From an uncultured Saprospiraceae bacterium (GTDB lineage Bacteria > Bacteroidota > Bacteroidia > Chitinophagales > Saprospiraceae), in assembly GCA_937923465.1 (NCBI GenBank), contig CALDUB010000069.1, forward strand, positions 1 to 41,054: a stretch of DNA of 41,054 bases, given 5' to 3'. Of this stretch, positions 1 to 41,054 are shown piece after piece. Position numbers and translations under genes: made by a program. The notes beneath the pieces were generated by a model. It had not been told where the DNA came from and made no database searches. It worked only from the letters and a program-made list of their open reading frames with translations. Position 1 is the first letter of the stretch, and each line of letters starts with the position of its first letter.

Positions 1-261
1 TTAGCCTCTAAAATCAATAATAAGCGATTTACTAAACACTCTGTAGAGGCGGGGGAGCATGAATTTTCAACTCAATTTTATGGTAAAAAGCATAAAGCAA
101 AAACACTGACATCTAAAGTCAATGTGGAAGCAGGCAAAACACATTATGTACTGTTAATTGTCAAAGTGGGTTTTTTGACAGCTAAACTACACGCTGTAGA
201 AATCACGGAAGCCTCTGCGCAGCCTTGGCTAGGAAAAATAAAAGAAGATAAAAAATATTAA
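1..261 (+). CDS. DUF2846-like protein, C-terminal part (5' truncated by window)
   Basis: An open frame runs from base 1 to a TAA at 259-261, giving 86 residues with no start inside the window. The pattern of a polar beta-rich stretch, SVEAGEHEF, then VEAGKTHYVLLIV and a closing hydrophobic-acidic strand is like the DUF2846 family of small, usually lipid-anchored or exported proteins. That assignment rests on the two 'aG.h.f / aGktyYv' motifs only. Nothing is known about a function. The following 190 bases hold no gene before the terminator of the next, oppositely oriented gene. Confidence 0.6.
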   Translation, partial: LASKINNKRFTKHSVEAGEHEFSTQFYGKKHKAKTLTSKVNVEAGKTHYVLLIVKVGFLTAKLHAVEITEASAQPWLGKIKEDKKY

Positions 262-388
262 AAAGAGGGTAGTGGGTAAAACGACTGATGCATTGCTTTT
301 ACTCACAAGGTGACTTTGAGTCACCTCGTGAGTATCCTCCGATTTCATCCTCTACCAAAAGGAGAAATACAGAACATCCTACAAACAA

Positions 389-424
389 AAAGCGCCTTCT
401 CTCAGTTTTGAGAGAAGGCGCTTT
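389..424 (-). terminator. Hairpin terminator for the P-domain/T9SS gene
   Basis: A perfect 16-bp stem (AAAGCGCCTTCTCTCA and its complement) closes a four-base loop. Read on the minus strand it lies 27 bases after the stop codon at 451 and is followed by a T-rich run. Confidence 0.85.
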
Positions 425-450
425 CATTTACATGAAATAGTAAGCTAAAC

Positions 451-2328
451 TTACTTCATCACAACAACCTTCTTCATCGCAGTACCCTCCGCACTTTCCA
501 AAGAAAGCATGTAGATACCATTTTCAAAAGAAGCAGTATTAATCGTAGTCAAAGCACTCGGTGCATTGTTCAATAAAACAACTCTTCCTGCTGCATCATA
601 GAGCGTGACATTCGTCAAGTCAGTCGTACCTGCTTGGATGAATAATTGACTTGATGCTGGCTGAGGGTAAATCTCAATACCATTCGCCCAAGTATTATCC
701 GTACCAGTAGTAACCGAAGCTTCTACAGGAGTGGCAACATCAATAGGAAAGGCAACCTCTGCTGTATTCATGACAGAAACACCTTGTAACATCAACGCCT
801 CCGCATTTGGAGTTGCATCAGATTTAACCTGAGCAATCAAAGAACCGACAATGCCTTGTGCAGGACTTCCGAAGCCGTCCGTTTGTGTTATCGCTACGTG
901 TAAGATATTGTTTTCTAAAATGGCTACAGACATATTGTTCACAAAGATTTCACCATTTGCAACAAAATCAACCGTTGATAAATCAAATACATTAGCATCC
1001 AAAGTGATATCAAAAGCGACACCTGTCATCACAAAACCGTTAATCGTATTCAAAGTAATTGGTAAGTTTACCATATCGCCTTGAGCGGTTTCGATAGCAT
1101 CAGCAGTCATTGTAATCATTTCACTGCTGTACACGAAAGGAGAAAATTCTGTTAAGTTATCAGAGTGTGTCTGTCCAAAGTTAGCAACGATAGCCGCCGC
1201 GTCTGCTTCATCAATAGTACCGTCACCATTAGAGTCAAAGAACTTGTAATCTACATCACTTACTTGAGTTTCTTCCCCCCAGTAGTATGCGTACTCTGCG
1301 CCCCAGTCTGTTGTCGCACTTGCGCGAGCAGGACCAGTTGCACCATAGCCTAGACCCATGTATAATAAATCTTGTGCATTGACAATTCCGTCATTATTTC
1401 CGTCACCAGGCCAGATATTTGGTTGAGGCATCGGAACTACATTGACAATGATAGTTGCTTGAACTATATTTCCTAAATCGTCCATTACAAGAATACACAA
1501 AGTATCTGTCCCCGAAGAAACACCTTGGTAAGTAACACATTCTCCGTCAAAACTCCAAACGACACTTACCTCATTTTCTTCTGGACAAAGGTCTGTAACA
1601 TCAACCATGATAGGTAAACAAGCTACACCTGTTTCGCCAACGAAGATAGTAGTTTCGATGACGATTGGTTCGCCGTCTGTTGGAGTATCTGGAGCATCTT
1701 CACATTCAATTTCATCTGGATTTTGGAAGTTTAGCCCCCAATTGTTCAAGTAAGAACCAAATTCTGCATTACAAACACAGTTGACATATAGAGTCCACTC
1801 ACCGCTAACAGTATTACCAGCTACGTTAAAATCATTCAAATCACAGTTAGGACTTGGCACAGAACCATTATGGATATCCGCAGCACCTAAACCACAAGCT
1901 AAAGTCCAATCTCCTTCGATACAATTTACTGAACCGTTACAAACGTCTGCGTAAGATTGACCAGTAGTCAAAGGCATCGCATTACCTGGAACGAAAGTAA
2001 AGTTGGCACCATTTGCAGGTGAACCACATTGTCCGACAGCATTTCCTTCGTCACCCATCAATGCGTAGTGTACGCCAGCAGGAGAAACTAAAGACATCGA
2101 AACATCACCCAACCAAGTGTGGTGTAAATCAATGTCAACTGAAACTAATGGATTAGCTCCCAAGTCGTCCGTTCCTGTTGTTTCTACCGTGATGGTAGAA
2201 GAGATAGAAGCGACGATTTCCCCCATGACGTAAGTATCATTTGGGCAGTCAATACATTCACATTGAGCTGAAAGATTTTGCCCGGCAAAGAAACAGGCGA
2301 ACAAGAGTAGAAGTAAGCTTTTTTTCAT
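451..2328 (-). CDS. Exported multidomain protein: P-domain-like, Ca-binding loops, cohesin-like, T9SS type A tail
   Basis: This 625-residue protein is predicted to be secreted through Sec and then the type IX secretion system. The ATG at 2328 is chosen because it starts a clear signal peptide (MKKSLLLLLFACFFAG, ending SAQ near residue 22); the 33-residue upstream extension of the open frame is low-complexity and unlikely. Residues about 37-205 resemble a proprotein-convertase P domain (DIDLHHTWLGDVSMSLVSP, then GEWTLYV and LNNWGL). Two EF-hand/dockerin-type calcium loops follow (GDGNNDGIVNAQD at 308-320, DSNGDGTIDEAD at 365-376). About 404-512 is a beta-sandwich like cohesin domains. The last 70 residues, from IEIYPQPASSQLF to a basic end (MKKVVVMK), are a T9SS sorting domain. 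No catalytic domain is seen; an adhesive or scaffold role is inference. Confidence 0.85.
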   Translation of the reverse strand: MKKSLLLLLFACFFAGQNLSAQCECIDCPNDTYVMGEIVASISSTITVETTGTDDLGANPLVSVDIDLHHTWLGDVSMSLVSPAGVHYALMGDEGNAVGQCGSPANGANFTFVPGNAMPLTTGQSYADVCNGSVNCIEGDWTLACGLGAADIHNGSVPSPNCDLNDFNVAGNTVSGEWTLYVNCVCNAEFGSYLNNWGLNFQNPDEIECEDAPDTPTDGEPIVIETTIFVGETGVACLPIMVDVTDLCPEENEVSVVWSFDGECVTYQGVSSGTDTLCILVMDDLGNIVQATIIVNVVPMPQPNIWPGDGNNDGIVNAQDLLYMGLGYGATGPARASATTDWGAEYAYYWGEETQVSDVDYKFFDSNGDGTIDEADAAAIVANFGQTHSDNLTEFSPFVYSSEMITMTADAIETAQGDMVNLPITLNTINGFVMTGVAFDITLDANVFDLSTVDFVANGEIFVNNMSVAILENNILHVAITQTDGFGSPAQGIVGSLIAQVKSDATPNAEALMLQGVSVMNTAEVAFPIDVATPVEASVTTGTDNTWANGIEIYPQPASSQLFIQAGTTDLTNVTLYDAAGRVVLLNNAPSALTTINTASFENGIYMLSLESAEGTAMKKVVVMK

Positions 2329-2745
2329 GATAGAAAGTTTTTCAGAATTGTTGTTGGATATTTCTTGGAGAAAAATCAAGTTATTTATTGATGAATATTT
2401 CTTAGAATATTCGCCATTTATAAGCAAGATTATCTAAGAAGGTTTAAGAGAAAAACGACATATTTTGTATGATAATGAGCAAAAATGACTTGTTTTCTAA
2501 TTCTAAGATTAAAAATTAAGTGTTTTCGCTGCATGAAGAGTCCTGTTTTTCTTCTGTTTTCTTTTAAATTTGGTATAAATATAGGTTAAAAAGAGAAGTA
2601 GTCCTTTTTTTATTCTGTATTAGATAAGTAATAGACAAAAGAAATGTAAAAAAGTAGACAAATCGTAAGGGCTGGAGGATTTTCGACTGTCTTATGAAGA
2701 CAGAAATATATTCTTTAATAGTGAAATATTGATGTATATCAAAAA

Positions 2746-2779
2746 AAAAGGTCAATACCGTTAAAGATATTGACCTTTT
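2746..2779 (-). terminator. Hairpin terminator, minus-strand polarity
   Basis: A perfect 12-bp stem (AAAAGGTCAATA / TATTGACCTTTT) with a 10-base loop. On the minus strand it is followed by a run of nine T, so it fits termination of the propeller gene whose stop codon is at 2955, about 175 bases away. Confidence 0.7.
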
Positions 2780-2915
2780 GTCGAATAATATTCGGTTTTG
2801 GCATAAAATTCTCCTTTATCTATGGGAAAGGATGCAACTTGTTATTAAATATTACGTCCTATACATAAGGAATTACTAATCCACAAAAATTTCATACTAA
2901 TTCAGTTTTATTGTA

Positions 2916-2942
2916 AGGCAGTCGTTTTGGTGACGACTGCCT
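2916..2942. terminator. Hairpin just after the propeller gene stop
   Basis: A 10-bp perfect stem (AGGCAGTCGT / ACGACTGCCT) lies 13 bases beyond the stop codon of the minus-strand gene at 2955. The T-run (ATTTTTTGT) is on the plus-strand side, so as a minus-strand terminator it lacks the usual tail; it may act with the hairpin at 2746-2779. Confidence 0.5.
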
Positions 2943-2954
2943 ATTTTTTGTCTA

Positions 2955-3836
2955 CTATTGACCCACTAAGACAACTTTTCCTCCGCGACTCACTGCCATG
3001 CGTGTTACAGACTGAATACCAAATCCATTTAAATCTGTCATCAATTCCCAGTTACTTGATTTTCCTTCGCTGTATTTATACATCTTGCTACCACGCGCCA
3101 TGATGAATGTTCCGTCAGATAAGATTTCGAAGTCTTCACTGCCTCCTAAGGTTTGCACTATTGTACGCAAAGTTCCCGTATTGATATCCAATTCTTTTAA
3201 GAACCAAGCATCGTCAGATGACTTATGAACAACGGCAATATTTCCGTTGTTCATTCTTTTGAAACAACGACCTGGGTCTTGCGCGACATACTTTGTCGTA
3301 CCTGTACGGATGTCTCCAATCACCAATTGATTTGGCGCATCTACCAAAAACAAGAGCACTTCATTTTCATTTATCCAAAAATGATAACCCACATTAGTCA
3401 GGTCTTTAAAAATAGCAGAACCTGCATTACTTCTATCTATTGGATATTTCCAAAGACGCTGCGCACCTTGACTATTCGCGTCTACGCGGATGACGCTAAA
3501 ATTGCGATTATCAGGCATAACAGTAGGAGAGTATTCACTTTGGTTTGTCTCTGTGACTCGTGTCAGCTCTTCGCGGTCAGCATTGAGTGCATAGATTTCA
3601 GTCTGTGCGCCATTTTTAGTTTGAACAGTGACGTAGACTTCATTCTCTGAGAAAAATGCTGGTTGGTTATTATAACCGTCAGGATTAAACTTAGATGCAA
3701 AAACGGGTTTGGTGAAAATTACATTTCCATCCTTGGTTGCCAACTGAAACATGTACAGATTAGTGACAGGAATATTTTGTGCAAAAATAGGTAGGCACAA
3801 AGCAATAAATGAGAGGGATAAAAAGAGTTTTTTCAT
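2955..3836 (-). CDS. Exported TolB/WD40-like beta-propeller protein
   Basis: This 293-residue protein starts with a signal peptide (MKKLFLSLSFIALCLPIFAQ). The mature part is built of about five repeats that alternate a hydrophobic strand with a polar turn, for example PAFFSENEVYVTV, YSPTVMPDNRNFSVIRV, YHFWINENEVLLFLV, RMNNGNIAVVHKS and FEILSDGTFIMARGSKMYKY. This spacing is what PD40/TolB-type propellers show. It carries neither a sorting tail nor a catalytic domain, so it probably stays in the periplasm or is released; a binding role is inference. A -7 box lies about 90 bases upstream at 3924-3931. Confidence 0.8.
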   Translation of the reverse strand: MKKLFLSLSFIALCLPIFAQNIPVTNLYMFQLATKDGNVIFTKPVFASKFNPDGYNNQPAFFSENEVYVTVQTKNGAQTEIYALNADREELTRVTETNQSEYSPTVMPDNRNFSVIRVDANSQGAQRLWKYPIDRSNAGSAIFKDLTNVGYHFWINENEVLLFLVDAPNQLVIGDIRTGTTKYVAQDPGRCFKRMNNGNIAVVHKSSDDAWFLKELDINTGTLRTIVQTLGGSEDFEILSDGTFIMARGSKMYKYSEGKSSNWELMTDLNGFGIQSVTRMAVSRGGKVVLVGQ

Positions 3837-3923
3837 CTTGGTATTTGATTTGGAAACGAATAAAATGCCTTCTTCTCAGTAGAGATTTAGACAAACGCAT
3901 TACGAATTGAGGGGTTTGCTCTG

Positions 3924-3931
3924 CAAAAATA
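3924..3931 (-). promoter_or_regulatory. -7 box TATTTTTG for the propeller gene
   Basis: On the minus strand this is TATTTTTG, an exact match to the Bacteroidota -7 element TAnnTTTG. No good TTG is found about 20 bases further upstream, so the promoter is only half supported. It would give a leader of about 80 bases. Confidence 0.4.
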
Positions 3932-4027
3932 AGCGAATCTTCCACGAATCTGCTAATTTTGACTTCCGCAAATATTATTTAGTCCTTACAAAAGCTAAAT
4001 CTATAGTTTTTTAAACACCAAAACAGC

Positions 4028-4055
4028 CGATAACTAATAACCAATAACTAATAAA
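4028..4055 (+). repeat. Short tandem phrases directly before a start codon (ATAACTA type)
   Basis: Imperfect tandem copies of ATAACTA/ATAACCA abut the ATG of the sugar dehydrogenase. It is one of about ten such phrase tracts in the window (see findings). Confidence 0.6.
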
Positions 4056-5891
4056 ATGAAGAATAATTTACTTCTCTTTTGTGCTCTGTTTCTGAGTACT
4101 TTTCTTTTTGCTCAAGACTTAGAATTAGTAGAGTTCGCAACGGGTTTAGATAGTCCAGTTGATATTACTAATGCAGGTGATGACCGCCTTTTTATTACGG
4201 AACGTGATGGTACTATTCGTATTGTTAATCCTGACGGTAGCATTGAACCGGGAGAATTTTTAGATATTGATAACTTAGTAACTTCTTGTGGCGGTTCTTG
4301 TGAAATTGGTCTTTTGGGATTAGATTTTCACCCAGATTTTGCAAACAATGGATTTTTCTATGTGAATTATACCGCAACAGGTGGTGGAAATACGCACGTA
4401 AGTCGCTTTTCTGTTTCTACAGATAATCCAAATGCTGCGGACCCCAGTTCAGAAGTTCTACTATTGAATATCCCTCAACCTTACGGAAATCATAATGGTG
4501 GCGGTATCAAGTTTGGTCCTGACGGTTATTTGTACATCGGCATGGGTGACGGTGGCTCTGGTGGAGACCCTCAGGCATTCTCGCAAAATCGCCAAACACT
4601 TTTGGGTAAAATGTTGCGGATAGATGTTGATGGTGGTTTTCCATACGGCATTCCTGCGGATAATCCATTTGTGAATGATGACGAGACATTAGACGAGATT
4701 TGGTCGATAGGTATGCGTAATCCTTGGCGTTTTAGTTTTGACCGTTTAACGAATGATTTATGGATTGGAGATGTAGGACAAAATGCATGGGAAGAAGTAG
4801 ACTTTGAGCCAGCAGGTAGTGCAGGAGGTCTAAACTATGGTTGGAGATGTCGTGAAGGACAAACAAATTTCAATACTGCAAACTGTCCTCCCACTTCTGA
4901 ATTAACAGAACCTGTACACGTTTACGAGACATCAAGTGGTTTTGGACAAGGTTGTTCTATCACGGGGGGCTTTGTTTATCGAGGTTGTGATTATCCTGAA
5001 TTGTATGGCAAGTATATTTACGGTGATTACTGCTCTTCTCGTATTTGGGCATTGACGCCTAACGGTGACGGCACATTTAGTAATCAAGAATTATTGAACT
5101 ACGACAACAACGAAATTAGTGCTTTTGGAGAAGATATCAATGGCGAGCTTTACATGGCAGCATTGAGTGAAGGGCGTATTTATCGTTTGACGGAAACTTC
5201 TAATCCTGCTACTATTTTCTTTAATGTCAGCGATGTAAGTTGTCCAAATGAAGCGGACGGTGCGATTGATTTGACTTTGGCGGGTGACAATACTTATATC
5301 TGGTCAAACGGCGCGACAACGGAAGATATCTCAGGCTTGCTTTCTGGTGAATACACAGTGACGGTTACAACGGAAGGTGGCTGCGAAAAAGTACAGACAT
5401 TTGAGATTGAAGAGCCAAACTTACCGATTATCACGATTGCAAATGACAATGGAACACTTAGCGTCACAGGAACTACGAATGAGGTGAATTGGATTTTGGA
5501 TGGAGTAATTGTTGGAACAGGAAGTACTTTTACACCAAATGAAAGTGGAGATTATATAGCATCCTATATCGATGCAAATGGATGTGATATTACTTCAGAT
5601 GCTATAACGATTATGGTTAGTTCTATCGAAGATTTGGAAATTGTAGAGAATCTTTTTATCGCTCCAAATCCATTTAAAGACGCTATTCAATTAGAGTTTA
5701 ATTCTTCTGAAAAATCAGATTTTACTTTACGCATATTGAATATAGATGGCAAAGAAATGCATCATGAGAAGTTCACCGCAGATGGACTAACAACACGTAG
5801 TTTGTCTCTTCCTAATTTAACAAGCGGGATTTATTTTTTACACCTTGGAAATGAAAAAGGAGAATTTGTGCAGAAACTAGTTAAGGAATAG
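4056..5891 (+). CDS. PQQ-type sugar dehydrogenase (sGDH/Asd-like) with SprB-like repeat and T9SS tail
   Basis: A 611-residue secreted protein. The signal peptide is MKNNLLLFCALFLSTFLFAQ. Residues about 24-378 form a six-bladed propeller of the soluble glucose/aldose sugar dehydrogenase family, with LLGLDFHPDFANNGFFYVNY, the catalytic-His segment GNHNGGGIKFGPDGYLYIG (His146) and RNPWRFSFD (Arg221/Arg225). Enzymes of this family oxidise sugars with pyrroloquinoline quinone; which sugar is used here, and whether PQQ is made by the cell, cannot be told. Residues about 390-455 are an SprB-like repeat (CPNEADGAIDLTL.. YIWSNGATTEDISGL), and from 535 on (IAPNPFKDAIQLEF to FVQKLVKE) is a T9SS type A sorting domain. 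The 27 bases before the ATG are a run of 'ataacta/ataacca' phrases. Confidence 0.9.
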   Translation: MKNNLLLFCALFLSTFLFAQDLELVEFATGLDSPVDITNAGDDRLFITERDGTIRIVNPDGSIEPGEFLDIDNLVTSCGGSCEIGLLGLDFHPDFANNGFFYVNYTATGGGNTHVSRFSVSTDNPNAADPSSEVLLLNIPQPYGNHNGGGIKFGPDGYLYIGMGDGGSGGDPQAFSQNRQTLLGKMLRIDVDGGFPYGIPADNPFVNDDETLDEIWSIGMRNPWRFSFDRLTNDLWIGDVGQNAWEEVDFEPAGSAGGLNYGWRCREGQTNFNTANCPPTSELTEPVHVYETSSGFGQGCSITGGFVYRGCDYPELYGKYIYGDYCSSRIWALTPNGDGTFSNQELLNYDNNEISAFGEDINGELYMAALSEGRIYRLTETSNPATIFFNVSDVSCPNEADGAIDLTLAGDNTYIWSNGATTEDISGLLSGEYTVTVTTEGGCEKVQTFEIEEPNLPIITIANDNGTLSVTGTTNEVNWILDGVIVGTGSTFTPNESGDYIASYIDANGCDITSDAITIMVSSIEDLEIVENLFIAPNPFKDAIQLEFNSSEKSDFTLRILNIDGKEMHHEKFTADGLTTRSLSLPNLTSGIYFLHLGNEKGEFVQKLVKE

Positions 5892-5949
5892 AATGGTAGA
5901 CGGTGGACGGCTTACGGTTGCTTCGCTTGACAGATAGAAAACATTTAAG

Positions 5950-5986
5950 AACGGTTTGTAACAAGAATTTCCTGTTACAAGCCGTT
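5950..5986 (+). terminator. Terminator of the sugar dehydrogenase gene
   Basis: A 14-bp stem with one G-T pair (AACGGTTTGTAACA / TGTTACAAGCCGTT) and a nine-base loop, followed by TTATTTTA on the plus strand. It is 59 bases after the stop codon. Confidence 0.8.
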
Positions 5987-6002
5987 TTATTTTAAAGAAC
6001 CA

Positions 6003-6010
6003 TATATTTG
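6003..6010 (+). promoter_or_regulatory. -7 box TATATTTG for the zinc phospholipase-like gene
   Basis: TATATTTG matches TAnnTTTG exactly and ends 17 bases before the ATG at 6028, giving a leader of only about ten bases. The -33 TTG is not clear, because this spot is the tail of the preceding terminator. Confidence 0.45.
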
Positions 6011-6027
6011 CGTAACAATTCTGCATT

Positions 6028-7290
6028 ATGAAAAAACAGATACTACTTCCTCTTATTATAATTGTTGGCTTTATCGCCACAGCTTTTCTTTCCAATAGCG
6101 AAGATGCTTGGGGTTTCTTTGGGCACCGTCGTATCAATCGTATGGCAGTATTCACATTGCCGCCCGACATGATGACATTCTTCAAGCCGAATATAGAATA
6201 CATCACTGCACACGCTGTTGACCCCGACAAACGTCGTTATGCAACCAAGCATGAAGCCGTGCGACACTACATTGATATTGATATGTACGGCAAAGCGCCT
6301 TTCAATAACTTGCCGCGTGATTGGTCAGAAGCCCTTATGGTTTGGACGGATGTTTTAATAATAGACTCAAAAGGAGACACAACAATCGTTTTTACAGAAA
6401 AACCCGCTAAAAGAGCAGAAGGTGCAGGTACTGAAGAGCTTTGGTATCCTCAGGGCACACTCTTTAATGACGCGGTTAATCCGATTAGACACATAGATTA
6501 CAAGTCATTTTTTATAGACAAAATCCTCTCTAATTATTATGAAGACGAGTGGACTTGTGATTGCGATGACTTTGAAGATGTAGTTGGGCAGGGCTTTAGA
6601 GATTGCAAAAAAATATTCATCGAAGACCATTTGTCGCATGCAGGTATTGTACCTTATCACTTGATGCACATGAAAAAACGCTTAACAAAAGCATTTGTCA
6701 ATAATGATGTGCGTAATATCTTACGGAATTCAGCGGAGTATGGACATTATTTGGGAGATGCGCACGTTCCATTACACACTACCGAAAATTACAACGGACA
6801 GATGACTGACCAAGTAGGTATTCATGCCTTTTGGGAAAGCCGCATTCCTGAACTTTTCGCAGATGACACCTATGACTTTTTCGTAGGAAAAGCAGAGTAT
6901 ATTGATAATCCAAGAGATTATTTTTGGGATATTGTATTAGAGAGCCATTCTTATCTGGACAGTGTTCTTTTAATCGAAAAGCGCATCAGTGAAACATTTC
7001 CACAAGACCAACAGTACTGCTATGACGAACGCCTTGGACGTACTATTCGGACAGAGTGCCGCGCTTATGCAGAAGAATATCAACGACAAATGAATGGTCT
7101 AATGGAAACACGCATGCAAGATGCTATTCGCGCAGTTGGCAACGTGTGGTACACTTGTTGGGTAGATGCAGGTTCTCCTGATTTAAAGAAATTATTGTTA
7201 AGTGAAAAAGAAAGAGTCGCAGAAGCAAAAGAAGAAGAAGAGTTAGATAATAAAGTGAATAGTGGAGCAATTATTGGGCGACCACATTAA
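6028..7290 (+). CDS. Zinc-dependent phospholipase C / S1-P1 nuclease fold protein
   Basis: This 420-residue protein has an N-terminal hydrophobic segment (about 5-21) that could be a signal peptide or anchor. The fold is read from spaced zinc ligands: W28-x4-H33 just after the signal region (the family uses the mature N-terminal Trp), D65/D67, H80, then H240-x3-D244-x5-H250 in HYLGDAHVPLH, and H266-x3-E270 in HAFWESRIPEL. The final Glu, rather than Asp, is as in Bacillus cereus phospholipase C; S1/P1 nucleases have Asp there. So a trinuclear-zinc phosphoesterase is well supported, while the substrate (phospholipid or nucleic acid) is not. The last 35 residues are charged and probably disordered. 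Confidence 0.8.
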   Translation: MKKQILLPLIIIVGFIATAFLSNSEDAWGFFGHRRINRMAVFTLPPDMMTFFKPNIEYITAHAVDPDKRRYATKHEAVRHYIDIDMYGKAPFNNLPRDWSEALMVWTDVLIIDSKGDTTIVFTEKPAKRAEGAGTEELWYPQGTLFNDAVNPIRHIDYKSFFIDKILSNYYEDEWTCDCDDFEDVVGQGFRDCKKIFIEDHLSHAGIVPYHLMHMKKRLTKAFVNNDVRNILRNSAEYGHYLGDAHVPLHTTENYNGQMTDQVGIHAFWESRIPELFADDTYDFFVGKAEYIDNPRDYFWDIVLESHSYLDSVLLIEKRISETFPQDQQYCYDERLGRTIRTECRAYAEEYQRQMNGLMETRMQDAIRAVGNVWYTCWVDAGSPDLKKLLLSEKERVAEAKEEEELDNKVNSGAIIGRPH

Positions 7291-7385
7291 ACTGCTTACT
7301 GAATTACTTGTTACTATATTACTTCCATTTTAAAATGGCGCAAGACATCGAAAAGTAGACAATCATCAATAGACAATTTGAAAAT

Positions 7386-7913
7386 ATGATTTCAAAGAAA
7401 ATGACCAAAGCTCTTAATGAGCAAATCAAACTAGAAGGAACAGCCTCTTTCATTTATTTATCAATGGCATCTTGGTGTGATACACAAGGGTTAGAAGGTT
7501 GTGCCGCATTTATGCACCGTCAGTCAGCAGAAGAACGCGAGCATATGTTGCGTATTTTTCATTATCTAAGCGAAGTAGATGCACACGCTCTAGTGCCAGC
7601 TATCAAGCAGCCAACAGATAAGTGGAAATCTGTTCAAGTAATGTTGAAAGAAGTCTATGAGCACGAGAAAAAAGTAACAGCTTCTATCAATAATTTATTG
7701 GATATCGCAAGGTCTGAAAACGATTATAATACAGAGAATTTTTTACAATGGTATATTAACGAACAGCGCGAAGAAGAAAATTTGATGCGTTCTATTTTGG
7801 ATAAAGTAAACTTAATCGGGGAGGGACCGATGAGTTTGTACTACATTGATAAAGAAATTTCTGCTGTAAATAAAGCAGAAGAAAAAGCAGAGACAGCAGG
7901 CGGCGAAGAATAG
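7386..7913 (+). CDS. ftnA: Bacterial non-haem ferritin
   Basis: A 175-residue iron-storage protein that assembles into a 24-mer, oxidises Fe(II) and stores it as ferric mineral in the cytoplasm. All six ferroxidase-centre residues of FtnA fall at the same numbers: Glu17, Glu50, His53, Glu94, Gln127 and Glu130. The length is normal for the family, with an acidic, alanine/glutamate-rich tail. The gene is a single unit with its own strong terminator. The 30 bases before the ATG carry the phrases TAGACAATCATCAATAGACAA instead of a ribosome binding site. No Fur box was recognised. Confidence 0.95.
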   Translation: MISKKMTKALNEQIKLEGTASFIYLSMASWCDTQGLEGCAAFMHRQSAEEREHMLRIFHYLSEVDAHALVPAIKQPTDKWKSVQVMLKEVYEHEKKVTASINNLLDIARSENDYNTENFLQWYINEQREEENLMRSILDKVNLIGEGPMSLYYIDKEISAVNKAEEKAETAGGEE

Positions 7914-7941
7914 GATTTAGAAGAAGTTATCGTTCTTTAGA

Positions 7942-7997
7942 AAAATTAAGGTGTCAAGCTAGTGTACTCATTACACTGCTTGACACCTTAATTTTTT
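7942..7997 (+). terminator. Long terminator hairpin of ferritin
   Basis: A 19-bp perfect stem (AAAAATTAAGGTGTCAAGC and complement) is extended by a further 6 bp after a one-base bulge, with a five-base loop, and is followed by T residues. The A-rich left arm makes it able to act in both directions. Confidence 0.85.
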
Positions 7998-8096
7998 CTC
8001 CTAATCCTTAATTTTTTACAAAATGAAACTTCTCACCTTTTCTTGCTGTTCTTTGGCAAGGTATTAGAAAACATCTTATGTATTACAAAAAACTAT

Positions 8097-8104
8097 TACA
8101 TTTG
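8097..8104 (+). promoter_or_regulatory. Possible -7 box (TACATTTG) for cysS
   Basis: TACATTTG matches TAnnTTTG, 124 bases upstream of cysS in the 314-base gap between ferritin and cysS. No matching TTG is present at the usual distance, so it stands alone. The rest of the gap holds the ferritin terminator and, at 8199-8220, phrases of the type CCAACTGCCAACTATCAACTA. Confidence 0.3.
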
Positions 8105-8198
8105 CGCTCGCAAGTGAAAGTGTAGTAGTGTTTTTCTCGTAAAAAATCAAACATCAGTTTTCAAAAACGGTAAATTAGGTAAAGGCGGACTACCAACC

Positions 8199-8222
8199 TC
8201 CAACTGCCAACTATCAACTATT
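8199..8222 (+). repeat. Tandem phrases before cysS (CCAACTATCAACTA type)
   Basis: CCTCCAACTGCCAACTATCA with CCAAC/TCAAC units runs to six bases before the cysS ATG and leaves no purine-rich ribosome binding site. Confidence 0.55.
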
Positions 8223-8227
8223 TAGAA

Positions 8228-9745
8228 ATGAAGCATCAACTTAAAGTCCTCAACAGTCTCAAGAGGCAAAAGGAAGTATTCGAACCCATTAACGAAGGAA
8301 CAGTAGGCTTGTACGTCTGTGGGCCAACGGTTTACAGCGATGTTCACTTGGGTAATTGTCGTACTTTCGTGAGTTTTGATGTCATTTACCGTTACTTGAA
8401 ATACTTAGGTTACAAGGTGCGTTACGTTCGTAATATCACGGATGTGGGACACTTAGTAGGCGATGTAGACTCAGGTGCAGAAGATAAGATTTCGGAAAAA
8501 GCAAGAACAGAGCAGCTCGAACCTATGGAGGTTGTACAGCGCTATATGAATGGTTTTCACGAAATGATGACTATCTTCAATACTGAAAAACCAGACATCG
8601 AACCACGTGCGACAGGACACATTGTCGAGCAAATCGAAATGGTTCAAGAAATTTTGGACAACGGTTACGCTTACGAAAAGAACGGTTCTGTTTATTTCAA
8701 TACGACAAAATTTGCCGAAGATTATCCTTATGGAGAATTGAGTGGACGTAAGATTGATGAATTATTAGCGGAAAGTCGCGATGATTTGAAAAATCAAGAC
8801 GAAAAAAATCATCCTTCTGACTTTGCTATTTGGATGAAAGCAAGCCCGACACACTTGATGCGTTGGAATAGCCCTTGGTCTGTTGGTTTCCCTGGTTGGC
8901 ACTTGGAATGTTCAGTGATGAGCACAAAGTACTTAGGTAAGCATTTTGATATTCATGGTGGAGGAAATGATTTGAAATTCCCACACCACGAAAACGAGAT
9001 TGCTCAAAATTACGGCTCTTGTAAATGTGCTCCAGCAAAATACTGGCTACACACGAACATGCTTCTAATGAACGGCAAGAAGATGTCAAAGAGTGTAGAC
9101 CCAGAGACGGGAATTGCAAATTCAATTACTCCCGTAGAACTATTCACGGGCGACAATCCGAATATAACTAAGGGTTATAGCCCTATGGCTATTCGTTTTT
9201 TTATGTTACAATCTCATTATGCATCAACGCTTGACCTTTCTGATGACGCACTTTTAGCAGCAGAAAAAGGCTACCGTAAACTTATGGAAGCCAATAAGTC
9301 TTTGCAAAAACTAAACCATGCAGGTAAAGGAAGTGCAGGAGATTTGGACCAAGAAATCAACAAACTCATTGACCTCGCTCACGAAGAAATGAGTGATGAC
9401 TTTAGTACACCACGTGCTATTGGTCGTTTGTTTGAGTTGTCTGCAAAGGTAAATGGATTGAAAAACGGACAATTAAAAATGTCTGATATTCAAGCAACAA
9501 CTTTGGCTTTACTAAAAGAAACCTTCACTGATTTCATCTACACCATTTTTGGACTAAAAGATGAGAACGAAGGAGGCGACAACAACGGAACTCTAGACGG
9601 GCTAATGAACCTCATCATCGACATGCGTAAAACCGCACGCGAAGAAAAGAACTGGGGAACATCGGATAAAATTCGTGACGCACTCAAAGAAGCTGGTATC
9701 CAAGTCAAAGACGGCAAGGATGGCTCTGAATGGTCATTGGTGTAA
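8228..9745 (+). CDS. cysS: Cysteinyl-tRNA synthetase
   Basis: A 505-residue class I aminoacyl-tRNA synthetase that charges tRNA-Cys with cysteine. Visible marks are the HIGH-like HLGN at 40-43, the KMSKS loop (285-289) in KKMSKSVDPETG, and the four zinc ligands Cys31 (CGPTVY), Cys228 (LECSVM), His253 (FPHHENE) and Glu257. The C-terminal helical domain and the short anticodon-binding end (last 70 residues) are complete. Length is slightly above the usual 460-490 because of insertions near 175-195 and 308-320. It is a single-gene unit. Confidence 0.97.
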   Translation: MKHQLKVLNSLKRQKEVFEPINEGTVGLYVCGPTVYSDVHLGNCRTFVSFDVIYRYLKYLGYKVRYVRNITDVGHLVGDVDSGAEDKISEKARTEQLEPMEVVQRYMNGFHEMMTIFNTEKPDIEPRATGHIVEQIEMVQEILDNGYAYEKNGSVYFNTTKFAEDYPYGELSGRKIDELLAESRDDLKNQDEKNHPSDFAIWMKASPTHLMRWNSPWSVGFPGWHLECSVMSTKYLGKHFDIHGGGNDLKFPHHENEIAQNYGSCKCAPAKYWLHTNMLLMNGKKMSKSVDPETGIANSITPVELFTGDNPNITKGYSPMAIRFFMLQSHYASTLDLSDDALLAAEKGYRKLMEANKSLQKLNHAGKGSAGDLDQEINKLIDLAHEEMSDDFSTPRAIGRLFELSAKVNGLKNGQLKMSDIQATTLALLKETFTDFIYTIFGLKDENEGGDNNGTLDGLMNLIIDMRKTAREEKNWGTSDKIRDALKEAGIQVKDGKDGSEWSLV

Positions 9746-9819
9746 CCCGTAACTTAGCTTTTAACTTAGCTTTCTAAGTTGAGTAGCCCGTACAGCAGCT
9801 TTAAAACTGTTAGAAAACA

Positions 9820-9861
9820 AAAAATGGTTTTGATATCCGAAAGGATGTCAAAACCATTTTT
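9820..9861. terminator. Bidirectional terminator between cysS and the convergent gene
   Basis: A 19-bp near-perfect stem (AAAAATGGTTTTGATATCC, right arm GGATGTCAAAACCATTTTT) with a GAAA tetraloop. A-runs and T-runs on both flanks suit both converging genes. Confidence 0.85.
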
Positions 9862-9904
9862 CATTAGTAAATCAGTTTTACTTAAAAGAGGCGCTCTTCC
9901 AGCG

Positions 9905-10378
9905 CTAAAGCAATTTCGCTTTCTGCATAACCTTACCATCTAGTTTCAGGACCTGCTTATACAAATTTCCTTTTGCGTCCGAATATAAAAACTCTACATC
10001 AAAATTCTCACGAATACGTTCTTGCCCCATTCCATGTAAAAAGAAACTTGTCGTATTCCCTTGTTCAACTCTCACTTCTCTAAAGTCCGTCTTAGATTGA
10101 ATATCCGTCCGTTTCTTAAACTTTAAATCCTTCAAAATGGCTAACTGACCTACGTTACGTAAACGTAGCCAAGCGTCCTTGCCTAAGGGTGAAATTTGAA
10201 AACTGTGTAAGAGCAAGGCAGGTTTAATTTTATCCGCCTTTGATTTTTTAATACTGCGTAAAATAATTGGAATAAGAATCAGGATAAAAAGAATACCTCC
10301 AGCGATAGCCCAATGCATAGGCTCAACACTTTTAAGAAAGGGGAGAATAGCTTCTAAAGGATTATTGGTAGTTTCCAT
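9905..10378 (-). CDS. Single-pass membrane protein of unknown function
   Basis: 157 residues. Residues about 22-41 (HWAIAGGILFILILIPIIL) are one membrane helix followed by the basic stretch RSIKKSKADKIK, which predicts the C-terminal domain in the cytoplasm. Residues 52-157 look all-beta (LLLHSFQISPLGKDAWLRLR, FREVRVEQG, FDVEFLYSDAKGNLYKQVL). I do not recognise the family. It has its own terminator shared with cysS and lies next to tRNA-Phe, which says nothing about function. Confidence 0.6.
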   Translation of the reverse strand: METTNNPLEAILPFLKSVEPMHWAIAGGILFILILIPIILRSIKKSKADKIKPALLLHSFQISPLGKDAWLRLRNVGQLAILKDLKFKKRTDIQSKTDFREVRVEQGNTTSFFLHGMGQERIRENFDVEFLYSDAKGNLYKQVLKLDGKVMQKAKLL

Positions 10379-10492
10379 GATTGTAGTATTTTGATTCTAT
10401 ACTTAAGAAAGGCTGAGGTAGAAACTCAAATAGCTTCTAAATTAAGAGGAGTATCTTTTCAAAATCTTTAGTGAAAATAAAAATAAAAAAAG

Positions 10493-10525
10493 AAAAGGGT
10501 CAAGACATTACATCTTGACCCTTTT
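10493..10525 (-). terminator. Terminator of tRNA-Phe
   Basis: A 13-bp stem (AAAAGGGTCAAGA / TCTTGACCCTTTT) with a seven-base loop begins six bases beyond the 3' end of the tRNA on the minus strand and is followed by a T-rich run. Confidence 0.85.
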
Positions 10526-10530
10526 TGCTG

Positions 10531-10603
10531 TGGTGTGGGGCGGAATCGAACCGCCGACACATGGATTTTCAGTCCATTGCTCTACCAACTGAGCTACCGC
10601 ACC
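10531..10603 (-). tRNA. tRNA-Phe (anticodon GAA)
   Basis: The minus strand folds as a 73-base tRNA: D stem GCTC/GAGC, anticodon stem ATGGA/TCCAT with loop CTGAAAA (anticodon GAA), a GTGTC variable loop, and T stem GGCGG/CCGCC with TTCGATT. The acceptor arms are GGTGCGG and CCACACC, which pair except for a C5-A68 mismatch. The 3' CCA is not encoded. The fold and anticodon are clear; the mismatch is odd. Confidence 0.95.
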
Positions 10604-10861
10604 AAAGTTTCTTTTAAAAGCCAATCACGCTATCCGTGTTTAGCGGTCGCAAATGTACGATACTTCCTACTACTTATGCAACTATTAAATGATTTTTTTT
10701 AAATATTTTTTTAACTATGCTCTGTAGTGCGCATTTTTACTAGCGAAACGTAGAAATAAAAAAAATATTATTTCTTTTGCAACCCTTTTTAAATAGCTCT
10801 TGTCATTGATTATGAAGACGCTTAAGAAAAACAGTATTTCTTTAATCGTTTTCAAAACCAA

Positions 10862-11743
10862 ATGAAAACAAAGATACTTTTAATGAATCTATCAAATTTT
10901 TTAATCGCGGGTCTGATTTTGCTGGCTTGTGGATGTACAGAAAAGAAGTCAGAGGAAACCTTAAGCGCGAACCCAAAAACAAGTGAAGAAAATAAGCAGA
11001 AGAAATTGATTAAAATTCCCATTCTAAACTTTGGAACTTTTCACATGGGATTTACTTCTGATGAGAACACAACTGAATTTGATGAAGAGAATGAAGAGAA
11101 CCAGAAGGCGGTTCAGCAGATAGCAGCAAAATTATCTACTTTTAAGCCAACAGTTATAATAGTAGAAACTGTACCCGAATATGATGATAAACTTCGGTTG
11201 GAATATAAAGAGTATCTTGCAAATCCAAAGATGTCTTTTAAGAATTCTTCTGAAATAGAACTTTTGGCGTATGAATTGGGACGCCTTTGTAGCACCAAAC
11301 GGATATACGGGATTGACCACAGAATGGGATATAACTACAAGATTGGGACAGAGATAGAAAATAACATAGATTCAATATGGCATGACAAATATTATCAGGA
11401 CCCCTTGAGTTTTTATCCAGAAGTTAACGTTAATGAGGATAGTTTGGATTTACTTGGTAAATTGCAGATAACAAATCACGAAAGATATTTAGACTTCTTA
11501 ATAACAGTGAATGCTGATATGCTTACGCATGCGGGAAGTGAAGAAGGATTTGAAGGAGCGGATGAGGCAGCAAAGTATTATCAAAGAAATCTAAGAATGT
11601 ATTCGAATCTAAACAGACTTGATTTAAAAGAAGAGGACAGGGTTTTTATATTAATGGGAGCGAGTCATACCGCATTTTTTAGAGACTTTATAAGTAGAAG
11701 TCCTAAATATGAAATGGTGAACACTTATGAGTATTTAAAATAA
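10862..11743 (+). CDS. TraB/Tiki-like (DUF5694-type) lipoprotein
   Basis: 293 residues with a lipoprotein signal: hydrophobic segment 10-22 then LLAC with Cys23 as the likely lipidated residue, followed by a polar linker to about 50. The folded part has ILNFGTFHMGF near the start, VIIVETVPEYDD, ELGRLCSTKRIYGIDHRMGY, and near the end DRVFILMGASHTAFFRDFI. These GTFH, ExxP, GxDxR and GxxHxxFF segments are those of DUF5694, a branch of the TraB/PrgY-Tiki-EreA superfamily, in which some members are metal-dependent hydrolases. A hydrolase role here is inference. The gene is monocistronic, without an obvious promoter match. Confidence 0.75.
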   Translation: MKTKILLMNLSNFLIAGLILLACGCTEKKSEETLSANPKTSEENKQKKLIKIPILNFGTFHMGFTSDENTTEFDEENEENQKAVQQIAAKLSTFKPTVIIVETVPEYDDKLRLEYKEYLANPKMSFKNSSEIELLAYELGRLCSTKRIYGIDHRMGYNYKIGTEIENNIDSIWHDKYYQDPLSFYPEVNVNEDSLDLLGKLQITNHERYLDFLITVNADMLTHAGSEEGFEGADEAAKYYQRNLRMYSNLNRLDLKEEDRVFILMGASHTAFFRDFISRSPKYEMVNTYEYLK

Positions 11744-11890
11744 AGCACACTACACAATAAACCATAATATTAGTTATCAGAAAAATGATAATTATATTTA
11801 TGCAAGACCAAAAGCGTTAGAGAAACTTTAAATAATCAATTAATTATTGACTTTTAAGTATCTCAATCGTCTTATTAACATCTGATAGAA

Positions 11891-12430
11891 TTGGATTACC
11901 AAAGCACACACCGTAACATTGTTGAACAATGCCAAGCAGGCAATCGGCAAGCTCAGTTTGAGCTGTACCGACTGTACTCGAAGGCGATGTATAATCTCTG
12001 CCTCCGTATGGTTAGGGACGAAGGCAACGCGGAAGACTTATTGCAAAATTCATTCACGGATATTTTTACGAAAATTAACACTTTTAGGTTTGAAAGTTCC
12101 ATTGGAGCGTGGATAAAAAGAATTACGGTTAACAATTGTATCAACTTTTTGAAGAAAAAGCGATTAGAGATACAAGAATTAGATGACCGTTTTCATCATA
12201 TTCCCGTCGCGCAGGCTGAAACACCCGATTGTAAATTGAGTATTGACCAAGTGAATAAAGCATTATTGCAATTACCAGACGGATATCGTGTGGTTTTTTC
12301 TCTCTATCTAATAGAAGGATACGACCACAAAGAAATCGGTCAAGTGCTTGGCATTACTGAAGCGACTTCAAAATCACAATACAGTCGTGCAAAAGCAAAG
12401 TTGAGAGGCATTTTAAGTGATGCTGTTTAA
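11891..12430 (+). CDS. ECF-type RNA polymerase sigma factor
   Basis: 179 residues with both conserved sigma regions. Region 2 is about 22-95 (AMYNLCLRMVRDEGNAEDLLQNSFTDIF, then FESSIGAWIKRITVNNCINF) and region 4 about 115-175 (ALLQLPDGYRVVFSLYLIEGYDHKEIGQ then a helix-turn-helix with TEATSKSQYSRAKAKLR). The start is TTG at 11891: no ATG is possible, since the frame is closed by a TAA at 11876-11878. The two genes that follow, a one-TM protein and an exported beta-solenoid, are its likely anti-sigma factor and target or sensor. Confidence 0.92.
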   Translation: MDYQSTHRNIVEQCQAGNRQAQFELYRLYSKAMYNLCLRMVRDEGNAEDLLQNSFTDIFTKINTFRFESSIGAWIKRITVNNCINFLKKKRLEIQELDDRFHHIPVAQAETPDCKLSIDQVNKALLQLPDGYRVVFSLYLIEGYDHKEIGQVLGITEATSKSQYSRAKAKLRGILSDAV

Positions 12431-12439
12431 GATAGATTT

Positions 12440-12520
12440 TAGATAAAAGACGTTAGAGATTAGACCTCGTATGAATAGGAAGTCTAAGGTCTAAAATCTA
12501 ATATCTCATGTCTGAAAATT
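12440..12520 (+). repeat. Tandem phrases between sigma and anti-sigma genes (TCTAA type)
   Basis: GACGTTAGAGATTAGACC.. AGTCTAAGGTCTAAAATCTAATATCTCATGTCTG. Imperfect eight-to-ten-base phrases built on TCTAA and its inverse TTAGA, between the two genes of the putative operon. Confidence 0.6.
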
Positions 12521-12591
12521 AAAAGGATAGGTTGTTGGTTGGTTCATTTGGTCATTTGACTAGATAAACGAATCAATAGAAAAACACAAAA

Positions 12592-13149
12592 ATGGATAGG
12601 TTAGAAAAATTCATCATCGACAATCGAGATGGCATGGACAGTGCTGTGCCAGACTTGAAAGTGTGGGCAGAGATAGACAAGCAAATGTCTTCTGCTGATG
12701 CACCTCCCTTACATATAGCGAAGATTAGACCTTTGCGACAAAGACTGCGCGCAGCAGCGGCAGTAGCGATATTGCTTATCGCGGGCGGTCTTGGTGGCAG
12801 TTTTTTGGCGAACAAATCAGCCAATACTGACATCAATTCTTTAGCGGATATCTCTCCAGAACATGCAGAAACGGAACTTTTCTTTAACCAACAGGTAGAA
12901 GAAAAAATGGCGAAATTGGTCTCTTACGAGCAAGCCGATGTCGTGCGACCTGACCTGCAACAGTTGGACGAAATGTTTAAAGAACTGACGCAAGAGTTAG
13001 AAAACGCGCCGAAAGGCACGGAGGAAGAAATCATTAATGCAATGATTAAAAATTATCAGGCTAAAGTTGACATACTTAATCGAGTTTTAGAAAAAGTGGA
13101 AGCTGTCAATGCGCCTCAAAAAACAATAGAAGATGAAATTAGCATATAA
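12592..13149 (+). CDS. Putative membrane anti-sigma factor
   Basis: 185 residues. The N-terminal about 50 residues are cytoplasmic and charged (MDRLEKFIIDNRDGMDSAVP), one membrane helix spans about 54-73 (AAAAVAILLIAGGLGGSFLA), and the remainder is a glutamate/lysine-rich helical segment outside. Anti-sigma factors of Bacteroidota ECF systems have this topology, and it sits 161 bases after the sigma gene. It overlaps the next gene by 17 bases, so the two are translationally coupled. No zinc-binding HxxxCxxC motif is present, so it is not a classical ZAS-type. The role is inferred from context. Confidence 0.65.
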   Translation: MDRLEKFIIDNRDGMDSAVPDLKVWAEIDKQMSSADAPPLHIAKIRPLRQRLRAAAAVAILLIAGGLGGSFLANKSANTDINSLADISPEHAETELFFNQQVEEKMAKLVSYEQADVVRPDLQQLDEMFKELTQELENAPKGTEEEIINAMIKNYQAKVDILNRVLEKVEAVNAPQKTIEDEISI

Positions 13150-14269
13150 TTTTTCAACAATGCTCGTCCTTTTGATGAGCCTTTTCGTGAGCACAGCTTA
13201 TGCTTCGTCCACGATTACGATAGAGAAACAGGAATACACAAAATCTGTTAAAAAAGATTTTGGAATTTCTCCTGATGGTACAGTCAGTTTATACAATAAG
13301 TACGGTAAAATGGATATCAAAACATGGGATAAAAACCGTGTTAAAATTGACATTAGGATTACTGTAAATGCTTCGTCAGAAAGTGATGCACAAGAAGTTT
13401 TTGACCGTATTACTTTTGATTTTTCAAATGGAAATGATTTTGTGAGCGCAGAAACACAAATAGCTAGCAAAAATACCTCTTGGTGGAGTGGTTGGGGTGA
13501 TGATAACAAAACCGACTTTAATATTGACTATGAAGTTTACATGCCGCCAACAGCGACTTTGGACTTGAGAAATAAATATGGAGATGTTTACGTAGCAGCA
13601 TTAGCACGCAATGCTAATATCAATGTCAAGTATGGTAATTTTCGTCTAGACGGAGTAGGAGAGAATTTAAATGTTACTCTGGGTTACGGAAATGGGACCG
13701 TCGTAAAAGCAGCACGTACGGAAGCGAATATTTCTTATAGTAAGTTTCGCTTGCAAGAAGGTGGAGATATGGACCTCAATACTAAATATTCTAAAATCGG
13801 TATTGACAAAGCAGGAGACATTCGAGTAAACTCCGCTTACGATACCTACGATATCGGAAGAGTTAGAGACTATCACTCTACGGGCAAATACGATAATGTG
13901 AGCATCGGAACGGCTGATAACATAACTGCTGTTTCTAAATATACAGATTTTTCTGTCGGTTCGGTAAAGAACAGTGCGGATTTTGATTTGACCTACGGAG
14001 GTGCGCGCATTGAAAAGATTGCAAATGGATTTAGCGAAATGCGTCTGTCAGGTAGATACGCAGATTATAAAGTGAAAGTAGAAGCAGGTGCATCTTACAA
14101 GTTAGATGCTAGTGCAAATTACGCAGGTATCCGTTATCCAAGTCCATTGCAGGTGACTTATGAGAAAGACCAAGGCACTTCACATCATGTAGAAGGCTAT
14201 GTAAACACGAAAGGCGCGCGCAGTGTCATTAAGGCAAACTTGTCTTATGGAGGATTGAAGGTAGATTAA
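13133..14269 (+). CDS. Exported beta-solenoid protein (DUF4097/putative adhesin type)
   Basis: 378 residues with a signal peptide (about 1-24, ending AYASS). The mature part repeats a strand-turn unit of about 18-22 residues carrying 'KYG/KYS/KYD' turns: LYNKYGKMDIKTWDKN, LRNKYGDVYVAALARN, VKYGNFRLDGVG, TLGYGNGTVVKAA, NTKYSKIGIDKAG, GKYDNVSIGTAD and others. This is the pattern of DUF4097/DUF2807 beta-helix proteins, often encoded after an ECF sigma and anti-sigma pair in Bacteroidota. The start overlaps the upstream gene by 17 bases. A periplasmic or surface structural or sensing role is inference. Confidence 0.75.
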   Translation: MKLAYNFSTMLVLLMSLFVSTAYASSTITIEKQEYTKSVKKDFGISPDGTVSLYNKYGKMDIKTWDKNRVKIDIRITVNASSESDAQEVFDRITFDFSNGNDFVSAETQIASKNTSWWSGWGDDNKTDFNIDYEVYMPPTATLDLRNKYGDVYVAALARNANINVKYGNFRLDGVGENLNVTLGYGNGTVVKAARTEANISYSKFRLQEGGDMDLNTKYSKIGIDKAGDIRVNSAYDTYDIGRVRDYHSTGKYDNVSIGTADNITAVSKYTDFSVGSVKNSADFDLTYGGARIEKIANGFSEMRLSGRYADYKVKVEAGASYKLDASANYAGIRYPSPLQVTYEKDQGTSHHVEGYVNTKGARSVIKANLSYGGLKVD

Positions 14270-14418
14270 GGATTAATTTTAAATTTTGAATGAGTGAAAC
14301 TCTTAGTGTATTAAATCTATTCAAAATCTCATGATAAATTTTTGAATTATTTCTATTAGAATAGCGCGTCACGAAATCTCAAATTTGGCTTTATATTAAT
14401 CCAATTTAATAGATGTTC

Positions 14419-14450
14419 AGCCCGTTTTGTCGCTTGCGATGGAACGGGCT
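14419..14450 (+). terminator. Terminator of the sigma/anti-sigma/solenoid operon
   Basis: An 8-bp stem (AGCCCGTT / AACGGGCT) with a 16-base loop, then TATTTTATG and a T-rich run. It lies 150 bases after the last stop codon. Confidence 0.7.
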
Positions 14451-14497
14451 TATTTTATGTTTCTTTTTTATTCTTTGCATAGTTTATTCCGCTACTA

Positions 14498-14528
14498 TTG
14501 ACCAAACCCTCTAAAATTCTTACTTTTG
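14498..14528 (+). promoter_or_regulatory. Bacteroidota-type promoter for yebC
   Basis: TTG at 14498-14500, a 20-base spacer, then TACTTTTG at 14521-14528. Both elements and the spacing fit the Bacteroidota housekeeping promoter. Transcription would start near 14535, giving a leader of about 300 bases that contains the whole MITE-like element. Confidence 0.7.
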
Positions 14529-14556
14529 CATCTGCAATTAAAAATACAATTGATAA

Positions 14557-14766
14557 TAAGTACGTAACTCTATTTATCTGGACATTTTGACAGGATGTTT
14601 TTCCGCTCCCGAGCAAAGCATCGGGACAAGTTATTTTCCTCTTAAAAATAGTTCCCCCGAAGTGTCGGGGCAGGCTGTGATGCAAACCATGCAACGATTT
14701 TTAAAAGAAAACTATCATGAAAATCTCTCTGTCAAATTTATCCACATAAATAGGGTCACGTACTTA
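14557..14766. mobile_element. MITE-like element with imperfect terminal inverted repeats
   Basis: About 210 bases bounded by inverted repeats of roughly 37 bases. The left (14557-14593) begins TAAGTACGTAACTCTATTTA; the right (14729-14766), read on the minus strand, begins TAAGTACGTGACCCTATTTA. About three quarters of positions agree. The centre has two short GC-rich stems (CCCGAGCAAAGCATCGGG; CCCCCGAAGTGTCGGGG). No transposase is coded. Frames read through the two ends on opposite strands both encode INRVTYL, only because the ends are inverted copies. The insertion sits between the yebC promoter and gene. Confidence 0.55.
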
Positions 14767-14796
14767 ATAGTTTGAAAAGAAGAATGTAGGGCGTGA

Positions 14797-14835
14797 TGCG
14801 ACATTCAAAATTCAAAATTTATCATTCAAAAATAT
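14797..14835 (+). repeat. Tandem phrases before yebC (ATTCAAA type)
   Basis: Repeats of ATTCAAAATT/ATTCAAAAAT with an inserted TATC end five bases before the yebC ATG. They are the same dialect as the tract at 26678-26735. Confidence 0.6.
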
Positions 14836-14839
14836 CAAG

Positions 14840-15556
14840 ATGGGAAGAGCATTTGAATACCGCAAAGCAAGAAAGATGAAACGTTGGGCTGGTATGGCTA
14901 AAACGTTTACGAAAATCGGACGTGAAATATCTATGGCAGTAAAGGACAATGGTCCTGACCCTGACAACAATCCACGTTTGCGCGCTGCTATCCAAAACTC
15001 TAAGGCGGCAAACATGCCAAAGGCAAATGTCGAAAATGCCATTAGAAAAGCATCTGAAAAAGATTCTGCTAACTATGATGAGGTTGTCTACGAAGGCTAT
15101 GCACCTAACGGTATTGCAGTCTTAGTAGAAACAGCAACGGATAATACAACGCGTACAGTAGCCAATGTCCGCCACGTTTTTTCTAAATACGGTGGTTCAT
15201 TAGGAACACAAGGTTCGGTAGATTACATGTTTGAGCGCAAAGGTGTTTTTACCGTTGAAAAAGCAGAGCATGATATCGAAGAATTAGAATTAGAGTTGAT
15301 TGATTTTGGCTTAGAAGAAATTACAGAAGAAGACGGAGACTTGGTGTTGAAATGTGATTTTACAGATTACGGAAACTTGTCAAAAGGAATTGAGGAATTG
15401 AAACTAGAAGTAAAAGAGTCCTCTACAGAGCGTTTTCCATTACATTCTAAATCTCTAAATGACGACGAAACAGAAGCTGTAATTAAGCTTTTGGATAAAA
15501 TGGAAGAAGACGATGACGTATTAAACGTCTTTCATACCATGGATATGAGTGACTAA
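14840..15556 (+). CDS. yebC: YebC/PmpR family protein
   Basis: A 238-residue complete member of the YebC/PmpR/TACO1 family. It has the conserved N-terminal block (AKTFTKIGREISMAVKDNG, then NPRLRAAIQNSKAANMP and ENAIRKASEK), YEGYAPNGIAVLVE in domain 3 and the GSVDYMFERKG strand. Family members were first described as DNA-binding regulators and more recently as ribosome-associated factors that relieve stalling at proline-rich stretches; which applies here cannot be read from sequence. The MGRAFEYRKARKMKRW start is usual for the Bacteroidota branch. It has its own promoter (14498-14528) and terminator. Confidence 0.93.
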   Translation: MGRAFEYRKARKMKRWAGMAKTFTKIGREISMAVKDNGPDPDNNPRLRAAIQNSKAANMPKANVENAIRKASEKDSANYDEVVYEGYAPNGIAVLVETATDNTTRTVANVRHVFSKYGGSLGTQGSVDYMFERKGVFTVEKAEHDIEELELELIDFGLEEITEEDGDLVLKCDFTDYGNLSKGIEELKLEVKESSTERFPLHSKSLNDDETEAVIKLLDKMEEDDDVLNVFHTMDMSD

Positions 15557-15603
15557 TGGCGCGTGGGTGGTGGCAGCTTTAGTTACCAAGGAAAAGAGAA
15601 ACA

Positions 15604-15642
15604 AAAAAATCCTGTTCTGAGTCAATCAGAACAGGATTTTTT
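15604..15642. terminator. Terminator of yebC, bidirectional
   Basis: A perfect 17-bp stem (AAAAAATCCTGTTCTGA and complement) with a five-base loop, 48 bases after the yebC stop. The symmetric A and T runs also suit the converging small gene at 15701-15931. Confidence 0.9.
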
Positions 15643-15700
15643 ATTTAAAGCTTATCAGAAGTATCACAGGTTGTCAATATTCTTGTAAAATTACCAATAA

Positions 15701-15931
15701 TTACTTACCAGGAGGTAAACATCCCTGACCTTGTCGTAGTACATCACTATATCCAACCTCTCCGTCACGACGCCAATTGCTATTTGACTTTCTTTTTTTC
15801 TTTATTACGGTCTTAGCATGACTGACAGAAGAAGAGTTTTGAAAAATTTGTAGAATCATCTCTAACAAAATTGGGTCGTCATTCTCATTGACGGCAGCGT
15901 TGATACGCTCTTTTAGATTTTTAACTTTCAT
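15701..15931 (-). CDS. Small protein, antitoxin-like N-terminus (possible remnant)
   Basis: 76 residues. The first 38 residues (MKVKNLKERINAAVNEND, then DPILLEMILQIFQ) resemble the N-terminal helices of small Bacteroidota addiction-module antitoxins ('lK..I...i...DDp.lL..i..l'). The rest (KKKRKSNSNWRRDGEVGYSD and a GQGCLPPGK end) does not match that family. No toxin gene lies next to it; downstream on the minus strand is the yebC terminator. It may be a real small gene or an eroded antitoxin. The ATG has an A-rich leader and no clear promoter box. Confidence 0.4.
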   Translation of the reverse strand: MKVKNLKERINAAVNENDDPILLEMILQIFQNSSSVSHAKTVIKKKRKSNSNWRRDGEVGYSDVLRQGQGCLPPGK

Positions 15932-16007
15932 TATTTTTTATTTGTGTATTCTTAAGAAATCTTAGGAGTAAACTTAATAGGAGTAGATTTTTTTGTTTCG
16001 AAAACAA

Positions 16008-16050
16008 AAAGTCTAATATCTAAAGTCTATTATCTAAAATCTCTCATCCT
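16008..16050 (+). repeat. Tandem phrases of TCTAATATCTAAAG type
   Basis: AGTCTAATATCTAAAGTCTA, then TTATCTAAAATCTCTCATCC. Upstream of the operators of the acyl-CoA dehydrogenase. Same dialect as 12440-12520 and 26262-26338. Confidence 0.6.
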
Positions 16051-16297
16051 AAATGGGGTTCTACTAAGTTTTGCAAGACCGAAGAAATCGGTTGTTGGAG
16101 AAGGGAAAACTTATTTAAACTATTAGTACGAAAACAGATTTATTAAAATTGAGCTGATAAAGATACTTGATTTTATACTTAAAGTCAAGATTTATCTCAC
16201 TTACATAACGTAATGAAGAACGTTATAAGTTCCCAAAAGTGCGATTAAAGTCTAAATAATAATCATTATTTAAGACTCTCGTTACATTATTGTAAAA

Positions 16298-16319
16298 ATT
16301 TAGCGAAAATTCGCTAAAT
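16298..16319. promoter_or_regulatory. Operator palindrome 1 upstream of the acyl-CoA dehydrogenase
   Basis: ATTTAGCGAA-AA-TTCGCTAAAT: ten-base arms are perfectly complementary about a two-base centre. Its centre is about 40 bases upstream of the -7 box at 16345. This size and symmetry are typical of sites for dimeric TetR- or GntR-type repressors. The regulator itself is not in the window. Confidence 0.65.
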
Positions 16320-16344
16320 ACTTTCATCTTCCAATTTTTGCTTT

Positions 16345-16352
16345 TATATTTG
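16345..16352 (+). promoter_or_regulatory. -7 box TATATTTG of the acyl-CoA dehydrogenase
   Basis: Exact TAnnTTTG match ending one base before operator 2. At 20 bases upstream there is TTTC rather than TTG. Transcription would start inside operator 2, near 16359, leaving a leader of about 140 bases. Confidence 0.5.
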
Positions 16353-16369
16353 TAGCGAAAATTCGCTGA
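16353..16369. promoter_or_regulatory. Operator palindrome 2, over the predicted transcription start
   Basis: TAGCGAAAATTCGCTGA repeats the core of operator 1 (AGCGAA-AA-TTCGCT) with its centre 52 bases downstream of the first. A further half site, TTAGCGA, follows at 16374-16380. A repressor bound here would cover the start of transcription. Confidence 0.65.
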
Positions 16370-16501
16370 ACACTTAGCGATACAAAATTGAACATTGATT
16401 ATTTTTAAAAATAAGAGACTTTAGTTCGCAAAAAAATATCAGGAGTTAAAAATTTAGCCTCTAATATTTAACGTTTAAAATCTCAATACAATCTCACAGC
16501 A

Positions 16502-18298
16502 ATGACTAAGATGCCAGAGCATTCTTTAAAGAAAGATGTCCTTCAAGGAGGAGAGTTTTTAATTAAAGACGAAAAAATTCGTAACGTTTTCATTCCAGAA
16601 GAACTCAATGAAGAACAGCAAATGATACGCCAAATGGTGCGTGATTTTGCAGAAGAGGTAAAGTTGGACTCTCCACACATGGACAAGCAAGTGGAGCTTT
16701 TACAAAAAGCAGGAGAGTTAGGATTATTGAGTTCTCACATCGCGGAAGAATTCGGAGGTATGCCACTGGATACCAATACGAATACGGTTATCAATGAAGA
16801 GATGGGATACATCCCAGGTGGTTTTACAACTACTTATGCTGCACACGTTGGTATTGGTACTTTGCCGATTGTCTACTTTGGTACAGAAGCGCAAAAAGCG
16901 AAATATCTTCCAGGTTTGGCAACGGGACAGTTGAAAGCATCTTACTGTTTGACTGAACCAAGTTCAGGTTCTGATGCATTGGCAGCAAAAACGACGGCTG
17001 TATTGAGCGAAGACGGAAAGTCTTACATTATCAACGGTCAAAAAATGTGGATTACGAATGCAGGTTTTGCAGACGTATTCATTGTATTTGCTAAAATCGA
17101 TGGCGAAAAATTCACGGGCTTTATTATCGAAAGAGACACTCCAGGTTTCACTTTCGGAGCAGAGGAAGCAAAATTAGGTATCAAAGGTTCTTCGACGCGT
17201 CAAGTATTCTTTGAAAACGTCACAATTCCAGTTGACAACCTATTAGGAGAAGCAGGAAAAGGACACTTGATTGCTTTCAACATCTTAAACGTTGGACGTT
17301 TCAAATTAGGTGTATTGACAATGGGCGGTAGCAAGAGTGCAGTAAAAGGTGCGACTCAATATGCTAACGAACGCGTACAATTTAAAGTGCCGATTTCTTC
17401 TTTCGGTGCTATTCAATACAAATTGGCAGAAATGGCAATCCGTACTTTCGCAACAGAAAGTACTTGTTACCGTGTCTCTGATTTGATGCAAGACAAAGAG
17501 CAGAATCTTCTTGCAGAAGGAAAAACACATACAGAAGCATTATTAGAATCTGCGGAAGAATACGCAATCGAATGTGCTATCTTGAAAGTATTGGGTTCTG
17601 AAACGGCAGATTACTGTGTGGATGAATTAGTACAAGTACATGGTGGATACGGTTTCTCTGAGGAGTACCCAGCAGCTATGGCTTACCGTGACTCTCGTAT
17701 CGGACGTATCTATGAAGGTACGAACGAAATCAACCGTATGTTGTCTGTCAACATGCTATTGAAGCGCGCGATGAAGGGTAAATTAGACATCGTAGGACCA
17801 GCATGGGAAGTGCAGAAAGAATTGGCATCAATGCCTTCTTTTGGTAGCCCAGAGGGTGTGTATGGCGAGGAGTACAAAACTGTGAAGAATTTCAAGAAAT
17901 TAGTATTAATGGTAGCTGGGGCAGCTGCTAAAATGCAAATGGAAGGTCAATTAGACTTGCGCAACGAGCAAGAAATTTTGATGAATGTAGCAGATATGAT
18001 GATTGTCACGTATAACGCAGAAAGTCTGTTGTTGCGCGTAGATAAACTACAAAACACAGCTACTAAGCCACAAAGTCAAGATGTTTACGATGCGATTTTG
18101 AAAACTTACATATTTGATGCAACAGCACAAATGGAAAAATTCTCAAAAGAAGCATTGGTATCATTTGCAGAAGGAGATTTATTGAAAACGATGCTCATGG
18201 GCTTAAAGCGTTTTGTTAAATATCCACCAACAAATGTAAAAGAAAATCGCCGTTTGATCGCTTCAAAATTAATTGAAGCAAACGGATATTGCTTGTAA
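16502..18298 (+). CDS. Acyl-CoA dehydrogenase, very-long-chain type
   Basis: 598 residues. FAD-dependent acyl-CoA dehydrogenases form the trans-2 double bond in the first step of beta-oxidation. The N-terminal helical domain is about 35-145, the signature CLTEPSSGSDA is at 149-159, WITNAGFADVF follows at 183, and the catalytic Glu is E405 in RIYEGTNEINR. A C-terminal extension of about 150 residues beyond this, longer than in medium-chain enzymes (about 380-400 in all), is the ACADVL/ACAD9-type architecture, so long acyl chains are the likely substrates. Unlike many relatives it has no thiolase or hydroxyacyl-CoA dehydrogenase beside it. The twin operators predict repression when fatty acids are absent; that is inference. 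Confidence 0.93.
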   Translation: MTKMPEHSLKKDVLQGGEFLIKDEKIRNVFIPEELNEEQQMIRQMVRDFAEEVKLDSPHMDKQVELLQKAGELGLLSSHIAEEFGGMPLDTNTNTVINEEMGYIPGGFTTTYAAHVGIGTLPIVYFGTEAQKAKYLPGLATGQLKASYCLTEPSSGSDALAAKTTAVLSEDGKSYIINGQKMWITNAGFADVFIVFAKIDGEKFTGFIIERDTPGFTFGAEEAKLGIKGSSTRQVFFENVTIPVDNLLGEAGKGHLIAFNILNVGRFKLGVLTMGGSKSAVKGATQYANERVQFKVPISSFGAIQYKLAEMAIRTFATESTCYRVSDLMQDKEQNLLAEGKTHTEALLESAEEYAIECAILKVLGSETADYCVDELVQVHGGYGFSEEYPAAMAYRDSRIGRIYEGTNEINRMLSVNMLLKRAMKGKLDIVGPAWEVQKELASMPSFGSPEGVYGEEYKTVKNFKKLVLMVAGAAAKMQMEGQLDLRNEQEILMNVADMMIVTYNAESLLLRVDKLQNTATKPQSQDVYDAILKTYIFDATAQMEKFSKEALVSFAEGDLLKTMLMGLKRFVKYPPTNVKENRRLIASKLIEANGYCL

Positions 18299-18334
18299 GA
18301 TTTAAGAGTTGAATAATTAATGTGATATGATTTG

Positions 18335-18368
18335 AAAAGCTCAATCGTCTTTGGACGATTGGGCTTTT
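18335..18368. terminator. Terminator of the acyl-CoA dehydrogenase
   Basis: A 15-bp stem with one G-T pair (AAAAGCTCAATCGTC / GACGATTGGGCTTTT), a four-base loop and a T tail, 37 bases after the stop. Confidence 0.85.
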
Positions 18369-18545
18369 TTGATTCTTGGGAACGGTGAAAGAATAACATA
18401 TAACAGATGTTGAGAATTATTTTGTTCTTAGTTTTTGCTTTTAAAGCAGGAGTTATGTTGATATAATGACTGTTTTAAAAGTGAAAAATAAGAGCAAAAG
18501 AAACTCAAAAGCGTTATAAGTTATTTTTTCGCGTTCCTGAGTAGA

Positions 18546-19625
18546 CTAATAAATCATCAGTTCCACATCTCGAATTCCTCCTGAAAATAACACGCCTGTT
18601 TCTGGCTGCTCTCCAAAAGAAAAGCGGGTTTCGGGAAGACCAGCTTCTATCAAGATATCACGGATTGAATTTAAGCGAGGAACGTACAGTAGATTATTAC
18701 CTTCTTTGAAGCGAATCATTAATTTGTCTTCATTTTTTGATTCTAGAATACGTTTAGTAATAGCATTCAGAGCATCAATAGCATCTTTTTCCAGGGCAGT
18801 CATACCTCTTCTGAAAAGTACATAAGACATTTGTCCTGCATAAAATTCTTTGTCCGCATTAGTAAAACTACGAATAACAGCTACCGTTGGAGAACTAGTG
18901 TCATAATCATCATAAATGTTACCTGTCAATGGCGCATCAATATACAAATCTGGAGACGGAAAGTGACGCTGGTAGAGGCTATCAGCAAAGAAACTGCCGT
19001 CTTTTTTTATCTCTGTGATAGTTGTAGCTCCGTCCATTAATAGATTTCCATTATAAGCAGTAACGACAGCATTTCTGTAGAATGCTTCAAATAAAAGGTA
19101 ATCATAGTCTTCTTTGGGGTGAAAGATGAATTGTTTATTTTCCCATTTTTCATTTACTATTAGTTCAGACTCTGCGAGTAATTCTCTGCGGTCACAGTAA
19201 CTGTCACCGCCCAAAATGCGCAATTTGCAAGGCGTATTAAAATTAGTAGCAGAACCTTCTCGACCAAAGCCTCCACTCATATATTGAGGCGAGCGCGCCA
19301 AAAATATTTCAAAAACATACGTACGACCTTTTTTTAATGGTTCAACAAGTTTCTGACCTATAGCTTCTACGGCATTATTCTCTCGGACGACCATGCCTAC
19401 ATAGGTATTACCATATGCAGGAGCTGCGGTTACTTGAAAATCACTGTAAGGAACTGGATGCGTGTCTACAGGAGAATTGCCCGATGCGTTACAATCTTGC
19501 CAGCCTATTGGTGTTTGACTTAGGCGAGGGGTGTCTTCAAAAGAAGGATTGTAGAGGAAGATTTCGTCTTGACTGAAAATGCAAGTAGAAGAGAATAAAA
19601 AGAGGATAAATAAGAAATTGTGCAT
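18546..19625 (-). CDS. Exported protein: jelly-roll-like N-terminus and degenerate OmpA-like C-terminus
   Basis: 359 residues from the ATG at 19625, chosen because it opens a signal peptide (MHNFLFILFLFSSTCIFSQ); the longer frame back to 19709 would read through a terminator hairpin. After cleavage come NPSFEDTPRLSQTPIGWQDC and a run of strands to about residue 190, like carbohydrate-binding-type jelly rolls that begin 'NpsFE...P.gW'. The last 110 residues (ALNAITKRILES.. YVPRLNSIRDILIEAGL.. RFSFGEQ.. RDVELMIY) follow the helix-strand pattern of OmpA C-terminal domains, which bind peptidoglycan, but lack the usual NxxLSxxRA. Both assignments are by pattern and tentative. No sorting tail is present. 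Confidence 0.65.
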   Translation of the reverse strand: MHNFLFILFLFSSTCIFSQDEIFLYNPSFEDTPRLSQTPIGWQDCNASGNSPVDTHPVPYSDFQVTAAPAYGNTYVGMVVRENNAVEAIGQKLVEPLKKGRTYVFEIFLARSPQYMSGGFGREGSATNFNTPCKLRILGGDSYCDRRELLAESELIVNEKWENKQFIFHPKEDYDYLLFEAFYRNAVVTAYNGNLLMDGATTITEIKKDGSFFADSLYQRHFPSPDLYIDAPLTGNIYDDYDTSSPTVAVIRSFTNADKEFYAGQMSYVLFRRGMTALEKDAIDALNAITKRILESKNEDKLMIRFKEGNNLLYVPRLNSIRDILIEAGLPETRFSFGEQPETGVLFSGGIRDVELMIY

Positions 19626-19678
19626 AATATAATGGATTTTTAAGTGCGCACAATAAAGGTAAGATTTGATTTTGGAAT

Positions 19679-19724
19679 AAAAAAGCACCCACTCTGAGAA
19701 TGCTCTCAAAGTGGGTGCTTTTTT
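19679..19724 (-). terminator. Terminator of the CHU_C protein gene
   Basis: About 20 paired bases with one mismatch (AAAAGCACCCACT arm, right arm AGTGGGTGCTTTT) and a short loop, 60 bases beyond the minus-strand stop at 19785, with a T run on the minus strand. Confidence 0.85.
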
Positions 19725-19784
19725 TTGTACTGTAGGTTGCCTATGGGAAGTTACAGTCTATTAGTTTTAGTTTGGTAAACTATT

Positions 19785-20414
19785 TTAATCAATTTTCATA
19801 TATCCAGAAAAGGTATTGCCTTCTCCGTCGTCGAAAACATAGTAGTAGACATTATCTTCAGATACTAACGGCTCTCCGTCCTTAGCCGTTCCATCCCAAG
19901 AGTTTTGATAGTTGACACTAGCAAAAACTTCTTCACCCCACTTGTTAAAAATTACTAGAGAGTTATTAGTATAAGACTCCGCACCAATGATAGTAAAGGT
20001 GTCATTTATTCCGTCACCATCTGGTGAAAATCCGCTAAGGAAAGTTAATTTTTCACAAATAATATCGACGTTAACATTAATTGTATCCAAGCCATTTTTT
20101 TTGCGTACTATATAAGTGAAACTATCTGTTTCTTCACAAATATCAGTAAATGGACGAAAAGTTAAGGTATAGTCGTTGTTTATTTCTAAATTACCATAAT
20201 CTGGCTTGTCAAAAACTATAATATCCTCAATTGTCGTTTCATTTTCTAGAGTTTCAAAAGCATCAAAAATAATGCTGTTGTTGCGCACGACTAATAGGTG
20301 GTTTTCTACAGAAGATGCATATATTGGACTGTTTGTTAATCCTGAAAGTAGAAGTAGCAAACCGAAAAAGCTAAAATGAAAATTCATACTTGTCATTTTT
20401 GAAATAAAATTCAT
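19785..20414 (-). CDS. Small exported protein with gliding-associated C-terminal domain (CHU_C, T9SS type B)
   Basis: 209 residues. Signal peptide lies within about 1-33 (FFGLLLLLSGLTNSPIYASS); starts at Met1, Met7 or Met10 are all possible. Residues about 35-115 form one beta domain resembling the 'cadherin-like/Ig' spacers of surface proteins (IVFDKPDYGNLEINNDYTLT, FTYIVRKKNG). From 121 (LTFLSGFSPDGDGINDTFTI.. SLVIFNKWGEEVF.. SWDGTAKDGE.. YYYVFDDGEGNTFSGYM) it is a complete CHU_C domain, which directs secretion by T9SS and is shared with SprB-type adhesins. CHU_C cargo is usually far longer; this is nearly the sorting domain alone. Confidence 0.88.
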   Translation of the reverse strand: MNFISKMTSMNFHFSFFGLLLLLSGLTNSPIYASSVENHLLVVRNNSIIFDAFETLENETTIEDIIVFDKPDYGNLEINNDYTLTFRPFTDICEETDSFTYIVRKKNGLDTINVNVDIICEKLTFLSGFSPDGDGINDTFTIIGAESYTNNSLVIFNKWGEEVFASVNYQNSWDGTAKDGEPLVSEDNVYYYVFDDGEGNTFSGYMKID

Positions 20415-20998
20415 AGTTTATTGTTTACCCTACATTAAGTAGTCGGTATTAATTTTTTCGTTAAAATTTGAGGGCAAGATTTTATAATAATTTCTTTCAA
20501 AAGAAGTACAGTAGTAGCTACGATTTTTTTTGAAGAAAATAGTATAAAAAGATATTTTCAAATTGCTGAAGTAATTATTATGACTTACTTAAGAAGATTT
20601 GGACAAAGGAAATATTAGTAGATATAGATATCCAATTCCTTTTTAATAAAGAGCAAAATGCTTCTAAAATAATAGTATTTAATGATTAACGTAGGGAAAA
20701 AGTATGATAGGGAGGACGAACAATATAATGATAGCAATTTTTCTGCCAAAAGACTGATATCATGGATATTGAGCGAAAATTTTGTAAAAAATATTCGTCG
20801 GCATTCTTTTTGCCAATGTTATATTGGAGAGAGAAAAAATAAGTGGTCTAATGTTTTAATATCGTACAACGAATTACTATTATTCTATACATAGTAAAGT
20901 AAATGGTTATTTGATTTTTGTAGTAAAAGTAATTGGGTTAGGGTTTTCTTTTAAGAAGTTGGCATTAATTTTTTCTACTCCTTTATATCCCCTATAGC
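20415..20998. other. Intergenic region between divergent genes
   Basis: About 580 AT-rich bases that must contain promoters for both neighbours, although no TAnnTTTG with a paired TTG stands out. The phrase GG[CT]ATTAATTTTTTC occurs twice in the same orientation (about 20441 and 20960). A 70-codon frame at 20682-20894 shows no family resemblance and is not annotated. Confidence 0.5.
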
Positions 20999-22141
20999 AT
21001 GGAAAAAATAAAAATATACACGACATCTACCTTAATGTTTCTAGGCTTGTTCTTTTCAGATTTACCTGCAAAGACAAGTAATGACCATCCTCCTACGGAG
21101 AATGTGATTAAAGAACGTTTGATGTCTATGAAGTCGTCACTCAAACCCGTATACCATCCAACCGTTCTTAGTTACATTGAAACCTATATCTATAGAGCAC
21201 GTGTAGATACGCGCTTATTAGTAGGAAAGGCAACTTTGTACTTTCCAATTTTTGAACATTACTTAGATTTATACGGCTTACCGCAAGAATTAAAATACTT
21301 GGCAGCTTGGGAGTCAAAGCTAAGTCCAATAGCAAAATCTCCTGTAGGTGCAGGAGGGCTTTGGCAGATGATGCCAGCTACGGCAAGAATGTATGGCTTG
21401 ACTGTTAATAATCAAATAGATGAGCGCCTTGACCCTCATAAGTCAACAGAAGCGGCAGTATTGTACTTATCTGATTTGTATAAAAGATTTGGTGATTGGA
21501 CACTGGTTTCGGCAGCTTATAACTGTGGTGAGGGCAGAATCATAAAAGCAATAAAGACAGGTGGAAGCAAGGACTATTGGACGCTACGTCGTTACTTACC
21601 AGAGGAGACAATGGATTATATTCCTGCTATTTTAGCGACTACTTATGCGATGCAATATTATCATTTTTATGATATACGTCCACGTTATCCTGATTATTCT
21701 GACCAATATTTGCGGACTTCCGTCATATACTATGGGACTACTTTTAAAGAAGTGTCAAAAATGACGGGAATTTCCAAGAAGAGGTTGGCGACATTAAATC
21801 CTTCTTATCTCGGCGGTGTCATTCCTTCTAATCGTAATGGAAATTACATTAGAATGCCAGAAAATGAAACAGCACGTTTTAGAGATATTTGGACAAAAAT
21901 AAAACGGAAGAGAAGCGTAAAAGCTAATTCGAATTCTAATCCAAACAGAGAAGCATCTTACCCTGTTTTGTGTGTGGTGAAGCCTGGTGATAACTTAGTC
22001 TATTTGTCAAAATTATATAAAGTTCCAGTTCAGAAGATTATTGAATGGAATGACTTAAAGACAAATCGTTTAACGGCTTTTCAGGAATTATTAATTCGTA
22101 TTTCTGTCGTCAATAAGTCTCGGAAGAATATGAAGACATAA
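20999..22141 (+). CDS. Membrane-bound lytic murein transglycosylase D-like, with LysM
   Basis: 380 residues, exported (signal about 1-25, ending PAKT). The GH23/SLT domain is about 75-215: the catalytic Glu105 in AAWESKLSP, then GAGGLWQMMPATARMYGL and AYNCGEGR. It cleaves the glycan strands of peptidoglycan to 1,6-anhydromuramic ends in the periplasm. A degenerate LysM-like stretch lies at about 240-288 (FKEVSKMTGISKKRLATLNP) and a better LysM at about 321-369 (VVKPGDNLVYLSKLYKVPVQ) for peptidoglycan binding. No lipobox is visible. The gene is a single unit ending in a shared terminator. Confidence 0.92.
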   Translation: MEKIKIYTTSTLMFLGLFFSDLPAKTSNDHPPTENVIKERLMSMKSSLKPVYHPTVLSYIETYIYRARVDTRLLVGKATLYFPIFEHYLDLYGLPQELKYLAAWESKLSPIAKSPVGAGGLWQMMPATARMYGLTVNNQIDERLDPHKSTEAAVLYLSDLYKRFGDWTLVSAAYNCGEGRIIKAIKTGGSKDYWTLRRYLPEETMDYIPAILATTYAMQYYHFYDIRPRYPDYSDQYLRTSVIYYGTTFKEVSKMTGISKKRLATLNPSYLGGVIPSNRNGNYIRMPENETARFRDIWTKIKRKRSVKANSNSNPNREASYPVLCVVKPGDNLVYLSKLYKVPVQKIIEWNDLKTNRLTAFQELLIRISVVNKSRKNMKT

Positions 22142-22172
22142 AGTTTATCGAAATTTTTGATAGCTTACAAAA

Positions 22173-22200
22173 AAATGGCTGCCCGTAAAGGCAGCCATTT
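22173..22200. terminator. Bidirectional terminator between converging genes
   Basis: A perfect 11-bp stem (AAATGGCTGCC / GGCAGCCATTT) with a six-base loop, between the transglycosylase stop and the acyl-CoA ligase stop, with A and T runs on the two sides. Confidence 0.9.
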
Positions 22201-22204
22201 CTTT

Positions 22205-24025
22205 TTAGATGTCGTAGATATTAGAAATATCACTTTTGTGTTTTTCGCGAATAACACGACGTTTTAACTTCAATGTCGGCGTCAATTCGGCATCACTACC
22301 GTCACCTTTCATTGGTTCCCATTGTACTGCGAGTAATTTAAATTTCTTAATCTGCTCAATATGTGCAAATTCAGGATTGTACTCTTCACAAATACGCTGG
22401 AATTCAGCTAATACTTTTTCGTTCTTAATCGCATCGCTCATTCCTGTCCATGCGACACCATTATTCATACACCAATCTTTCAGAGCTTCCTCTGCTGGTA
22501 AAATCAAGGCACTAACGAATTTTTGCTTTTCACCAATAACCATTATTTGCTCAATCAAGAAATTCTCTTTGAAGCGGCTCTCAATAGGAGCAGGTGCTAC
22601 ATACTTACCACCCGAAGTTTTGAGTAACTCTTTCTTACGGTCAGTAATCTTCAACATGTCTGTGCCGTTGACATCGACCATTTTTCCGATATCACCCGTT
22701 TTTAACCAACGTTTACCGTCTTTTTCAAGGATAACCTCTGATGTTGCTTTTTCATTATTATGGTAGCCCATCATTATGTTATCACCCGCAGCTAAGATTT
22801 CTCCTTCGCCTGGCTTATAATTTCCGTCACTTGAGTCAATCATAATTTCGACACCCAATAATGCTGGACCAATCGCGCTCATTGTTGCCCCGCCTTTATC
22901 ATAGCGACCGATAGCAAGACCTGGCGATGACTCTGTTAGTCCATAGCCTTCACGAATAGGCACACCTGCTGCAGAGAAAACTTGTTTCATCTTAGTCGGA
23001 CAAGCGGCAGCACCCGTCAAGATACCTTTGACGTTACCGCCTAGGGCTTCGCGCCATTTGCTATAGATTAATTTATCAGCAATAGAGCGTTTGATGCCTG
23101 CCATTCCTGAGTACTCTTTGCCGTACTCATAATCTTCTGTTAGACTTAATGCCCAAAAGAATAATTTCTTTTTAGCACCTGTTAACTCGAGACCCTTATT
23201 GTATATTTTTTCGTAAACTTTTTCAAGTAGACGTGGAACCGTTGTGAAAAAATGCGGTTTAACTGCGCGTAAATCACCATCTTCTCCACCTAAATTATCT
23301 GTTCCCGTTTGTACTATTTCAAAAGAATTGAATAAGTAAGAGTACGTTGATGTACGCTCAAAGATATGACATAAAGGCAAGAAACTTAGACAAATATCAC
23401 CAGCTTTGTGTGGCATGATTTCTCTAACTGCCATTACGTTTGATAAGATATTTTTGTGAGATAACATGACACCTTTAGGGTTTCCTGTGGTACCTGAGGT
23501 GTAGATAATAGTTGCCAAGTCGTCTGTCCAAACCTTAGCTTTAGCTGCTTCTACAGCGTCAGCACCTTCATCACTCCAAAATTCTTCGTAATGTTTTACT
23601 CCTTCTGTTTTATCGAAAGAATAAATATCTATTAGTGATGGAATATTTGGACGTGCTTTGGTTACCTTATCATAAAGGTCACCATCTCCAACAACTACAT
23701 ATTTAACTTGAGAGTCATTAAAGATGTAGTCATAATCTTTTGGCGCAATGGTAGGATAAACAGGGACATTGACAACGCCAATTTGTGCCATTCCGATATC
23801 CATCATTATCCATTCTGGACGATTTTGGTAAGATATCAATGCTACTTTATCACCAGCTTGTAATCCTAGTTTTAAAAGCCCACGAGAGATTTTATTAGCT
23901 TTTTCAATTATTTCGTCCGTGCTATAGTAAATCCACTTTCCGTCTTTTTTGTGACCTAAAGATTTTTTTAGTGGATGTGTTTTTTGTTGATAGTAAATAC
24001 AATCAAATACCCTCGTTACTTCCAT
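22205..24025 (-). CDS. Long-chain acyl-CoA synthetase (AMP-forming)
   Basis: 606 residues from the ATG at 24025; the longer frame to 24058 adds eleven residues without conservation. Signature segments: ATP-binding YTSGTTGNPKG at 175-185, REGYGLTESSP at about 358-368, KTGDIG at about 442-447 and the hinge DRKKELLKTSGGKYVAP. It activates long-chain fatty acids to acyl-CoA through an acyl-adenylate. It belongs to the FadD15-like branch with the cofactor-rich FLPLCHIFER segment. Function complements the acyl-CoA dehydrogenase 4 kb away, but the TAGCGAA operator is not found upstream of this gene. Confidence 0.94.
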   Translation of the reverse strand: MEVTRVFDCIYYQQKTHPLKKSLGHKKDGKWIYYSTDEIIEKANKISRGLLKLGLQAGDKVALISYQNRPEWIMMDIGMAQIGVVNVPVYPTIAPKDYDYIFNDSQVKYVVVGDGDLYDKVTKARPNIPSLIDIYSFDKTEGVKHYEEFWSDEGADAVEAAKAKVWTDDLATIIYTSGTTGNPKGVMLSHKNILSNVMAVREIMPHKAGDICLSFLPLCHIFERTSTYSYLFNSFEIVQTGTDNLGGEDGDLRAVKPHFFTTVPRLLEKVYEKIYNKGLELTGAKKKLFFWALSLTEDYEYGKEYSGMAGIKRSIADKLIYSKWREALGGNVKGILTGAAACPTKMKQVFSAAGVPIREGYGLTESSPGLAIGRYDKGGATMSAIGPALLGVEIMIDSSDGNYKPGEGEILAAGDNIMMGYHNNEKATSEVILEKDGKRWLKTGDIGKMVDVNGTDMLKITDRKKELLKTSGGKYVAPAPIESRFKENFLIEQIMVIGEKQKFVSALILPAEEALKDWCMNNGVAWTGMSDAIKNEKVLAEFQRICEEYNPEFAHIEQIKKFKLLAVQWEPMKGDGSDAELTPTLKLKRRVIREKHKSDISNIYDI

Positions 24026-24191
24026 TTTATTTGTGAATTTAGTTAGATATGTGAGCAAACAGATACTTGGAACCTGTTTAATTTTTCGTTTGTTATTAGA
24101 AACCCAGTTTAAAAACTAATTTCTACCGCAATTTAAAAACAAATACCAAATTAAGGTAATTTAAACCAAATTATTGAGATATTATGTAAAA

Positions 24192-24665
24192 TTATTTACG
24201 TGTTTGTTCCGTTTTCTCTACCCTAAAACCAACAGACTTAACTCCTTTGAGTGCTTCCGTTCTAGTATATTGCTCTACGGATAAAGTATAAGTTCCTGTT
24301 TCTTCAAAATAAGCACCGCTCTGAATTGGAATACGCAAGTCGCACCATTCTCCTCCACAATTGCCAAACCAGACACCATTTTTTTCTGCCAACTCTAAGG
24401 AAACCATATCGGAGACTACTTTGCCACTTGGTGATTTTGTATGAAATTTTACATAGAGATTTTGAGTTTTGAATTCTGTGCTATGTGTCAGGTCTAAGTA
24501 TAAATTTTGTAAAGATTTTGTGTCGTTTATTTCAAAAGGGAAGTCTAACTTGTTTTCATAAGCCCAAGTATTGTTGGACAAAGAAATGTCTTTTTCGTAG
24601 AGAAATGATTGACCACAAGATTGTAGGAAAAAGCAGAATGTAAGAAGCAAAAAAGTATTTTTCAT
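24192..24665 (-). CDS. gldH: Gliding motility lipoprotein GldH
   Basis: 157 residues with a lipoprotein signal (lipobox LQSC, Cys17). The mature part matches the GldH pattern: a W in NNTWAYENKLDFPFEI, NLYLDLTHSTEF.. NLYVKFHTKSPSG, LELAEKNGVWFGN, and the end ALKGVKSVGFRVEK. GldH is one of the Gld proteins required for gliding in flavobacteria and is present only in Bacteroidota, in or on the cell envelope. Its usual neighbours are not here, and no other gld gene is in the window. The stop is 166 bases before the acyl-CoA ligase start on the same strand; co-transcription is possible. Confidence 0.85.
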   Translation of the reverse strand: MKNTFLLLTFCFFLQSCGQSFLYEKDISLSNNTWAYENKLDFPFEINDTKSLQNLYLDLTHSTEFKTQNLYVKFHTKSPSGKVVSDMVSLELAEKNGVWFGNCGGEWCDLRIPIQSGAYFEETGTYTLSVEQYTRTEALKGVKSVGFRVEKTEQTRK

Positions 24666-24834
24666 ATAATTAAAACGGTTGACGGCAATTAATTTGCCTG
24701 AAACGAGTAATGATAGTTTGAACGCGCAAATTAGCCTAATCCGTACAGAGGAAAGCCTTCATTTATTATTTTTTTTTAAAAAGCGGATAATTATTCACAA
24801 CTTCGCTCATTGTACTATTGTTGAGAGAAGAGCA

Positions 24835-24866
24835 TTCATATTTCATACTTCATATTTCATATTTAA
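24835..24866 (+). repeat. Tandem phrases before the flavoprotein gene (TTCATATTTCAT type)
   Basis: TTCATATTTCATACTTCATA and a further TTTCATATTT end six bases before the ATG at 24873, occupying the place of a ribosome binding site. Confidence 0.6.
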
Positions 24867-24872
24867 AAAAAG

Positions 24873-25592
24873 ATGTGGTTAAACGGAAAAATAATAAAAA
24901 TAACTAATCAAAGTCCAACGACAAAACAGTTTTGGATACAAGTGCCAGAGGTGGAGAATATTGACTTTCGAGCGGGGCAATTTGTGATTATGGACTTACC
25001 GATTCATGAGAAACGATTGAAGCGGTGGCGGTCTTATTCGATTGCGAATGCACCTGACGGTACTAATGTATTGGAATTTTCTATAGTGAAATTAGAAGGA
25101 GGATTAGGGACCACTTATCTTTTTGAGGAAGCGGAAGTGGGAACAGAGATTAAATTTAAGAAGCCTGCGGGCGTCTTTACTTTGCCTGCTGACGTATCAG
25201 ATAAGCATTTGGTTTTTATCTGTACAGGTACAGGGGTGGCGCCATTTCGCTCTATGATTTTCGATTTGTTGAATAAGGAAAAGGCGTTTAAGAGTCTACA
25301 TTTAATTTTTGGGACACGAACGGAAGAGGGCGTTTTGTATAAAGAAGAGTTTGAAAAATTAGCGACTGAACGAGCAGATTTTTCTTACGACGTTGCACTG
25401 TCACGGGCTAAGAGTGACACTTTTTATGAAGGCTATATTCATCAAATTTATCAAGAGAAGTATAAGGAGAAAAGAGAAGATGTGAAGTTCTATCTATGTG
25501 GCTGGAGTCAAATGGTAGATGAAGCAGTTGCTAATTTGACGGAGGAAATTGGTTTTGATAAGTCGCAGGTTGTTTTTGAGTTGTATGGATAA
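24873..25592 (+). CDS. Ferredoxin/flavodoxin-NADP reductase-type flavoprotein
   Basis: 239 residues of the FNR superfamily. The FAD domain (1-105) carries RWRSYSIANAP (the RxYS motif that holds FAD) and GGLGTTYLFEE. The NAD(P) domain (110-239) carries FICTGTGVAPFRSM and HLIFGTRTEEGVLYKEEF, and ends FYLCGWSQMVDEAV.. QVVFELYG. No 2Fe-2S domain is fused, so it needs a partner such as ferredoxin or an oxygenase. Which partner cannot be told; no redox partner is encoded nearby. Confidence 0.88.
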   Translation: MWLNGKIIKITNQSPTTKQFWIQVPEVENIDFRAGQFVIMDLPIHEKRLKRWRSYSIANAPDGTNVLEFSIVKLEGGLGTTYLFEEAEVGTEIKFKKPAGVFTLPADVSDKHLVFICTGTGVAPFRSMIFDLLNKEKAFKSLHLIFGTRTEEGVLYKEEFEKLATERADFSYDVALSRAKSDTFYEGYIHQIYQEKYKEKREDVKFYLCGWSQMVDEAVANLTEEIGFDKSQVVFELYG

Positions 25593-25595
25593 AAA

Positions 25596-25619
25596 AAACG
25601 CCGCGACAACGCGGCGTTT
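25596..25619 (+). terminator. Terminator of the flavoprotein gene
   Basis: Perfect 10-bp stem (AAACGCCGCG / CGCGGCGTTT) with an ACAA loop, four bases after the stop codon. Confidence 0.85.
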
Positions 25620-25629
25620 AAAATGTTAC

Positions 25630-25950
25630 AAATTATAATCCATATAAAACGAAATCTGGTGTAAAATGCTCGCTTCGATATTCTGGGTTTTTAGCACACA
25701 CTCAAAAAACAATATCGAGTTAGAGACGAAATTTACATAATCTTATAGTTTAAGTAACGCTGAAAGAATAAGCCCGACAAGTTAGACAGAGTATAAGTTT
25801 TCTTAGTTTTTACTTGAGAGAAAGATAATTGTTAATACTTCGACTGATTTCAAGTGAAAAATAAGGAAACTTTGACCTGTCTAAATGACGGAGTTATTTT
25901 TTTAGCGTCACTAAGGGGAGCGGCAAGGAATTCATTCCTTGCCGCTTTCT
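25630..25950 (+). ncRNA. Candidate small RNA unit ending in an orphan terminator (speculative)
   Basis: Between the terminator of the flavoprotein gene and a second strong plus-strand terminator (25919-25946) there is no coding frame but some paired structure: a stem TCGATATT/AATATCGA (25675-25682 with 25711-25718) continuing as GTTTTT/AAAAAC, and TGACG/CGTCA (25886-25910). A terminator without a gene is the main argument for a transcript. No promoter was recognised, so this stays a suggestion. Confidence 0.2.
25919..25946 (+). terminator. Orphan terminator hairpin
   Basis: A perfect 13-bp stem (AGCGGCAAGGAAT and complement) with a two-base loop, followed by TTCTAGTTT. It is 327 bases beyond the end of the flavoprotein gene, which already has a terminator of its own. 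Confidence 0.7.
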
Positions 25951-26027
25951 AGTTTGGCTATTATAGTAGGAGTAGGGTTTATGTTGTTGTAATCTCTATG
26001 TCTTTAACAAATCAAAAAAACTTTAGT

Positions 26028-26211
26028 AATCGGTTTGTGAGTAGTGAAGTAATGCGCCACTAAACACAAGAAAAAATCAAAATTTAATACTTTACGGGCG
26101 ACAGTTTTCAGAGCAATCGGTTTTTGAGAAACCCAATCGGTTTGGGATAAATGTAATCGGTTTAAAACGTAATCGGTAAAAATGTAATCGGTTCAAAAAA
26201 AGTAAATCGGT
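26028..26211. repeat. Seven direct copies of AATCGGT
   Basis: AATCGGT occurs at 26028, 26115, 26135, 26155, 26171, 26186 and 26205, all in one orientation. The last six are spaced 20, 20, 16, 15 and 19 bases apart. The flanks are AT-rich and not conserved, apart from GT just before three copies. It lies in the 3'-to-3' zone between two converging genes, so it is not an ordinary promoter site array. Confidence 0.7.
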
Positions 26212-26261
26212 ATTGAGAAAACAGTTGGTTAATTAAATTCACACATTAGTTATGTTTAGAT

Positions 26262-26338
26262 GTTAGACATAAGATGTTAGATATTAGACTTTCAATAATG
26301 AAGAGTCTAGCATCTAAAGTCCAATATCTAATATCTCA
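26262..26338 (+). repeat. Tandem phrases of ATGTTAGA/TATCTAA type
   Basis: Degenerate copies of GATGTTAGACATAA.. ATGTTAGATATTAGAC, then TCTAGCATCTAAAGTCCAATATCTAATATCTC. The two halves are partly inverted relative to each other (TAGA versus TCTA). Same dialect as 12440-12520, 16008-16050 and 31926-31960. Confidence 0.6.
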
Positions 26339-26429
26339 ACAGTAGTAGAACATCCTTCGGTCTTTGCCAAGAATGTTGAAGAAATCATTCAAAAATTATT
26401 CATTCAACATTTAACATTAAAAATCTGAA

Positions 26430-26665
26430 CCTATCGCCCGTTAAAGTATATATCGTAAAATCCCGTTTCCAAAGTAGAACCGATTTGCCAGTTGGCAAAT
26501 CAGTTCATGGGAATTGGGATAATTGGTCATTTCAAAAGTCCAATGCAGTCGTTGGTAAAAAATTCCCTCACCAAGCGACCGCATCAAACGTATTTGCCTT
26601 TCGTTTAAGGCAATGTTTATGGGATTAAAAAGGTAATTCGCACAACCGTGCACGAATTCCTACCG
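26430..26665. other. Structured intergenic block with a 70-codon minus-strand frame
   Basis: Clear stems: TTTGCCA-GT-TGGCAAA (26484-26499), TTGCCTT/AAGGCAA (about 26594-26613) and AATTCG-CAC/GTG-CA-CGAATT (26635-26658). On the minus strand a frame from GTG at 26653 to 26441 reads like real protein in composition (NPINIALNERQIRLMRSLGE, then FYQRLHWTFEMTNYPN) yet I recognise no family. It may be an RNA, a repeat element or a small gene. Phrase repeats of ATTCAACATTTAACATT and ATTTTGAATG type flank it on both sides. Confidence 0.35.
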
Positions 26666-26677
26666 TACAGAATAATT

Positions 26678-26735
26678 TTGAATGAAGAATTTTGAATTTT
26701 GAATGTCATTCAAAATTTATCATTTAACATTCAAA
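26678..26735 (-). repeat. Tandem phrases overlapping the 3' end of a T9SS gene (ATTTTGAATG type)
   Basis: Copies of TTTTGAATG/CATTCAAAAT in both orientations, forming an inverted pair about 26700-26720. The tract runs into the gene at 26720 so that its last codons (LILNVK, stop TGA) are built from the repeat. Confidence 0.6.
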
Positions 26736-29656
26736 ATTAATTTTCCTGTGGTAATCGTCTGACCTCTGTTTTCAATATTGAAAATTAGAATGCCAGCAGA
26801 TAAACTGCCACGTGAAATTTGGACTTGATTTCCATTGAAATCTTTTTGGAGTACCAAGCGTCCACTTTCGTCATATATTTTTAGTTCTGATTGAGTCAAA
26901 TTAACGCCCTGCATTTCAATGGTCAATCCTTCAACAAAAGGATTAGGGAAAGCAGATACTTTGACATTCGGAACAAAAGTTTCAATCGTGCTATCGAGTA
27001 AGTCAATCGTTATAAAGTCTATTAAATCATCGCCGCCGATGTGATAAACGACTTCATTCGTCATGGTTGGTGCTTCGTAACCTAAGTAAACTTGCGCGCT
27101 ATTAGCGATACGCGTACCTGCGGCTAAGTCTGCTTTTTGGTTGATTTTAAATTGCACAAATCCTTCTGCACCGATTGTTAAATTCATTTCTTTAAAAACA
27201 AATTTTACAATTCCTCCTTCGTAAATTTCAGTCGTATAAGCATGACTACTCGCGCCTGCCGCTAAAGTAACTAAGTCTAAAACCTCAGTATCTAAAGTAT
27301 CACGAATGACTAAGTTATTAACGAGATAGTCCGTCGTATTTTCAAAGTGCACATGATATTCAATTGGCGTGTTTGCTGCCAATAATAAATCATCATTTGT
27401 GGTAGAAGGATAACCTGTCGGATAGCCTTTTAATTGACTATCGTTACCGATTTGTTGCACATCTACAGATAGGAAATTATCATTTTCATCTTCTTGAAAA
27501 ATAGTAACATCTCCTGTTTCAATCTCTTGCCCGTCCGAAGCACAACCTTCTATGGCTACAGTAGGGTAGCTGTTGCCAGGGTGACCTGTTGGTTGCTCGG
27601 CGATGAGGCGATATGTAGCACCAGTATTAGGGAGACTGATTATGGTATCTTGACCGCCGTCAAGATTGATTGGTCCTACCATAAACATGACATGCTCTTC
27701 AATGATGATGAATTCTTGAAGACCCGTCATGTCATTATCCGTAATATTACTTATCGTGAATTTGACTTCATCCTCTTGACAAACGCCGTCGACAGTAATA
27801 CTAGACATATCCCAGTCTGGCGAAGGCGGCGTACAGATATCATCTGGATAGATGTGTGTTGCAACAGAGTATGTTGTCAAATCTGTCGAGCCACAATCCG
27901 CCGCGACACTTATCTCAAACTCTCCACATTGACCAACTTCAATTGCTGTAGGCAGGTTAAAAGTTAGCATATTCCCCGTTTGACTTGTTACGGGTAAGGT
28001 GGCGTTATTAAAAGTAAACTCTTCGTCTAAAAATATTTCTATGTATGGATTTTCAGCAGCAATAGTACCGTCGTTACAGTACGAAACGGTATAAGTAATA
28101 TCTACACAATTTTGTGCTGTTGGGGCAGAAGCATCTATTGTAAGTAGAGGGCATTGTATCAAGTCATGAATAGGAAAGTCTAACTTCGTAGTATCATAAA
28201 AAGTACCCAATTGCACGTCATTATAAACTTCTACACAACTTTCCCAATAATTATTTTTTGGTAAAATGCGAATGTCGTAAATACCCGTATCTACTAAAAT
28301 ACTATATTCTCCCTCTGTATTTGTCGAACCGTAAAAGGTGTTTTCTTCTCCTTCTGCTACTACTAACCATTCTGTCAAGCCAGCCTCTGCATTGTCTTCT
28401 GTACAGTTGGCATCTTCATCGAAATATACTTTTCCTTCTAAATAATTAGAGAAAATATTTCCTTCTCCGTCGGTGCGAATAACCGTTACATCGTGTAGTG
28501 CAAACAATGGGTCAAGAGAGTTGTAACCCGTCATGATAAAGCCGCCTTGTCCTGAGTTGCTAATACCTTTTGCAAAGTCAACATAACCAGCGCGTCCTAT
28601 AGATTTAAACCACAGTTCATCACCGTCACTGTTGTATCTACTCAATAAAACATCAATATCAAAAACATCAACTTCCGTACTTCCAACGATAACCAAATCA
28701 CCATTTTCTGCTTCTATCAGCTCGAATGCTTGGTCTGTCATTGAGCCACCAGTTGTTCTGTGCCATTCTACCTCGCCGTCTGTACTATTTGCTTTGATGA
28801 TAAAAGCGCTACTGCTGCTACCAGGATTAGATTGAAAACCCGTCATCGCAAAGAAACCGTCACTTGTTTTTAAGATATCGTGACCAATATTGCTTTCTGC
28901 GAAGTTGTACTTCTTTTCCCAAACAAAATTTCCAGCCGCATCTAATTGTACTAGATAACCCTCTTTCGCCCCAGTATTTACATCTTCATTATTTCCAAAA
29001 ACAGCATAACCATCTATTGTCCTAATAATACTATGTGCGATGTCTTCTCCTGCTCCGCCTAATCCTTGTATCCATTCAGCAGAACCTATCGCATTCGTTT
29101 TTACAGCTAAAAAATTGGCAGCCTCACCAGCAGTCTCATTATTTAATTGTCCTGCAAAAACAAAACCTCCGTCACTTGCTTCTGTCACATCATAAAAGGC
29201 ATCAAAACCATCACCTCCAAACTGATTGCTCCACAAAAGATTACCGTCTGCATCAATTTCTAGCATGTAAGCATCAAACTCATCACCTGGACTATTGGTG
29301 ATAGAACCAGCTAAGATAAAAGTACCATTAGCTGTTTCTTTTACTTTGTAAGCGAATTCTTGCCAGCCTTCGTCGTAAGTGTTAGACCAGATTTCTTTAC
29401 CGTCTACATCAATACGAATAGCGTAGACATCCATATCATTATCACTACCAAAAGACTCGCTATGACCAACTACTAAATAACCTCCGTCAGCTAGATTAAT
29501 AATTGACTCACCAAAATCATCATAATTTAAATCTTGCTCTAAACCACCGAAATATTTTTCCCAACCTTGTGCAGATAAGTTACTTGTACTCAAACCAAGC
29601 AAAAGCAAGGCGGAGAGCAGGTATTTTATGATAGATATGTTGAGTAAAAATTTCAT
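26720..29656 (-). CDS. Large exported propeller/DUF7619-type protein with T9SS tail
   Basis: 978 residues from the ATG at 29656, chosen for its signal peptide (about 1-30, ending LSAQ) and because a promoter lies only 30 bases upstream. Residues about 35-405 are seven or so repeats of 'GGYLVVGHSESFGSDNDMDV' type with 'G..W....gG...D' turns, a beta-propeller. About 410-490 is a CNA/SdrD-like stalk domain (YLEGKVYFDEDANC). About 500-730 are beta-sandwich repeats, and 760-890 matches the DUF7619 type (IEYHVHFENTTDY.. VIRDTLD.. GYEAPTMTNEVVYHIG). The last 75 residues, from VSAFPNPFVEGLTIEM, are a T9SS type A sorting domain. Surface attachment or release is predicted; ligand unknown. Confidence 0.88.
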   Translation of the reverse strand: MKFLLNISIIKYLLSALLLLGLSTSNLSAQGWEKYFGGLEQDLNYDDFGESIINLADGGYLVVGHSESFGSDNDMDVYAIRIDVDGKEIWSNTYDEGWQEFAYKVKETANGTFILAGSITNSPGDEFDAYMLEIDADGNLLWSNQFGGDGFDAFYDVTEASDGGFVFAGQLNNETAGEAANFLAVKTNAIGSAEWIQGLGGAGEDIAHSIIRTIDGYAVFGNNEDVNTGAKEGYLVQLDAAGNFVWEKKYNFAESNIGHDILKTSDGFFAMTGFQSNPGSSSSAFIIKANSTDGEVEWHRTTGGSMTDQAFELIEAENGDLVIVGSTEVDVFDIDVLLSRYNSDGDELWFKSIGRAGYVDFAKGISNSGQGGFIMTGYNSLDPLFALHDVTVIRTDGEGNIFSNYLEGKVYFDEDANCTEDNAEAGLTEWLVVAEGEENTFYGSTNTEGEYSILVDTGIYDIRILPKNNYWESCVEVYNDVQLGTFYDTTKLDFPIHDLIQCPLLTIDASAPTAQNCVDITYTVSYCNDGTIAAENPYIEIFLDEEFTFNNATLPVTSQTGNMLTFNLPTAIEVGQCGEFEISVAADCGSTDLTTYSVATHIYPDDICTPPSPDWDMSSITVDGVCQEDEVKFTISNITDNDMTGLQEFIIIEEHVMFMVGPINLDGGQDTIISLPNTGATYRLIAEQPTGHPGNSYPTVAIEGCASDGQEIETGDVTIFQEDENDNFLSVDVQQIGNDSQLKGYPTGYPSTTNDDLLLAANTPIEYHVHFENTTDYLVNNLVIRDTLDTEVLDLVTLAAGASSHAYTTEIYEGGIVKFVFKEMNLTIGAEGFVQFKINQKADLAAGTRIANSAQVYLGYEAPTMTNEVVYHIGGDDLIDFITIDLLDSTIETFVPNVKVSAFPNPFVEGLTIEMQGVNLTQSELKIYDESGRLVLQKDFNGNQVQISRGSLSAGILIFNIENRGQTITTGKLILNVK

Positions 29657-29685
29657 GTGGATTATATTATTTTCTGTTGACAATA

Positions 29686-29717
29686 CAAAGATGCGGCTAA
29701 GATTTGCCTGAAACAAA
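29686..29717 (-). promoter_or_regulatory. Promoter of the large T9SS gene
   Basis: On the minus strand: TTTG (29717-29714), a 20-base spacer, then CATCTTTG (29693-29686), one base off TAnnTTTG. The start codon at 29656 is about 22 bases after the predicted transcription start. Confidence 0.6.
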
Positions 29718-29793
29718 GACAGATTCTTGTATTTGTTGAGTAATATTTTTACATGTTTTATGGTGTTAGTAGCCATTGTTATAGTATTTACTG

Positions 29794-29801
29794 TATTTTT
29801 G
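29794..29801 (+). promoter_or_regulatory. -7 box TATTTTTG, divergent promoter
   Basis: Exact TAnnTTTG match 55 bases before the ATG at 29857. The nearest TTG (29776-29778) is only 15 bases upstream, which is short, so confidence is limited. Confidence 0.4.
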
Positions 29802-29856
29802 GATGAATTTTTGAACTAATTTATTTTGATTTGTTGAGCAAGAATATTTTTTAGCT

Positions 29857-31269
29857 ATGAAAAAAAGTCGTCTGATAAACATATTTAGGACCTTAACGAA
29901 GAAAGAAATTCGTGATTTGCGCAAATGGCTGCATTCACCTGCACATAATCAACGTGAGGATACTGTATTATTGTTTGAATATTTGGTGGCGGAGGATAAT
30001 TTGCAACAGGAAAGTTTATTAGATAAAAGTACAGTTTTTAAATATCTTATGCCTGAAGAAAAGGCGTTTGATGATGCTAAAATTCGACAAGTAATGTACT
30101 TTTTGATGAAAAGCGTAGAAGAGTTTTTAATCTATCAAGAATTTTTAACTCAAAAATCAGAACAAAATCTTCTATTGGCCCGCGCTTTAAGAAAAAGAAA
30201 AAGCAATAAGTATTTTCAAAAATCTATAAAAGATACTTTAGCTGATTTACAGAAAAACGTTTTGAGGAGTATTGATTTTTATCGTCATGATTATGAAATA
30301 AAGCATGAGAATTTTGAATTTCAGAGTAAAGTCAGTCGGACGGTTGATTTTAATTTACAAGAAATATCTGACTCTTTAGATATTTACTATTTGTCTTTAA
30401 AGTTAAGACAATGCTGTATAATGATTTCTCACCAACGGGTATTCAAGACGGAATATAAGATTGGTCTTTCGGACGAAGTCTTGAAATATATAGAAACTAA
30501 TAACTTACAAAGTATTCCTGCTATTGGTATTTACTATTTTGGATATAAGTCAATGATAGAGGAAGAGGGAGATGATTTTTTTAAATCTTTAAAGAAAAAT
30601 TTATTTGAGCACGAAAAATTATTTCCGAAGGAAGAACTTGTCGCAATTTATAGCATAGCTATCAACTATTGTATAGGCAAAATGAATACAGGCGTAGTTG
30701 AGTTTATAAAAGAAGCTTTTGATTTGTACAAGCGAGGATTTGAAAGTGAAATCTTATTAACGGATAGTGATATTAGCCTTTATACCTTCATTAACGTCAC
30801 ATCAATTGCTCGACGCATCGAAGAATATGAGTGGACAGAAGACTTTATTAGCACACATAGTATTTATCTGAAAAGTGAATACCGAGCAACGACAGTTTTA
30901 TATTGTCAAGCCCGCTTGGAATACGACAGAGGGAATTTTAAAGTAGCCAAAAAATTATTCATCAAAGTAGAGCATTCGGATGTCTTACTTAATTTAAGTG
31001 CAAAAACTTTTCTTTTAAAGATGTATTTTGAAGAGTCTGAAATTAAAATTTTAGAAGCCTTATTGGAGAGTATGAGTATCTACATCAGGAGAAAAAAATT
31101 AGTGGGGTACTACCAAGAGAATTACAGAAACATCATCAAATACACAAAAAAACTTGTCCGTGTTAACCCGTTTAGCAAAAAGGACAAAGAAAAACTTAAA
31201 AATGAAATTGAAAAAGTCAGTCCTTTAACGGAAAAAACTTGGCTTTTAGAACAATTAACAAAGGTTTAA
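29857..31269 (+). CDS. Unknown all-helical cytoplasmic protein (Saprospiria-type family)
   Basis: 470 residues, no signal peptide or membrane segment. It is almost wholly predicted helix with basic patches; MKKSRLINIFRTLTKKEIRD followed by LRKWLHSPAHNQREDTVLLF is a start that I associate with a set of uncharacterised proteins of Saprospiria-like genomes, but no domain name can be given. The central part (about 190-420) has regular helix pairs such as EWTEDFISTHSIYLKSEYRA and LYCQARLEYDRGNFKVAKKL, the second of which fits a TPR-like repeat. It may serve as a protein-binding scaffold. It is divergent from the large T9SS gene. Confidence 0.6.
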   Translation: MKKSRLINIFRTLTKKEIRDLRKWLHSPAHNQREDTVLLFEYLVAEDNLQQESLLDKSTVFKYLMPEEKAFDDAKIRQVMYFLMKSVEEFLIYQEFLTQKSEQNLLLARALRKRKSNKYFQKSIKDTLADLQKNVLRSIDFYRHDYEIKHENFEFQSKVSRTVDFNLQEISDSLDIYYLSLKLRQCCIMISHQRVFKTEYKIGLSDEVLKYIETNNLQSIPAIGIYYFGYKSMIEEEGDDFFKSLKKNLFEHEKLFPKEELVAIYSIAINYCIGKMNTGVVEFIKEAFDLYKRGFESEILLTDSDISLYTFINVTSIARRIEEYEWTEDFISTHSIYLKSEYRATTVLYCQARLEYDRGNFKVAKKLFIKVEHSDVLLNLSAKTFLLKMYFEESEIKILEALLESMSIYIRRKKLVGYYQENYRNIIKYTKKLVRVNPFSKKDKEKLKNEIEKVSPLTEKTWLLEQLTKV

Positions 31270-31415
31270 ATAAATAAGGAGTGAAATAATTTTGACATTT
31301 TGTTACCTTAGCAAACATTCTCGTCATAAGGGAGAAGTTTCGAGGAATTAAATTGCTCTCAACTAAAATCAGCAGCGGCATTTTGCCGCGCTTAACTAAA
31401 AAAAGTAAAATTAGC

Positions 31416-31919
31416 ATGTTAGACTCATTATTAGACGGTATCAAAGGACAAGTAGTGGATACCTTGAAAGAAAAAACAGGATTGGATGCAGGACAAGCTG
31501 AACAAGCAGTGCCTTTAGCAAAAGATAGCATCATGGAAGGATTGACTGGCGCTGTTAGCGGAGGAGATTTGAGTGGTGTTATGAGCATGTTTAGTGGTGG
31601 CGGCTCAGGTGGCGGCGGAATGATGGAAAACATGGTTTACCAAGGAATCGCAACTAACTTTATTGGTAAGTTAACTTCTAAGCTTGGTATTCCAGCTAGC
31701 ATGGCAAGTACAGTTTCTGGCTTTGCATTACCAATGATTATGGATAAAATCAAAGGTGGAGCAAGTAACGAAAGCGGCGAAGTTGACCAAGCAGGTTTGA
31801 TGAGTATGCTTGGTGGCGGCGGTGGATTAGCAGACGGACTTAAGGGTCAAGCTGCTAATATGTTGAAAGATAAATTAGGCGGATTAGGTGGTTTAGCGGG
31901 CGGATTGTTCGGTAAATAG
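31416..31919 (+). CDS. DUF937-like protein
   Basis: 167 residues from the ATG at 31416; a longer reading from TTG at 31353 adds 21 basic residues with no support. MLDSLLDGIKGQVVDTLKEK, two glycine/methionine-rich linkers (MSMFSGGGSGGGGMM; SMLGGGGGLADG) and the helical LTSKLGIPASMASTVSGFAL segment are as in DUF937/YidB-like proteins. The function of that family is unknown. No signal peptide. A possible -7 box TAATTTTG is at 31287-31294. Confidence 0.75.
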   Translation: MLDSLLDGIKGQVVDTLKEKTGLDAGQAEQAVPLAKDSIMEGLTGAVSGGDLSGVMSMFSGGGSGGGGMMENMVYQGIATNFIGKLTSKLGIPASMASTVSGFALPMIMDKIKGGASNESGEVDQAGLMSMLGGGGGLADGLKGQAANMLKDKLGGLGGLAGGLFGK

Positions 31920-32132
31920 TCTAGTTGAGATGTTAGACGTTAGATTTTAACCAATCTAATATTTCAAGGCTTCAATACACACAAGATTTCAAAAGGTATT
32001 TCGATTAAGTTCGGGATGCCTTTTGTAGTTTTGTGCCTTGACAGTATTCCGAAACTCTTGTTTCTGATACTTTGATATGTAAATCCGAAACAAGAGTTTC
32101 GGGATACGGGATGGTTAACTAATAAATAAAAT
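31920..32132 (+). other. Gap with phrases and two hairpins before TauE/SafE
   Basis: Contains TTAGA/TCTAA phrases (31926-31960), a terminator-like stem CAAAAGGTAT/ATGCCTTTTG (31990-32025) for the DUF937 gene, and a second, much longer inverted repeat (32044-32107) listed separately. Confidence 0.55.
32044..32107. repeat. 21-bp inverted repeat upstream of TauE/SafE
   Basis: Arms 32044-32064 (GTATTCCGAAACTCTTGTTT..) and 32087-32107 (..AACAAGAGTTTCGGGATAC) pair with a single G-T and enclose 22 bases. There is no T tail, and it ends 25 bases before the ATG at 32133, so it is not a normal terminator. It could be a leader hairpin, a REP-like element or an operator. Confidence 0.6.
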
Positions 32133-32903
32133 ATGGGTATACTTGAATTTTCAATAGCAGTCATCGGTGGTGCATTTGCAGGTATGATAAATACATTAGC
32201 AGGTAGCGGTTCTGCTATTACTTTAACGATACTCATGGAAGTGTTAGGCTTACCTCCAAATATTGCAAATGCGACTAATCGAGTTGGTGTTGGTTTTCAG
32301 TCTATGGCAGGGACTTATGCCTTTCATAAGAACGGAAAGTTAAATATCAGTAGGAGTTGGTTGTACCTTCTTTTTACGACTATCGGCGCTATTATTGGCG
32401 TTATCGTTTCCATAAAAATCAGCGGCGAGGCATTTAAACAAGTGTTTAGCTATCTCATGGTTTTGATGCTAGTTGTCATTTTAGTTAATCCTAAACGGTG
32501 GCTCAGGGAGACAGATATTGACTTTGTATTGAGTAAGTGGTGGAGTATTCCTTTGTCGCTGGCTATTGGATTTTACGGTGGATTTATCCAAATGGGAATG
32601 GGCGTTTTTTTCTTGGTCATTATGGTCTTAATAGCGCGCTATAGCCTTGTTGATGCGAATGCTGTTAAACTCGCAGTCGTGGCCATTTATACCACTTTAG
32701 CTATTGCTATTTTTCATTATCAAGGTTTGATTGATTGGAAGTTTGGGGCAGTATTGGCATTAGGTCAAACCGCAGGAGGCTATTTTACAGCTAATTATGC
32801 TTCGCAGAGTCCTGCCGCAAATGTATGGGCGCATCGAATATTAGTTGTCGTCGTCGTTGCCGCAATTATACGTTTGTTCCGTTTGTGGGAGTATTTTATG
32901 TAA
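32133..32903 (+). CDS. TauE/SafE family membrane permease
   Basis: 256 residues with about eight membrane helices. The two half-repeats each begin with a glycine-rich helix: GGAFAGMINTLAGSGSAITL near the N-terminus and GFYGGFIQMGMGVFFLVIM near 148-166; NATNRVGVGFQSMAGTYAFH is the typical loop. The family exports or takes up sulfite, sulfoacetate or related small organic anions; substrate cannot be told here and no sulfur gene is adjacent. Confidence 0.88.
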   Translation: MGILEFSIAVIGGAFAGMINTLAGSGSAITLTILMEVLGLPPNIANATNRVGVGFQSMAGTYAFHKNGKLNISRSWLYLLFTTIGAIIGVIVSIKISGEAFKQVFSYLMVLMLVVILVNPKRWLRETDIDFVLSKWWSIPLSLAIGFYGGFIQMGMGVFFLVIMVLIARYSLVDANAVKLAVVAIYTTLAIAIFHYQGLIDWKFGAVLALGQTAGGYFTANYASQSPAANVWAHRILVVVVVAAIIRLFRLWEYFM

Positions 32904-32980
32904 AAAAACTATCTTCGTGCAGCCGAAAAAAATCTGAAAGCATAATTTTTCAAATCATTGTCACTTAAAACATTCCTTAG

Positions 32981-35035
32981 ATGAAAATCAACAAAATACA
33001 AAATTTACTATTACTCGTAGGAGCGTCATTGCTTGCTTCCTGTAATATGGACACGGCTGGAACTACCGTAGAAAAACCACGAGGTATTCATGTCGAATAC
33101 ATGGATACTTTGGTCTCGCCTGCCGATGACTTTTTTAATTATGTCAATGGTAAATGGGTAGCAGAAGCCGAAATTCCAGGAGACAAAGGGCGTTGGGGAA
33201 GTTTCGATGAGCTTGGACAGAACACTTTGAATAATACATTGGATGTTCTCAAGAAAGCGGTTGAAAATAATACTTACAAAGAAGGTTCTGACCAATTTAA
33301 AGCTGTTACTTTCTACAAGACAGCAATGAATACTGAGAAATTAAATGCTGACGGGGTAAATCCAGTTTTACCTTACCTAGCAAAAATTGCAGATGCGAAG
33401 ACCGCCGCTGATTTGGTACACATTAGTGCTGAAATGGAAAAATTAGGTTTCGGAGGTATTTGGAACTTCGGCGTATTTCCTGATGCAAAGAAGAGTAGTG
33501 TCTATGCTGCCAATTTGAATCCAGGTACTCTTGGACTACCAGGTCGAGAATATTACGTAAGCGATGAGGAAGAGAGCAAAGAAACACGTGCTAAGTACGC
33601 GGCACATATTGCGCGTATGATGGGTTTTTTAGGAGTCGAGAAAGCAACGGCTAAACAGAAAGGAGATGCAATTTTAGCATTTGAAACGAAGTTGGCCGAA
33701 CCTATGCTAACGAAAGAGGAAAGACGTAATCCAAATTTGACTTATAACAAAATGTCAATCGCTGATTTGGAAAAATTGGCTGCTAATGTGAATTGGAAAG
33801 ATTACTTTCAGACACTTGGTGCGGGTTCGATTGATAGCCTTATCGTTGGTCAACCTAAGTATATTATTGCAGCAGCAAAATTGTTGCAATCAGAAGATTT
33901 AGATTTAGTTAAAGACTACTATGTTTGGACATATTTTGACCGTTTTGCGACTGACCTATCAGAAGAAATTGATTTGGCAAATTTCGATTTTTATGCAAAA
34001 GAATTGCGCGGGACAAAAGAGCAACAGCCAAGAGATGAGCGTATCCTGAAAAATGTAAACCGTAGCATCGGAGAAGCTGTCGGGAAAGTCTACGTAGATG
34101 AATATTTCCCACCAGAAGCAAAAGCAAAAGCGGAGGAATTGGTAGATAATGTCTTAGTTGCATTTAGCAAGCGTATTGATAAGTTGGATTGGATGTCTCC
34201 TGAGACAAAAGTAAAGGCAAAAGAAAAACTAGGTACATTTACCGTAAAAATCGCTTATCCAGACAAATGGAAAGACTACTCTGCTCTAGAAATTAGCGAT
34301 GAAAGCTATGCGAAAAATTCAGTTAATGTTGCCAAGTGGAACTACAACCGCCGCATTGACAAAATCGGAAAAGAAGTAGACAAGTCAGAATGGTTTATGG
34401 CACCACAAATCGTGAATGCGTATTACAATCCTTACTTCAATGAAATCGTTTTTCCAGCAGCTATCCTACAGCCACCTTTCTATGATTACAAAGCAGACCC
34501 TGCTGTAAATTATGGTGGTATCGGTGCTGTTATCGGACACGAAATTTCTCACGGATTTGATGACCAAGGTGCACAATTTGACAAAGAAGGAAATTTGAAC
34601 AACTGGTGGACAGAAGCAGATATGACAGCATTCTCAGAACGCAATCAAAAGCTTATCGACCAGTATAACAACTTCGAAGCATTGCCAGGTATCAACGTTA
34701 ATGGTGAATTTACATTAGGTGAAAACATCGGTGACCTCGGTGGTATCAATGTAGCTTATGAAGCATTACAAATTCACCTAGCTAAAAATGGCAATCCTGG
34801 ATTAATCGAAAATTTCACTCCAGAGCAACGTTACTTCATTAATTGGGCGACTATTTGGCGTATCAAATACCGCGATGAAGAATTGAAAACACGTATCAAG
34901 ACAGACCCACACTCACCAGGGATGTTTCGTGCATTAGGACCCGTTTCTAACATGCCTGAATTTTACGCAGCCTTTGACGTCAAAGAAGGAGATGCGATGT
35001 ATCGTCCAGATAGTTTGCGTGTGAAGATTTGGTAA
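32981..35035 (+). CDS. M13-family metallopeptidase lipoprotein (neprilysin/PepO-like)
   Basis: 684 residues. Lipobox LASC gives lipidated Cys21, so the enzyme is anchored in the envelope, unlike cytoplasmic PepO. Zinc site: His520 and His524 in VIGHEISHGFDDQG with Glu521 as the catalytic base, and the third ligand Glu581 in GENIGDLGG with Asp585. Substrate-binding NAYYNP is at 479-484 and DPHSPGMFR (His643) near the C-terminus. All key residues are present and length is normal for the family. It degrades small peptides, probably in the periplasm or at the cell surface. It has its own terminator. Confidence 0.95.
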   Translation: MKINKIQNLLLLVGASLLASCNMDTAGTTVEKPRGIHVEYMDTLVSPADDFFNYVNGKWVAEAEIPGDKGRWGSFDELGQNTLNNTLDVLKKAVENNTYKEGSDQFKAVTFYKTAMNTEKLNADGVNPVLPYLAKIADAKTAADLVHISAEMEKLGFGGIWNFGVFPDAKKSSVYAANLNPGTLGLPGREYYVSDEEESKETRAKYAAHIARMMGFLGVEKATAKQKGDAILAFETKLAEPMLTKEERRNPNLTYNKMSIADLEKLAANVNWKDYFQTLGAGSIDSLIVGQPKYIIAAAKLLQSEDLDLVKDYYVWTYFDRFATDLSEEIDLANFDFYAKELRGTKEQQPRDERILKNVNRSIGEAVGKVYVDEYFPPEAKAKAEELVDNVLVAFSKRIDKLDWMSPETKVKAKEKLGTFTVKIAYPDKWKDYSALEISDESYAKNSVNVAKWNYNRRIDKIGKEVDKSEWFMAPQIVNAYYNPYFNEIVFPAAILQPPFYDYKADPAVNYGGIGAVIGHEISHGFDDQGAQFDKEGNLNNWWTEADMTAFSERNQKLIDQYNNFEALPGINVNGEFTLGENIGDLGGINVAYEALQIHLAKNGNPGLIENFTPEQRYFINWATIWRIKYRDEELKTRIKTDPHSPGMFRALGPVSNMPEFYAAFDVKEGDAMYRPDSLRVKIW

Positions 35036-35068
35036 TTAAAAGGTGAGAGGAGTTAGAAGAGAGAAGAG

Positions 35069-35102
35069 AAAGCCCGTCGGAAATTTATTTTCGACGGGCT
35101 TT
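35069..35102 (+). terminator. Terminator of the M13 peptidase
   Basis: Perfect 11-bp stem (AAAGCCCGTCG / CGACGGGCTTT) with a 12-base loop and a T tail, 34 bases after the stop. It excludes the longer open frame from 35043 as the start of the next gene. Confidence 0.85.
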
Positions 35103-35201
35103 TTACGTAAAAGTAAATATTTAAGTGCCACCAGTACGACAGCCTCTAGCCTTGTACATGAGTACAAAGATTTTAACCACAAAGAACCTTATCTTTACCA
35201 A

Positions 35202-37712
35202 ATGAAAAAAGCCGCCTTAATAATATTTATTGGTTTAATCTTTCTGCAAATACTACCCGCGCAAGATATTTATATCAATGAACTCTTATCTAATAATCAA
35301 GACATCATTGATGAAGATGGCGAACAAGACGATTGGTTTGAGCTATACAACGCCAACCCAAACACCGTTAACTTAGCAGGCTGGTATTTGACAGATGACC
35401 TGAACGAACCAGATAAGTTTAAATTTGAGTCCAATTTTTACATCGAGAGCAATGGATTTCGATTGCTCTGGGCAGATGGAGACGACGAAAATCATATAAA
35501 TCATGTATCATTCAAGTTATCATCGGGAGGAGAAGATTTAGCTCTTTTTCGCAAAGAGGGGAGTGATTTTATATTAGTAGACCAAGTTACTTTTCCTAGT
35601 TTATCAGCGAATGTCTCCTATGGACGGAGTGCAGATGGTGGTGACGATTGGCAACAATTTGGACGCTATACGCCTGGTGCATCTAATGAGGAGAACTTGC
35701 CTGTAAATACTGCAAATGTAGAGTTCTCCTTAGCACACGGATTTTATCCAACAGGTACAAATTTGACTTTAAACACATCGACTCTCGATGCTGAAATACG
35801 CTATACCACAGACGGCAGTCGCCCCAACGAAAATAGCTCTTTATACACCGAAGCCATCACTTTAAGTACTTCTCAACTTATTCGCGCCTCAGTTTTGGTA
35901 GACGGTTTTGCGCCAAGTCATCCCGTTGAGAATTTTTATTTAATTGAAAATACACATGAATTACCCGTTATTCATATGCACACCGAGGCAGACAACCTCT
36001 GGGACGATGAAAAAGGAATTTATGTCATCGGCACAAATGGCAGACAAGGCAATTGCATTAGCCAAAATCGCAATTGGAATCAAGAATGGAAAAGAGACGG
36101 AGAGCTTACCTTTTACGAAGCAAATGGAAATGTCGGTTTTGAAAAAGAAATAGAGTTGAAAATTAGCGGAGGTTGTTCGCGTGGTCAAAGCATGAAGTCT
36201 TTTAACATCTTTTTGAAGGATAATGAAACGACAGATTATCAATTATTCCCACAGTTACCTTATACAGATTACCGCCGATTTAAGTTGAGGAATAGTGGTT
36301 CAGATTATACCCAAACTATGCTACGCGATGGCGCAATACAAGAAATGTTACGCGGAGAAATTGATATGGATTTGATGGCATATCGTCCTGTTGTTGTTTA
36401 TATTAATGGGATTTATTTTGGTATTTATGGACTTCGTGAATTTTTTAATGAAGACTATATCAAACAACATCATAGAGTAGATGAAGTAGATATGGTACGA
36501 AATCCTTGGATGTATTACCAAGAAATTAAAGAAGGCGACGCACTCGCATGCGATGAATTTAATGAATGGGTAGAAGAGAATGATTTAAGTACACCAGAAA
36601 ATTATGCTTATTTTAAAGAAAACGTAGATGTCAATCAAATGATGAATTACTGGTTAGTAGAAATGTATATTTCCAACTACGATTGGCCAGATAACAACAT
36701 GATGATTTGGCGGGACCGCAATGATGTAAATGCAAAATGGCGTTGGTTACTTTACGATATGGACAGTAGTACGGGCTATGGCGCATCTTCTTCATTACCG
36801 GAGTATAATTCTTTGACACACGCGTTATATCCAAATTCAGAGTTTTGGCCCAATCGCCCACCGAGTACTTTATGGCTTCGCAAGCTAATCGAAAACGAGA
36901 ATTTCTTAAATGAATTTTCTCAACGACATTTATCCTTTGGACAGATTTTATTTGCGCCAGACCGAGTTGATGTGATAGTGGACAGTATTGCAAATACTTT
37001 TCGCGCCGAGATGCCCATACACATAGAATTTTGGAACAATGCCCCTGAAGAGTGGAGTATGGATGACCGCCAGCCGTCGGGAGGAAGTGTAGCTGCATGG
37101 GAAGAATTTCTTGTTAAGTACAAAGACTTTTTCGCAAATCGGTTCTCTTACATTCCCAAACATTACAACGAACGTCTACAATTTGAAGGTACTTTCGATT
37201 TAGAAGTAAATTACGACGAATACTCTGGAGGCAAAGTATTCTTCCATGAAAACAAAATGAAAGTACCCTATAATTATCGAGGCGAATATTTTAAAAGTCG
37301 TCCGATGCGCATTGAAGCAGTTGCAGATGAAGGCTTCGTTTTTGTGAAGTGGGAAGAGACGGGTAATCGAAATGCGCGTTTAGATTTCATCTCGGAAGAG
37401 AGTCAGATATTAACCCCCATTTTTATTAAGGAAACTGATTTTCTTTCTTCTGACGCAGATTTGCAAATGGAAATTTATCCAAATCCTGCTCAAGGTTTCA
37501 TTATTATAAAAGCCGCAAATTCTTCAAAAGAAAACGCCCAATATACTTTGTATAATGCTGTTGGGCAATTTGTTTCTGCCGATAAAATCGAATTAGAAAA
37601 TTTTCCAGAAACACATCGGATTGATATTTCCCAACTATCTAATAGTGTCTATTTTTTAGAACTAGAAACCGATACCGAGAAGAAAATTCAGAAGATAGTA
37701 ATCAATAAATAA
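35202..37712 (+). CDS. CotH kinase-family protein with lamin-tail domain and T9SS tail
   Basis: 836 residues from the ATG at 35202, which starts the signal peptide MKKAALIIFIGLIFLQILPAQ; the 53 residues upstream read through a terminator. Order: lamin-tail-type domain about 22-165 (IYINELLSNNQD.. DWFELYNANPNTVNLAGWYL), a chitobiase-C-like sandwich about 175-250 (IRYTTDGSRPNENSSLYTE), the CotH region about 255-640 (FKLRNSGSDYTQTMLRDGAI, VYINGIYFGIYGLREFFNED, WRWLLYDMDSSTGYG), a beta domain, and from 766 (MEIYPNPAQGFIII) a T9SS type A sorting domain. CotH proteins are atypical kinases of spore-coat proteins; the Arg/Asp pattern here (RDGAI, YDMDSS) fits, but activity is not shown. TATCTTTA, five bases before the ATG, is near a -7 box. 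Confidence 0.9.
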   Translation: MKKAALIIFIGLIFLQILPAQDIYINELLSNNQDIIDEDGEQDDWFELYNANPNTVNLAGWYLTDDLNEPDKFKFESNFYIESNGFRLLWADGDDENHINHVSFKLSSGGEDLALFRKEGSDFILVDQVTFPSLSANVSYGRSADGGDDWQQFGRYTPGASNEENLPVNTANVEFSLAHGFYPTGTNLTLNTSTLDAEIRYTTDGSRPNENSSLYTEAITLSTSQLIRASVLVDGFAPSHPVENFYLIENTHELPVIHMHTEADNLWDDEKGIYVIGTNGRQGNCISQNRNWNQEWKRDGELTFYEANGNVGFEKEIELKISGGCSRGQSMKSFNIFLKDNETTDYQLFPQLPYTDYRRFKLRNSGSDYTQTMLRDGAIQEMLRGEIDMDLMAYRPVVVYINGIYFGIYGLREFFNEDYIKQHHRVDEVDMVRNPWMYYQEIKEGDALACDEFNEWVEENDLSTPENYAYFKENVDVNQMMNYWLVEMYISNYDWPDNNMMIWRDRNDVNAKWRWLLYDMDSSTGYGASSSLPEYNSLTHALYPNSEFWPNRPPSTLWLRKLIENENFLNEFSQRHLSFGQILFAPDRVDVIVDSIANTFRAEMPIHIEFWNNAPEEWSMDDRQPSGGSVAAWEEFLVKYKDFFANRFSYIPKHYNERLQFEGTFDLEVNYDEYSGGKVFFHENKMKVPYNYRGEYFKSRPMRIEAVADEGFVFVKWEETGNRNARLDFISEESQILTPIFIKETDFLSSDADLQMEIYPNPAQGFIIIKAANSSKENAQYTLYNAVGQFVSADKIELENFPETHRIDISQLSNSVYFLELETDTEKKIQKIVINK

Positions 37713-37716
37713 TGAA

Positions 37717-37752
37717 AAAAGCCGCTTAGAATATTAGTTCTAAGCGGCTTTT
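37717..37752. terminator. Bidirectional terminator between CotH and the MORN-caspase
   Basis: Perfect 15-bp stem (AAAAGCCGCTTAGAA and complement) with a six-base loop, between the two stop codons (37712 and 37758). Confidence 0.9.
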
Positions 37753-37757
37753 CCACA

Positions 37758-39437
37758 TTATTTAACAACTGCCACTGGCATCTCCCTATCAAAATTCCCC
37801 GAAATAGTAGGATTTTGAGCATCAGAAGTATAGCGACGCACCTTCAAGTGAACAAAGTCAAACAACTCGGTAATCGTCACTAAATTATCCATATTACGGT
37901 CAGCTTCTCCTTTCAAACCACGCACCATGTAATGACTAAAAACACCAGAACGCAATCCACCGTCTTCCAAAGAAACTTCTTCGCGCTTAGAGGACATCAT
38001 TAATGCCAAGCCGCCGTCCGTATTGTTAAAAGCGTCGGTATAGATTTTGAGAGGTTCGCTATTTGGAGATTTAGCAGCCAGAAGACCTCCAGAGTAACAA
38101 GCATCTGCAAAGACCATTTTGTGTTTTGCACGACTCTCATTTAAGATTTCTTTAATCTCATCATAGCGAATACGATTATTATAACCGTCATAGTCAACAG
38201 GTAAAAAAGAACCTTCCAAACCATGACCTGAGAAATAAAACAAGACAACATCATTCTCATCTGCCTTTAATAAAACCTCACGCATAGAGCGTAAAATATT
38301 ACTTCTCGTCGCATTCTCATCTACCAAAACACGTAAACGTTCATCAGGTAAAGAACCACCTTGTGGACTCTTTAAAAAGGCATAAATGCGATAAGCATCA
38401 TCGTCCGTATAATTCAAAGTCGGCATGTGAGAGTATTTTCCAACACCCACGACAACAGACCAAATACGAACCGCAGGGTCACGCGCAATAGGAACATGCT
38501 TACTCTCATAAGGCGCCTCCGCTGGCTGAGTTTCTGCCAAAATTTGACCTTCTTGGAAAACCGCGCCCAAGACACGGCCACTTTGATAATACATCACACC
38601 TTGTCCGTGTGGCGCATGATTGAGCCACATTCCTTCGTATTTATCACCATTCGAGTAAAGAACTAATCCTTGTCCCGAAGGTTCTCCATTGCGAAATGAA
38701 CCACGATAAATAGAACCGTCTGCATATCTATAAGTCCCCAAACCTGCACTACAAAATCCAGTATTACAATCTCGCGCCAATGAGCTACTCATCGCCTCAG
38801 AAGAAGCAGAAGGACGAGAATTAGTAGTAGAATTTACAATCTCTGTTGGAAGAGCATCCGTCCGCTGACCATTCGCCCATTTTCCAAATTGAACCTCGCC
38901 AGTATTCAAGTGCAAAGTACCATTACCATGTTTTTTACTTTCTTTCCAATCACCTTCATAACGCGAACCGTCACCGTAAAACATTGTACCAGGACCGTCA
39001 AAACTACCGTCAACGAAATTACCTTCATAGCGGTCTCCGTTTTTGAAACTATATTCTCCGCTTCCATTTGGGCGGTCATTTTCCCAGTTTCCATCGTAAC
39101 TGTCTCCATTGACATATCTCATCACGCCTTTACCGCGCATCTTGCTTTCAACAAAACCACCAACATAGGTATGACCCTCGCGGAAAAGTAATTTTCCTTG
39201 ACCTTGGCGATGACTGTCTTGCCAATCACCTAAGTATTTATTACCATTAGTAAATGTAAGGATACCCTTACCGTTAGATTTTCCTTGGGAGAAGTCACCT
39301 TCATAGATGGCGCCACTACGGTAGCGAAATTTTCCGTAACCATTGCTACAATCTCCTTGCAGACATTGTGCATCACTTGTTAAAGAGAAACTTAATAGAA
39401 ACAAAACTGCTGTTGCATAACTCATGTACTTTTTCAT
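37758..39437 (-). CDS. Exported MORN-repeat caspase-like protease
   Basis: 559 residues from the ATG at 39437 (signal MKKYMSYATAVLFLLSFSLT, ending DAQ); the longer frame to 39494 runs through a palindrome. Residues about 33-188 are seven MORN repeats of 23 residues ('GxGxxxxxxGxxYxGxW'), followed by a Ser/Thr-rich linker and about three more repeats at 232-301. Each block is headed by CxxGxC (CLQGDC at 25-30, CNTGFC at 224-229). Residues about 324-541 are a peptidase C14 domain with the catalytic pair His405 (YFSGHGLEG) and Cys447 (FADACYSGG), and the acid-rich SLEDGGLRSGVFSHYMVRGL. Protease cleavage after Arg/Lys or Asp, membrane binding by MORN repeats and the cell compartment are inference. 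It is divergent from an LRR gene. Confidence 0.93.
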   Translation of the reverse strand: MKKYMSYATAVLFLLSFSLTSDAQCLQGDCSNGYGKFRYRSGAIYEGDFSQGKSNGKGILTFTNGNKYLGDWQDSHRQGQGKLLFREGHTYVGGFVESKMRGKGVMRYVNGDSYDGNWENDRPNGSGEYSFKNGDRYEGNFVDGSFDGPGTMFYGDGSRYEGDWKESKKHGNGTLHLNTGEVQFGKWANGQRTDALPTEIVNSTTNSRPSASSEAMSSSLARDCNTGFCSAGLGTYRYADGSIYRGSFRNGEPSGQGLVLYSNGDKYEGMWLNHAPHGQGVMYYQSGRVLGAVFQEGQILAETQPAEAPYESKHVPIARDPAVRIWSVVVGVGKYSHMPTLNYTDDDAYRIYAFLKSPQGGSLPDERLRVLVDENATRSNILRSMREVLLKADENDVVLFYFSGHGLEGSFLPVDYDGYNNRIRYDEIKEILNESRAKHKMVFADACYSGGLLAAKSPNSEPLKIYTDAFNNTDGGLALMMSSKREEVSLEDGGLRSGVFSHYMVRGLKGEADRNMDNLVTITELFDFVHLKVRRYTSDAQNPTISGNFDREMPVAVVK

Positions 39438-39460
39438 CAGGTCGGATTTTAGTGAAGTAT

Positions 39461-39490
39461 ATGATTTTTGTTTTATAAAACAAAAATCAT
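39461..39490. promoter_or_regulatory. 30-bp perfect palindrome upstream of the MORN-caspase
   Basis: Left arm ATGATTTTTGTTTTA is the exact reverse complement of the right, with no spacer, and the run stops at both ends. It begins 24 bases before the caspase ATG. In each strand the arm includes GATTTTTG, one base from TAnnTTTG, so it may hold a promoter in both directions or bind a dimeric regulator. Confidence 0.65.
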
Positions 39491-40146
39491 GCAAAACTTT
39501 ATTTCGCTATTGTTAAATAGAGAAAAATATTTTTATTACTTCGTTTGCAAATCAGATTTTAATGTAGCAGTTCAGTCGAATAGATGAGATTTTATTTTGT
39601 GATGAAAAATGAGGGATAATAACTTGATAAGTCGGTTTATTATTGTTCAATAAAAATGTATTTATAATATTTTATAAAAAATGCATTTAAAAGGACAATT
39701 AGAAGGTGTCTATTTTATTTTTCGTACGTCTTACTTATGTGGGGTTTATCAAATAATAAATAAAATGCTATGTTTTTAATTTTTTCAAGCATCTTAACAT
39801 AAAAAGTACGATATTTGTGATTTTAAATAGCCAAAAAATATGGCTTCTACCTTCAAGACGGTTAATAAGATATAAAGTTACTTTCCCACATTTTTAGTTC
39901 ACACACTTCTCGAACACCAAACAAGTTCAATCGTTAGAATATTTTAGTACAAATTAACTACGTTAAAAATTAATTTCAGAATTATTTTACATGTGTAATA
40001 ATTGGTTTTTTCCAAATATTGAACTGTAATATGTCTGTCTATTATTTTTAGTGAGTTAAGTATTCTAGTAATAAATCTATAATCCAATATTTTGTAAGAC
40101 CATGAATATTAGAGAAATTACATCAAACGACACGAAGTATAATACT
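39491..40146. other. AT-rich divergent intergenic region
   Basis: About 650 bases between the caspase and LRR genes with no coding frame of interest. GATATTTG at 39810-39817 is one base from a -7 box, with only TTTT/TTTC about 20 bases upstream. I see no other repeat or structure. Confidence 0.5.
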
Positions 40147-41054
40147 ATGAATTTAACTATTTCCTTAAATTTTAGAAGCTACACGATTCTCTTTTTTAGT
40201 CTATTTTTTCTAAATAATAGCCTAAAAGCAGAGGCTGCTTGTGCCTGCGACCCTGTCGCAGACAGTCTGCAATTGGTGCAACTACGCACTACAACGAATG
40301 GAGACACTTGGACGAATACTTGGGATACGAGTACACCGATGGACAATTGGTTTGGAGTTATTTTAACTCCCGAACGCTGTGTTGCTCAACTCAATCTGTA
40401 CGTGAATTTTTCTGCTTATATCGGTAATAACTTGACGGGTAGTTTACCTAATTTAGTCTTGCCAGAGCTAGTAGATTTAGTCTTACAGGGAAATGATATT
40501 GGTGGTGCATTACCCGATTTCTCAGGCTTACCAAAGCTGGAACAATTGAATTTAAATTCCAATGAATTCACTGGCATTTTCCCTGATTTTGTAGCTAATC
40601 CTGAGCTAGAAATTGTAACTATGGACGCTAATGGCATCACTGGTTCTGTTCCAAATTTCCCCAATTCACCTAATTTAAGGACGATTTCTTGTTATTTTTG
40701 CGAGTTATCGGGCAATCTTCCTGCCTTTCCTGATAATCAACAATTACAAAATATTTATCTCGGAAGAAATACCATAGAAGGCGAGATACCTGATTTTAAT
40801 TTGCCTTTATTGCGCATTTTAAATCTAAATCAAAATGAACTGACTGGTGATTTATTTGACTTCTCAGGAACACCAGCTTTAGAAGAATTAATCATAGGTA
40901 ACAATGAATTAACTGGCTCGATACCTGACTATCAAAATGTCCCTCTACTGCGGACTTTGGAAATGGCGGGCAATGAAATAACAGGAGAGATTCCTAACTT
41001 TTCGGGAATGCCATTATTGCGTAATCTGCAAATTGGTTTTAATCCCTTAGAAGG
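40147..41054 (+). CDS. Exported leucine-rich-repeat protein (3' truncated by window)
   Basis: An open frame continues to the last base, 302 complete codons from the ATG at 40147; another ATG at 40102 adds 15 residues, but the later start gives the better signal peptide (LNFRSYTILFFSLFFLNNSL). After it comes a cap with CACDPVADSLQLVQL and WDTSTPMDNWFGV, like LRR N-terminal caps. From about residue 95 there are regular repeats of about 23 residues, 'LxxLxLxxNxLTGxIPxFxxxPxL': NLTGSLPNLVLPEL, NDIGGALPDFSGLPKL, NEFTGIFPDF, NELTGDLFDFSGTPAL, NELTGSIPDYQNVPLL, NEITGEIPNFSGMPLL. This is the plant-type LRR consensus (LxGxIP), common in Bacteroidota surface proteins. The end, and any sorting tail, is outside the window. 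Confidence 0.88.
   Translation, partial: MNLTISLNFRSYTILFFSLFFLNNSLKAEAACACDPVADSLQLVQLRTTTNGDTWTNTWDTSTPMDNWFGVILTPERCVAQLNLYVNFSAYIGNNLTGSLPNLVLPELVDLVLQGNDIGGALPDFSGLPKLEQLNLNSNEFTGIFPDFVANPELEIVTMDANGITGSVPNFPNSPNLRTISCYFCELSGNLPAFPDNQQLQNIYLGRNTIEGEIPDFNLPLLRILNLNQNELTGDLFDFSGTPALEELIIGNNELTGSIPDYQNVPLLRTLEMAGNEITGEIPNFSGMPLLRNLQIGFNPLE

Follow-up and report, generated by a model that had tools for sequence, protein, structure and literature searches.

Two identical palindromes stand before an acyl-CoA dehydrogenase gene of an uncultured Saprospiraceae bacterium (assembly GCA_937923465.1, contig CALDUB010000069.1), raising the question of whether they are operators, which regulator would bind them and how a pair of such sites would act on the promoter between them. 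The window referred to below is the whole stretch of 41,054 nucleotides analysed, positions 1 to 41,054 of that contig. A sequence-only reading of this DNA had proposed a repressor pair and guessed at a fatty-acid-sensing regulator of the TetR or GntR type. The features of the locus are as follows:

16300..16317, + strand: operator 1 (distal), TTAGCGAAAATTCGCTAA, with perfect inverted arms and its core at 16302-16315; orthologous distal operators are present in relatives
16321..16325, + strand: -33-like promoter element CTTTC, 19 bases upstream of the -7 box
16345..16352, + strand: -7 box TATATTTG (consensus TAnnTTTG), abutting operator 2
16352..16369, + strand: operator 2 (proximal), GTAGCGAAAATTCGCTGA, with its core at 16354-16367, overlapping the predicted start point; orthologous proximal operators are present in relatives
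16374..16380, + strand: half site TTAGCGA, named in the sequence-only reading
16502..18298, + strand: acyl-CoA dehydrogenase of 598 aa, presumably the controlled gene (Pfam PF02771, PF02770, PF00441, PF21263)

The 14-base cores of both operators read AGCGAA-AA-TTCGCT, are identical and lie 52 bp apart, and the two palindromes appear to bracket a promoter of the Bacteroidota type. In flavobacteria TAnnTTTG serves as the -7 box of sigma-A promoters, and in Flavobacterium it occupies -12 to -5 (PMC9723704, cited, like the two regulator papers below, from excerpts), so that the predicted +1 falls at about 16357, inside operator 2, with the centres of operators 1 and 2 at about -48 and +4.5 relative to it. 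The geometry originally put forward, two palindromes 52 bases apart with the TATATTTG box just before the second and operator 2 (16352-16369) over the predicted start point, is borne out by the sequence. The distance of about five helical turns is likewise supported, and the phasing is compatible with the suggested looping, which may occur. The half site of the same reading is present at 16374-16380 but is not conserved; because it is absent from the displayed operator regions of 12 relatives, we take it to be a chance occurrence and probably not functional. No strong operator precedes the AMP-binding acyl-CoA ligase-like gene at window 22205-24058 (- strand), 4 kb away from the target.

Regarding the question of chance, the window alone gives weak evidence: with at most 3 mismatches allowed, the 18-bp pattern is matched twice where 0.39 matches would be expected, and 6 of 100 shuffles also yield 2. 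The whole genome of this bacterium contains AGCGAANNTTCGCT exactly 15 times, against 0 occurrences of the reversed control and about 0.23 predicted by base composition, and all 15 exact sites lie outside neighbouring listed reading frames of at least 100 aa; these genome-wide counts rule out a chance palindrome. At up to 2 mismatches the 16-mer has 35 sites against 17 for the control, and therefore only strong sites are informative. It had been suggested that a true operator would recur upstream of other β-oxidation genes or a regulator gene and not at random places, and the genome scan revealed just such a distribution, the motif preceding both kinds of gene. The sites in the own genome outside the window, each exact unless stated otherwise, are:

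L038: before the gene for pyruvate dehydrogenase (PDH) E1 alpha (pdhA)
L016: before the gene for pyruvate dehydrogenase E1 beta (pdhB)
L030: before the gene for pyruvate dehydrogenase E2 (pdhC)
L032: before the gene for PEP carboxykinase (pckA)
L033 and L029: before two further acyl-CoA dehydrogenase genes
L019: before the gene for a FadH/old-yellow-enzyme-like oxidoreductase (fadH)
L031: before the gene for an Fe-S protein
L039: before the gene for a DUF4442 protein
L037: before the gene for a luciferase-like monooxygenase
L028: at a transglutaminase/acyltransferase divergent pair
L017:5043-5118: second operator pair, 62 bp apart, one partner 11/12, before the gene for a 242-aa protein without a Pfam match
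L036: 480 bp before dnaG, a less clear target
L034:3707-5194: 495-aa XRE regulator gene, with an 11/12 site (one core mismatch) 25 bp before its start

Judged from the company it keeps, the Fe-S protein presumably belongs to the electron-transfer side of β-oxidation. From its placement the motif can be read as the putative operator of a genome-wide regulon, and with sites before the genes for PDH subunits (pdhA, pdhB and pdhC each being on a separate contig) and PEP carboxykinase, this regulon is wider than β-oxidation. A search of the own assembly did not detect etfB, and for fadB it gave partial, distant matches only.

Sixteen relatives have 116 exact sites, 95 of which were fetched, those left out being 17 at the acyl-CoA dehydrogenase gene (in 12 relatives) and 4 in G170. 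Across the 16 relatives, 69 of the 95 fetched sites are located no more than 300 bp from the start of a listed fatty-acid, acyl-CoA or PDH gene, a figure that is descriptive and no test, the list having been drawn up after the targets were seen. The gene encoding a fadB-type hydroxyacyl-CoA dehydrogenase/enoyl-CoA hydratase is a target in 15 of the 16 relatives, etfB in 11 and the Fe-S protein in 9, while acyl-CoA dehydrogenases, SDR, FadH, PdhA, enoyl-CoA hydratase, fatty-acid hydroxylases and SCP2 are less frequent. The other 26 fetched sites were not assigned to a listed gene, and 3 of them lie within long reading frames. Some relatives have unexpected targets (L231, L236, L262, L279, L273, L276, L293), among them nitronate monooxygenase, a lysine-decarboxylase-like (LOG) protein, a subtilase-type protein and a GMC oxidoreductase.

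Comparison of 30 acyl-CoA dehydrogenase loci (own included), of 41 listed matches, detected operators at 13, and the conservation in orthologous promoters on which the operator reading had been staked was found to follow the candidate regulator: all 13 are among the 19 genomes that have it (own included; the other 6 have no site at this gene), while none of the 11 genomes without it has an operator. The full pair is present at 11 of the 13 operator-bearing loci. Two operators 45-75 bp apart, start to start, were detected in 132 of the 398 genomes searched from the family, presumably Saprospiraceae, while the reversed control gave 1 genome (counted by eye). Because 27 of 30 fetched pair loci lie directly before the orthologous acyl-CoA dehydrogenase gene (28 with L323 of G018, known from a separate comparison), the pair appears to be a feature of this promoter in particular; regarding the remaining fetched pairs, L322 (G410) has no assigned gene and L328 (G188) lies within another inverted repeat and has no promoter.

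The spacing of the pairs is narrowly distributed. In the 75 pairs listed, a part of those in the 132 genomes matched and with the G188 pair counted, the operators are 51-54 bp apart in 12, 57 bp in 1 and 61-65 bp in 62, with no others between 45 and 75 bp, and the two classes correspond to about 5 or 6 helical turns of 10.5 bp. The order of distal operator, CTTT-like element, 19 bases, TAnnT box, 0-5 bases and proximal operator is found in 42 of the 75, these promoters having been hand-picked by the presence of the CTTT-like element at that distance from the box, and three rows with CTTGA or CTTCA at 19 having been excluded. At one locus (G294:C510:16826-16993) four consecutive operators follow each other at 52, 51 and 52 bp, which suggests an array of several dimers.

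Regarding the regulator, the guess of a TetR or GntR protein is not supported. The only regulator gene seen directly behind an own-genome site of at least 11/12 encodes the XRE/IrrE-like protein of L034, which is of the ScfR/IsaR kind, and the scanned neighbours of own-genome sites included no TetR or GntR gene. Other candidates were tried and rejected. A regulator encoded beside the target was sought among 8 window genes scanned by Pfam, of which 3 had no match and one (window 14840-15556, + strand; Pfam Transcrip_reg), of the scanned genes the nearest on the upstream side of the acyl-CoA dehydrogenase gene, belongs to the YebC/TACO1 family of translation factors and is presumably not the regulator. 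A LysR gene (L021) is separated from an 11/12 site by about 750 bp and an intervening gene, and a supposed WYL regulator near a 10/12 site (L023) is a methyltransferase by Pfam.

The link between motif and XRE protein comes from three directions. First, a site of at least 10/12 was detected within 300 bp upstream of 44 of 77 regulator orthologs (77 of 80 upstream regions were used, 3 being too short) against 0 of 77 reversed controls, no such site being present within that distance in the other 33; in 29 of the 44 it lies 22-25 bp before the start. Within 551,244 bases around the 80 orthologs, 37 of 39 sites of at least 11/12 are in the stretches upstream of the orthologs. In other families, at least 10 of 35 regulator-bearing genomes have an exact site 55-200 bp before the regulator match, and the site persists before regulators of 38-48% identity. 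The XRE regulator would, on the evidence of these upstream sites, control its own gene. The recurring neighbours of the orthologs resemble, as far as we would judge by sequence, MutS-type and dipeptidyl-peptidase-type proteins, and the neighbourhood is therefore uninformative on function.

Second, motif and regulator occur together. In 149 genomes of the order, the exact motif is present in 40 of 44 genomes with the regulator against 14 of 105 without it, and by genus in 20 of 23 against 11 of 59, counts that come from related genomes and not from independent trials, so that P values overstate them. The reversed control, counted by eye, was found in 11 of the 44 and 13 of the 105, and the rate of the motif in regulator-free genomes is thus at chance level. 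Four regulator-bearing genomes (G036, G065, G077, G133) have no exact motif. In family genomes typed for both, the operator pair is present in 17 of 22 with the regulator and in none of 20 without.

Third, by every family feature that could be tested, the regulator is a member of the ScfR/IsaR (RamB/PrpR) acyl-CoA regulators. The N-terminal XRE-type HTH (PF01381, 49.8 bits, residues 16-70) stands beside an IrrE-like stretch in Pfam; for the AlphaFold2 model (pLDDT 85) the best Foldseek match was 6cz6 (E 3.8e-12), and VIA gave MtPrpR of Mycobacterium tuberculosis as the best fold match (Z 24.7 over 296 residues), followed by PprI/IrrE (14.0). Outside the HTH there is a profile match to PrpR (E 8.5e-4). 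Residues C369, C459, C462 and C467 are invariant in all 51 aligned sequences, the last three forming C-X2-C-X4-C, and C369 would equal Cys363 of MtPrpR, judged by position and not by residue alignment. This arrangement, with a further cluster cysteine, is the signature of iron-sulfur acyl-CoA regulators (PMC6765138), and binding of a CoA thioester and of a [4Fe4S] cluster is predicted for the regulator from its family. The DNA site also has the ScfR form of two near-identical boxes: each 18-bp operator is built from a pair of TTWGCGAA-like octamers in inverted orientation, with TGCGAA in variants, among them the site before the regulator gene itself, these octamers being related to the element TTTGC(A/G)AA of MtPrpR/MtRamB (PMC6765138). 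The regulator is not a RamB equivalog, since the NCBIfam RamB model NF038139, by name an acetate metabolism regulator, matches it weakly over the whole protein, with 51.8 bits against a cut-off of 700; run on four proteins, own included, this model matched 3 at E of 1e-10 or below, all under 54 bits.

Compared with MtPrpR, the prototype of the ScfR/IsaR regulators, which is a tetramer and binds CoA derivatives (PMC6765138), the protein has a like predicted fold, with N-terminal XRE HTH, IrrE-like middle and the further Cys plus C-X2-C-X4-C; the half sites are close and the control of acyl-CoA metabolism is shared, while identity in the structural alignment is 17-18%. MtPrpR controls the adjacent methylcitrate cycle via a 17-bp octamer pair (PMC6765138), in contrast to the 18-bp inverted palindrome and the dispersed β-oxidation, PDH and PEP carboxykinase regulon found here. 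RamB of Paracoccus denitrificans, also an ScfR regulator with two DNA boxes near the promoter, forms a tetramer, which is converted to dimers by CoA esters, and acts as repressor and activator; in the model put forward for it, the promoter is blocked by the tetramer and activated by the dimer (PMC10370305). Its boxes have an 18-bp spacer and its target, the glyoxylate-cycle operon, adjoins ramB (PMC10370305), whereas here the operators are 51-54 or 61-65 bp apart and bracket the promoter, and the regulator gene is unlinked. In the excerpts of PMC6765138 and PMC10370305, neither this operator form nor a bracketing pair of two spacing classes nor a β-oxidation/PDH regulon is described. Among the matches listed from the open-licence literature, weak evidence of absence, there was no paper on a fatty-acid degradation regulator for this part of the Bacteroidota.

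From the computed motif, regulon, conservation, spacing, co-occurrence, autoregulatory site and family fold, we consider it quite likely that the pair is a promoter-bracketing operator pair for an acyl-CoA-responsive ScfR/IsaR regulator (L034:3707-5194), which would repress as a tetramer and have a dispersed regulon. The XRE protein would bind the motif with one dimer per 18-bp operator, and two dimers on the same face of the DNA, 5 or 6 turns apart, would make up a tetramer holding both operators. With the -33/-7 promoter and the start point covered by this tetramer, the acyl-CoA dehydrogenase gene would be repressed by default, until a short-chain acyl-CoA or CoA, the presumed ligand, changed the oligomeric state or the affinity and the promoter opened. 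Via single operators, the same regulator may coordinate β-oxidation (fadB, etfB, the Fe-S electron-transfer protein, other acyl-CoA dehydrogenases, fadH), and may also act on acetyl-CoA and gluconeogenic genes (pdhA, pdhB, pdhC, pckA) and on its own gene. A tetramer-closed promoter is favoured because same-face bracketing palindromes suit a tetramer like that of MtPrpR or RamB (PMC6765138, PMC10370305).

The position of the operator at other promoters bears on the sign of this control. Each target has its own arrangement, which recurs from genome to genome: of 15 fadB loci, 10 have the operator immediately behind the -7 box, and of 11 etfB loci, 9 have it about 30 bp before the box and clear of the start, these position classes having been recognised after a first count in which the box ended 0-6 bp before the site in 4 of 85 rows and in 0 at +12. 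Loci with the etfB arrangement include L206, L226, L228, L240, L245, L271 and L285. At several further targets the operator overlaps the -7 box, and at own pdhA, the own L033 acyl-CoA dehydrogenase gene and the proximal site of the window the box starts 9 bases before the core. The latter arrangement, together with that of fadB, supports a steric repression at these targets, while the etfB arrangement would suit activation as well as repression; the difference between etfB and fadB is hinting at opposite or two-way control.

The same ScfR-type regulator might therefore be a dual switch, repressing from operator 2 and activating from operator 1 (centre near -48 or -59), with the latter phased to RNA polymerase and not to operator 2. 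Among the hand-picked promoters, the 35 of the 6-turn class have a standard deviation of 0.51 bp for the stretch between distal operator and -7 box, tighter than the 0.77 bp between the operators, so that polymerase contact is as good a cause of the phasing as operator-operator contact, although the two spreads, 0.5 and 0.8 bp, are close and the rows were selected for a clear promoter. Single operators also recur near the distal position, the -7 box lying 43-46 bases after the site start in 15 site-gene rows (9 of them etfB), and activation as well as repression is reported for RamB of Paracoccus (PMC10370305). Set against this is the repressor position seen at most fadB loci, at own pdhA and at the own L033 gene, and we hold the dual switch to be a serious candidate that falls somewhat short of an even chance.

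In the proposal of a repressing tetramer, as in the dual switch, it is the XRE protein that binds the motif. Another regulator, for instance of the TetR or GntR family, might do so instead and have the XRE gene merely as a target, since a site before a regulator gene shows only that the motif controls that gene. There is precedent in other phyla: FadR (GntR) and PsrA (TetR) are the β-oxidation repressors of Proteobacteria and have fatty-acid degradation regulons with operators at promoters, their protein families and operator sequences differing from the regulator and motif found here. This reading is rather improbable, however, given that nearly all strong sites around the 80 orthologs lie just upstream of the XRE regulator, that the site is kept before its divergent homologs in other families and that motif and regulator co-occur; moreover, the half site resembles that of MtPrpR/MtRamB, TTTGC(A/G)AA (PMC6765138), and the family of the XRE protein acts on the same kind of metabolism.

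That the palindromes are a dispersed repeat or RNA hairpin element near metabolic genes by accident, as 5 exact copies of AGCGAAACTTCGCT in G055 without a regulator match might suggest, is very improbable and is rejected as a general reading which only G055 fits, the flanks beyond 14-18 bp differing between sites, the placement being mostly intergenic, the promoter-relative position being kept at the acyl-CoA dehydrogenase gene, fadB and etfB, and the spacings falling into two narrow classes. In G055, which is of the same family, the copies are found on contigs C4, C8, C10 and C28, with two in L290, and are probably a dispersed repeat mimicking the operator.

Motif, candidate regulator, target list and promoter geometry are tied together by the analysis and can be tested jointly. 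The proposed role of the XRE protein would add a β-oxidation/PDH regulon to the acetate and propionate assimilation under ScfR/IsaR control, and the evolutionary record of allowed spacings makes tetramer bridging in the ScfR/IsaR family testable. More speculatively, and on balance unlikely in this full form, Saprospiraceae and their relatives may have a global acyl-CoA regulon with an iron-sulfur ScfR-type protein in the place of FadR, in which the two operators of one gatekeeper acyl-CoA dehydrogenase promoter would be fixed a whole number of helical turns apart, a tetramer would clamp that promoter, an acyl-CoA would split the tetramer into dimers and the upstream dimer would activate, a metabolite-driven switch that could be read from spacing alone.
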